NCBI GenBank assembly: GCA_025965515.1
Contig: JAOPWU010000141.1
Location: 1 to 37,053 of the forward strand
Source: Mycobacterium sp.
GTDB taxonomy: Bacteria; Actinomycetota; Actinomycetes; RYN-182
Direction of reading: 5' to 3'
DNA length: 37,053 nucleotides
Shown here: piece by piece, positions 1 through 37,053 of the stretch
How the letters are laid out: every line of letters begins with the position of its first letter
Numbering within the stretch: the first letter of the stretch is position 1
The notes under the pieces: model-generated
The model's input: the letters and a program-made list of their open reading frames with translations, nothing else
Told to the model about the DNA's origin: nothing
The model's database searches: none
Position numbers and translations under genes: made by a program

Positions 1-431
1 CCGTGCAGGCGGCGGCGGAGCGGGTCGTCGCGGAGCGCGCCACCGCGGAGCGCGCCACCGCGGAGCGCGCCGCCGCGCAGCGCCTCGAGGCCGAGCGGAT
101 CGACGCGCAGCGCGCCGCAGCCGAGCGCGCAGCTGCCGCCGAGATCGCCGTGAAGCGTGCCGCGGCCCGGCGGGCCGCCACCGAGCGGGCCGAGGCCGAG
201 CAGGCCGAGGCGGAGCGTCTCGCCGCCGAGCAGGCTTCGCACTGGGCCGCGCGGGACACGCCCGAACGCGGCGGCCTGTCGTCGTCGGAGTCCGCGCTGT
301 TGCTCCGTGAGCTCAGCGGTCTCGGCACCGACGAGCCCGAGCCGAACGCCACCCCCACGCCGGTGCGTCCCACCTCGCCGGGTGTGGTCGCGCCGCCCCG
401 GAGCAGGCGCAAGGGCCTGTTCGGCCGCTAG
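1..431 (+). CDS. C-terminal end of an Ala/Glu/Arg-rich coiled-coil protein (5' truncated)
   Basis: The reading frame is open at the window edge, so only the last ~142 residues are seen. Residues 1-80 are almost entirely Ala, Glu, Arg and Gln in a repeating AERAA/ATAER pentad, as expected for a long charged helix or coiled coil. DNA around 30-75 shows three near-identical 15-nt units behind this. The last 50 residues are a Pro/Thr-rich linker ending in a basic tail (SRRKGLFGR). No catalytic domain is visible and I do not recognise the family. The stop lies 1 nt from the convergent stop of the ygfZ-like gene. The helix could be a linker in a larger protein whose functional domain lies outside the window. 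Confidence 0.6.
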   Translation, partial: VQAAAERVVAERATAERATAERAAAQRLEAERIDAQRAAAERAAAAEIAVKRAAARRAATERAEAEQAEAERLAAEQASHWAARDTPERGGLSSSESALLLRELSGLGTDEPEPNATPTPVRPTSPGVVAPPRSRRKGLFGR

Positions 432-432
432 G

Positions 433-1554
433 TCAGGCGCCGGCGCTCGCGGCCACGACGACCTCGTGCGGCAGGGGCTCGACCAGCGCGGCGATCCCGT
501 CGGCCAGCAGCGACGCGCCGTCGGGCACGGCTCGGCGGACCACCGCGAGCGCCACGGGACCCAGGTCGGCGTGCCGGACCGCCGGGCCGACCCAGCCCTG
601 CCGGCGCCCCTCGGCGTCGACCACGTCCGCGTGGCGCGCCGGGAGGCGGTCGACCGACCCGTCGAGCTGCAGCAGCACGGTCCGCCGCGGCGGCCGTCCC
701 AGGTTGTGCACCCGGGCGACGGTCTCCTGGCCGCGGTAGCAGCCCTTCCGCAGGTGCACCGCGGTGCCGACCCAGCCGGCCTCGTGCGGCAGGCTCCGGT
801 CGTCGGTCTCCTGGCCGAGCCGCACCAGCCCGGCGGTGATCCGGAGCGCCTCGAACGCCCACAGCCCGGCCAGGGTCGCCCCGGCGGCGCGCAGCTGCGC
901 AACCACGTCCGTCAGCCGGTCGCGCGGGACCAGCAGGTCGACGCCGAGCCCGTGCGGCAGGGCGCGGACCACGACGCCGCCGAAGGCCTCACCGGTCGCG
1001 ACCCCGAGCGCCGGGGTCACCGGCTCCTTGCCCAGCGGACCGGCCGGGCCGGGCACCGGCAGCCCCGCCGCAGCCAGCGTGGCGGGGGTCCCCGGACCGA
1101 GCAGCGTCAGCACCGCCCGGGTCGGGGTGGCGTCGGTGATCTCGACGGGGGTCCAGAACCGCATCCGCTCCAGGTAGCCGCGCAGTGCGTCCCCGGTCCC
1201 GGGTTCGACGTCCAACCACACCGTCGGCTGCTCCTCGCCCGGCAGCGGTGCCGCGTGGGCGACCACGAGGTGGTGCTCCACCCGGCCGTTCGGGTCGAGG
1301 ACCAGCGCCTGCCCGCCCGCGCCGACGGGCAGTCCCTCCAGGTACTGGCTGGTGATCGTGTGGAGCCAGCCGACGGTCTCCGTGCCGGACAGCGCCAGCA
1401 CCTCGCGCTGGGAGCGGTCCACCAGTGCGGTGCCCTCGCTCGCGGCGCGCTGCTCCGCCGTCGGGTCGCCGTAGTGCGCGGCCACCGCGGCATCGGGATC
1501 GTCGGCGGGCACCGCGCCGGGGAGCGCGAGCAGGGGGCTGGGGCGGGCGGTCAT
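433..1554 (-). CDS. ygfZ: YgfZ/GcvT-fold folate-binding protein
   Basis: A 373-residue protein of the YgfZ family, related to the glycine cleavage T-protein. Members bind folate and help assemble or repair certain iron-sulfur enzymes in the cytoplasm. The family signature K-G-C-Y-x-G-Q-E is present at residues 270-277, inside a run reading RKGCYRGQETVAR, and the Cys is kept. The N-terminal half carries the GcvT-like fold (DRSQREVLALSG, about residues 46-57). The ATG at 1554 overlaps the nur stop codon by 4 nt, which decides the start and implies translational coupling. Rv0811c is the mycobacterial counterpart by position and motif. Function is inferred from the family. Confidence 0.9.
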   Translation of the reverse strand: MTARPSPLLALPGAVPADDPDAAVAAHYGDPTAEQRAASEGTALVDRSQREVLALSGTETVGWLHTITSQYLEGLPVGAGGQALVLDPNGRVEHHLVVAHAAPLPGEEQPTVWLDVEPGTGDALRGYLERMRFWTPVEITDATPTRAVLTLLGPGTPATLAAAGLPVPGPAGPLGKEPVTPALGVATGEAFGGVVVRALPHGLGVDLLVPRDRLTDVVAQLRAAGATLAGLWAFEALRITAGLVRLGQETDDRSLPHEAGWVGTAVHLRKGCYRGQETVARVHNLGRPPRRTVLLQLDGSVDRLPARHADVVDAEGRRQGWVGPAVRHADLGPVALAVVRRAVPDGASLLADGIAALVEPLPHEVVVAASAGA

Positions 1555-2033
1555 GACCCCTGCAACGTCCGCGCAGCCACCGGCTCTTCCGTGGCACCGC
1601 CGGCGCGCCCTGCGCAGGCGGCGCAGAGTCCCGACAAGGAGACGTGTCCAGGGTCCAGCGTGAAGCCGTGCCGCTCGGCGAGCATCGCGGCGAGCGGCGC
1701 CACCACGTCGACGGGCTCCTCCTCGACGGAGCCGCAGGCGTGGCAGACCAGGTGGACGTGGGAGTTGCTGCCGGCGACGTGGTAGGTCGGCGCGCCGTGC
1801 CCCAGGTGGGCGTGCGTGACGAGGCCGAGCTCCTCGAGCAGGTCCAGCGTCCGGTAGACCGTGGAGATGTTGACCCCTGCCGCGGTGCTCTGCACGCGCT
1901 CGGCGATGGCTTCCGGCGTGCCGTGGCCCAGCGCGCTGACCGCCTCCAGGACGAGCTGCCGCTGGGGCGTCAGGCGGAAGCCGCGCGCGCGGAGCCGGGC
2001 CTGCCACCCCGGTTCCAGCTGGTCCGCACCCAT
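1551..2033 (-). CDS. nur: Fur-family metalloregulator, closest to nickel regulator Nur
   Basis: A 160-residue Fur-family repressor. The winged-helix recognition region is NISTVYRTLDLLEELGLV (residues 55-72). The metal/dimerisation half has His74-x-His76, His79, His85, the HVHLVC motif (92-97) and His130, with Cys pairs 97/100 and 137/140. The stretch from RLTPQRQLVLEAV through HAHLGHGAPTYH matches what I remember of Streptomyces coelicolor Nur, which senses Ni2+ and represses nickel uptake and a superoxide dismutase gene. His37, His74, His76 and His130 sit where the Nur metal ligands fall, but one upstream His of the second site is replaced (SNSHVH). Nur is therefore preferred over Zur or FurA, without proof. 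It overlaps ygfZ by 4 nt. Confidence 0.8.
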   Translation of the reverse strand: MGADQLEPGWQARLRARGFRLTPQRQLVLEAVSALGHGTPEAIAERVQSTAAGVNISTVYRTLDLLEELGLVTHAHLGHGAPTYHVAGSNSHVHLVCHACGSVEEEPVDVVAPLAAMLAERHGFTLDPGHVSLSGLCAACAGRAGGATEEPVAARTLQGS

Positions 2034-2096
2034 GCCGGGAGTCTAGGTCCCGCCACGGGGCGGCGGCGCCGCAGGAGCACGACGCGGCTACCGCCG

Positions 2097-3872
2097 TCAG
2101 GCGCCGTCGACAGGGCCGGACGGCTGCTCGTCCTCCCCCACGGGGTGCGTGCCGTTCGAGCTGGGCGTGTCGGGCAGTCGGATCTCCCGCCTGGGGGTGT
2201 CGGCCGTGAGGACCGGCCCCGCGAGGAGGGGGTGCTGCCGGCGGTGCGCCAGCGGGTTCGGCGGGAGCTGCTGATGGATCTCCGGCACCCGCTCCGGCTC
2301 CGGCTGCTCGCTGTGGGCCGCCGGACGCTCCTGGTACGCGGCGGGCCGCTCCGTGTACTCCACCGGACGCTCGGGGTACTCGTCGGGTCGCGGCTGCTCC
2401 ACCCACACCGGCTGGGGCGGCCCCTGCCGCGGCGGGTACGGCTGCTCGATCGGCTGGACGCGGGGCAACGTGACGACGTGCTGCCGCGGGGTCTCGCCCA
2501 GCTCCCCGTGGATCAGCGGGATGTGCAGGCGGTTCGGCGCGGTCGGGTCGACGGGCGGCCCGTCGCGCCGCGCCTTCTCACGCCGCGCCCAGTCGCCGGA
2601 CAGCGTGCACGCGAGCGCCGTGGTCAACGGCACGGCCGCCGTGAGCCCGATGCCGCCGACGAGGGCGCCCACCAGCTCGGACGCCACCGCGTCGTTGGTG
2701 GCGATGTCGTTGATGCTGAACCCGGAGATCGTGAAGAGCAGCAGGACGGGCAGCGCGCTGCCCGTGTAGGCCAGTGCCAGCGTGTAGACCGTGGACGCGA
2801 TGTGGTCGCGTCCGACGCGCATCGCAGACTGGTAGCGCAGCCGCCAGGTCGCGGACGGGTCGGCGGCGGTGATCTCGTAGGCGGCGCTGGCCTGGGTGAC
2901 CGTGACGTCGTTGAGCACGCCGAGGCTGCTGATGACGAAACCGGCCAGGGTGAGCCCGCCGATGCTCACCCGGGAGGCGAGGTCCGACAGGTTCGGCTGA
3001 TCGCCGCCCGAGAGACCCGACAGGTGCGTGAAGCTCTCCGCGACCGTCGCCAGCACGCCCACCAGGCCGAGGCTGACGAGCGTGCCGAGCAGTGCCGTGC
3101 TGGTACGAACCGTGAAGCCGTGGGCCACGTACAGCACCACGAACAGGATGGCGGCCGACCCGACCAGGGCCACCTCCAGCGCCGGCTTGCCCTGCAGCAG
3201 TGCCGGCAGCACGAACTTGGCGATGAGCACGCCGGCGAGGACGAGGCCGATGAGCGCCGACAGGCCCCGCGAGCGGCCGACGAGGATGACGACGGCGGCG
3301 AAGACGATGCCCAGCAGGGTCAGCGGCAACCCGCGGGCGTAGTCGGTGAAGTAGTACTGGCTGCTGCCGGCGGCCTGGGTGTCCGCGCCGGTGAGGGCGC
3401 GGCCGAGGCGGATGGACTGCCCCGGGTGCAGATTGGGCGACAGCGGGCCGTCCTGGATCTCGAGCACCGTGAAAGAGCTGCGGTCGGGGCCGGACTCGAT
3501 GGCGACGATGGCCTTCTGGCAGGCCTTGCTGCTCGGGCCGGAATGCGATTGCACGCTCGCCGCCGCGTTCACGGTCGTCGCCGTGTAGATCTGCCCGGCG
3601 GTGTCGTCCGTGCTCGGGCAGAAGCCCTTGTTGATGGTCTGGACGCTGCCGGACTCCTGGAACACGGGTGCGCCGCTGCTGGCCGTCCCCGTGACGTGCT
3701 GGATGTGGCCCGTGGGCCACAGGTATGCCAGCCCTGCGACCGTCACGAGGAACAGCAAGCCGAGAACTCCGAACAACAGGCTCCGGGCACGCTGAGTGAC
3801 ATTTGGGGGCTCGGTATAGGTCGTCGTGCCGAAGGCAGACGGACCCTCGAGAAGTGAAGGGCTGGGCGTCAC
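2097..3872 (-). CDS. YibE/F-family membrane protein
   Basis: A polytopic membrane protein of the YibE/F family; the biochemical role is not established. An N-terminal membrane helix (SLLFGVLGLLFLVTVAGLAYL) leads to an extracytoplasmic domain of ~120 residues, then about seven hydrophobic segments. The conserved core SLGVLNDVTVTQASAAYE is typical of the family. The C-terminal ~150 residues are hydrophilic and hold imperfect repeats (EYPERPVEYTERPAAYQERP) plus a Pro-rich tail, probably disordered and cytosolic. I chose the GTG at 3872. An in-frame GTG at 3908 adds 12 residues but has no ribosome site, and an inverted repeat lies directly behind it. The gene stands alone between nur and the 3.9-4.4 kb region. 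Confidence 0.75.
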   Translation of the reverse strand: MTPSPSLLEGPSAFGTTTYTEPPNVTQRARSLLFGVLGLLFLVTVAGLAYLWPTGHIQHVTGTASSGAPVFQESGSVQTINKGFCPSTDDTAGQIYTATTVNAAASVQSHSGPSSKACQKAIVAIESGPDRSSFTVLEIQDGPLSPNLHPGQSIRLGRALTGADTQAAGSSQYYFTDYARGLPLTLLGIVFAAVVILVGRSRGLSALIGLVLAGVLIAKFVLPALLQGKPALEVALVGSAAILFVVLYVAHGFTVRTSTALLGTLVSLGLVGVLATVAESFTHLSGLSGGDQPNLSDLASRVSIGGLTLAGFVISSLGVLNDVTVTQASAAYEITAADPSATWRLRYQSAMRVGRDHIASTVYTLALAYTGSALPVLLLFTISGFSINDIATNDAVASELVGALVGGIGLTAAVPLTTALACTLSGDWARREKARRDGPPVDPTAPNRLHIPLIHGELGETPRQHVVTLPRVQPIEQPYPPRQGPPQPVWVEQPRPDEYPERPVEYTERPAAYQERPAAHSEQPEPERVPEIHQQLPPNPLAHRRQHPLLAGPVLTADTPRREIRLPDTPSSNGTHPVGEDEQPSGPVDGA

Positions 3873-3911
3873 GCGGTCAGCCTGCCGTGACGGGCGTCTC
3901 CTTTCCACATG

Positions 3912-3929
3912 GCTGAGAGATATCTCAGC
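3912..3929. promoter_or_regulatory. Inverted repeat GCTGAGA-N4-TCTCAGC, possible operator of the YibE/F gene
   Basis: Perfect 7-bp arms (3912-3918 and 3923-3929) with a GATA centre, nested around the palindrome GAGATATCTC (3917-3926). A further GCTGAGAG half site lies at 3989-3996. It sits just upstream of the YibE/F coding region. A dimeric repressor site is one reading and a small RNA hairpin in the leader is another. No regulator is assigned. Confidence 0.4.
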
Positions 3930-4096
3930 TTTGCAGGCTGCAGATCGGAGAAATCAGCACTTCATATCCCCTTATTCGCTGACATCACGCTGAGAGGACA
4001 TTCCGGTCGTCTCTCCGGCGGCGCCCGCCCGGCGGGGTCCGGGGCGCGGCCGCAGGCCCCCCGGGCGTCTCGGTCGGAGCTGTGGGGGTTATCCGC

Positions 4097-4125
4097 ATGA
4101 CAAGGCGTCAGCCGTGACGTAGCGT
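4097..4125 (+). promoter_or_regulatory. Candidate promoter of the small transcript
   Basis: ATGACA (4097-4102, one mismatch to TTGACA) and TAGCGT (4120-4125, matching the actinobacterial TAnnnT -10) are separated by 17 nt. This predicts a start near 4132 on the plus strand. The same TAGCGT appears as a candidate -10 at 13840 before pstS. Confidence 0.45.
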
Positions 4126-4128
4126 TAC
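4114..4128. promoter_or_regulatory. Near-consensus BldD-like site over the -10 of the small transcript
   Basis: GTGACGTAGCGTTAC matches the remembered BldD consensus nTnACnC(A/T)GnGTnAn at every fixed position but one (T where C is expected at position 7). It covers the candidate -10 box, which suits repression. The last eight bases (AGCGTTAC) are identical to the full-consensus site before the BldN-like gene at 32803-32817. Confidence 0.35.
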
Positions 4129-4159
4129 AGGAAACACGGGAGAGGAGGTGGTCCGGAAC

Positions 4160-4204
4160 ATGGTTGGTAGTACTTCTGGGACGCGAGAGGTGGCTGTCCG
4201 CTAG
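4160..4204 (+). CDS. 14-residue ORF with an extended ribosome-binding site
   Basis: Encodes MVGSTSGTREVAVR followed by TAG. The upstream GGAGGTGGTCC (4144-4154) can pair with the 3' end of 16S rRNA over about 11 positions, counting one G-U pair, far more than at neighbouring genes; the GGAGG core ends 11 nt before the ATG. Codon use (GTT, GGT, AGT, ACT, TCT) is unlike the GC3-rich genome, which suggests that the RNA sequence itself is constrained or that fast initiation is selected. It could be a leader peptide or a free micropeptide. I know no function. Confidence 0.4.
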   Translation: MVGSTSGTREVAVR

Positions 4205-4337
4205 CCGCTGGTCCTGATCCTCGGTCGACACCCGCCGGGTGTCCCCGTCTCCCCGCCGTGTGGGGTTGGCGCAGCACCCCGGCAGCTAGACCGCGACAGA
4301 CGCCTGATCCCCCGGCCCCGTCCTTCGTCCAGACGGG

Positions 4338-4361
4338 CCCCGGCTCCCACGGGAGCCGGGG
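4338..4361. terminator. 11-bp hairpin between the small transcript and the nitrobindin gene
   Basis: CCCCGGCTCCC (4338-4348) and GGGAGCCGGGG (4351-4361) are perfect complements. No T-run follows on either strand, as is common in high-GC actinobacteria. It can end the plus-strand small transcript and the minus-strand nitrobindin mRNA, whose stop codon is about 50 nt away. Confidence 0.65.
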
Positions 4362-4409
4362 AAGTGCCGGGGGATCGTCTGTGCCCGCAGCCGGACCGAC
4401 CGGGGCAAC

Positions 4410-4946
4410 TCAGTCCTTGGTCGTGCCCCGCGCGGAGAAGCCCACGACGCCCGAGCCGGGCACCCGCTCCAGCTTCGCCGAGAAGTGGGGCTGCAGCGGC
4501 TGGCCCATCATCGCCATGTCCACCGCGTACATGAGCGCGCCCTCGACCAGTCCGTAGAGGCGCCGGGAGGCGGTGACCTCCTTGGCCGTGGCCGACCGCA
4601 GCACCGCGTCGGTGGCCATCTCGAGCTGGGCGCCGCTGATCCGCCCGAGGTAGAGCTCGGCGATGCCGGTGGGGTGCACGAGCAGCACCTCGAGGCTGTC
4701 GTCGGGCTGCGGCCGGAAGTACCCGGTCTCCGCGGCCATCGGCTCGCCGGTCGCGGGGTCCCAGGTGCGGGACGCGTACGCGAGGAAGGCTTTGCCGGAG
4801 TGCCCGAAGGTTATCTCCTGGGCGAACGCCCGGTCCTCACCGATCGTCGGGTAGCCGACGACGCCCTCGCCGCGCCAGGTCCCCAGCAGGTAGATCAGGG
4901 GCAGGACCGCGGGGTGCAGATCCGGGTCGGCTTCGGGCTGGGACAC
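4410..4946 (-). CDS. Nitrobindin-like heme-binding beta-barrel (FABP family)
   Basis: A 178-residue protein of the bacterial nitrobindin family. Members hold heme in a ten-stranded barrel and isomerise peroxynitrite to nitrate. The family signature G-x-W-x-G-x-G is seen as GTWRGEG near residue 25. The heme-ligand His is kept near the C-terminus in QPHFSAKLER. Rv0813c is the positional and sequence counterpart. The GTG at 4946 was chosen because it lies 2 nt after the stop of the 33-residue membrane protein and has GAAGG about 12 nt upstream; a longer frame reaching 4997 would run through that gene. A 178-residue length is slightly above the usual ~160-165. Confidence 0.85.
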   Translation of the reverse strand: MSQPEADPDLHPAVLPLIYLLGTWRGEGVVGYPTIGEDRAFAQEITFGHSGKAFLAYASRTWDPATGEPMAAETGYFRPQPDDSLEVLLVHPTGIAELYLGRISGAQLEMATDAVLRSATAKEVTASRRLYGLVEGALMYAVDMAMMGQPLQPHFSAKLERVPGSGVVGFSARGTTKD

Positions 4947-4948
4947 GG

Positions 4949-5050
4949 TCAGTGCTGGCCTTCGTACAGCTTGTAAATGACGTAGCCGGTGAACCACGCG
5001 GTGAGCACGGACACCAACACGAGCAGCGAGATCCAGAACGTTTCCGCCAT
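4949..5050 (-). CDS. 33-residue single-span membrane protein
   Basis: A short ORF from the ATG at 5050 to the TGA at 4949. It begins MAETFWISLLVLVSVLTAWF and ends YVIYKLYEGQH, so nearly the whole chain is one membrane helix (residues 5-27) with a short polar tail. Its stop lies 2 nt before the nitrobindin GTG, and GAAGG inside its last codons can serve as the nitrobindin ribosome site. The two are therefore probably translated as a pair. The close packing and clean helix argue for a real gene. It might anchor or recruit the heme protein at the membrane, which is inference. It is easily missed by gene callers. Confidence 0.6.
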   Translation of the reverse strand: MAETFWISLLVLVSVLTAWFTGYVIYKLYEGQH

Positions 5051-5086
5051 GACGCCAGCTTAGCGGCTGGCGCCTAGGCTGGCCCG

Positions 5087-5446
5087 ATGCGATCCCTGGT
5101 GCTGAAGGTGACGGCGGGGGCCGACGCCCCGGAGCGCTGCTCGCAGGCGTTCACGGTGGCCGCGCTGGCCGTCGCCAGCGGCGTGCGGGTCTCGCTGTGG
5201 CTCACGGGGGAGTCGGCCTGGTTCGCCGTCGCGGGGCGGGCGGAGACGTTCGTGCTGCCGGAGGCGGCGCCGCTGGCGGACCTGCGCGACGCGGTGCTGG
5301 CCGGCGGGACGCTCACGCTGTGCACCCAGTGCGCCGCGCGGCGGGGGATCGGGCCGGACGACGTGCTGCCGGGCGTCCGGATCGCCGGGGCCCAGCTCTT
5401 CCTCGAGGAGGCCCTGGCGGACGGGGTGCAGGCGCTCGTCTACTGA
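5087..5446 (+). CDS. DsrE-family protein
   Basis: A 119-residue DsrE/DsrF-like protein. The fold is alpha/beta with VLKVTAG at the first strand, FTVAALAVASGVRVSLWLTGESAW covering the next helix and strand, and LTLCTQCAARRGI holding a C-x-x-C pair (Cys79, Cys82). Related proteins carry or transfer persulfide sulfur, and the Cys pair here is at the family's active position. The gene is divergent from the membrane-protein/nitrobindin pair, with 36 nt between the starts, and convergent with the next gene (stops 5446 and 5451). Its proximity to the cysA-sseC sulfur operon fits a sulfur-relay role, but the partner is unknown. Confidence 0.75.
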   Translation: MRSLVLKVTAGADAPERCSQAFTVAALAVASGVRVSLWLTGESAWFAVAGRAETFVLPEAAPLADLRDAVLAGGTLTLCTQCAARRGIGPDDVLPGVRIAGAQLFLEEALADGVQALVY

Positions 5447-5450
5447 ACGG

Positions 5451-5915
5451 TCAGCCGGCGGCCTCGGCCCGGAGCGGCCGCGCCGCCTCACGCGCGTCCA
5501 GCAGCCGGTTGTCGGCCTCCTCCGCCACCAGGTAGGCCAGCGACGGGGGCAGGTCCAGCCGCACGACGGTCGCGCCTGCGGCCGCGCCGGCCACGGCCAG
5601 GACGAGCGTGTCGCCGTCGAGCCCCACCTGCAGCACATCGGTCCAGCGGACCGCCGACCGTCGGCCGCGCAGCGACCAGCCGAGGAACTCGGCCGTGACG
5701 ACCACGCCGTCGTCGGTGGCGCCGCGGCGCCGCCGGGCCACCAGCGGGGCGCGCAGGACGGTGGGTCGCGGCGGGGCCGTGGGGCGCTCCGCGAGGTGCT
5801 CGGCGAGGCTGCGCGGCGCCTCGGCCGGCGCGGGAGGCGTCACGGCGAGGTCGTCGAGCCGGGCGGCGAGCCCCGACCGGGGCAGGGGCGGCTCGCCGTA
5901 GGCACGCGAGGTCAT
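5451..5915 (-). CDS. Actinobacterial protein of unknown function
   Basis: A 154-residue protein that I do not recognise. Residues 1-60 are Pro/Ala-rich and probably flexible. Residues 75-140 look like a small beta-rich domain (VVVTAEFLGWSLRGRRSAV, then VLQVGLDGDTLVLAVAG), reminiscent of a PH-like or split-barrel fold. No membrane helix or metal motif is visible. The ATG at 5915 is taken because the upstream extension to 5975 has no family-like content. The 3' end meets the DsrE gene convergently with 4 nt between. Codon use is like the neighbours, so it is native. Confidence 0.6.
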   Translation of the reverse strand: MTSRAYGEPPLPRSGLAARLDDLAVTPPAPAEAPRSLAEHLAERPTAPPRPTVLRAPLVARRRRGATDDGVVVTAEFLGWSLRGRRSAVRWTDVLQVGLDGDTLVLAVAGAAAGATVVRLDLPPSLAYLVAEEADNRLLDAREAARPLRAEAAG

Positions 5916-6018
5916 GACGGTCTCCCTGGGGTCAGTTGTCCCACTATCGGCCGCCTGGCCGCAGGACAGAAGCATTCGGCCCCCCGCCGACCCGCCTGAT
6001 CACCCGATCGGCCGCACA

Positions 6019-6060
6019 CGCCGACAGGACCGGCCCCTCACGGGACCGGTCCTGTCGGCG
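6019..6060. terminator. 15-bp perfect hairpin after the sulfur operon
   Basis: The arms at 6019-6033 and 6046-6060 are exact complements, the left arm reading CGCCGACAGGACCGG. A C/A mismatch is followed by three more pairs toward the loop. It lies 47 nt past the sseC stop on the minus strand and upstream of the 154-residue gene, so it most likely ends the sulfur-operon transcript. There is no T-run. Confidence 0.75.
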
Positions 6061-6106
6061 AACGGTGCGGGCTGCGCCCGCGGTGGCGGTGAAGCCGCCG
6101 GCGACG

Positions 6107-6421
6107 CTAGGCCGCCAGCGACACCTCGGCGGTGGCGATCCGGCCGAGCTGGGCCTCGACGGACACCTCGCCCGTGGCGCCGGGCGCCAGCGCGCGCAGC
6201 GTCCACGAGCCCGGGGCGGCGAAGAAGCGGAACTGCCCCGTCGCAGAGGTCACGACCTCGGCCGTGAACTCACCCGTGCCGTCGAGCAGGCGCACGAACG
6301 CCCCGGCCACCGGCTCGGAACCCTTGGTGACGGTTCCCTCGATGACGGTTTCCTTGGCCACGTCGATTCCTTCTCGTTCGTAATCCGACAGCGTGCGCTC
6401 CTGCGCGGGGGCACCACACAT
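6107..6421 (-). CDS. sseC: SseC-type DUF1416 protein
   Basis: A 104-residue DUF1416 protein. The family core EFTAEVVTSATGQFRFFAAP followed by GSWTLRALAP is intact and nearly identical to mycobacterial SseC1/SseC2 as I remember them. Residues 25-100 resemble a small transthyretin/carboxypeptidase-regulatory-like beta-sandwich (GTVTKGSEPVAGAFVRLLD). A Cys follows the initiator Met (MCGAP), as in the mycobacterial proteins. It is the last gene of the operon, 33 nt after cysA, and always accompanies CysA in actinobacteria, so a role with the sulfurtransferase is likely; the reaction is unknown. Lowered spacing and shared orientation imply cotranscription. Confidence 0.85.
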   Translation of the reverse strand: MCGAPAQERTLSDYEREGIDVAKETVIEGTVTKGSEPVAGAFVRLLDGTGEFTAEVVTSATGQFRFFAAPGSWTLRALAPGATGEVSVEAQLGRIATAEVSLAA

Positions 6422-6454
6422 GGTCTTCTCCAGTCCTGCAGCTCGGGCGGGCTG

Positions 6455-7294
6455 TCAGCCCTGGTAGGTCTTCGCGACCGGGACGCCGACGAGCGACCCG
6501 TACTCGGTCCACGAGCCGTCGTAGTTCTTGATGTTCGGCTTGCCGAGCAGCTCCTGCAGCACGAACCAGGTGAGGCTGGAGCGCTCGCCGATGCGGCAGT
6601 AGGCGATGGTGTCCTTGGCGGTGTCGATCCCGGCGTCGGCGTACAGCTTCTCGAGCTCGTCGTTGCTCTTGAAGGTGCCGTCGTCGTTGGCGTTCTTGCT
6701 CCACGGCACGTTGAGGGCGGTCGGGATGTGCCCGGCGCGCTGGCTCTGCTCCTGCGGGAGGTGCGCCGGCGCGAGCAGCTTGCCGGAGAACTCGTCGGGG
6801 GAGCGGACGTCGATGAGGTTCTGGTCGCCGATGGCCTCGACGACCTCGTCGCGGAACGCGCGGATGCTGTGGTCCTGGTCCTGCGCCTTGTACTGCGTGG
6901 CCGCGCGGTTGGGGACCTCGTCGACGAGCTCGCGGCTGTCGAGCTCCCACTTCTTGCGGCCGCCGTCCATCAGCTTCACGTCGCCGTGGCCGTACAGCTT
7001 GAAGTACCAGTAGGCGTAAGCCGCGAACCAGTTGTTGTTGCCGCCGTAGAGGACGACGGTGTCGTCGTTGGAGATCCCCTTGGCGGACAGCAGCGCCTCG
7101 AACTGCTCCTTGTTCAGGAAGTCGCGGCGGACCTGGTCCTGGAGCTCCGTCCGCCAGTCGACGCGGATCGCGTTCTTGATGTGGCCCTTGTCGTAGGCGG
7201 ACACATCCTCGTCGACCTCGACGATGGCGACCTTCGGGTCGTTCAGGTGCTGCTCGACCCAGTCGGCGTCGACCAGGGCTTCTGCGCGGGACAT
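6455..7294 (-). CDS. cysA: Thiosulfate sulfurtransferase (rhodanese), CysA type
   Basis: A 279-residue two-domain rhodanese. It transfers sulfane sulfur from thiosulfate or a related donor to an acceptor thiol. The C-terminal domain holds the catalytic Cys233 in the loop YCRIGERSS, the form typical of mycobacterial CysA2/CysA3. The N-terminal rhodanese domain (VLYGGNNNWFAAYAYWYFKLYG region) lacks the Cys, as usual. The domain-end motif GHIPTALNVPW is present. The start at ATG 7294 is set by GGAG 7-8 nt upstream; an in-frame GTG at 7309 would include that site and is less likely. It belongs to the leader-DUF4395-cysA-sseC operon under probable cysteine control. Confidence 0.9.
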   Translation of the reverse strand: MSRAEALVDADWVEQHLNDPKVAIVEVDEDVSAYDKGHIKNAIRVDWRTELQDQVRRDFLNKEQFEALLSAKGISNDDTVVLYGGNNNWFAAYAYWYFKLYGHGDVKLMDGGRKKWELDSRELVDEVPNRAATQYKAQDQDHSIRAFRDEVVEAIGDQNLIDVRSPDEFSGKLLAPAHLPQEQSQRAGHIPTALNVPWSKNANDDGTFKSNDELEKLYADAGIDTAKDTIAYCRIGERSSLTWFVLQELLGKPNIKNYDGSWTEYGSLVGVPVAKTYQG

Positions 7295-7355
7295 CGCGCA
7301 CTCCTTCACTGTGGGTTGGACTTACTTCAGGACGTTCTCGGGCGGTGGTGCGGCG

Positions 7356-7898
7356 TCAGCCCTTCGCGGGACGGACGTAGCGCTGGGGCCGCGGGCGGGA
7401 CAGGGCCCGCCGCAGGAGCAGGTTCAGCTCGCACCCCAGGCAGAAGTCGAAAGCGGCATTGAGGAAGGCCGCCGCCAGAGCCAGCGCCGTGGCGACCGTG
7501 CCCAGCGCGGTGACGCCGAGCAGGTAACCCACCGTGCCCACGGCGGCGAACACCAGACCGACGCCCTGCGCGAAGCGGGGCAGGGCCTCGAGCTCGAACG
7601 ACGGGGGCGGCGCGAGCCGCGGGCGGACCAGCTTGCGAAACAGCAGGCCGTACGGGGCGCGGCGCAGCCCGGCGACGGTGCCGACGGCGAAGACCAGCGT
7701 CTGCACCGCCAGCAGGATGCCGGCGGGGATGTCGCCGACTGCCTGCAGCAGGAGCACCGCGGCCAGCACGACGGTCGTGACGGCCGCGCCGAAGCGGGGG
7801 CCGCGGGGGTCGACATAGCCGTCAGGGGGCGACCCGGCGGGACGGCGGCCGGACCGCACCTGCGGCGCGGTGGTGGGACGGGCGAGAGTGCGGGACAC
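7356..7898 (-). CDS. DUF4395 membrane protein with a CxxC motif
   Basis: A 180-residue membrane protein of the DUF4395 family. Four hydrophobic segments are visible at about 38-55, 58-77, 109-128 and 131-150. The last ends in FCLGCEL, with Cys153 and Cys156 at the membrane face. DUF4395 proteins are often next to thioredoxin-like proteins and rhodaneses, which suggests that the Cys pair passes electrons or sulfur across the membrane; this is inferred from context. The GTG start at 7898 has GGAG about 8 nt upstream. The gene lies between the Cys-rich leader peptide and cysA. Confidence 0.8.
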   Translation of the reverse strand: MSRTLARPTTAPQVRSGRRPAGSPPDGYVDPRGPRFGAAVTTVVLAAVLLLQAVGDIPAGILLAVQTLVFAVGTVAGLRRAPYGLLFRKLVRPRLAPPPSFELEALPRFAQGVGLVFAAVGTVGYLLGVTALGTVATALALAAAFLNAAFDFCLGCELNLLLRRALSRPRPQRYVRPAKG

Positions 7899-7967
7899 GT
7901 TGGTCTCCGGTGGCGGGCGTCGGTCAGGGACGGCGGTACGGCCGACCGCGCAGGGGCGCGAGGACCG

Positions 7968-8042
7968 TCAGTCAGCCCGACACAGGCACGAGCCCACGCG
8001 GCACAGGTCGACCGCGCGGCGCTTGGTGAGCACGCTGGACAT
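7968..8042 (-). CDS. Cys-rich leader peptide (24 residues), probable cysteine attenuator
   Basis: A 24-codon ORF that starts MSSVLTKRRAVDLC and ends GSCLCRAD. Cys is at residues 14, 19 and 21, with the KRR-x-VDL-C pattern of the Cys-rich leader peptides described upstream of mycobacterial cysA2-sseC2. There, ribosome behaviour at the Cys codons sets expression of the sulfur genes. The ribosome site is strong (GGGGGAG, about 8 nt before the ATG). The peptide is 69 nt before the DUF4395 start. The spacer holds short pairing segments (GTCGG with CCGAC) that could mask or expose the DUF4395 ribosome site, but I have not folded it. The size is below usual gene-calling limits. Confidence 0.75.
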   Translation of the reverse strand: MSSVLTKRRAVDLCRVGSCLCRAD

Positions 8043-8076
8043 CAGCCGCTCCCCCTCTCCGTGCTCCACGCGCACG

Positions 8077-8106
8077 ACGATAGGGGCTCGGCACCCGCCG
8101 TGTCAC
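8077..8106 (-). promoter_or_regulatory. Candidate promoter of the Cys-leader operon
   Basis: On the minus strand GTGACA (8101-8106) and TATCGT (8077-8082) are separated by 18 nt, predicting a start near 8070 and a leader of roughly 28 nt before the peptide ATG at 8042. It lies between thiX and the leader, so the operon can be expressed independently of thiX-lmeA. Confidence 0.4.
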
Positions 8107-8139
8107 ATCCGGTCTCGCGCCCGACGGCCCCGCGGGCGA

Positions 8140-8598
8140 TCACGTGCGGACCCCGGCCACGGCGTCGACCGCCGCCAGGACCTGCGCGCGACGCGGCAGC
8201 CCGCTGGCACGCCCCACGACCCGGCCGGCTGCGTCGACGACCAGGACGGTGGGGGTCCGGCGGACGTCGAGCGCACGGACCTCGTCGAGGTGGCTCTCGG
8301 CGTCCACCTCCACGTGTGCCACGTCCGGCCGGCCGGCCGCGATGTCCCGCAGCAGCACGCGGGTGCTCCGGCAGGGGGCGCAGAACGCGGACGAGAACTG
8401 CACCAGGGTGACGGGGGAGGCGCCGGGGACCACGCCGACGTCACGCAGGGCGGCGGCGACCGGGTCGGGCGGGGCCACGGCGGCGCCCGGCACGTCCTGC
8501 GGCTCGACGGTCCGGAACCGGCCGTTGCGGCTGCGCAGGACGACGCCCACCGCCGTCGCGGCGGCGAGCGTGCAGAGCAGGACGAGCAGGCCGGTCAT
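8140..8598 (-). CDS. thiX: Membrane-anchored thioredoxin-like protein (ThiX)
   Basis: A 152-residue protein with an N-terminal membrane helix (residues 3-21) and a thioredoxin domain. The active site is FCAPCR (Cys73 and Cys76) and the cis-Pro loop is RRTPTVLV (Pro116). CAPC rather than CGPC suggests an altered redox potential. It corresponds to Rv0816c by position. Orientation of the helix would place the domain in the cytoplasm or just outside; I cannot decide. It lies upstream of the cysA operon in the same orientation and 37 nt after lmeA, so it may share a transcript with lmeA. A likely role is reduction of a DUF4395/CysA thiol intermediate, which is inference. Confidence 0.85.
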   Translation of the reverse strand: MTGLLVLLCTLAAATAVGVVLRSRNGRFRTVEPQDVPGAAVAPPDPVAAALRDVGVVPGASPVTLVQFSSAFCAPCRSTRVLLRDIAAGRPDVAHVEVDAESHLDEVRALDVRRTPTVLVVDAAGRVVGRASGLPRRAQVLAAVDAVAGVRT

Positions 8599-8635
8599 GC
8601 GAGGTGCAGCGCCGCGCGCCCCGCCCGCATTCCGG

Positions 8636-9391
8636 TCAGGCGCCCGACCGCAGCGGCACCACCAGGCTGTCGGCGGCGGCGCTCAGCACGATGCCGGCGC
8701 TGCTGGCGTGCACCCCGGTGAGCGTGACCCCGAACGGCAGGCCGGTCAGGGGCTGCCGCACGGTCAGCGCGGCGACGACGGCGCTGCGGACGGCCGCGGG
8801 GATCGCCGTCGGGAGATCCCGCAGCACCGTGGGTGTGAGCACGAGCGTCGAGCCGGTGAGGCTGACGGAGGCGTCGGCCGTGGCGTTCAGCGTGGCCGGC
8901 ACGCCGGGCAGCGCGCGCAGCGCCGCGGGCACCCGTACGCCGCCGGTGATCGCCACGACGTCGCTGCGGCCGCCGTAGGCGACGCGCGGCGCACCGGCCA
9001 CGTGCGTCGCGAGGTACGCGTCGAGGTCGGCGTACGTCAGCGTCACCGTCGCGGCGGCGTGGTTCACGGGCAGCGAGGCCAGCGTGCCGTTGCGCAGCCG
9101 GGACAGCGGGGCGTGGACGCCCTGGAGGTGGGCCCGGATGTGTTCCAGCCGGAGGCCGTCACGGGTCAGCCCGTCGATGTCCACGACGATGTCGGAGTAG
9201 GTGCCGCTGACGGCCTGCGTCAGGAAGGGGAACCCGGCGAAGCGGACGCTCGGGGTGGCGGCGAGCCCCTGCGAGGTCTGCAGCCGGCTGGCAGCCTGAC
9301 CGCCCGCGATGCCGGCGGCCACCCGGTCGGCGCCGACCAGCAGTCCCACGACTACGAGGACGACGAGGAGGAGGATCACGGAACGTCTCAT
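8636..9391 (-). CDS. lmeA: LmeA-like DUF2993 lipid-binding protein
   Basis: A 251-residue DUF2993 protein with an N-terminal signal/anchor helix (SVILLLVVLVVVGLLVGADR). The rest is a beta-rich exported domain with family motifs FAGFPFLTQAVSGTYSDIVV and the DLDAYL segment. Rv0817c (LmeA), the mycobacterial gene at this place, binds phospholipid and supports mannan elongation of lipomannan in the periplasm. The same general envelope role is likely here, but whether this organism makes lipomannan cannot be read from the window. The ATG at 9391 directly precedes the signal helix. Synteny with thiX-cysA-sseC is kept. Confidence 0.8.
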   Translation of the reverse strand: MRRSVILLLVVLVVVGLLVGADRVAAGIAGGQAASRLQTSQGLAATPSVRFAGFPFLTQAVSGTYSDIVVDIDGLTRDGLRLEHIRAHLQGVHAPLSRLRNGTLASLPVNHAAATVTLTYADLDAYLATHVAGAPRVAYGGRSDVVAITGGVRVPAALRALPGVPATLNATADASVSLTGSTLVLTPTVLRDLPTAIPAAVRSAVVAALTVRQPLTGLPFGVTLTGVHASSAGIVLSAAADSLVVPLRSGA

Positions 9392-9453
9392 CGCTGCCAG
9401 ACTCCCCTGTCCGCGGCGGCCCACACGGCAGACCCGCCGTGGGGCCCACCGTC

Positions 9454-10434
9454 TCAGCCCAGGAGAAGCCGCCCCAGGACGTAGGCGAGCGGGCAGCTGA
9501 GGGCCAGTGGCAGCAGCGCGGCGAGCGGGGTCAGGGAGCCGCGGCGGCGGCTGTCGTGCGGGTCGAGCTCGGGCAGCAGCCGGGCGAGCGTCACGTCGGC
9601 GACGAGGACGGCGAACCCGGCCGCCAGCCCCAGGACGGCGCCGTCCCGCCCGGTGAGCGGCGCCCGGGCCAGCGCGGTCACCGCACCCACCGCCACGCCG
9701 GCGACCAGCGCCAGCGCGAGCCCGGCCCAGCCGTGCCCGGCCAGGCCGGGCACCCCCGGCCGGGGCGCGAACCGGTCGGCCAGCCGGCTGACGGCGAGCG
9801 CGACGCCGGCGCTCAGCCCCACCACCGTCACAACGGTCCCGCCCGCGGTGGTCACCCGCAGGCCCAGCAGCGTCGACCAGAGCAGCAGCAGGACCACCGT
9901 CGACAGGCTCGCCGCCAGCGAGTCGGTGACCCGCGTGCGGTGCGCCCGGCGCGCGAGCTGCTGCACCGTGCAGGCGAGCAACGCGACCGCCACGACGCCG
10001 GCGAGCGGCCCGAGGGAGGGGGTGTCCTCGGCGAGCAGCAGCGCGTCGGCGGTCACGCCGGCCGCGGTCGCCAGCGTGAACGCGCCGGCCCCGCCGGGGG
10101 CGTCGAGCAGCGCGAGCCACGCCAGGGCGGTGAGGACCTGCACCACGATCACGACGGCGGCGAGGACCGGAGCGGGGCCGAGCGCGGCCGCCGCCACGGC
10201 GGCACCGCCGGCCAGCGCGAGACCTCCCCCCAGGAGGCCGGTCCCGGCGACGGGGCCGGCGAGGGCGCGATGGGAGGCCGTCCGGCCCGGCTGCTCCGCG
10301 GGTCCCGGACCGGAGTCGTCCTGCCGCGGCGGTACGGCCCGGAGGTCGGGACGGCGGGCGGACCGGTCGTCCGAGGGCGGCGTCACCTCGTGGGGCGGTA
10401 CCCGTCTGCCGGGCGCGCGGTCGCCGGACGTCAC
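9454..10434 (-). CDS. Polytopic membrane protein of unknown function
   Basis: A 326-residue membrane protein. The first ~60 residues are charged and Pro-rich (probably cytosolic). About eight hydrophobic segments follow, rich in Ala, Val and Leu, with a hydrophilic loop (QLARRAHRTRVTDSLAAS) near the middle. No transport or catalytic signature is recognised. A GTG at 10434 is taken as the start but has a poor ribosome site; a second GTG at 10386 would shorten the tail by 16 residues. The gene sits between lmeA and moaD in the same orientation and has native codon use. Confidence 0.65.
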   Translation of the reverse strand: MTSGDRAPGRRVPPHEVTPPSDDRSARRPDLRAVPPRQDDSGPGPAEQPGRTASHRALAGPVAGTGLLGGGLALAGGAAVAAAALGPAPVLAAVVIVVQVLTALAWLALLDAPGGAGAFTLATAAGVTADALLLAEDTPSLGPLAGVVAVALLACTVQQLARRAHRTRVTDSLAASLSTVVLLLLWSTLLGLRVTTAGGTVVTVVGLSAGVALAVSRLADRFAPRPGVPGLAGHGWAGLALALVAGVAVGAVTALARAPLTGRDGAVLGLAAGFAVLVADVTLARLLPELDPHDSRRRGSLTPLAALLPLALSCPLAYVLGRLLLG

Positions 10435-10529
10435 GAGCGGCGTCCCTGCGGCGCAGGCCCGCTGTGCCGCGCGCGCGGACGGACCCCGGTCATGGGAGCC
10501 GATCCTGTCACGAACCCGCGCCGCGGAAG

Positions 10530-10549
10530 CGCCCTTCGCCGGGAGGGCG
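10530..10549. terminator. Short hairpin after moaD
   Basis: CGCCCT (10530-10535) and AGGGCG (10544-10549) form a 6-bp stem with an 8-nt loop, 15 nt past the moaD stop on the minus strand. It is short, lacks a T-run, and is only a weak candidate. Confidence 0.3.
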
Positions 10550-10564
10550 GCGTGACCGGGTGGG

Positions 10565-10834
10565 TCAGCCGCCCGCGAACGGCGGCAGCGCCTCCAGCAC
10601 CGCGCCCGGGTGCACCGCGACCGCCGCGTGGTCGCGGACGCCGACCGGGTCCGCGTCGATGAGGAAGGAACAGACGCCCAGCACCCGGGCCAGGTCGTCG
10701 CCGTGCCGGCGGGTCGCCTCGGCCAGCACCGCCGCCAGTGAACCGGCCGGCAGCGCCTCCTCGGCCACCCCGGCGGCGGCGCGCGCCGCGGCCCAGTACC
10801 GGACCGTCACGGTCCCGTCGCCCACGGCCTTCAC
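10565..10834 (-). CDS. moaD: MoaD/ThiS-family sulfur-carrier protein
   Basis: An 89-residue ubiquitin-like sulfur carrier that ends in the required Gly-Gly (PPFAGG). Proteins of this kind are thiocarboxylated on the last Gly and donate sulfur for molybdopterin or other cofactors. The first strand [15 protein letters not shown] and the C-terminal [16 protein letters not shown] are typical. The GTG at 10834 overlaps the hydrolase stop by 4 nt and has GGGAG about 8 nt upstream, which fixes the start. No other molybdopterin genes are nearby, so the acceptor pathway is open. Streptomyces keeps a similar gene beside glnR. Confidence 0.85.
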
Positions 10835-11709
10835 GATTCCGCTCCCGTCGCCGCCTGGGGCGCTGCCCGCCCCGCCAGGTCCCCCACCGCCCGCGCCAAC
10901 CGCCCGAGCAGCGGCAGCGTCACGGCGTTCTCCGCGTGCCCCATGCCGGGCTCCAGCCACAGTGTCGCGCCTCCCGGCCCGGCCGCTGCGGCCAGGGCGT
11001 GCGGGTGCTCCTGCGTGAAGTAGGGGTCCCGTTCGCCGTGGACCAGCAGCAGCGGCAGCGGCGGGATCGCGCCGATCACGTCGACCGGCGAGGCCGGGAC
11101 GTCGCGCCAGCCGGCGGGGTCGACGCGGACGCCCAGCGCCAGCCGCGCCGCGCGCCGCCCGGCGGCCGAGCTGAGCATCCAGGTCACCCGCCGCATGCCC
11201 GGGGTGTCGGTGACGAACCACCGCGACGTGGCGCTCACGGCGATGACCGCGTCCGGGGCGTGCTCCAGCGGCAGCCCCAGCAGTGGGCCGCCGCGCAGCC
11301 CCGCGTGGCGCAGCACCGACGAGCCCCCCATCGAGAAGCCCAGGGTCGCCACGCGCTCGTAGCCGGCCGCGCGGGCCAGCCCGACCAGGGCGTCGACGTC
11401 GAACGCCTCGCGCTCCCCGGCCGTGCAGGCACCGCCCGAGCGGCCGTGCCCCCGCAGGTCGGCGGCCACGACCCCCGCGCCGCGCTGCAACCCGCCCAGC
11501 ACCCGCAGCAGGGCGGCACGGTGCAGGCCCCCGCCGAAGCCGTGGGCCACCACGACCGCGGTCCGCGGGCCCGGCCGCGCCGGCTCCGCCGGGCCGGGCA
11601 GGTGCAGCGCGTGGAGCCGCACGCCGTCGGCGGTCGTGGTCCAGTGGATCTCGCCGCCGGGGATGGGTGTCCGTTCTGCAGCGGTGGTCCCGGCTGCGTT
11701 GCTCGTCAC
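10831..11709 (-). CDS. Alpha/beta-fold hydrolase
   Basis: A 292-residue alpha/beta hydrolase. The oxyanion-hole motif HGFGGG (residues 56-61), the nucleophile elbow GFSMGG (Ser126), the acid in HGERDPYF (Asp228) and the base in GMGHAENAV (His258) complete a serine-hydrolase triad. Sequence around [10 protein letters not shown] is typical of esterase/thioesterase-like members. Substrate cannot be assigned. A GTG at 11709 starts the gene. It is divergent from glnR across 153 nt and overlaps moaD by 4 nt, so hydrolase and sulfur carrier form an operon. Confidence 0.85.
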
Positions 11710-11862
11710 CGGTGTGCCGTTTCCAGGAATCTGCTCGACCGCCTTCGTCCTCGGGTGCCGTTCCGCTATGGTTACAGCGAGTCAATCCGGGCAACGGCGC
11801 CCGCCCCGGCCGATGTCCATCGCGTTTCCGCGATGCGGCATCCACCTGTGTGGAGGCGCCCC

Positions 11863-12627
11863 ATGAGCCAACTTCTCGTCCTGACGAACGCCCTCGGCCC
11901 GTCCGCCGAGGTCCTTCCCGCGCTCAACCTCCTGGGACACGGCGTTCGCGTCGTACCCCTCGAAGCGAGCGCGCTGCTCGACGCCCCTGCCGGCGATCTG
12001 CTCCTCGTCGACGCGCGCCGCGACCTGGTCGCCGCCCGTGCGCTCTGCCGCCTACTGCGTACCACCGGCACCTCCAGCCCCGTCATGCTGGTCGTGACCG
12101 AGGGCGGGCTCGCGGCCGTCACCGCCGAGTGGGGCGTCGACGACGTCGTGCTCGCCGATGCGGGCCCCGCCGAGGTCGAGGCGCGGCTGCGGCTCGCCAT
12201 CACCCGCGCCGCCCTGGCCGGTGACGGCGCCGGCACCTCCGACGGCGTCATCCGCTCCGGTGACCTGCACATCGACGAGCACACGTACGCCGCCAAGCTG
12301 CGCGGCCGGTCACTCGAACTCACCTTCAAGGAGTTCGAGCTGCTGAAGTACCTGGCGCAGCACCCGGGCCGCGTCTTCACCCGTGCGCAGCTCCTCCAGG
12401 AGGTCTGGGGCTACGACTACTACGGGGGCACCCGCACGGTCGACGTCCACGTCCGCCGGCTGCGCGCCAAGCTCGGCCCGGAGCACGAGTCGCTCATCGG
12501 GACCGTCCGCAACGTCGGCTACAAGTTCGTGAGCCAGCAGGTCGTGGCGCTGCCCGAGGTCGGCGAGACGCCGGGGAGCGCGGACGTCACCGTCGTCCCG
12601 CAGCGGACTGCGGTCACGGTCGACTGA
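11863..12627 (+). CDS. glnR: GlnR, OmpR-type global nitrogen regulator
   Basis: A 254-residue orphan OmpR-family regulator. The N-terminal receiver-like domain has Asp50 (LLLVD) but lacks the usual acidic pocket, which matches GlnR, a protein that dimerises without a paired kinase. The C-terminal winged helix is clear: [20 protein letters not shown], then [20 protein letters not shown] and [10 protein letters not shown]. No histidine kinase is adjacent. GGAGG lies 8-9 nt before the ATG. In the 153-nt upstream gap TATGGT (11767-11772) is a weak -10 candidate. GlnR controls nitrogen assimilation genes across actinobacteria, and SCO4159/Rv0818 share this place beside the hydrolase/moaD or mshD. 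Confidence 0.92.
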
Positions 12628-12691
12628 CCCGGCCCCTCCCTCCGCGGCGGCCCCCACCGCGCCGGGTGGGGACCGCGGATACCGTCTCCGC

Positions 12692-13738
12692 GTGCCCCGC
12701 GATGCCATCCCGGCCCCCCCTCCCGTCCGACTCCCGGGCACGGTCGTCCTGGCCCGGCGGCTCCAGCTCTCCGCGAAGGAGATCGCCGCGGTCACCGCCC
12801 TGACCGAGGCGGCCCGCGCGGCCGACGGGGCGGCGCCGCTGTCCGAGCACGTGGAGCTGCACGTCCGCCACGGCGGCGACCCGGGCACGCAGCACCTGCT
12901 GCTGTGGGAGCGGCCCGGGGACGGGGACCTCGTCGGGTACGCGCACCTGGACGTCACGGACTGGGTCGAGGGGCCTGCGGCCGAGCTGGTCATCCACCCC
13001 GCGCACCGGCGGCAGGGGCTCGGCGGCGCGCTCGTCGCCACCCTGGTGCAGTGCACCGGCGGCCGGCTGCGGCTGTGGGCGCACGGTGCGCTGCCGGGCT
13101 CGGAGGCGCTCGCCGACCGCTTCGGCTTCCGCACGGCCCGGGTGCTGCGCGTGCTCGGCCGCTCGCTGACGACGGGCCCGCTGCCGGAGCCGGTCTGGCC
13201 CGAGGGCGTCACGGTGCGGACGTTCCGGCCGGGCAGTGACGAGGCGGCCTGGGTGGCGCTCAACGCCCGGGCGTTCGTCGCGCTGCCGGACCAGGGGGGC
13301 TGGACGGAGGACGACCTGCTGCTGCGCGAGAGCGAGCCCTGGTTCGACCCGGCGGGGTTCTTCCTCGCGGAGCGCGCCGCGGCCGACGGGGGCCCGCCCC
13401 GGCTGGTGGGCTTCCACTGGACGAAGGTCCACGGCGACCGGCCCAACGGGCACCCGCACCCGCACCCGGCCGGCGCCCCGCTCGACCACGCCCACGGCGG
13501 CGGCTCGCACCAGCACCGGCTGCTCGGCGAGGTCTACGTGGTGGGCGTCGACCCGGACGAGCGCGGGAGCGGGCTCGGCCTCGCCCTGACCCTGACGGGG
13601 CTCCACCACCTCCGGCGCGAGGGCCTGGCGCAGGTGATGCTCTACGTGGACGAGAGCAACCCGGCGGCGCTCCGGCTCTACGACCGGTTGGGCTTCACCC
13701 TCTGGTCACGTGATGTCCTTCACCGCCTCGGGCCCTAA
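12692..13738 (+). CDS. mshD: Mycothiol synthase with a His-rich insertion
   Basis: A 348-residue tandem GNAT protein that acetylates Cys-GlcN-Ins to give mycothiol in the cytoplasm. Acetyl-CoA loops are RRQGLGGAL (106-114) and ERGSGLGLAL (290-299). Family runs such as GFHWTKVH and GEVYVVGVDP are kept, as is YVDESNPAALRLYDRLGF near the end. Between WTKVH and GEVYV lies an insertion at about 248-276 with seven or eight His (HPHPHP, DHAH, HQH), longer than I expect for the family and possibly metal-binding. A GTG at 12692 is taken as start. Downstream the pst genes follow in the same direction after 204 nt. Confidence 0.92.
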   Translation: MPRDAIPAPPPVRLPGTVVLARRLQLSAKEIAAVTALTEAARAADGAAPLSEHVELHVRHGGDPGTQHLLLWERPGDGDLVGYAHLDVTDWVEGPAAELVIHPAHRRQGLGGALVATLVQCTGGRLRLWAHGALPGSEALADRFGFRTARVLRVLGRSLTTGPLPEPVWPEGVTVRTFRPGSDEAAWVALNARAFVALPDQGGWTEDDLLLRESEPWFDPAGFFLAERAAADGGPPRLVGFHWTKVHGDRPNGHPHPHPAGAPLDHAHGGGSHQHRLLGEVYVVGVDPDERGSGLGLALTLTGLHHLRREGLAQVMLYVDESNPAALRLYDRLGFTLWSRDVLHRLGP

Positions 13739-13790
13739 TCCCACCGCATGGGTGGTGACGTAAAGCTCTACCAGGAACCAGACAGATCGT

Positions 13791-13812
13791 ATTCATCTGC
13801 CGTTAACCCTGC
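13791..13812 (+). promoter_or_regulatory. Candidate PHO box of pstS
   Basis: Two adjacent 11-nt units, ATTCATCTGCC (13791-13801) and GTTAACCCTGC (13802-13812), resemble the GTTCACC-type direct repeats bound by PhoP in Streptomyces. A looser GTTCCCC unit starts at 13825. TAGCGT at 13840-13845 can serve as -10, giving a start near 13852 and placing the repeats in the -40 to -61 region. No PhoP/PhoR genes are in the window. Confidence 0.5.
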
Positions 13813-13942
13813 GGGGGCCACGCGGTTCCCCGTCGCTCCTAGCGTCGGGCTCGCTTGCCGTGGCCGGCTCCGGCCGACCGTGCGCGCGCAGCGGAGGACG
13901 CCGTCGGCGTCCCGACAAGTCGATCCGAAAGGCACCTCTGAC

Positions 13943-15040
13943 GTGAAGCTGACGCGGTCCCTCACCGTCGCCGGGCTCCTCGCTTCGAGTGCGCTCGCCC
14001 TGAGCGCCTGTGGTTCCAACAACGCGCCCGCCGGCAGCGGGGGGTCGGCCAACGCCTCCGCCCCCGTCGACTGCGCCAAGGGGTCCCTCTCGGGTGGCGG
14101 CTCCACCTTCCAGCAGACGCTCGAGCAGCAGCTCGCGGCGAGCTACGGCCAGCAGTGCGGCGCCCAGATCACCTACCAGGGCACCGGCTCCGGGGCCGGC
14201 ATCCAGTCCTTCGCCAACGGCACCGTCGACTTCGCGGGCTCCGACGGCGTCATGAAGCCGGCCGAGCAGACCGCCGCGAACGCGCGCTGCGGGGCGGGCA
14301 ACGCCGCCATTCACGTGCCGATCACCGCCGGCGGCGTGGCCCTCCTCTACAAGCTCAACGGGGTGAAGAACCTCAACCTGGACGGTGCCACCCTCGCCAA
14401 GATCTTCTCGGGCAAGATCACCACGTGGAACGACCCGGCCATCGCCGCGCTCAACAGCGGCGAGACCCTGCCGAGCACCCCGATCCAGGTGGCCCACCGG
14501 TCCGACTCCTCCGGCACCACCCAGGTCTTCACCGGCTACCTGAAGGCCACGGGCGGCGCCGACTGGACCCTCGGCAGCGACAAGACCGTCAACTGGCCCG
14601 TGGGCCAGGGCAAGTCCGGCTCGGCCGGCGTCGCGAGTTTCGTCGCCCAGACCGAGGGCGGCATCACCTACGCCGAGACGACCTTCGCCAAGCAGAACAA
14701 CCTGCCGACCGCCAAGGTCAAGAGCGGCAGCACCTACGTCGCGATCGACTCCGCCTCCGTCTCCGCGGCCATCGCCGCGGCGACCGTCGGCGGGACCGCC
14801 CCGGACACCCAGCTCGCGCTGAACTACGCCGTGGCCGACGGCAAGAGCTACCCGATCAGCACGGTCTCCTACGCGATCGTCTGCAACAAGGGCACGGCGG
14901 CCGACAAGCTGCCGCTGCTCAAGGGCTACCTGAAGTACTTCGTCACCACGGGCCAGTCGCAGGCCGACGCCCTCGGCTTCGCGCCGCTGCCCCAGTCCCT
15001 GGTCAGCCGCGACACGGCCGCGATCGACGGCATGAGCTAG
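13943..15040 (+). CDS. pstS: Phosphate-binding lipoprotein PstS
   Basis: A 365-residue periplasmic-type phosphate receptor. A lipoprotein signal ends in LALSAC, so the Cys becomes lipid-anchored. The mature part has the PstS motif GGGSTFQQ, then GTGSGAGIQSF and VDFAGSDG, and the phosphate-loop RSDSSGTT. The GTG at 13943 is chosen because it directly precedes the signal helix and has GAAAGG about 10 nt upstream; the frame is open for another 65 codons, which would cover the PHO box. It feeds phosphate to PstC/PstA. A hairpin follows the stop, which would let pstS mRNA accumulate above pstCAB. Confidence 0.93.
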   Translation: MKLTRSLTVAGLLASSALALSACGSNNAPAGSGGSANASAPVDCAKGSLSGGGSTFQQTLEQQLAASYGQQCGAQITYQGTGSGAGIQSFANGTVDFAGSDGVMKPAEQTAANARCGAGNAAIHVPITAGGVALLYKLNGVKNLNLDGATLAKIFSGKITTWNDPAIAALNSGETLPSTPIQVAHRSDSSGTTQVFTGYLKATGGADWTLGSDKTVNWPVGQGKSGSAGVASFVAQTEGGITYAETTFAKQNNLPTAKVKSGSTYVAIDSASVSAAIAAATVGGTAPDTQLALNYAVADGKSYPISTVSYAIVCNKGTAADKLPLLKGYLKYFVTTGQSQADALGFAPLPQSLVSRDTAAIDGMS

Positions 15041-15059
15041 GCCGGCCTCCCCGGTCGCG

Positions 15060-15082
15060 CCGGGCCCCTGACCCCGGCCCGG
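15060..15082 (+). terminator. Intercistronic hairpin between pstS and pstC
   Basis: CCGGGCC (15060-15066) and GGCCCGG (15076-15082) form a 7-bp stem 20 nt after the pstS stop. A second small stem, GGTGAC/GTCACC, lies at 15103-15121. Partial termination or mRNA protection would explain the usual excess of the binding protein over the permease. Confidence 0.4.
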
Positions 15083-15193
15083 TGTGACCGAGATCGCCCG
15101 GCGGTGACAGCCTTCGTCACCAAGGGGCACCATTCCCGCAGAAAAGCCACCCCGCAGTACCGCCCCGCAGTGCGGGTCGTCTTGGAGGCTCGC

Positions 15194-16222
15194 ATGGACC
15201 CGTCGCCCGCCGGCACCCCCGGCGGCCTCGTGGACGGCCCACATCCCGGTACCCCGACCCGGTTCACCGGGAAGGACACCAGGCGGGCGGACCGGATCTT
15301 CGCCGGCATCGCGCGGTCGGCCGGCATCCTGGTGCTGGTGATCATCGGCGCCATCGCGGTGTTCCTGGTCCTGCAGGCGCGCAGCTCGCTGGGCGCGGTC
15401 CACGGCGGTCTCAGCGGCTTCCTCACGCAGAAGCAGTGGAGCCCGGACGCCCCGGGTCACATCTTCGGCATCGCCGCCCTCGTCTTCGGCACCGTCGTCG
15501 CGGCCGCTCTCGCGCTGCTGTTCGCCACCCCGATCGCGGTGGGCGTGGCCCTGTTCACGACGGAGTACGCCCCGCGGCGGCTCGCCTCGCTCGTCAGCTC
15601 GCTGACGGACCTGCTGGCGGCCGTGCCCAGCGTCATCTACGGCCTGTGGGGCGCGCTGTTCCTCGCCCCCCGCATGACCGGGCTCGGACGGTTCCTCACG
15701 CAGCACTTCTCCGGGCTTCCGGTGATCGGCGCGGTCTTCACCAACACGACGGGCAACTGGACCGGCTCGCTGTTCGTGGCGGGCGTGGTGCTCGCCGTCA
15801 TGATCCTCCCGATCGTCACCGCCATCGCGCGGGAGGTCTTCAAGCAGACCCCCGTGCTCGAGAAGGAGGCCGCGATCGGCCTCGGCGCCACGAAGCTGGA
15901 GATGATCCGGCTGACGGTGCTGCCGTTCGGCAAGGCCGGTGTCGTCAGCGGCGCGATGCTCGGGCTGGGCCGCGCGCTCGGCGAGACCATCGCGGTCGCC
16001 CTGGTGCTCAGCGCCGCGAACGTGATCACCCCGCACATCCTGGCGCCGGGGGGCAACACGATCGCCGCGAACGTCAGCCTCCTGTTCCAGGAGGCGGGCA
16101 CCATCGGGCGCTCGGCGCTCATCGCGAGTGGCCTCGTGCTGTTCATCGTGACCTTCGCCGTGAACTTCCTGGCGCGCGCGATCATCGCCCGTAGCGGCGT
16201 CGCGGAACGGAGCACGGTATGA
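15194..16222 (+). CDS. pstC: Phosphate ABC transporter permease PstC
   Basis: A 342-residue permease subunit. An N-terminal polar stretch of ~40 residues precedes six or more membrane segments, including RSAGILVLVIIGAIAVFLVL and ALVFGTVVAAALALLFA. The EAA-type coupling loop is EKEAAIGLGATKLEMIRLTV, which docks on PstB. The family segment TDLLAAVPSVIYGLWG is intact. The ATG at 15194 has GGAGG 8 nt upstream; a longer frame from 15104 lacks such a site. Its last four bases overlap the pstA start (ATGA), so the two permeases are translationally coupled. Confidence 0.93.
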   Translation: MDPSPAGTPGGLVDGPHPGTPTRFTGKDTRRADRIFAGIARSAGILVLVIIGAIAVFLVLQARSSLGAVHGGLSGFLTQKQWSPDAPGHIFGIAALVFGTVVAAALALLFATPIAVGVALFTTEYAPRRLASLVSSLTDLLAAVPSVIYGLWGALFLAPRMTGLGRFLTQHFSGLPVIGAVFTNTTGNWTGSLFVAGVVLAVMILPIVTAIAREVFKQTPVLEKEAAIGLGATKLEMIRLTVLPFGKAGVVSGAMLGLGRALGETIAVALVLSAANVITPHILAPGGNTIAANVSLLFQEAGTIGRSALIASGLVLFIVTFAVNFLARAIIARSGVAERSTV

Positions 16223-17295
16223 CGACCACCGCTCCGGTCCGGGAGACCCCCGAGGCCCCGCTCGTGCACAGCACCCTGCGGGGCCGGACGCTGCCGCGGT
16301 GGGCGCTGCCCGCCGTCGCCGTCGTGGTCGCGGCCGTCACGTACGGCCTGTTCCAGGTCACCCCGATGCAGGGCCGCGCCGACGGGCTGGTCGTCTGGGC
16401 GGTGCTGTTCCTCGTCGCCGCGGCGCTCGTCGCCCGGGTGGTCGAGGGCCCGCGGCAGGCGAAGAACCGGCTGCTCACGCTCTTCGTCGGTACCTGCTTC
16501 GTGATCGCGATGCTGCCGCTGGTCGCCGTCGTCGCGTACACGGTGCAGCGGGGCCTGAAGCGGTTCGACGGCGCCTTCCTGACGCACTCGATGGCCTACA
16601 TCACGCCGCTGTCGCCGGCGGGCGGGGCGTACCACGCGATCATCGGGACGCTCGAGCAGGTGCTGCTGGCCGGCGTCATCGCGGTGCCGCTGGGGATGCT
16701 CGTCGCGATCTACACGATGGAGTACGGCGGCCGTGGCCTGCTGGCCCGCACCGTCACGTTCTTCATCGACGTCATGACCGGCGTGCCGTCCATCGTGGCC
16801 GGCCTGTTCATCTTCGCGTTCTGGGTGCTCGGCCTCGGGATGGGCTTCTCCGGGTTCGCCGGCTCGCTGGCGCTGGCGATCCTCATGCTGCCGGTCGTCG
16901 TGCGGTCGACGGAGGAGATGATCCGGCTGGTGCCCGCCTCGCTGCGCGAGGCGTCCTACGCGCTCGGCGTGCCGCGCTGGAAGACGATCCTGCACATCGT
17001 GCTGCCGACGGCGAAGGCCGGGATCGTCACCGGTGTCATGCTGGCGGTGGCCCGCGTCATCGGGGAGACGGCACCGCTCCTGCTCACCGTCGGCGACAAC
17101 AGCTTCATCAACACCGATCCGTTCTCCGGACAGCAGGCGAGCCTCTCGCTGTTCGTGTTCCAGCAGGTCCGCAGCGGCGCCCAGTTCAACGTCGACCGGG
17201 CCTGGGCGGGCGCGCTGGCGCTGATCCTGCTGGTGCTCGTCCTGAACCTGATCGCCCGCCTGATCACCCGTCGCAGTTCCGTCGGCCGGAGGTAG
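16219..17295 (+). CDS. pstA: Phosphate ABC transporter permease PstA
   Basis: A 358-residue permease, partner of PstC. The first third has three extra hydrophobic segments ([17 protein letters not shown], then [18 protein letters not shown]) that many PstA proteins lack, so it is longer than the E. coli form. The core shows [19 protein letters not shown] and the coupling loop [20 protein letters not shown]. The ATG overlaps pstC by 4 nt, and the ribosome site for pstB (GGAGG) lies within its last codons. It forms the membrane pore with PstC. Confidence 0.93.
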
Positions 17296-17299
17296 TCCC

Positions 17300-18076
17300 G
17301 TGTCCAAGCGCATCGACGTCTCGGGGCTGTCCGCCTACTACGGCTCCTTCAAGGCGATCAGCGACGTCAACATCGCCATCGAGCCGAACAGCATCGTGGC
17401 CTTCATCGGCCCGTCCGGCTGCGGCAAGTCGACCTTCCTGCGCACGCTCAACCGCATGCACGAGGTGCTGCCGGGCGCGCGCGTCGAGGGCAAGGTGCTC
17501 CTCGACGACGAGGACATCTACGGCCCCGGCATCGACCCGGTGGCGGTCCGCCGCACCATCGGCATGGTGTTCCAGCGGCCCAACCCGTTCCCGTCGATGT
17601 CGATCTACGACAACGTCGCCAGTGGCCTGCGGCTCAACGGTGTGAAGAAGAAGTCGGTCCTCGACGACGCGGTCGAGAAGGCCCTGCGCGGCGCGAACCT
17701 CTGGAACGAGGTGTCCGACCGGCTCGACAAGCCGGGCGCCGGCCTCTCCGGCGGCCAGCAGCAGCGCATGTGCATCGCCCGCGCCACGGCGGTCGAGCCG
17801 GAGGTGCTGCTGATGGACGAGCCGTGCTCCGCCCTCGACCCGATCTCCACGCTGGCGATCGAGGACCTGATGACGAAGATCAAGCAGGAGTACACGATCG
17901 TCATCGTCACGCACAACATGCAGCAGGCGGCGCGCGTGAGCGACATGACGGCGTTCTTCACGATCGACAAGACGGGCGACCCGGGCCGGCTGGTGGAGTA
18001 CGACGCCACCTCGAAGATCTTCAAGAACCCGTCGGAGAAGCGCACCGAGGACTACATTTCCGGTCGCTTCGGCTGA
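17300..18076 (+). CDS. pstB: Phosphate ABC transporter ATPase PstB
   Basis: A 258-residue ATPase that powers PstCA. Walker A is GPSGCGKST (37-45), the Q loop VFQRPNPFP (Gln92), the signature LSGGQQQR (149-156), Walker B VLLMDEP (169-175) and the switch His205 in IVTHN. The GTG at 17300 follows GGAGG in the end of pstA. No phoU gene follows, as is usual in actinobacteria where phoU sits elsewhere. The operon order pstS-C-A-B is complete. Confidence 0.95.
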
Positions 18077-18186
18077 GCCCGGCGCCTCCCGGATCGGCCC
18101 CGGACCGGCTCCCCGGCGGCGACCGGTACCCTGGCTGTATCCCGCACCGTGCATCGGTGCGCCCCCGATGTCGGAAGTAGGTCCTC

Positions 18187-18285
18187 ATGGGCTCCGTGAT
18201 CAAGAAGCGCCGCAAGCGCATGGCGAAGAAGAAGCACCGCAAGCTGCTGAAGAAGACGCGTGTGCAGCGTCGTAACAAGAAGTAG
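18187..18285 (+). CDS. Small ribosomal subunit protein bS22 (32 residues)
   Basis: A 32-residue, extremely basic protein that starts [20 protein letters not shown] and ends TRVQRRNKK. This is the AURKAIP1/COX24-like peptide of actinobacteria, found in mycobacterial ribosomes as bS22; Rv0500B is the equivalent. Eighteen of 32 residues are Lys or Arg. The ATG at 18187 has GGAAGTAGG upstream. The 110-nt gap to pstB contains a GCACCG-N5-CGGTGC hairpin (18144-18160) in the likely 5' leader, and TACCCT near 18127 as a possible -10. A strong hairpin follows the stop. It is below usual gene-calling length. Confidence 0.88.
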
Positions 18286-18301
18286 CTCGCCCTACGCAGC
18301 A

Positions 18302-18335
18302 GAGAGCCGCCGCCCCCCTGGGGTCGGCGGCTCTC
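18302..18335. terminator. Bidirectional 11-bp terminator hairpin
   Basis: GAGAGCCGCCG (18302-18312) and CGGCGGCTCTC (18325-18335) are exact complements with a C/G-rich loop that can pair further. It lies between the convergent bS22 gene and the reductase gene and can end both transcripts. Confidence 0.75.
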
Positions 18336-18351
18336 CTGCGTCCGGCGTGGT

Positions 18352-19398
18352 TCAGCGGGCCGGCTCGGGGACGACCTCGCCCGCCTGGGCGGTGTGGGCC
18401 GCGGGAACGACCTCCGCCGGCCGCGGCGGGGGCGGCGGCGTCCCGTCGCCGAACGGCCGGCCGCCCAGCGCCTCCCGCCCCGACGGCACCAGCCACCCGG
18501 ACAGGTCCGGGCCGAGCGGCACGATGCCGGTCGGGTTGATGGTCCGGTGGACCACGTAGTAGTGCCGCTTGATGTGGTCGAAGTCGATCGTGTCGCCGAA
18601 GCCCGGCGTCTGGAACAGGTCCCGCGCGTAGGCCCACAGCACCGGCAGCTCGGTCAGCGTGTTCCGGTTGCACTTGAAGTGGCCGTGGTAGACCGCGTCG
18701 AACCGGACCAGCGTGGTGAACAGCCGGACGTCGGCCTCGGTGATGGTGTCGCCCACCAGGTACCGCTGCCCGCTCAGCCGCTCCGAGAGCCAGTCGAGCC
18801 GCGTGAACAGCTGCCGGTAGGCCTTCTCGTACGCGTGCTGGCCGCCCGCGAAGCCGGCCCGGTAGACGCCGTTGTTGACGTCCGCGTAGACGACCGCGTT
18901 GACCTCGTCGATCTCGGCCCGCAGCGCGTCGGGGTACAGGTCGGGCGCGCCCGGACGGTGGTACTCACGCCACTCGGTCGACAGGTCGAGGGTCAGCTGC
19001 GGGTAGTCGTTGGTGACGACCTGCCCGGTCGGGATGTCCACGATGGCGGGCACCGTGATGCCGCGCTCGTAGCCCGGGAAGCGGGCGAAGTAGGCGTCCT
19101 GGAGCCGCTCGATACCGAGCACCGGGTCCCGGCCGCCGGGGTCCAGGTCGAACGTCCAGCTGCGGGCGTCGTGCGTCGGGCCGGCCACGGCCATGGACAG
19201 CGCGTCCTCGAGCCCCAGCAGCCGCCGCACGATGATCGCCCGGTTCGCCCACGGGCAGGCGCGGGCCACGGCCAGCCGGTACCGGCCCGGCTCGACGGGG
19301 TACCCGTCCCGCCCGTCCGCGGTGATCCGCGTCGTGATGTAGGCGCTGTCGCGGTTGTACTCGGCGCTGCTCTTCTCGGCCGTGCTCTGCTCGCTCAC
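18352..19398 (-). CDS. Xi-class (glutathionyl-hydroquinone reductase-like) thiol transferase
   Basis: A 348-residue protein of the ECM4/YqjG family. The active-site motif is ACPWANR with Cys48, and the C-terminal helical half (YLVGDTITEADVRLFTTLVR) follows the GST fold. Family members reduce S-glutathionyl-hydroquinones. Because the organism makes mycothiol, the actual thiol is probably mycothiol rather than glutathione, which is inference. A Pro-rich tail of ~45 residues (TPPPPPRPAEV) extends past the family's usual end. The GTG at 19398 has AGGA about 9 nt upstream. It is convergent with bS22 and 38 nt after the ATP-grasp gene, with the same direction. Confidence 0.85.
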   Translation of the reverse strand: MSEQSTAEKSSAEYNRDSAYITTRITADGRDGYPVEPGRYRLAVARACPWANRAIIVRRLLGLEDALSMAVAGPTHDARSWTFDLDPGGRDPVLGIERLQDAYFARFPGYERGITVPAIVDIPTGQVVTNDYPQLTLDLSTEWREYHRPGAPDLYPDALRAEIDEVNAVVYADVNNGVYRAGFAGGQHAYEKAYRQLFTRLDWLSERLSGQRYLVGDTITEADVRLFTTLVRFDAVYHGHFKCNRNTLTELPVLWAYARDLFQTPGFGDTIDFDHIKRHYYVVHRTINPTGIVPLGPDLSGWLVPSGREALGGRPFGDGTPPPPPRPAEVVPAAHTAQAGEVVPEPAR

Positions 19399-19436
19399 GC
19401 CGCCATCCTGCCCGCCGTCGCCCGGAGAACGCCCCG

Positions 19437-20318
19437 TCAGCCCAGCAATCGGCCGATCTCCTCGGCGTACCGGTCGGCGGCCCCGTCGGAGCTGCCGAGG
19501 AAGAGTTCCGGCTCGATGAGTTCCAGCTCCATCAGCTGCAGCCCCGCCGGGTTCTCCGCCGTGACCGGGGCGCCCCGCACCAAGTCGACCCGGGCGTACA
19601 GCAGCTCGTCGCCGCCCGGCACGGCCGCCAGCGCCCGGTCCGCCGCGGCCCGCTCGTCGGGGGTCGCCTCGTGGCGCCGCACGGAGCCGCCGTGGTGCCC
19701 CTGCACCCGGTAGTCGCCGGTGGCCGGCAGCTTGCAGACCGCGTGGCTGTAGTGGCCGCCGAGGTGGAGCACCGACAGCTCGCCGTCGGCGACCGCGGGG
19801 ACGTACGGCTGCACCAGGACGTCGGAGTGCGTCGCGAGCTGCTCCAGGTGCTCCACGACCGCGGGGGAGCCCGCCGGGCCGCGCAGCGCGCCGCGGGCCC
19901 CGCTGCCGACGCCGGGCTTCACGACCACCTCGCCGAGGCCCCGCAGCGCGGCCCGCTGCTCCGCCGTGCGCGCCCCTGCCCGCACGACCCGCGTCGGCAC
20001 GGTCGGCACCCCGGCCTCGGCGAGTTCCAGCAGGTACTGCTTGTGGCTGTTCCACCGCAGCACGCGCGCGGGGTTCGCCAGCCGGGTCACCGCGTCGACG
20101 CGGTCGGCCCAGGCCAGGAACTCCCGGGCGCGGCCGGGGTAGTCCCACGGCGTCCGCACCACGACGACGTCGGCGGCCCCCCAGTCCGCGTCGCCGTCCC
20201 ACGGCACCAGCGCGGCGCCGACCCCGCGGGCGGCGAAGGCGTCGAGCAGCAGCGTGTTCTCGTGGACGGGGCGCGGCAGCTCCCGGGCCGTGGCGAGCAG
20301 GACGCGGGGAGCGGTCAT
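19437..20318 (-). CDS. ATP-grasp family ligase of unknown substrate
   Basis: A 293-residue ATP-grasp enzyme. The ATP-binding strand EVVVKPGVGSGARG, the adenine/ribose segment VLVQPYVP and the metal-binding end LMELELIEPELFL are visible. The N-terminal third (VVVVRTPWDYPGRAREFLAWA) is a pre-ATP-grasp domain. Such enzymes join a carboxylate to an amine or thiol through an acyl phosphate. The substrate is unknown; similar stand-alone proteins are common in actinobacteria. The ATG at 20318 faces a gap of 82 nt that carries the first copy of a 30-bp direct repeat. It may be cotranscribed with the reductase downstream. Confidence 0.8.
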   Translation of the reverse strand: MTAPRVLLATARELPRPVHENTLLLDAFAARGVGAALVPWDGDADWGAADVVVVRTPWDYPGRAREFLAWADRVDAVTRLANPARVLRWNSHKQYLLELAEAGVPTVPTRVVRAGARTAEQRAALRGLGEVVVKPGVGSGARGALRGPAGSPAVVEHLEQLATHSDVLVQPYVPAVADGELSVLHLGGHYSHAVCKLPATGDYRVQGHHGGSVRRHEATPDERAAADRALAAVPGGDELLYARVDLVRGAPVTAENPAGLQLMELELIEPELFLGSSDGAADRYAEEIGRLLG

Positions 20319-20347
20319 GCCGGGCCCCTCCCCGCTGGTCGCTGCCC

Positions 20348-20377
20348 GACACCCGGGCGCCCCCGCCGACCCCCGGG
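20348..20377. repeat. Left copy of a 30-bp direct repeat bracketing the PD-(D/E)XK-like gene
   Basis: The first 23 bases (starting GACACCCGGGCGCC) are identical to 21915-21937, then one mismatch (C/T) and a shared CCCGGG. The copies are 1567 bp apart and contain exactly one gene. Confidence 0.85.
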
Positions 20378-20400
20378 GACCGAAGCGGTGCAGAGGCTTG

Positions 20401-21786
20401 TCAGGCCTGGGCGGACCCGGCCGCCGCCTCGGCTGGGGGAGTGTCCGTCGCCACTCCGTCCTGAGAGGACAAGGCAGTGGAGACCAGCGCTCGGGCCACG
20501 CCGGGCTCGCTGATCTCCTCGGGGGAGGGCTCGCGCAGCTTCGGCGGACGCGCCGACCACGCCTTCAACTTTTGGACGACGTCGCCGTAGAACACGTCAA
20601 CCAGCTCCAGTACGGAGGTGATGAAGGCGCCGCGCCCGAGACCCCGCTTGGTCCCCATGGGGACGGTCAACGTCACGCGGAAGGACCGCAGTTCCTTGCT
20701 CGGATCGGATACCAGGACGGACGGGTCGGCGCGGACGTCCTTGAGCAGAGCCGACGTGCTGCCACGGCTATACGCGGCCGTGGCGTCAATCCTCAGCCCG
20801 TCCGGTGCATCCTTGAGCTGGCGGACCAGCCAATTGACGCGGGTGGTGGGACGACCCTCTTTGGGTGCATCTACATCAACACTGGCCGAGATCTGGCCGG
20901 CCCGGAGATCCGCGACGATGGCGAGCGTGCCTATTGCCCCGGGTATGCGGATACCGCCTTCCATACGGCCGCCGGTGACGAGGCCAGACACGACCGCCTG
21001 ATTCCGAGCGGCCGGGTCCGCGAGCTCTTTTCGTGAGAGGGCCGGCGTGACCTCGGTGCCCACGTCCTTGCCGAGCTGGAGACTCGCGAACCGGATGAGG
21101 GAGTCCCACCTTCCAGCGACGTCGGCGGCGGCCTTGTCAGCCGCCCGTAGCGTCCCGGCGCTGACCGACTCGCGGACGCCCACCCAGGACGGCCCCATGT
21201 CATTGAACTCGAGTGCACCGGACCGCGGGTGCTCCAGGTACCGAATCAGTTCACCCAGGATCCACGCCTGATCTGGGTCGGCCACCCCACGGTGGGTCTT
21301 CTGGACCTGTGCCTCGGCGAGAATCTCGCTCCAGGGCAGGTGATGAACGGCGACCTTCTTCAACTTACGCTTGTCCAGCGTCGTGGGGTGCGTGCCCGGA
21401 ACTGCTGGCAGTTCATTGCTGATGGTCAACAGCGCATCGAACCCCTGCTCCTTGGCCACATCCAGGTAGGCCTCGAGTTGGTCGCTCTGGAGGTTGTTGC
21501 TGCCGGTCTTGACCTCGACCAAGGCCGTCCAGCTCTTGGCCCCCCGCCGGACCCGGATCAGACCGTCGGGGTAGAGCCGCTTGTCCCCGAGGATGAACGG
21601 GACCTCGATGTAGCACTCGATGGTGCCGGCGGGCGCACCAAGGCGGCCGGTGATTCCGCGGCCGAATTCCTTGACGGCCACCAGGACAGCCAGCAGTGCC
21701 GAGGTTCCCCGCCGCTCCTGTTCCTCGGGCCCGTTGATCCCCGATGTGGGGATCAAACGCGCGGCGTGCCATGTCTCCTCGGACAC
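20401..21786 (-). CDS. Predicted PD-(D/E)XK nuclease-fold protein, unknown function
   Basis: A 461-residue protein that I do not recognise as a named family. Residues 60-120 carry a restriction-endonuclease-like core: YPDGLIRVRRG (Asp74), TALVEVKTG (Glu91-x-Lys93), then LQSDQLEAYLDVAKEQGFDA as the following helix. The rest has a mixed alpha/beta region and an Ala/Pro-rich tail. GC is lower than the flanks (36 of 60 at 21421). It is bracketed by a 30-bp direct repeat and separates the divergent ATP-grasp and epimerase genes, so it was probably acquired. A solitary defence or repair nuclease is possible; no methylase or partner gene is beside it. The fold call is from motif pattern only. Confidence 0.65.
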   Translation of the reverse strand: MSEETWHAARLIPTSGINGPEEQERRGTSALLAVLVAVKEFGRGITGRLGAPAGTIECYIEVPFILGDKRLYPDGLIRVRRGAKSWTALVEVKTGSNNLQSDQLEAYLDVAKEQGFDALLTISNELPAVPGTHPTTLDKRKLKKVAVHHLPWSEILAEAQVQKTHRGVADPDQAWILGELIRYLEHPRSGALEFNDMGPSWVGVRESVSAGTLRAADKAAADVAGRWDSLIRFASLQLGKDVGTEVTPALSRKELADPAARNQAVVSGLVTGGRMEGGIRIPGAIGTLAIVADLRAGQISASVDVDAPKEGRPTTRVNWLVRQLKDAPDGLRIDATAAYSRGSTSALLKDVRADPSVLVSDPSKELRSFRVTLTVPMGTKRGLGRGAFITSVLELVDVFYGDVVQKLKAWSARPPKLREPSPEEISEPGVARALVSTALSSQDGVATDTPPAEAAAGSAQA

Positions 21787-21914
21787 CGGAACTCCCTGCT
21801 TCTGCAGCGGTTGATCGCAATACCTGACGGTAGAAGATCGCGGTACCTGGCGAGCCGCGTTTCATGCGACTGACCAGCTCTTCGCCGCGTCGAGCCTAGG
21901 TGGCCACTTCGACG

Positions 21915-21944
21915 GACACCCGGGCGCCCCCGCCGACTCCCGGG
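21915..21944. repeat. Right copy of the 30-bp direct repeat
   Basis: Pairs with 20348-20377 (29/30). It lies in the gap between the start of the nuclease-like gene (21786) and the epimerase start (21987). Recombination between copies would leave the ATP-grasp and epimerase genes divergent across roughly 100 nt. Confidence 0.85.
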
Positions 21945-21986
21945 ACGGGCACCCCTGGTGGCCCATCGCCCCCTTAGAGTGACCCC

Positions 21987-23036
21987 ATGCGACCGCGCAG
22001 AGTGCTCGTCACGGGCGCCAGCCGCTACCTCGGGGGACGACTGGCCACCTGGCTGGCAGCCGACCCGGCCATCGAGGTCGTCATCGGCGTGGACACCGTC
22101 GCCCCGAAGACCGACCTGGGCCGCACCGAGTTCGTGCGCGCCGACATCCGCAACCCGCTGATCGGCAAGGTCATCAGCCAGGCGGAGATCGACACCGTCG
22201 TCCACATGAACGTCATCGCCACCCCGGTCACCGCAGGCGGTCGGGCGGCGATGAAGGAGATCAACGTCATCGGCACGATGCAGCTGCTCGCCGCGTGCCA
22301 GAAGGCGCCCAGCGTCCGCAAGCTCGTCGTGAAGTCGACGGCCGGCGTCTACGGCTCCTCGGGGCGGGACCCGGCGCTCTTCACCGAGCAGACCGAGCCG
22401 CGGTCGGTGCCCCAGTCCGGCTACGCCAAGGACATCACCGAGGTCGAGGGGTACGTCCGCGGTTTCGGCCGCCGCCGCCCCGACGTGGTCGTCAGCACGC
22501 TGCGCTTCACGAACTTCGTCGGGCCGCGCGTCGACACCCCGTTGACCCGGTACTTCTCGCTGCCGACGGTGCCGACGGTCCTCGGCTTCGATCCGCGGCT
22601 GCAGTTCCTGCACGAGGACGACGCGCTGGCCGCGCTGCACCGGGCGGTGATGCAGGACCTGCCGGGCATCACGAACATCGGCGGGGACGGGGTGCTGCTG
22701 CTCTCGCAGGCGATCCGGCGGGCCGGCCGCGTGCAGCTCCCGGTGCCGGTGCCGCTCGTGCACCTGGCCGCGCAGCTGGCGCGGCGGTCCGGGCTCGTGG
22801 ACTTCTCGCCGGAGCAGCTGACCTTCGTGGAGTACGGCCGCGCCGTCGACACCACGCGGATGCGGGACGTCTTCGGCTTCACGCCCCGTTACACGACCCG
22901 CGCGGCGTTCGACGACTTCGTGCGGGCCCGCGGGCTGCGGCACGTGAGCCCGGAGCAGCTGGAGGCGGTCGAACACGCAGCCCTGGCCCTGGCCGTACGG
23001 GCCGACGACTTCGTCCGAGGGGGCGCCCATGCCTGA
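21987..23036 (+). CDS. NAD-dependent epimerase/dehydratase (SDR), GalE2-like
   Basis: A 349-residue extended SDR. The dinucleotide loop TGASRYLGG (residues 9-17) and VVKSTAGVYGSS are clear. At the place of the catalytic Tyr-x-x-x-Lys the sequence reads SGYAKDITE, so the spacing is not canonical and classic epimerase chemistry is uncertain. Runs such as EFVRADIRNP and FNIGADG-like TNIGGDGVLLLSQAIRRAGR match Rv0501 as I recall it. The ATG at 21987 has only a weak AGAG ribosome site. The gene overlaps the acyltransferase by 8 nt, as in the mycobacterial Rv0501-Rv0502 pair, so they form an operon and may act on an envelope lipid or sugar. Confidence 0.82.
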   Translation: MRPRRVLVTGASRYLGGRLATWLAADPAIEVVIGVDTVAPKTDLGRTEFVRADIRNPLIGKVISQAEIDTVVHMNVIATPVTAGGRAAMKEINVIGTMQLLAACQKAPSVRKLVVKSTAGVYGSSGRDPALFTEQTEPRSVPQSGYAKDITEVEGYVRGFGRRRPDVVVSTLRFTNFVGPRVDTPLTRYFSLPTVPTVLGFDPRLQFLHEDDALAALHRAVMQDLPGITNIGGDGVLLLSQAIRRAGRVQLPVPVPLVHLAAQLARRSGLVDFSPEQLTFVEYGRAVDTTRMRDVFGFTPRYTTRAAFDDFVRARGLRHVSPEQLEAVEHAALALAVRADDFVRGGAHA

Positions 23037-23964
23037 GGCACGCATCATCCCGATCGGCCGCGGCGACGGGCGCGGCCGGCCCGCGGGGGAGACCCCCGCG
23101 GCGGGGGACGCGGCACAGGCGGGACCCGACTGGGAGCGCACCGTCGCGGGGGCGCTGGCGTTCCTGCGGCGGCGGCTCACGGGCGACTACGACGTCGACG
23201 AGTTCGGCTTCGACCGCGAGCTGACCGACCAGGTGCTCTACGCACCGCTGCGGCCGATCTACGAGAAGTGGTTCCGCGTCGAGACGCGTGGCCTCGACAA
23301 CGTCCCGGACACCGGCGGCGCGCTGGTCGTGTCGAACCACTCCGGCACCATCGCCATCGACGCGATCATGACGTCGCTGGCCCTCGCCGACCACCACCCC
23401 GCGCACCGGCACCTGCGGATGCTCGGCGCCGACCTGGTGTTCAGCTCCCCGGTGCTGGCGCCGCTGGCGCGCAAGCTCGGCGCCACCCTCGCCTGCAACG
23501 CGGACGCGGAGCGGCTCCTCTCGACCGGCGAGCTCGTCGGCGTGTGGCCGGAGGGCTTCAAGGGCGTCGGGAAGAACTACCGGGACCGCTACAAGCTGCA
23601 GCGGTTCGGCCGCGGCGGCTTCGTCTCCGCGGCGCTGCGGGCCGGGGTGCCGATCATCCCGTGCTCCGTGGTGGGCGCCGAGGAGAGCTACCCGATGATC
23701 GGGAACATGAAGACGCTGGCCCGCGTGCTCGGGCTGCCGTACCTCCCCGTGACGCCGACGTTCCCGCTGCTCGGGCCGCTCGGGGCGGTGCCGCTGCCGT
23801 CGAAGTGGATCATCGAGTTCGGCGAGCCGATCGCGACCGACCACCTCGGGACCGCGGCCGCCGAGGACCCCATGCTGGTGTTCAACCTGACGGACCAGGT
23901 GCGGGAGACGATCCAGCAGACGCTCTACAAGCTGCTCATGCAGCGCCGCAACGTCTTCTTCTAG
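23029..23964 (+). CDS. PlsC-like acyltransferase, attachment target of the element
   Basis: A 311-residue lysophospholipid/glycerol-3-phosphate-type acyltransferase. Motif I reads NHSGTIAID (His104, Asp111), with two residues more than the classical H-x4-D, as in Rv0502. Motif III is WPEGFKG (173-179), and VPIIPCSVVG is the fourth block. The C-terminus ends RRNVFF. The last 25 nt, including the stop, form the left repeat of the integrated element, and the same codons recur at its right end, so the element uses this 3' end as attachment site and leaves the protein whole. It overlaps the epimerase by 8 nt. Confidence 0.85.
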   Translation: MPEARIIPIGRGDGRGRPAGETPAAGDAAQAGPDWERTVAGALAFLRRRLTGDYDVDEFGFDRELTDQVLYAPLRPIYEKWFRVETRGLDNVPDTGGALVVSNHSGTIAIDAIMTSLALADHHPAHRHLRMLGADLVFSSPVLAPLARKLGATLACNADAERLLSTGELVGVWPEGFKGVGKNYRDRYKLQRFGRGGFVSAALRAGVPIIPCSVVGAEESYPMIGNMKTLARVLGLPYLPVTPTFPLLGPLGAVPLPSKWIIEFGEPIATDHLGTAAAEDPMLVFNLTDQVRETIQQTLYKLLMQRRNVFF

Positions 23965-23965
23965 G
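23940..23965. repeat. Left attachment repeat (attL core)
   Basis: Starts GCAGCGCCGCAACGTC and runs through the acyltransferase stop codon (TAG) plus one G. The only difference from the right copy is C at 23949 (G at 29322), which changes CGC to CGG, both Arg. TTGCC(A/G) words at 23983, 24046 (inverted), 24079 and 24091 may be integrase arm sites. Confidence 0.88.
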
Positions 23966-24246
23966 AGCGGCATTTCTAGTTCTTGCCAGCCGTTCGCAAC
24001 GCGTTCCAACCAGTCGTGGATCCGCAGGCCGGGTGTTGCAGGTAGTGGCAATCCTTGCGGTCCGTTCGCTTCCGCTGGTTGCCGAACTTGTTGCCACCCG
24101 ACGCGTGGACAGGCTGCGCCCGCGATGGCCCCGGGTTAGACCGGCATCAGAAGGAGTGCTGGGTTGGTCTAGCCCGGGGCCACTGCCATGGATCTGCCCG
24201 TTGCTGCCAGGCGACTTGGGCGGTCGTCGCGAGTACTCTCGGCCGC

Positions 24247-25041
24247 ATGTTGCGCAGATTTCTCTACTTGGACACGGCGAGCCTGTACGAGTACGTCGCG
24301 GCCCTGGAGGGCGGTGCGCTCACCGACTCCGTCGAGAGGGAGGTACGGAGGCGCAAGGGCGGCGGTGGCTTGGATGCGAAGCTTGTCAAGGCATCGGGCG
24401 AGGCTGGCAGCGAGAACGAGCTCACCCAGAGCAGATCCGATACAGATGCCGCTCGCTTTGATCGCCTTCTCAAGGCCGCTGCCGTGAGGGCCGAGAGCCT
24501 GGGCTGGGTCGAAGTGGCTGACCCTGACACAGATTTCCTGGGGATAGGTATCGGCGCGATGGTTTCCTGGGAATGCGATCTCTATATCCCCCAACTCTTG
24601 CAAGCTTTCAGCAAGTCGGGCGAGGCGGCCGAATCCCTTGCCATGATCCGAGACCTTCTGCCCATTGCCCAGGAGCTTGGACTCGAGACGGCAGGGATTC
24701 CAGACATAGCGAAGCTGGACGGCATGGCGGCGTTCTTGGCGGGAGTTAGCGCCAAGACCATGGTTGTTGGCGAGGATGACCCGACGGACTGGCGGATAGC
24801 TGCCCACCTTCAGGATGACTACATCAGAGGTAGCCTGGAGGGTCGTGCCAGAATAGTTGGCAAGGTGACTAAGATCATTGGAGCGGAGCAGTGGATGCCT
24901 TTCCTCGCGCTTCCTGGCATGAATCTCATCTCGCGGACGGAGCGTCGGAGATTGGAGCGCCAGGCACCGACAGCCGAGCAGGCAGACAACTATCTGAATG
25001 GCCCGGCACTGATCTTGGACCTCTTGGCCATCTTCCGCTAG
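24247..25041 (+). CDS. DUF6414-family protein (element cargo)
   Basis: A 264-residue protein with the DUF6414 opening RRFLYLDTASLYEYVAALEGG, which decides the ATG at 24247; an upstream extension to 24055 is not family-like. No membrane span is predicted by eye. Residues 20-75 are charged (REVRRRKGGGG, then EAGSENELTQSRSDTDAARF), residues 85-150 are mixed. The function of the family is unknown. GC is low (about 53% in the line at 24541) and codons unlike the host, so the gene arrived with the element. It is cargo, not a mobility function. The next gene follows after 64 nt in the same direction. Confidence 0.7.
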   Translation: MLRRFLYLDTASLYEYVAALEGGALTDSVEREVRRRKGGGGLDAKLVKASGEAGSENELTQSRSDTDAARFDRLLKAAAVRAESLGWVEVADPDTDFLGIGIGAMVSWECDLYIPQLLQAFSKSGEAAESLAMIRDLLPIAQELGLETAGIPDIAKLDGMAAFLAGVSAKTMVVGEDDPTDWRIAAHLQDDYIRGSLEGRARIVGKVTKIIGAEQWMPFLALPGMNLISRTERRRLERQAPTAEQADNYLNGPALILDLLAIFR

Positions 25042-25105
25042 GGGCAGGGGCGAGCGCAGGCGGTGAAGCTTTCGCGGAGGCATGGGCTAAGTTCGACCTC
25101 TGCCA

Positions 25106-25795
25106 TTGACAAAGCGCTTTGAGAGCGCAGCGGAGGATCCCAGCATCGGGACGTATGTCTACTCCCTAGGCGAGTTGCCGGAGCCGCCCGCCCGGTTAGG
25201 GCTCACCCTCGGCGACGCTGTCGTGAACTGTAGGGCGGCCCTAGACTATCTCGCCTGGAATCTCGCCACGCAGGGAAACGTTGTCCAGGTGACTCAACCC
25301 GACCGGATTGCCTTCCCAATATGCCACGACAAGAAGAAGTTTTCGGGAGAGGCCAAGACGCGGTTACCTGGAGTCGCGGCGATGCACCTGTCAATGGTGG
25401 AGCGCTATCAACCCTTCCGTTGGCCGGAGAATCAGCGCCGGGCGCACCCAATAGCGCTACTAAACAGGCTAGTGCGGCAAGATGAACATCGAGGCTTGCA
25501 GCTTTTGTCCGGGGCCCTCGTGGAATTCAGAGCCGACGTTCCCACTTCTTTCGCAAACTTCGAGGTCACCGCACGCTTCGTTCCTTCGGCTGCAGTCCCT
25601 CACAGCCCTGGGACGGAACTCTTGCGCATCGATGGGAGGATCTTGGACCCGTCGAGTGAGTCTGGCGTGCTTGTTCCGTGGGACATGTCAGCGGCCCTCG
25701 CCTTGGCCGGTGAGGCTCTGTTTCTGGAGACCACTCTGGAGGTCATCCGGGCGATGGTCTACCAGGTGCTCTCGGAGTTCGAGCGAGTGCTTTAG
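25106..25795 (+). CDS. Unknown protein with a LGDAVVNCRAALDYLAW core, possibly 5'-truncated
   Basis: A 229-residue protein of a widespread hypothetical family whose core usually reads GDALHNLRSALDHLAW; here it is GDAVVNCRAALDYLAW at residues 36-51. I recall such proteins with a further N-terminal helix of ~40 residues, absent here, and an in-frame TAA lies 18 nt before the TTG chosen as start. So it may be shortened, start late, or be frameshifted. Where relatives have R-x4-H, reminiscent of a HEPN pocket, this one has Tyr, so a ribonuclease role is not supported. It is low-GC cargo of the element, downstream of the DUF6414 gene. Function unknown. Confidence 0.5.
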   Translation: MTKRFESAAEDPSIGTYVYSLGELPEPPARLGLTLGDAVVNCRAALDYLAWNLATQGNVVQVTQPDRIAFPICHDKKKFSGEAKTRLPGVAAMHLSMVERYQPFRWPENQRRAHPIALLNRLVRQDEHRGLQLLSGALVEFRADVPTSFANFEVTARFVPSAAVPHSPGTELLRIDGRILDPSSESGVLVPWDMSAALALAGEALFLETTLEVIRAMVYQVLSEFERVL

Positions 25796-26328
25796 GCGAT
25801 CCTGGGACTTGGCTCGACTCAGCTCAGAAGGGGTGCTGGCGGGGATTGGCAGACACCGGCCTCAGGCAATGGGGCGGCCGCTGGGACCGGCACGATGCCG
25901 TCTGAGCGCCCCGTGAAGGACCTGGCTTATTGGAATGGGTATGAGACTACCCCTAATCAGCAGCAAGCCTCACAGTAGCGCGTGCCGATAGCCGTCCTTC
26001 CTCATCGTGGGGCCGCGAACTGCACCATGTAATGCCAGTCTGAATTCGTAGCAATGACACTGCTGGTTGGTGACATCGGCGGGTCGCGCGAGACACCTGG
26101 CGAGCAGGGGGGAGCGGATGTCGCTTTAAGGGCCCCCTAGGTTGTATCCGTGACACTGGCGGCTGCAGATATAGGCCCGGCTACCTCCGACACCAGACTT
26201 CCCAGCCATTCTCGAACCTCTTAGTTGATAAGAGGATAGTTGATAAGACCGGCTGAACCCTGGCTCCACGGCTAATCCGTACCGGGCGGCCGGTGTCAGG
26301 TGTTCCCGTCCCCGCGTTGACCGGTTAC
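25796..26328. other. Gene-free 533-nt stretch of the element
   Basis: No convincing ORF on either strand; a 67-codon minus-strand frame (25953-26156) has no ribosome site or family features. It contains a copy of TCAGAAGGGGTGCTGG (25824-25839), 15/16 identical to 24147-24162, and a 12-bp tandem repeat at 26222-26248. It lies past the 3' end of the replication gene and could hold an origin or transfer site, which is a guess. Confidence 0.4.
26222..26248. repeat. Two copies of TAGTTGATAAGA
   Basis: Exact 12-bp direct repeats at 26222-26233 and 26237-26248 (period 15), AT-rich inside a GC-rich genome and 80 nt from the end of the replication-initiator gene. Two iteron-like copies could be a protein-binding or origin site. 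Confidence 0.5.
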
Positions 26329-27159
26329 CTAGTCCGCCAGAACTGCGCCCACGATCGCTGGTCGACCTGAGGTGTAATCGAGCCGAGATGCATGCTCGTC
26401 CGTTAGAGAATCAATGAGCTTCGGCGTGTTCCACTTCGAGTACTCCCACATGCGTGCGCCGATGTCCCAGCACGCCTCATTCGTGAGAGCCGACGTCTGA
26501 CTCGTTCCCCACCTTTCCACCTCTGTGGCGCTCGCTCGCGCCTCGAAGCGAAGGTTGTACGTCCGCGCTCGTTCGCTTGATGGGGCTTGGGAGGCTTTGT
26601 TGTACAGGGTGACGACGCGAGCCTTCGTCCCTGTGTAGAGAGTCTGAGGGTCTCCATTGTCACCGAAGGCAGATGCCCACCGTGAGTAGCGCGCCTTGTG
26701 GAAAGCGTGTGCCCGAAGCCAGCCCGTCGGGTCTCCAACTGCGAAGTCCCGTGCCAGATGTAGCTTTCGCACCTTCCAATCCGCGCCGCCGTGGTATCCC
26801 TGGAGCCAGTCTTCGGTGATCGCTGCCCACTGGTCCTGCACGGCCCTAGGTGCTACAGGAGCACATTCCAGTCCGGCTTCAAACCTTCCTGGTATCCAGG
26901 TGACGGTCAGTCTCCCCGACCGTGGAGTGTAGTAGGCGAAAACCTGGTGCTCGTCCCACGAAATCCGAAGGGTGTTGACACTCGCAGCGTGAGCGGATCC
27001 GAGAGCGGGAGCGGCCTCGACCTGTGCGCTTACCTCAACTTTGTCGACACCGAATGTACGAAGGCGGAACGCCGTGTCCATAGCGTCACGAGATGACGTA
27101 GGGGGTTGGCCTGGGAAATCTGGGTTATTAGACAAAGTGGCTTTCCGGGCAGTTGTCAC
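26329..27159 (-). CDS. Putative replication initiator (Rep_trans/phage gene II-X type)
   Basis: A 276-residue protein. The order of motifs recalls rolling-circle initiators: KVRKLHLARDF (near 130), QTLYTGTKARVVTLYNKASQ (near 175), YNLRFEARAS (near 205) and WEYSKW (near 245), the last holding a possible catalytic Tyr. I recognise the pattern but cannot confirm the family. The GTG at 27159 overlaps the excisionase stop by 4 nt, favouring it over an ATG at 27081 that has no ribosome site. In actinomycete integrative elements rep and xis are often coupled, and excised circles can replicate. An alternative is a relaxase-like protein. Confidence 0.55.
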   Translation of the reverse strand: MTTARKATLSNNPDFPGQPPTSSRDAMDTAFRLRTFGVDKVEVSAQVEAAPALGSAHAASVNTLRISWDEHQVFAYYTPRSGRLTVTWIPGRFEAGLECAPVAPRAVQDQWAAITEDWLQGYHGGADWKVRKLHLARDFAVGDPTGWLRAHAFHKARYSRWASAFGDNGDPQTLYTGTKARVVTLYNKASQAPSSERARTYNLRFEARASATEVERWGTSQTSALTNEACWDIGARMWEYSKWNTPKLIDSLTDEHASRLDYTSGRPAIVGAVLAD

Positions 27160-27341
27160 TGCGAGATCCCACGCTGCACCTGGGCCGCAACCCAGGCCTC
27201 GAGGTCACACTGGCGAAAGCGGTATTGGGCCCCAAGCTTCACTGCAGGGAGGGCTGCGATGTTGCGGTACACCCAGGACGGGGGCTTGCTGAGGTACGCC
27301 GCCACGGCCGGGACCGTCAGAAGCGGTGGCTCGGTGATCAT
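27156..27341 (-). CDS. Excisionase-like helix-turn-helix protein
   Basis: A 61-residue MerR-type/HTH_17 protein. The HTH is LLTVPAVAAYLSKPPSWVYR followed by the wing VKLGAQYRFRQCDLEAWVAA, typical of Xis-like directionality factors and AlpA regulators. AGGAG lies 6-7 nt before the ATG at 27341. It overlaps the replication gene by 4 nt and is divergent from the regulator-integrase pair across 99 nt. Likely roles are to bend DNA for excision and possibly to regulate int. Assignment is from size, motif and place. Confidence 0.8.
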   Translation of the reverse strand: MITEPPLLTVPAVAAYLSKPPSWVYRNIAALPAVKLGAQYRFRQCDLEAWVAAQVQRGISQ

Positions 27342-27373
27342 GTCTTCTCCTAGGCTCAGCCCAGGGGCAGACG

Positions 27374-27407
27374 CACCCTGGTCCCGCTAACAACACCCTG
27401 GTACTGT
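27374..27407 (+). promoter_or_regulatory. Repeated CACCCTGGT motif and candidate promoter of the regulator-integrase pair
   Basis: CACCCTGGT occurs at 27374-27382 and 27394-27402, 20 bp apart (two helical turns). The second copy runs into TACTGT (27402-27407), a TAnnnT -10. The -35 side (TGGTCC, 17 nt upstream) falls in the first copy. A protein bound to both would block the promoter, so this may be the operator of the 196-residue regulator or the Xis-like protein. Confidence 0.45.
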
Positions 27408-27440
27408 CTCCTTGTTCCCACCCACTCAGGAGGAGGCCGC

Positions 27441-28031
27441 ATGGCCGTTGTACGGAGACCAAGACCCGAGCCCGTGACCCTGCCGCTCGACGAGGACTGG
27501 GAAGTCGTGGCCACGTTCGCCCGAGCGCCGGGCCGACTCGTCATCGAGTCGCTGCTGGTCCGTCCCATCGACGGCCTCCCGTCGCTGAGCGGGCTCACCA
27601 GTGAGGTGCTGCGGAAGGTGTCGCTCGGCCGCATCCTGCAAGCCGCCAACCCGGGGCTCCCGGCAGGGGCACTAGAAGAAGACCCCAGTGACGAGGACCT
27701 CGGGAAGGCCACTCGGGTACTCCTTCGCATGATCGCCCAGCAACTCCACCGAGGACCGGGCTCAGCCGAGGCCAATGCGCGGGCGCTGGCCGCCTTCGCG
27801 CAGGCCTACCTAGACCTCACCGAGGCGGGCGAGCGGCACCCAATCGCTGCACTCGCGGAGGAGTTCGGGATCAGCTCGGGGACAGCCGCCCAACGGATCA
27901 AAACGGCGCGCAGCCGAGGACTACTGACCAGTCCCGAGCCCGGAAGGGTCGGTGGCGAACTCACTCAGGCCGGACGCCAGCTACTCCAGGACGTGCAAGA
28001 CATGCGAAACCGAGGACAGGAGAAGTCGTGA
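27441..28031 (+). CDS. HTH regulator upstream of the integrase
   Basis: A 196-residue protein often found beside actinobacterial integrases. The C-terminal HTH is clear: HPIAALAEEFGISSGTAAQR followed by IKTARSRGLL. The N-terminal ~130 residues are a mixed helical domain with no recognised motif. AGGAGGAGG sits 7-8 nt before the ATG at 27441, the best ribosome site in the element. It overlaps the integrase by 4 nt (GTGA), so both are cotranslated. It probably represses or tunes int and the divergent xis-rep operon through the repeated CACCCTGGT site. Confidence 0.7.
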   Translation: MAVVRRPRPEPVTLPLDEDWEVVATFARAPGRLVIESLLVRPIDGLPSLSGLTSEVLRKVSLGRILQAANPGLPAGALEEDPSDEDLGKATRVLLRMIAQQLHRGPGSAEANARALAAFAQAYLDLTEAGERHPIAALAEEFGISSGTAAQRIKTARSRGLLTSPEPGRVGGELTQAGRQLLQDVQDMRNRGQEKS

Positions 28032-29233
28032 GCAACGACAGCAAGACGAAGCGAGCTGCGCACGGGCAAGGCGGCGTCTACGCCTACAAGGTTGCTGCAG
28101 GGACCAGATATCGAGTGGTCTGGTGGATCCTCGATGCCGAGACGGGGGTGAAGTCGCAGCGCAGCAAGCGCGGTTTCCGGACGCAGAAGGAAGCGGTTGC
28201 GTTCCGACGAGAAGTGGCTCGTGACGCTGACCTCGGGAGACAACTCAGCCGACGGGTGATGACCCTCTCCGACTTCGCGGCAGACTGGCTGCCTCGTCTA
28301 CAGGTCAGGGAGAGCACGCGCAAGATTTACAGCACTCGGCTGCGTCGATCTGTCGAGCCGCGTCTCGGGCGGGTGCTGCTGACCAAGCTCACTCCCTCCA
28401 TGATCGACAGGCTCTACCGGGAGTTGGAGGCATCCGGGGGTCGGGACGGAGCTCCGATGTCCCCTGCGACGTTGTCGCTCACGCATACGGTTCTGCGCCG
28501 CTTGCTGGCCCAGGCGGTGAAGGACAAGCTGATCGGCGGTAACCCCACCGACTCCGTGACGGCTCCCACAGCGCCGAAGGCCGGAGCCGCTCACTGGCAG
28601 GTCTGGAACGCTGACCAGGTGAAGGCCTTCTTGGCCGCAGCATCTGAGCACAAGTGGTACTCACTCTGGGTCACGTATGCGATGACCGCTCTTCGCCGAG
28701 GGGAGGGCTTGGGGCTGAGGTGGTCTGATGTGGACTTCGAACGACGGAAGCTGACTGTGTTCCGATCGGTTGGGCGCAGCGAAGGTCTGGTCGTTGGGCC
28801 GACGAAGTCCGGCCGCGCGCGAAGCCTGGACCTGGATGACCACACGATCAAAGTCCTGAGGCAGCACCGGGTGAGGGAGGGAGAACGCCTCCTTGCTCAG
28901 GGACGGTCGTTCGACCCGCAGTCGTACATCTGGCAGACGGAGGCTGGGCGTCCGATCGGCCCCAGCAGCGTCAACCGCCACTTCAAGAAGCTCATCGTTC
29001 GAGCTAACTCAGGCCTGGGCGATGATCAGCAGCTGCCCGACATCCGGCTACACGACCTCCGGCACAGCTGGGCCACCTTGGCCTTCCAGAGGCATGCCCC
29101 CGTGAACGTGGTGCAGCAACGCTTGGGCCACGCGAGCCCCAGCATCACGTTGAACGTCTACGGCCACGCGACGGAGACGATGCAGCAGCAGGCAGCTTCG
29201 GACGTGGCCGAGGCCGTCTTCGGCATGCGCTAG
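28028..29233 (+). CDS. Tyrosine-family site-specific integrase
   Basis: A 401-residue phage-type integrase. It has an N-terminal arm-binding region (GGVYAYKVAAGTRYRVVWW), a SAM-like core-binding domain (MTLSDFAADWLPRLQVREST) and a catalytic domain. Catalytic residues are Arg224 (or 223) in ALRRGEGLGL, Lys260 in VGPTKSGRA, HDLRH (His342, Arg345), LGHAS (His368) and Tyr378 in LNVYGH. All are present, so the enzyme looks active. The gene ends 80 nt from the right repeat. It is expected to join attP to the 3' end of the acyltransferase gene, and the element-specific regulator overlaps its start. Confidence 0.92.
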   Translation: MSNDSKTKRAAHGQGGVYAYKVAAGTRYRVVWWILDAETGVKSQRSKRGFRTQKEAVAFRREVARDADLGRQLSRRVMTLSDFAADWLPRLQVRESTRKIYSTRLRRSVEPRLGRVLLTKLTPSMIDRLYRELEASGGRDGAPMSPATLSLTHTVLRRLLAQAVKDKLIGGNPTDSVTAPTAPKAGAAHWQVWNADQVKAFLAAASEHKWYSLWVTYAMTALRRGEGLGLRWSDVDFERRKLTVFRSVGRSEGLVVGPTKSGRARSLDLDDHTIKVLRQHRVREGERLLAQGRSFDPQSYIWQTEAGRPIGPSSVNRHFKKLIVRANSGLGDDQQLPDIRLHDLRHSWATLAFQRHAPVNVVQQRLGHASPSITLNVYGHATETMQQQAASDVAEAVFGMR

Positions 29234-29312
29234 TTGCCGCTGGTGTTGCCAGAAGCGCTTCGGAGCACGTAGCTATCAGAGTCTCTGCAGGTCAGAGCGA
29301 TGCAGGAGCGTG

Positions 29313-29338
29313 GCAGCGCCGGAACGTCTTCTTCTAGG
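29313..29338. repeat. Right attachment repeat (attR core)
   Basis: A second copy of the acyltransferase 3' codons, starting GCAGCGCCGGAACGTC. It encodes the same RRNVFF-stop end with a synonymous Arg codon. TTGCCG at 29234 and TTGCCA at 29246 lie on the element side. Confidence 0.88.
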
Positions 29339-29346
29339 TCGCCCGC

Positions 29347-30369
29347 TCAGCTCCAGCGCCTCCGCAGCGGCGCGCCGACGGCCGTCGCCACGGTCCACCG
29401 CCGGCGACGCGTCGCCGGCTGCGTCACGGCCTGCCACCAGCGCCGCTCGGCGGCCGTCGCCCGCCGGTGCAGGGCCACGCCCGCCACGGTCGCCCCGATG
29501 ACCGCGCCGGTGCCGCCCGCGGCCGGCACCGCGATACGCAGCGCCTTCCGGCCGTTGCGGAAGTCGCGCACGGGCCAGTCGTGCTCGCGCGCGTACGCCT
29601 TGAGTTCACTGTCCGGGTTGATGGCCACGGGGAAGCCGACCGCCGTCAGCATCGGCAGGTCGTTGATCGAGTCGCTGTAGGCGGTGCAGCGCGCCAGGTC
29701 GAGCCCCTCGCGGGCGGCGAGGGCCCGGATGGCCTCGGCCTTCGCCGGGCCGTGCAGGGGCTCGCCGACCAGCCGGCCCGTGTAGATGCCGTCGTGGATC
29801 TCCGCGACGGTGCCCAGCGCGCCGGTGAAGTCCAGCCGGTGCGCGATCACCTGCGCCAGCTCGACCGGCGTCGCCGTCACCAGCCACACCCGCTGGCCCG
29901 CGTCGAGGTGCTGCTGCGCCAGCGCCCGCGTGCCGGACCAGACGCGCTCGGCGAGCCGCTCCTCCCAGATCTCGTCCCCGAACCGGGCGATGTCGGCGGC
30001 GGGCTTGCCGCGCACGAACGCCAGCGCGGCCTCGCGCACGTCCGCGATGCCCTGCAGGTCCTCGGCGCCGCCGACCCGGAAGGCCACCTGCTGCCAGACC
30101 ATCGAGGCGACGTCGCGGCCGGTGAAGAACTTACGGCTGGCGAGGCCCCGGGCGAAGTGGTAGATCGACGCGCCCATGATCAGGGTGTTGTCGACGTCGA
30201 AGAACGCGGCGACCGCCGGGTCCGCCGGGGACGTCGACCGGGCGGGCAGCATCTCGACGTCGGCCTTCGCCGCGCTGGCGACACCCGCAAGAACGGCGCT
30301 GACGCCGTCGTCCGTCGCGTCCTGTCCCCGCCTGCGGCGCAGGTGGGGCAACCGCCCCCGCACTCTCAC
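29347..30369 (-). CDS. HAD-IB family hydrolase, SerB1-like
   Basis: A 340-residue HAD-superfamily phosphatase. Motif I is FFDVDNTLIMG (Asp58, Asp60), motif II WLVTATP, and motif III with the distal acid is YSDSINDLPML. The family tag HAD-IB/SerB-like is supported by the cap helices between motifs I and II. An N-terminal ~50-residue basic region (RGRLPHLRRRRGQ) and a C-terminal extension of ~70 residues with a hydrophobic span (GTGAVIGATVAGVAL) suggest membrane association. Rv0505c is the remembered counterpart. The substrate may be phosphoserine or a lysophospholipid-type phosphate. A GTG at 30369 starts it. It is convergent with the element. Confidence 0.82.
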   Translation of the reverse strand: MRVRGRLPHLRRRRGQDATDDGVSAVLAGVASAAKADVEMLPARSTSPADPAVAAFFDVDNTLIMGASIYHFARGLASRKFFTGRDVASMVWQQVAFRVGGAEDLQGIADVREAALAFVRGKPAADIARFGDEIWEERLAERVWSGTRALAQQHLDAGQRVWLVTATPVELAQVIAHRLDFTGALGTVAEIHDGIYTGRLVGEPLHGPAKAEAIRALAAREGLDLARCTAYSDSINDLPMLTAVGFPVAINPDSELKAYAREHDWPVRDFRNGRKALRIAVPAAGGTGAVIGATVAGVALHRRATAAERRWWQAVTQPATRRRRWTVATAVGAPLRRRWS

Positions 30370-30432
30370 CGGACTCCCGCCTCGTGCACCGAACCACCCC
30401 GCGCATGGTGGTCCGCGCGGACGGCAGCAAGC

Positions 30433-31560
30433 CTATCCCGCGTCCCCGAGGGCGACCGGGCCGGTGACGGTGCTCACCAGCGGTCCCGCGGCGCCGTCCG
30501 TCGGGGCCGGGGTCGCAGGGCCGGGGCTGGCCGGGGGCCCGGGCGCCGGCTGCGCGGGGCTCGCCGGGGGAGCCTGCTGGGTGGGCGCGGTCGTGGGGGC
30601 AGGGGCCGCCGGCGGGGTGGTCGGGGCCACGGTCGGGTGGCTGCCACCGGTGGGCACCGGCACGACCGGCACCGGGTTGGGGCGCCCGACGGGCGACGGG
30701 CTGGTGGAGGGCGACGCCACCACGGCGGGCGGCGCGTCGGTGCTGGTGGAGAGCACCTCGTCGATGACGGTCAGCGAGGTGACGAGCCGCGACTTCACGA
30801 CCGTCGAGTGGTCCTCCGGGAGCACAGTCGTGAGCGTCTCGCGCTGCGCGGTGGCCCAGGCGTTGAGCTTCGACATGTCCTGGCGGTCGCCGTTCTGGGC
30901 GATGAGGCGGGCGCCGGCGCGGGTCTCCGCGTCCATCGCAGCCAGGGTCGAGGTGACCACGGGGGTCACCGTCGTGCCGCCCGGGTGGTCGTGCAACAGG
31001 GCGCGCACCTCGTCGAGGCGGTGCTTGGCCAGCACGAGGTGCTCCGTGCCCTTGGCCTGCGGGCTGGTGGCGAGCACGAGCTGCACCTGCTCGCCCGCCC
31101 GCTTCAGCGGGTAGAGCGTGTCGCCCGGGAGGGCCGCACTGCTCTCGGCGGCGGCGGCGACGCCGGTCCCGCTGACGACCACGAAGCCCACGAGGGCGGC
31201 CGCGGCGACCGCCCGGCGGCGCCCGGCGGCTGCCCGGCGGCGGTGTCCCCCGCCTCGGCGGGGCCGGTGCGGGTCGAGCTGCCACGGCTGCGGCGCCCAA
31301 GGGGCGTCCGCCTCGGCCAGCCCGGCGGCGCGGTCGCGGGCGGCCGTCACGAGGACGTCGCGCAGCTGGGCGCGGAACTCGGGCCGGGGGCGGACGTGCT
31401 GGAGCTGCGTGCGCAGCTGCGTCAGCGGGGCCAGCAGCAGGAGGTCGTCCCCGCGGCGCGCGGACAGGGCGAGGCCGGCGGGGACGGTTGCGGAGCCCCG
31501 TTCGGACTCGCCTCCCGTACCGCGCGCGGCGACATCGCCACCGCCATCGCCGACAGGCAT
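30433..31560 (-). CDS. DUF5667 membrane protein, candidate anti-sigma factor (RsbN-like)
   Basis: A 375-residue single-span membrane protein. The cytosolic part (~residues 1-115) has LAPLTQLRTQLQHVRPRPEF, the sort of short segment that binds a sigma factor. A membrane helix follows (AVAAAALVGFVVVSGTGVAA). The outer part carries the DUF5667 region (LPGDTLYPLKRAGEQVQLVL) and a long Pro/Thr/Ala tail. In Streptomyces the anti-sigma RsbN is encoded directly after bldN, and the layout is the same here. No zinc motif is seen. The ATG at 31560 was chosen over a GTG at 31590 on the G-rich ribosome site. The anti-sigma function is inferred. Confidence 0.65.
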   Translation of the reverse strand: MPVGDGGGDVAARGTGGESERGSATVPAGLALSARRGDDLLLLAPLTQLRTQLQHVRPRPEFRAQLRDVLVTAARDRAAGLAEADAPWAPQPWQLDPHRPRRGGGHRRRAAAGRRRAVAAAALVGFVVVSGTGVAAAAESSAALPGDTLYPLKRAGEQVQLVLATSPQAKGTEHLVLAKHRLDEVRALLHDHPGGTTVTPVVTSTLAAMDAETRAGARLIAQNGDRQDMSKLNAWATAQRETLTTVLPEDHSTVVKSRLVTSLTVIDEVLSTSTDAPPAVVASPSTSPSPVGRPNPVPVVPVPTGGSHPTVAPTTPPAAPAPTTAPTQQAPPASPAQPAPGPPASPGPATPAPTDGAAGPLVSTVTGPVALGDAG

Positions 31561-31701
31561 GACCCCCCACCCTTCCGACTCGCGTGCCACGGTCCAGACG
31601 GGGGTGCAACGAGGCTGGACGGCGGCGGTTACGGCATCCGGGCTAATCCTGCCGCAGGACAGCTGAGGACTGTCCGGGTCTGCGGCGTTCGGCCGGACGG
31701 C

Positions 31702-32592
31702 CTAGCGCACTTCTGCGGCGGGGAGCAGCCGGGCCAGCGTCCGCACCGCCCGGTACTGCAGCGCCTTGATGGCCCCATCGTTCTTTCCCATGATTGCCGC
31801 GGTCTCGCTGACGGACAACCCCTGCAGGAAGCGCAGCACGACGCACTCCTGCTGCTCGGCGTTCAGCTGCTTCACCGCCTCGAGCAGGCGGACGTTCGTG
31901 AGCATGTCCAGGACCTCGGTCTCGGGTCCGTCCGTGGGCCGGTCGTGGCCGGAGTCGAGCATGTCCGCCGTGGCCACCTCGAGCCGGTAGCGGCCCGACT
32001 TGAAGTGGTCGGCGATGAGGTTGCGGGCGATGGTGACGAACCAGGCCGCGAGGTCGCGGCCCTGCCAGCTGAACGACGTGATCCGGCGCAGTGCCCGCAG
32101 GAACGTCTCCTGCATGAGGTCCTCGGCGAGCGACTGACTGCCCACGCGGAAGTAGATGTAGCGGTAGACGATGTCGGAGTACAGGTCGTAGAGCCGACCG
32201 AAGGCATCGTGGTCGCCCGCCTGTGCGAGCTCGACGAGCTCGAAGACCTCCTGCGTGGTGTCCTCGCCGCCACGGCCCCGCAGGGGGCGCTGGGCAGGCG
32301 CGGTGGCCGCATCGGGAATCGGGGGGGCGGCGTGCAGGGCGGGCTCGTGCTCCGTGGCCGGCTCCGCGGCGTCCACGGCGGCACGGGTGCGGGGGGTGGG
32401 GAGGTTGGCGACCAACGGGTCGATCCGCGCTGCGGCGGCACCGCGGCCCGTGCCGCCGGGGGCGGCGCCGCGCTGGAAGCGGGCGATCTCCCCCTGCAGG
32501 GAGGCGAGGCCGCCGAGTCCCGACGGGTCGAAGCCGGCGGGGCGGGACAACCGGTCGGTGGCGCGGGGGTCACGCCCGTGGCGACGGCTCAC
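31702..32592 (-). CDS. bldN: BldN-type ECF sigma factor with an N-terminal extension
   Basis: A 296-residue ECF sigma factor. Region 2 is FGRLYDLYSDIVYRYIYFRV with QETFLRALRRITSFSWQGRD (about 130-180), and region 4 is QQECVVLRFLQGLSVSETAA with MGKNDGAIKALQYRAVRTLA (about 247-287). These blocks are nearly those I remember for Streptomyces BldN, which controls aerial development. Like BldN, it has a long N-terminal extension (~115 residues, Pro/Ala-rich), known in Streptomyces as a removed pro-sequence. The GTG at 32592 has GGGGA upstream. A full-consensus BldD box lies 211 nt upstream. The anti-sigma candidate follows 141 nt downstream in the same direction. Confidence 0.85.
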   Translation of the reverse strand: MSRRHGRDPRATDRLSRPAGFDPSGLGGLASLQGEIARFQRGAAPGGTGRGAAAARIDPLVANLPTPRTRAAVDAAEPATEHEPALHAAPPIPDAATAPAQRPLRGRGGEDTTQEVFELVELAQAGDHDAFGRLYDLYSDIVYRYIYFRVGSQSLAEDLMQETFLRALRRITSFSWQGRDLAAWFVTIARNLIADHFKSGRYRLEVATADMLDSGHDRPTDGPETEVLDMLTNVRLLEAVKQLNAEQQECVVLRFLQGLSVSETAAIMGKNDGAIKALQYRAVRTLARLLPAAEVR

Positions 32593-32953
32593 GGCCGGTC
32601 CCCGGCGGTGCGCCCGGAGGTCCTGCAGCGGGTGCGCCGGGACGTGGGGGCACCAGCACCGGAGTGCGGCGCGGGCGGCATCGACACGGTGGGCACCTCC
32701 TCCTGTCGGCAGCGCCGGGCGTTCCGTCAGTGCTCCGTGGCGTCGGGGCTAGGACGTCCGCGGCCGGGGCTCCAGAGAAAACCGGTAGGCCGGTCCGCAA
32801 TAGTCACACAGCGTTACCTCACCTGACGACTACCGATCAGGGAATTCCTTCAGCTTTCTGTGCGCAACTCGGCAGGAACGCCCCTTCCAGCCAACGGGAA
32901 GCGGACAGTCCTGTCGCGCCCACTCAGCCGAACGGGTGAGCGGGTGTGCCGGT
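32593..32953. other. 361-nt regulatory gap between the BldN-like gene and the receiver gene
   Basis: No ORF is supported here. It holds the BldD box at 32803-32817 and AT-richer DNA around 32800-32870 that may contain the sigma-gene promoter (TATTGC just downstream of the box on the minus strand is a possible -10). The receiver gene ends at its right edge. Confidence 0.5.
32803..32817. promoter_or_regulatory. BldD box upstream of the BldN-like gene
   Basis: GTCACACAGCGTTAC agrees with nTnACnC(A/T)GnGTnAn at all fixed positions. In Streptomyces BldD with c-di-GMP represses bldN directly, so the circuit appears to be present here. No bldD gene is in the window. Confidence 0.65.
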
Positions 32954-33400
32954 TCAGCCGAGGTCGGGCGCCTGGTGCAGGGCCGCCAGGCGGCCGAGCT
33001 CCTGCTCGAGGTGCGGCAGGCCGTCGACCTTCTCGAGGCAGAGGGCCGCCCCGGCGGCGCGGGCCCGCTCGGCGACCTCGGCGTCCAGGAAGGCCGTGTA
33101 GAGGACGACGATCTGGTCGGGACGCTCGGCCACCAGGCGCCGCGTGGCCTCCAGCCCGTCGATGCCCGGCATCTTGAGGTCCATGACGACGACGCGGGGG
33201 TCGTGGGCCCGCGCGAGGTCGTTGACCTCGAGCGGATCGCCGGTGTCCGCCACGACGTCGAAGCCGTCGAGCGACAGCATTTCGCGGAGCATCACGCGGA
33301 CGTGGGAGGTGTCGTCGACGAGGAGCACCCGCAGGGCCGCTGCTGCCGTCGTCGCTCCGCCCACCGCGCGTCTCCGTCCCTCCGTCGCGTCCTGCACCAT
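32954..33400 (-). CDS. Stand-alone receiver-domain response regulator
   Basis: A 148-residue protein made of one receiver domain. The acidic pair Asp29-Asp30 (LLVDD), the phosphoacceptor Asp74 (VMDLKMPGIDG), Thr102 (LYTA) and Lys124 (CLEK) are all present, so it should be phosphorylatable. There is no output domain; a ~22-residue N-terminal polar tail comes first. No kinase gene is adjacent. AGGA lies ~5 nt before the ATG at 33400. It might pass phosphate to a partner or sequester a regulator, possibly the neighbouring sigma system, but that is only from position. It is divergent from the penicillin-binding protein. Confidence 0.82.
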   Translation of the reverse strand: MVQDATEGRRRAVGGATTAAAALRVLLVDDTSHVRVMLREMLSLDGFDVVADTGDPLEVNDLARAHDPRVVVMDLKMPGIDGLEATRRLVAERPDQIVVLYTAFLDAEVAERARAAGAALCLEKVDGLPHLEQELGRLAALHQAPDLG

Positions 33401-33552
33401 TCATCCTGCCCGGAGAAAGCGTCAGATTGGTCGATTCCCCACATCTAGCGCGCGTCACCCCAGCGGGGTGGGCGGCTCGCCCTCCCCATCGGCCGGGGAG
33501 CACCTGTCGTGAGCCGGCACCCGGGCGGTGGTGGCCGGGTTAGCCTCGTCAA

Positions 33553-35715
33553 GTGACAGGTCCCTCGACGGCGGTGCCCCCCTCAGCTTCGATCGCGTCG
33601 CGGGGCCTGCCGGGCCAGCCGCGCATGCGTCGCCGGCGGCGCTACCTGTTCCTGCGCATCGCGCTCTTCGTGATCTTCTGGCTGCTCGTGGCCGTGGTGG
33701 CGCTCGGCGGCTCCGCGTTCTACGGCCTCATGGCCGCGCCGGTGAACCTCACGCCGCCCGCCCCGCCGCGCACCGCCCTGCTGCTGGACTCCGCGAACGC
33801 CGTCTTCGGCACCATCCGGCCGACGCAGAGCCGGCAGGAGGTCCCCGCTGACCAGATCCCGCAGGTGCTCCGCAACGCGATCATGGCCGCCGAGGACGAG
33901 CGCTTCCTCGACCACAGCGGCGTCGACCCGCTGTCGATCGCGCGGGCCGCCTGGAACGACGTCACCGGCCAATCGGTGCAGGGCGGGTCGACCATCACGC
34001 AGCAGTACGTGAAGAACACCTTCGTCGGCTCGCAGCGGACCAGCCAGCGTAAGTTCAAGGAAGCCGCGATCGCGATCCGGCTCGAGCAGAAGGTCCCGAA
34101 GCAGGAGATCCTGACCCGGTACCTGAACACGCTGTACCTCGGGAACAGCACCTACGGCGTCCAGGCCGCGTCGCAGTACTACTTCGGGATCGACGTCAGC
34201 AAGCTCGACCTCTCCCAGGCCTCGCTGCTCGCCGGCATCGCCCCCGCGCCCACCGAGTACAACCCGGTCGCCAGCCTGGACAAGGCGCGTGACCGGCAGC
34301 AGTACGTGCTGGACCGGATGATCGCCAACGGGATGATCTCGGCGCAGCAGGCCTCCGACGCCTACGCGCACCCGCCGACGATCGTCGCCAAGGTCGCGGG
34401 TGGCGTGGCGGAGACCTCGTACGCCCCCGAGTTCCACGACTACGCCATCAGTCAGGTGAAGAAGCTGGCGCCGCAGGCGCAGATCGACACCGCCGGGCTG
34501 CGGATCCAGACGACGCTGGACCCGAACTGGCAGAAGGCGATGCAGCAGGCGGTCAAGCAGGTCCTGCCGGCGGACAGCGACCCGCAGGAAGCCACCATCG
34601 CCATCGACTACACCAACGGCAACGTCGTCGGGATGACCACCCGCAAGGACGGCGGCTACCAGTTCGGTGGCTTCAACAACGCCACCGACGCGCTGCGCAG
34701 CACCGGGTCCGCGATCAAGCCCTTCACCCTGGCGACCGCGGTCCAGCAGGGCCACAGCCCCAACGAGATCCGGCCGGCCCCCAACTGCATCACCGAGCCG
34801 TACTACCTGGACCAGGCGACCAACAAGCCGCAGGCCGTCTGCAACGACGAGGGCGACGCCACGGGCAACGTGACGCTGACCTACGCGATGTGGCACTCGC
34901 TGAACACGGTCTACATGCCGCTCGCGCACGACGTCGGCAACGCCAACGTGGCCAGGCTTGCGGCCGCGGCGGGCGCCTACGAGTCGACGAACCCGCGGAT
35001 CGCCCACGCCTACACCGTGCCGTCCATGGGTCTCGGCATCCCCACGACGCCGATCAGCATGGTCCAGGCGTACGCCACCCTGGCGAACGGCGGCGTGCGG
35101 AACGACCTGCACGCCATCGCGTCGATCACCGCCGCCGGCGACGGCAGCACGGCGCCCGTGCAGCTGAAGCTCCCCGCCAACCAGACGGCGCAGGCCATGC
35201 CCGCCCCCGTCGCCAACACCGTCGTCCAGGTCCTGCAGGGCGTCGTCACCACCGGCACCGCGGCCGGGACCGTGAACCTGCCGTTCGGCACGTTCGGCAA
35301 GACGGGGACGGTCGAGGCCGACCAGGACGCGTGGTTCATCGGCTGCCCGACCGCTGCCGCCGTCGCGGCCAAGCAGGCGCCGCCGGTCTGCATCGGCACG
35401 TGGATGGGGTACGAGAAGAACGCCAACAAGTCGATGCTCAACGTCGAGGGCGTCGCGAAGGTCCAGGGCGGCACGCTCCCGGCGAAGATCTTCAACGACA
35501 CCTGGCTCAACTACCTGCAGCTGACCCAGCCGCCGGCGCCCGTCGCGACGGCCGCCCCGACGCCGAGCGCACCGACGCCCCGCGCGCCGCGCACCCCGGC
35601 GCAGTCCGCCACCACCCCGGCCACCCGGCCGAGCGCGGTGACCGTCCCGACCCCGGCCGTGACCACCCCGGGCGGCGTCGGCCGGTCGGTCTTCCCGCCG
35701 CGCACTCCGGGCTGA
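33553..35715 (+). CDS. Class A penicillin-binding protein (glycosyltransferase/transpeptidase)
   Basis: A 720-residue bifunctional peptidoglycan synthase. After a basic cytosolic tail (RMRRRRRYL) comes one membrane helix (~33-58). The GT51 domain has EDERF (114-118) and QGGSTITQQ (143-151). The transpeptidase has the nucleophile in TGSAIKPF (Ser386, Lys389), SLN (449-451) and KTG (583-585). No PASTA domain is present; the C-terminus is a 60-residue Pro/Thr/Ala tail. It builds and cross-links the wall outside the membrane. A GTG at 33553 is taken as start. A 16-bp palindrome follows the stop. Confidence 0.93.
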   Translation: MTGPSTAVPPSASIASRGLPGQPRMRRRRRYLFLRIALFVIFWLLVAVVALGGSAFYGLMAAPVNLTPPAPPRTALLLDSANAVFGTIRPTQSRQEVPADQIPQVLRNAIMAAEDERFLDHSGVDPLSIARAAWNDVTGQSVQGGSTITQQYVKNTFVGSQRTSQRKFKEAAIAIRLEQKVPKQEILTRYLNTLYLGNSTYGVQAASQYYFGIDVSKLDLSQASLLAGIAPAPTEYNPVASLDKARDRQQYVLDRMIANGMISAQQASDAYAHPPTIVAKVAGGVAETSYAPEFHDYAISQVKKLAPQAQIDTAGLRIQTTLDPNWQKAMQQAVKQVLPADSDPQEATIAIDYTNGNVVGMTTRKDGGYQFGGFNNATDALRSTGSAIKPFTLATAVQQGHSPNEIRPAPNCITEPYYLDQATNKPQAVCNDEGDATGNVTLTYAMWHSLNTVYMPLAHDVGNANVARLAAAAGAYESTNPRIAHAYTVPSMGLGIPTTPISMVQAYATLANGGVRNDLHAIASITAAGDGSTAPVQLKLPANQTAQAMPAPVANTVVQVLQGVVTTGTAAGTVNLPFGTFGKTGTVEADQDAWFIGCPTAAAVAAKQAPPVCIGTWMGYEKNANKSMLNVEGVAKVQGGTLPAKIFNDTWLNYLQLTQPPAPVATAAPTPSAPTPRAPRTPAQSATTPATRPSAVTVPTPAVTTPGGVGRSVFPPRTPG

Positions 35716-35740
35716 TCCCGGTGCGGCTGAGCCGCCCGAC

Positions 35741-35756
35741 CCGCGGCCGGCCGCGG
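35741..35756. terminator. 16-bp palindrome after the penicillin-binding protein gene
   Basis: CCGCGGCCGGCCGCGG is fully palindromic and 25 nt after the stop. As RNA it gives a 6-bp stem with a CCGG loop. It is a modest terminator candidate. Confidence 0.4.
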
Positions 35757-35845
35757 TGCCCGTCCCTGTGGCAGCATCCGCAGCGCGCCGGCGGCGAGGC
35801 CGGGCGGCCGGCCCGTTCCGGGGCCGGGGGACAGCCGGGGGAGCC

Positions 35846-37053
35846 ATGACGCAGCCGACGAACCTGACGGAGCTGCTGCGGCAGGCGGCGGCCTCCGCTC
35901 CGGGGCACGCGGCGCTCGTGGAGCCGGGCGGCTCGACCACCTACGCCGAGCTGGACGCCGCGGTCGACGCGGCCGCGCACGCCTTCGTGGGGCTCGGCCT
36001 CGGGCCGGGGGAGCGGGTCGCCGTCCACCTGCCCAACGCCCGGGCATTCGTCGTCGCCTACCTCGGCGCGGTCCGGGCGGGCTGCGTCGCGGTGCCGCTG
36101 AACCCGCTCGCGACGGCGGACGAACTGCAGGACCTGCTCGCCGACTGCGGCGCCGCGGCCGTGGTCACCCGCACCGACGGGGCCGGGCGCATCGCCGGGC
36201 TGCGGGGGGCGCTGCCGGAGCTGACCCACGTGCTCGTGGACGGGGAGCCGCCGCGGGCGCGGGACGGCGAGCCGCCGCTGCCGCGCAGCGCCACGGTCGA
36301 CTGGGCCGAGCTGCTGCGGTCGGCCCCCACGGGCGCGCACGCGGCCGGCAGCGCCGGCGAGGACCTCGCCGCGCTGGTCTACACCGCCGGGACGTCGGGG
36401 CGCCCCCGCGCGGCGATGCTCTCCCACCGGGCGCTGCTGGCGAACCTCGAGCAGTGCTCGGCGATCGAGCCGCCCGTGGTCGGCCCGGACGAGGTGGTGC
36501 TCATCGTCCTGCCGCTGTTCCACATCTACGGGCTCAACACCGGGCTCGGCATGGTGCTGCGGCACGCGGCGACGGCCGTGCTGCTGGAGCGCTTCGACCC
36601 CGTCGAGACCCTGCAGGCCGTGGCGCAGCACGAGGTGACCGTGCTGCTCGGCGCCCCGCCGATCTTCGTCGCCTGGTCGCTGCTGCCGGCGGTGGCCGAG
36701 TCGCTGACCTCCGTGCGGCTGGCGCTGTCCGGCGCGGCCCCCATCCCGGCGGTCGCGCACCGCCGGCTGCTGGAGGCCACCGGGCACGTGGTCTTCGAGG
36801 GGTACGGCCTGACGGAGACCGCTCCCGTGCTCACCTCGACGCTGCTGTCGGAGGTTGCCCGCCCGTCGTCCATCGGGCGGCCGCTGCCGGGCGTCGAGCT
36901 GCAGCTGCGGGACGAGCGCGGCGAGGAGGTCGACGTCGACGACCCGGGCGAGATCGTGGTCCGCGGCGCGAACCTGTTCTCGGGCTACTGGCCCGACGGC
37001 AGCGGCGGTCCCGACGCGGACGGCTGGTGGGCCACCGGCGACATCGCCGTGGC
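35846..37053 (+). CDS. Acyl-CoA synthetase / AMP-binding enzyme (3' truncated)
   Basis: The first ~402 residues of an ANL-superfamily enzyme, open at the window end. Such enzymes adenylate a carboxylate and pass it to CoA. Visible motifs are VYTAGTSGRPRAAMLSH (P-loop, A3), VLPLFHIYGLNTG (A4), EGYGLTETAPV (A5) and WWATGDIA (start of A7). In A3 the usual Lys-Gly of PKG is Arg-Ala, a deviation from the standard T-S-G-T-T-G-x-P-K-G. The ATG at 35846 has GGGGGAG about 5 nt upstream. It follows the penicillin-binding protein after 130 nt in the same direction. Substrate is unknown; a fatty acid is likely from resemblance. Confidence 0.88.
   Translation, partial: MTQPTNLTELLRQAAASAPGHAALVEPGGSTTYAELDAAVDAAAHAFVGLGLGPGERVAVHLPNARAFVVAYLGAVRAGCVAVPLNPLATADELQDLLADCGAAAVVTRTDGAGRIAGLRGALPELTHVLVDGEPPRARDGEPPLPRSATVDWAELLRSAPTGAHAAGSAGEDLAALVYTAGTSGRPRAAMLSHRALLANLEQCSAIEPPVVGPDEVVLIVLPLFHIYGLNTGLGMVLRHAATAVLLERFDPVETLQAVAQHEVTVLLGAPPIFVAWSLLPAVAESLTSVRLALSGAAPIPAVAHRRLLEATGHVVFEGYGLTETAPVLTSTLLSEVARPSSIGRPLPGVELQLRDERGEEVDVDDPGEIVVRGANLFSGYWPDGSGGPDADGWWATGDIAV

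Follow-up and report, generated by a model that had tools for sequence, protein, structure and literature searches.

A stand-alone Ms_IGR-5-related RNA gene with a conserved small ORF that ends in a covarying hairpin: a candidate translation-gated regulator in actinobacteria

The window, that is, the whole 37,053-nt stretch of Mycobacterium sp. DNA analysed here (assembly GCA_025965515.1, contig JAOPWU010000141.1), carries on its plus strand a diverged homologue of the actinobacterial small RNA Ms_IGR-5 (Rfam RF02471), in the gap between a YibE/F gene and a THAP4/nitrobindin gene (4410–4997), both on the minus strand. From comparative sequence analysis, we consider it somewhat probable that this is a stand-alone Ms_IGR-5 sRNA gene with a translated ORF and a covarying hairpin (P1/P2), acting as a translation-gated regulatory RNA. 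The support for homology and for translation is good; the mechanism is our inference. The family itself was known; the conserved ORF, helix P1 and the use of the ORF end and stop codon as a conserved structural strand are new. A sequence-only reading of this DNA had described a self-contained unit around a 14-codon ORF that may be a micropeptide mRNA or a dual-function sRNA, and that description stands; its statement that no described family was known does not, as RF02471 matches.

The promoter, extended Shine-Dalgarno (SD), 14-codon ORF, hairpins and terminator stem are found, in sequence and fold, where that reading had put them. The element continues, however, to ~4376, and the ORF end with its stop codon falls within a long-range hairpin. 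The features of the window copy are as follows.

4097–4125, plus strand: promoter, with -35 ATGACA (4097–4102), 17 nt and -10 TAGCGT (4120–4125)
~4132–4134, plus strand: predicted transcript start, placed from the promoter
4134–4140, plus strand: conserved RNA 5' end ACACGGG, the first Rfam model positions, conserved in 137 loci
4144–4154, plus strand: extended SD GGAGGTGGTCC, near-invariant across homologues
4160–4204, plus strand: ORF MVGSTSGTREVAVR, 14 codons and stop (ATG 4160, TAG 4202–4204), identified by frame conservation
4187–4192, plus strand: SD-like GAGGTG, codons E-V, invariant, 6 nt ahead of the last sense codon
4189–4198, plus strand: 5' strand of helix P1, GGTGGCTGTC, in the final ORF codons, covarying with 4295–4304
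4201–4289, plus strand: hairpin P2, stem 4201–4211/4279–4289 with the stop codon inside (predicted fold)
4295–4304, plus strand: 3' strand of helix P1, GACAGACGCC, in the 3' module, covarying with 4189–4198
4306–4376, plus strand: terminator-like structure, outer stem GATCCCCCGG/CCGGGGGATC at 4306–4315/4367–4376 (predicted fold)

The arrangement goes beyond chance: the fold of the window RNA beats its shuffles (z = -3.1), and promoter hexamers, SD, start, frame, stop and 3' module occupy fixed positions across 137 loci. The extended SD, which in the family measures 11–14 nt, would pair with 16S rRNA; the 16S end, sought as an anti-SD check, was not found in the draft assembly of the window. 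The strong SD claimed earlier is present and near-invariant in homologues, but its 11 nt are not rare in themselves, as GGAGGTGRTCC occurs 12 times in the window genome and its reversed control also 12 times, so rarity alone is no argument. The structure at 4306–4376, where no T-run is present, probably ends transcription, judging from its predicted fold, and may also serve the convergent nitrobindin gene; the RF02471 model likewise closes with a long G+C-rich hairpin.

RF02471 matches 4134–4277 with 37.4 bits (E 5.8e-7, model positions 1–184, its full length). The match appears by E-value, and a search of the window against Rfam at the gathering threshold (45 bits for this family) gave none; the window copy is therefore not a formal Rfam member, and we term it a diverged homologue. 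Its relatives bridge the gap. blastn with the element gave matches in 182 of 394 class genomes, the best with 84% identity over 75 nt (E 1e-16, locus L034), and this relative scores 66.8 bits against RF02471, above the cut-off, as do all 14 relatives tested (66.8–139 bits). A covariance model built from 39 relatives, the window copy left out, recovered the element with 68.9 bits (E 9.3e-18) as its sole match in 37 kb. The window copy also keeps the family order of ACAC, SD, GGAC, GAGGTG, hairpin, 3' module and G+C-rich terminator hairpin, and it corresponds to Ms_IGR-5 over the whole length, from the ACAC 5' end through SD, ORF region, hairpin and 3' module to the terminator. It differs in its score below the Rfam cut-off, a longer ORF, two additional inner hairpins within P2 and a changed bulge. 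Taken together, the Rfam match, the relatives that pass the cut-off and the window-free model make homology to Ms_IGR-5, as judged from sequence, practically certain.

With a model that includes the window copy, the element was detected in 132 of 198 class genomes and in 120 of the 174 good ones (~69%), as a single copy in 131 of the 132 genomes with a match. The exception, G084, has two copies, C110:2693-2840 and C118:70163-70295 (L122). The Rfam model also matched 57 of 296 genomes from other classes of the phylum, and relatives include Mycobacterium, Streptomyces and Frankia. Conservation beyond close relatives, on which the earlier reading had staked its case, is therefore found. A viral origin of the element was considered and rejected, since viral contigs contained no exact match to its pattern.

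Ms_IGR-5 was reportedly first described from Mycobacterium smegmatis, by Li et al. in 2013 (RNA 19:74). Published data show that Ms_IGR-5 is transcribed in S. lividans (PMC8079986), that in S. avermitilis it is a separate sRNA transcription unit (PMC8780764) and that its RNA is detected in M. smegmatis (PMC10454040). Ribosome reads were found on it in M. abscessus and M. smegmatis, and the M. abscessus authors caution that such reads may stem from other RNPs and not from translation (PMC4974804). Rfam types the family as an sRNA without an ORF, and in its model the SD and the ORF end are the two strands of stem 1. In the open-access literature, a scope outside which Li et al. 2013 falls, we found no report of the ORF or of P1 in Ms_IGR-5.

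The surroundings of the element indicate a transcription unit of its own. A TANNNT -10 begins 21–24 nt ahead of the SD (119 matches in the 137 loci) and is placed at SD-22/-23 in the conserved promoter; homologues also have a TTGAC-like -35 (-47 to -45), preceded by an A-rich patch (-54 to -51). A crude gene finder placed the nearest gene downstream on the strand opposite to the element in 76 of 132 loci and on its own strand in 56. Its family varies (nitrobindin in 8 of 42, PNPOx in 7, NAD-dependent DNA ligase in 4), and no fixed downstream gene emerged from the survey of 137 neighbourhoods, which makes a cis-acting leader unlikely. Upstream and divergent, YgfZ is found in 32 of 137 loci and Fur in 22; two loci from another class share YgfZ at this place, pointing to an ancient arrangement. 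The proposed adjacency to nitrobindin holds, as a convergent neighbour, in the window and in 22 of 137 loci, but it is not general. Sequence comparison across these loci shows the element to be independent of its neighbours and probably its own transcription unit. As a separate observation, a Fur/YgfZ/nitrobindin/DsrE neighbourhood surrounds the RNA in about one quarter of the loci (window 433–4997, L085, L088, L093-L152).

More than 200 copies of the element were compared overall, and the ORF was assessed on 137 distinct elements extracted from the fetched loci by a pattern without a frame condition. The frame test asked for an ATG, GTG or TTG within SD distance that shares the frame of the ORF end and stays open through it. 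All 105 Actinomycetes copies have such a canonical start, against 1 and 0 in the other two frames, and the result is the same when they are collapsed to 50 dissimilar copies (50 of 50 in frame; 1 and 0 in the others). One stop codon position is kept in 104 of the 105, and over all classes the stop lies exactly 15 nt past GAG in 134 of 137 loci, as TAG (119), TGA or TAA. ORF length is 12, 13, 14 or 15 codons (12 in most copies, 14 in the window) and shifts by whole codons only, with differences in the spacer compensated. A DNA pattern yielded a second set, 80 loci from named species, of which 79 were in frame against 11 and 7 in the other frames; this set overlaps the first in clades and so serves as a check, not as an independent phylogenetic sample. 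In locus L055 (1501-1570), the conserved stop is changed to TGG, and the ORF runs five codons longer to a TGA.

Start codons are more varied than the frame. TTG is used in 54 of 134 ORFs. Outside Actinomycetes, a canonical in-frame start is present in 16 of 32 copies, with frame and stop kept; when the near-cognates CTG, ATT, ATC and ACG are allowed, 30 of 32 are in frame, against 4 and 3 in the other frames. These codons occupy the sites of ATG or TTG in sister sequences, as in ISESLFGTLEVTGR vs MNDSLFGTLEVVGR, and comprise ATT/ATC (L153, L154, L156, L157, L163, L086), CTG (L085, L088, L091, L159, L161, L165, L166) and ACG (L083). Their position suggests that initiation takes place at near-cognate codons in other classes.

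Constraint is uneven along the ORF. The peptide consensus is (W/R/G)-T-R-E-V-(A/T)-x-(R/S), and GAG GTG (E-V) is found in 134 of 134 ORFs with zero synonymous changes, so that peptide and bases are both invariant. The T residue is kept through all four ACN codons. The mostly synonymous change expected by the earlier reading applies to the T-R-E codons (dN/dS ~0.18) but not to the N-terminal ones, which are loosely constrained (dN/dS ~0.65) and prefer codons ending in T (299 of 600); both dN/dS values are rough, being based on few codons and nearest-neighbour pairs. Given the start-to-stop frame conserved across so many copies, the RNA is very probably translated, and the comparison strongly supports conserved translation of this ORF, with which the published ribosome reads (PMC4974804) agree. 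The peptide may be a by-product or may act near the ribosome.

The final ORF codons, GGTGNCTGNC, are complementary to the 3' module, GNCAGNCACC, 96 nt away in the window. Over 136 loci, native combinations form 616 upper-helix pairs, whereas reassigned modules give a mean of 521 and a maximum of 541 (0 of 1000 reassignments reaching the native value). In the 40-sequence subset alignment A4, the nine pairs of P1 are 97.2% intact and contain 27 compensatory changes against 3.4 when shuffled (0 of 500) and 0–6 in slid controls. Kinship among sequences can inflate such shuffle results, but the changes fall in several separate clades. Examples of native pairs are CTAC/GTAG (L066), CCATC/GATGG (L130), TTGCG/CGCAA (L135) and CCGTC/GACGG (L123). 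Stem 1 of the Rfam model shows zero compensatory change in A4. P1 is absent from that model, which aligns an inner hairpin of the window copy with its own 3' part. P1 was also missed when RNAalifold was applied to the alignment of the whole phylum, in which MAFFT displaces the 3' ends of copies from other classes; P1 was scored instead by anchored counting and on A4. On this covariation, we have very little doubt that P1 exists.

In the window copy, P2 is predicted to stack on P1, giving one long hairpin that buries the stop codon. Folded alone, 4184–4304 reaches -55.4 kcal/mol, whereas the full-length minimum-energy fold favours a different pairing for the ORF region. P1/P2 lies within the predicted fold of five named species, where the hairpin has -38 to -49 kcal/mol. 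P1 begins ~23–29 nt past the start codon, and its 3' strand carries CACC. Covariation and position show the last four codons and the stop codon to be the 5' side of a long covarying P1/P2 hairpin formed with the conserved 3' module. Most copies (L034-L172) keep a GAAUCC-like motif in the 3' module, in the unpaired stretch that separates P2 from P1, which a protein may bind; the window copy has ACCGC in its place.

These elements suggest a mechanism in which a ribosome would load at the extended SD, read the ORF and thereby have to melt P1/P2. Near the stop codon it would cover the 5' strands of both helices, so that the 3' module would be accessible only during reading of the ORF. The freed, CACC-bearing module could then pair, either in trans or within its own leader, with SD-like sequences that contain GGUG, and when translation ceased P1/P2 would close and mask it. 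The 6-nt spacing between GAGGTG and the last sense codon could let a ribosome with the stop in its A site rebind GAGGTG, so that a pause at this point is possible. That the gating of the 3' module by translation is the function of the RNA is, on the modelled structure, a tentative proposal. The weak constraint on the N-terminal codons counts against the favoured reading, as do the competing full-length fold of the window copy, its loss of the GAAUCC bulge and the caution on ribosome reads. Such a stable hairpin (-38 to -55 kcal/mol) might also make a ribosome stall ahead of the stop and remain closed. Still more tentatively, the RNA may be a phylum-wide translation sensor whose ORF serves to let ribosomes at its end and stop codon open a dedicated helix and thereby turn a trans-acting, anti-SD-like module on or off; downstream genes would play no part, and starts might be any of several near-cognates of AUG.

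Other readings fit part of these data. If the micropeptide were the product, the RNA would be a tiny mRNA in which P1/P2 only stabilizes the transcript or tunes translation; the conserved frame, start, stop and T-R-E-V, together with the low dN/dS over T-R-E and the T kept through its four codons, are what such an mRNA would show. The N-terminal codons are nevertheless free to change, GAG GTG is invariant at synonymous sites too, which fits RNA pairing, and starts that are only near AUG in some copies are odd for a peptide-only mRNA. We therefore regard this as unlikely, although of real weight. An ordinary non-coding sRNA that pairs with its targets through the 3' module, the ORF being incidental, would agree with the Rfam type and with the conservation of 3' module and terminator; the frame counts of 105, 1 and 0, three different stop codons at one position and length changes by whole codons contradict it. 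At sequence level the purely non-coding reading is largely refuted, and we give it very little credence.

The extended SD could also, with a weak start and a stable hairpin, hold a ribosome or 30S subunit, so that the RNA would titrate or sense free ribosomes without pairing in trans. The invariance of both the SD and the second, SD-like GAGGTG, the distance of P1 from the start codon, the hairpin stability in named species and the published ribosome reads (PMC4974804) point in this direction. Such a trap would, however, require extreme abundance from one gene per genome, and it needs no fixed stop, yet the stop is kept; we judge it rather improbable. An attenuator or leader of the downstream gene is suggested by the short ORF, the hairpins and the terminator-like stem, but the downstream gene is not fixed, most neighbours lie on the opposite strand, and nitrobindin is convergent in the window. 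No conserved, co-transcribed downstream gene was found, and this candidate, the least probable of all, was rejected on its neighbourhoods.

The translation-gated regulatory RNA that we favour has partial counterparts among known systems. Leader-peptide attenuators, which include uORF-controlled terminators, share with it a short ORF whose translation would alter the fold of the RNA; unlike them, the element has no fixed downstream gene. Dual-function sRNAs such as SgrS/SgrT and SR1/SR1P are likewise stand-alone small RNAs that combine a conserved ORF with another conserved part of the RNA. The element differs from them in an ORF of just 12–15 codons, whose end and stop form a strand of a conserved helix. 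Dual-function sRNAs served as the comparison class (PMC11133741), and the element would rank among the most widely conserved candidates for such RNAs in actinobacteria. An RNA present in about two-thirds of the good Actinomycetes genomes sampled had a family entry and no assigned function; a conserved ORF that ends in a covarying hairpin would turn this orphan non-coding RNA into a concrete candidate for a translation-dependent regulator, and P1 offers a corrected structure model for Ms_IGR-5. Elsewhere in the window, an ORF at the contig edge (3–431, plus strand) contains AERATAERAAAQR-type repeats and is probably the end of a coiled-coil protein.
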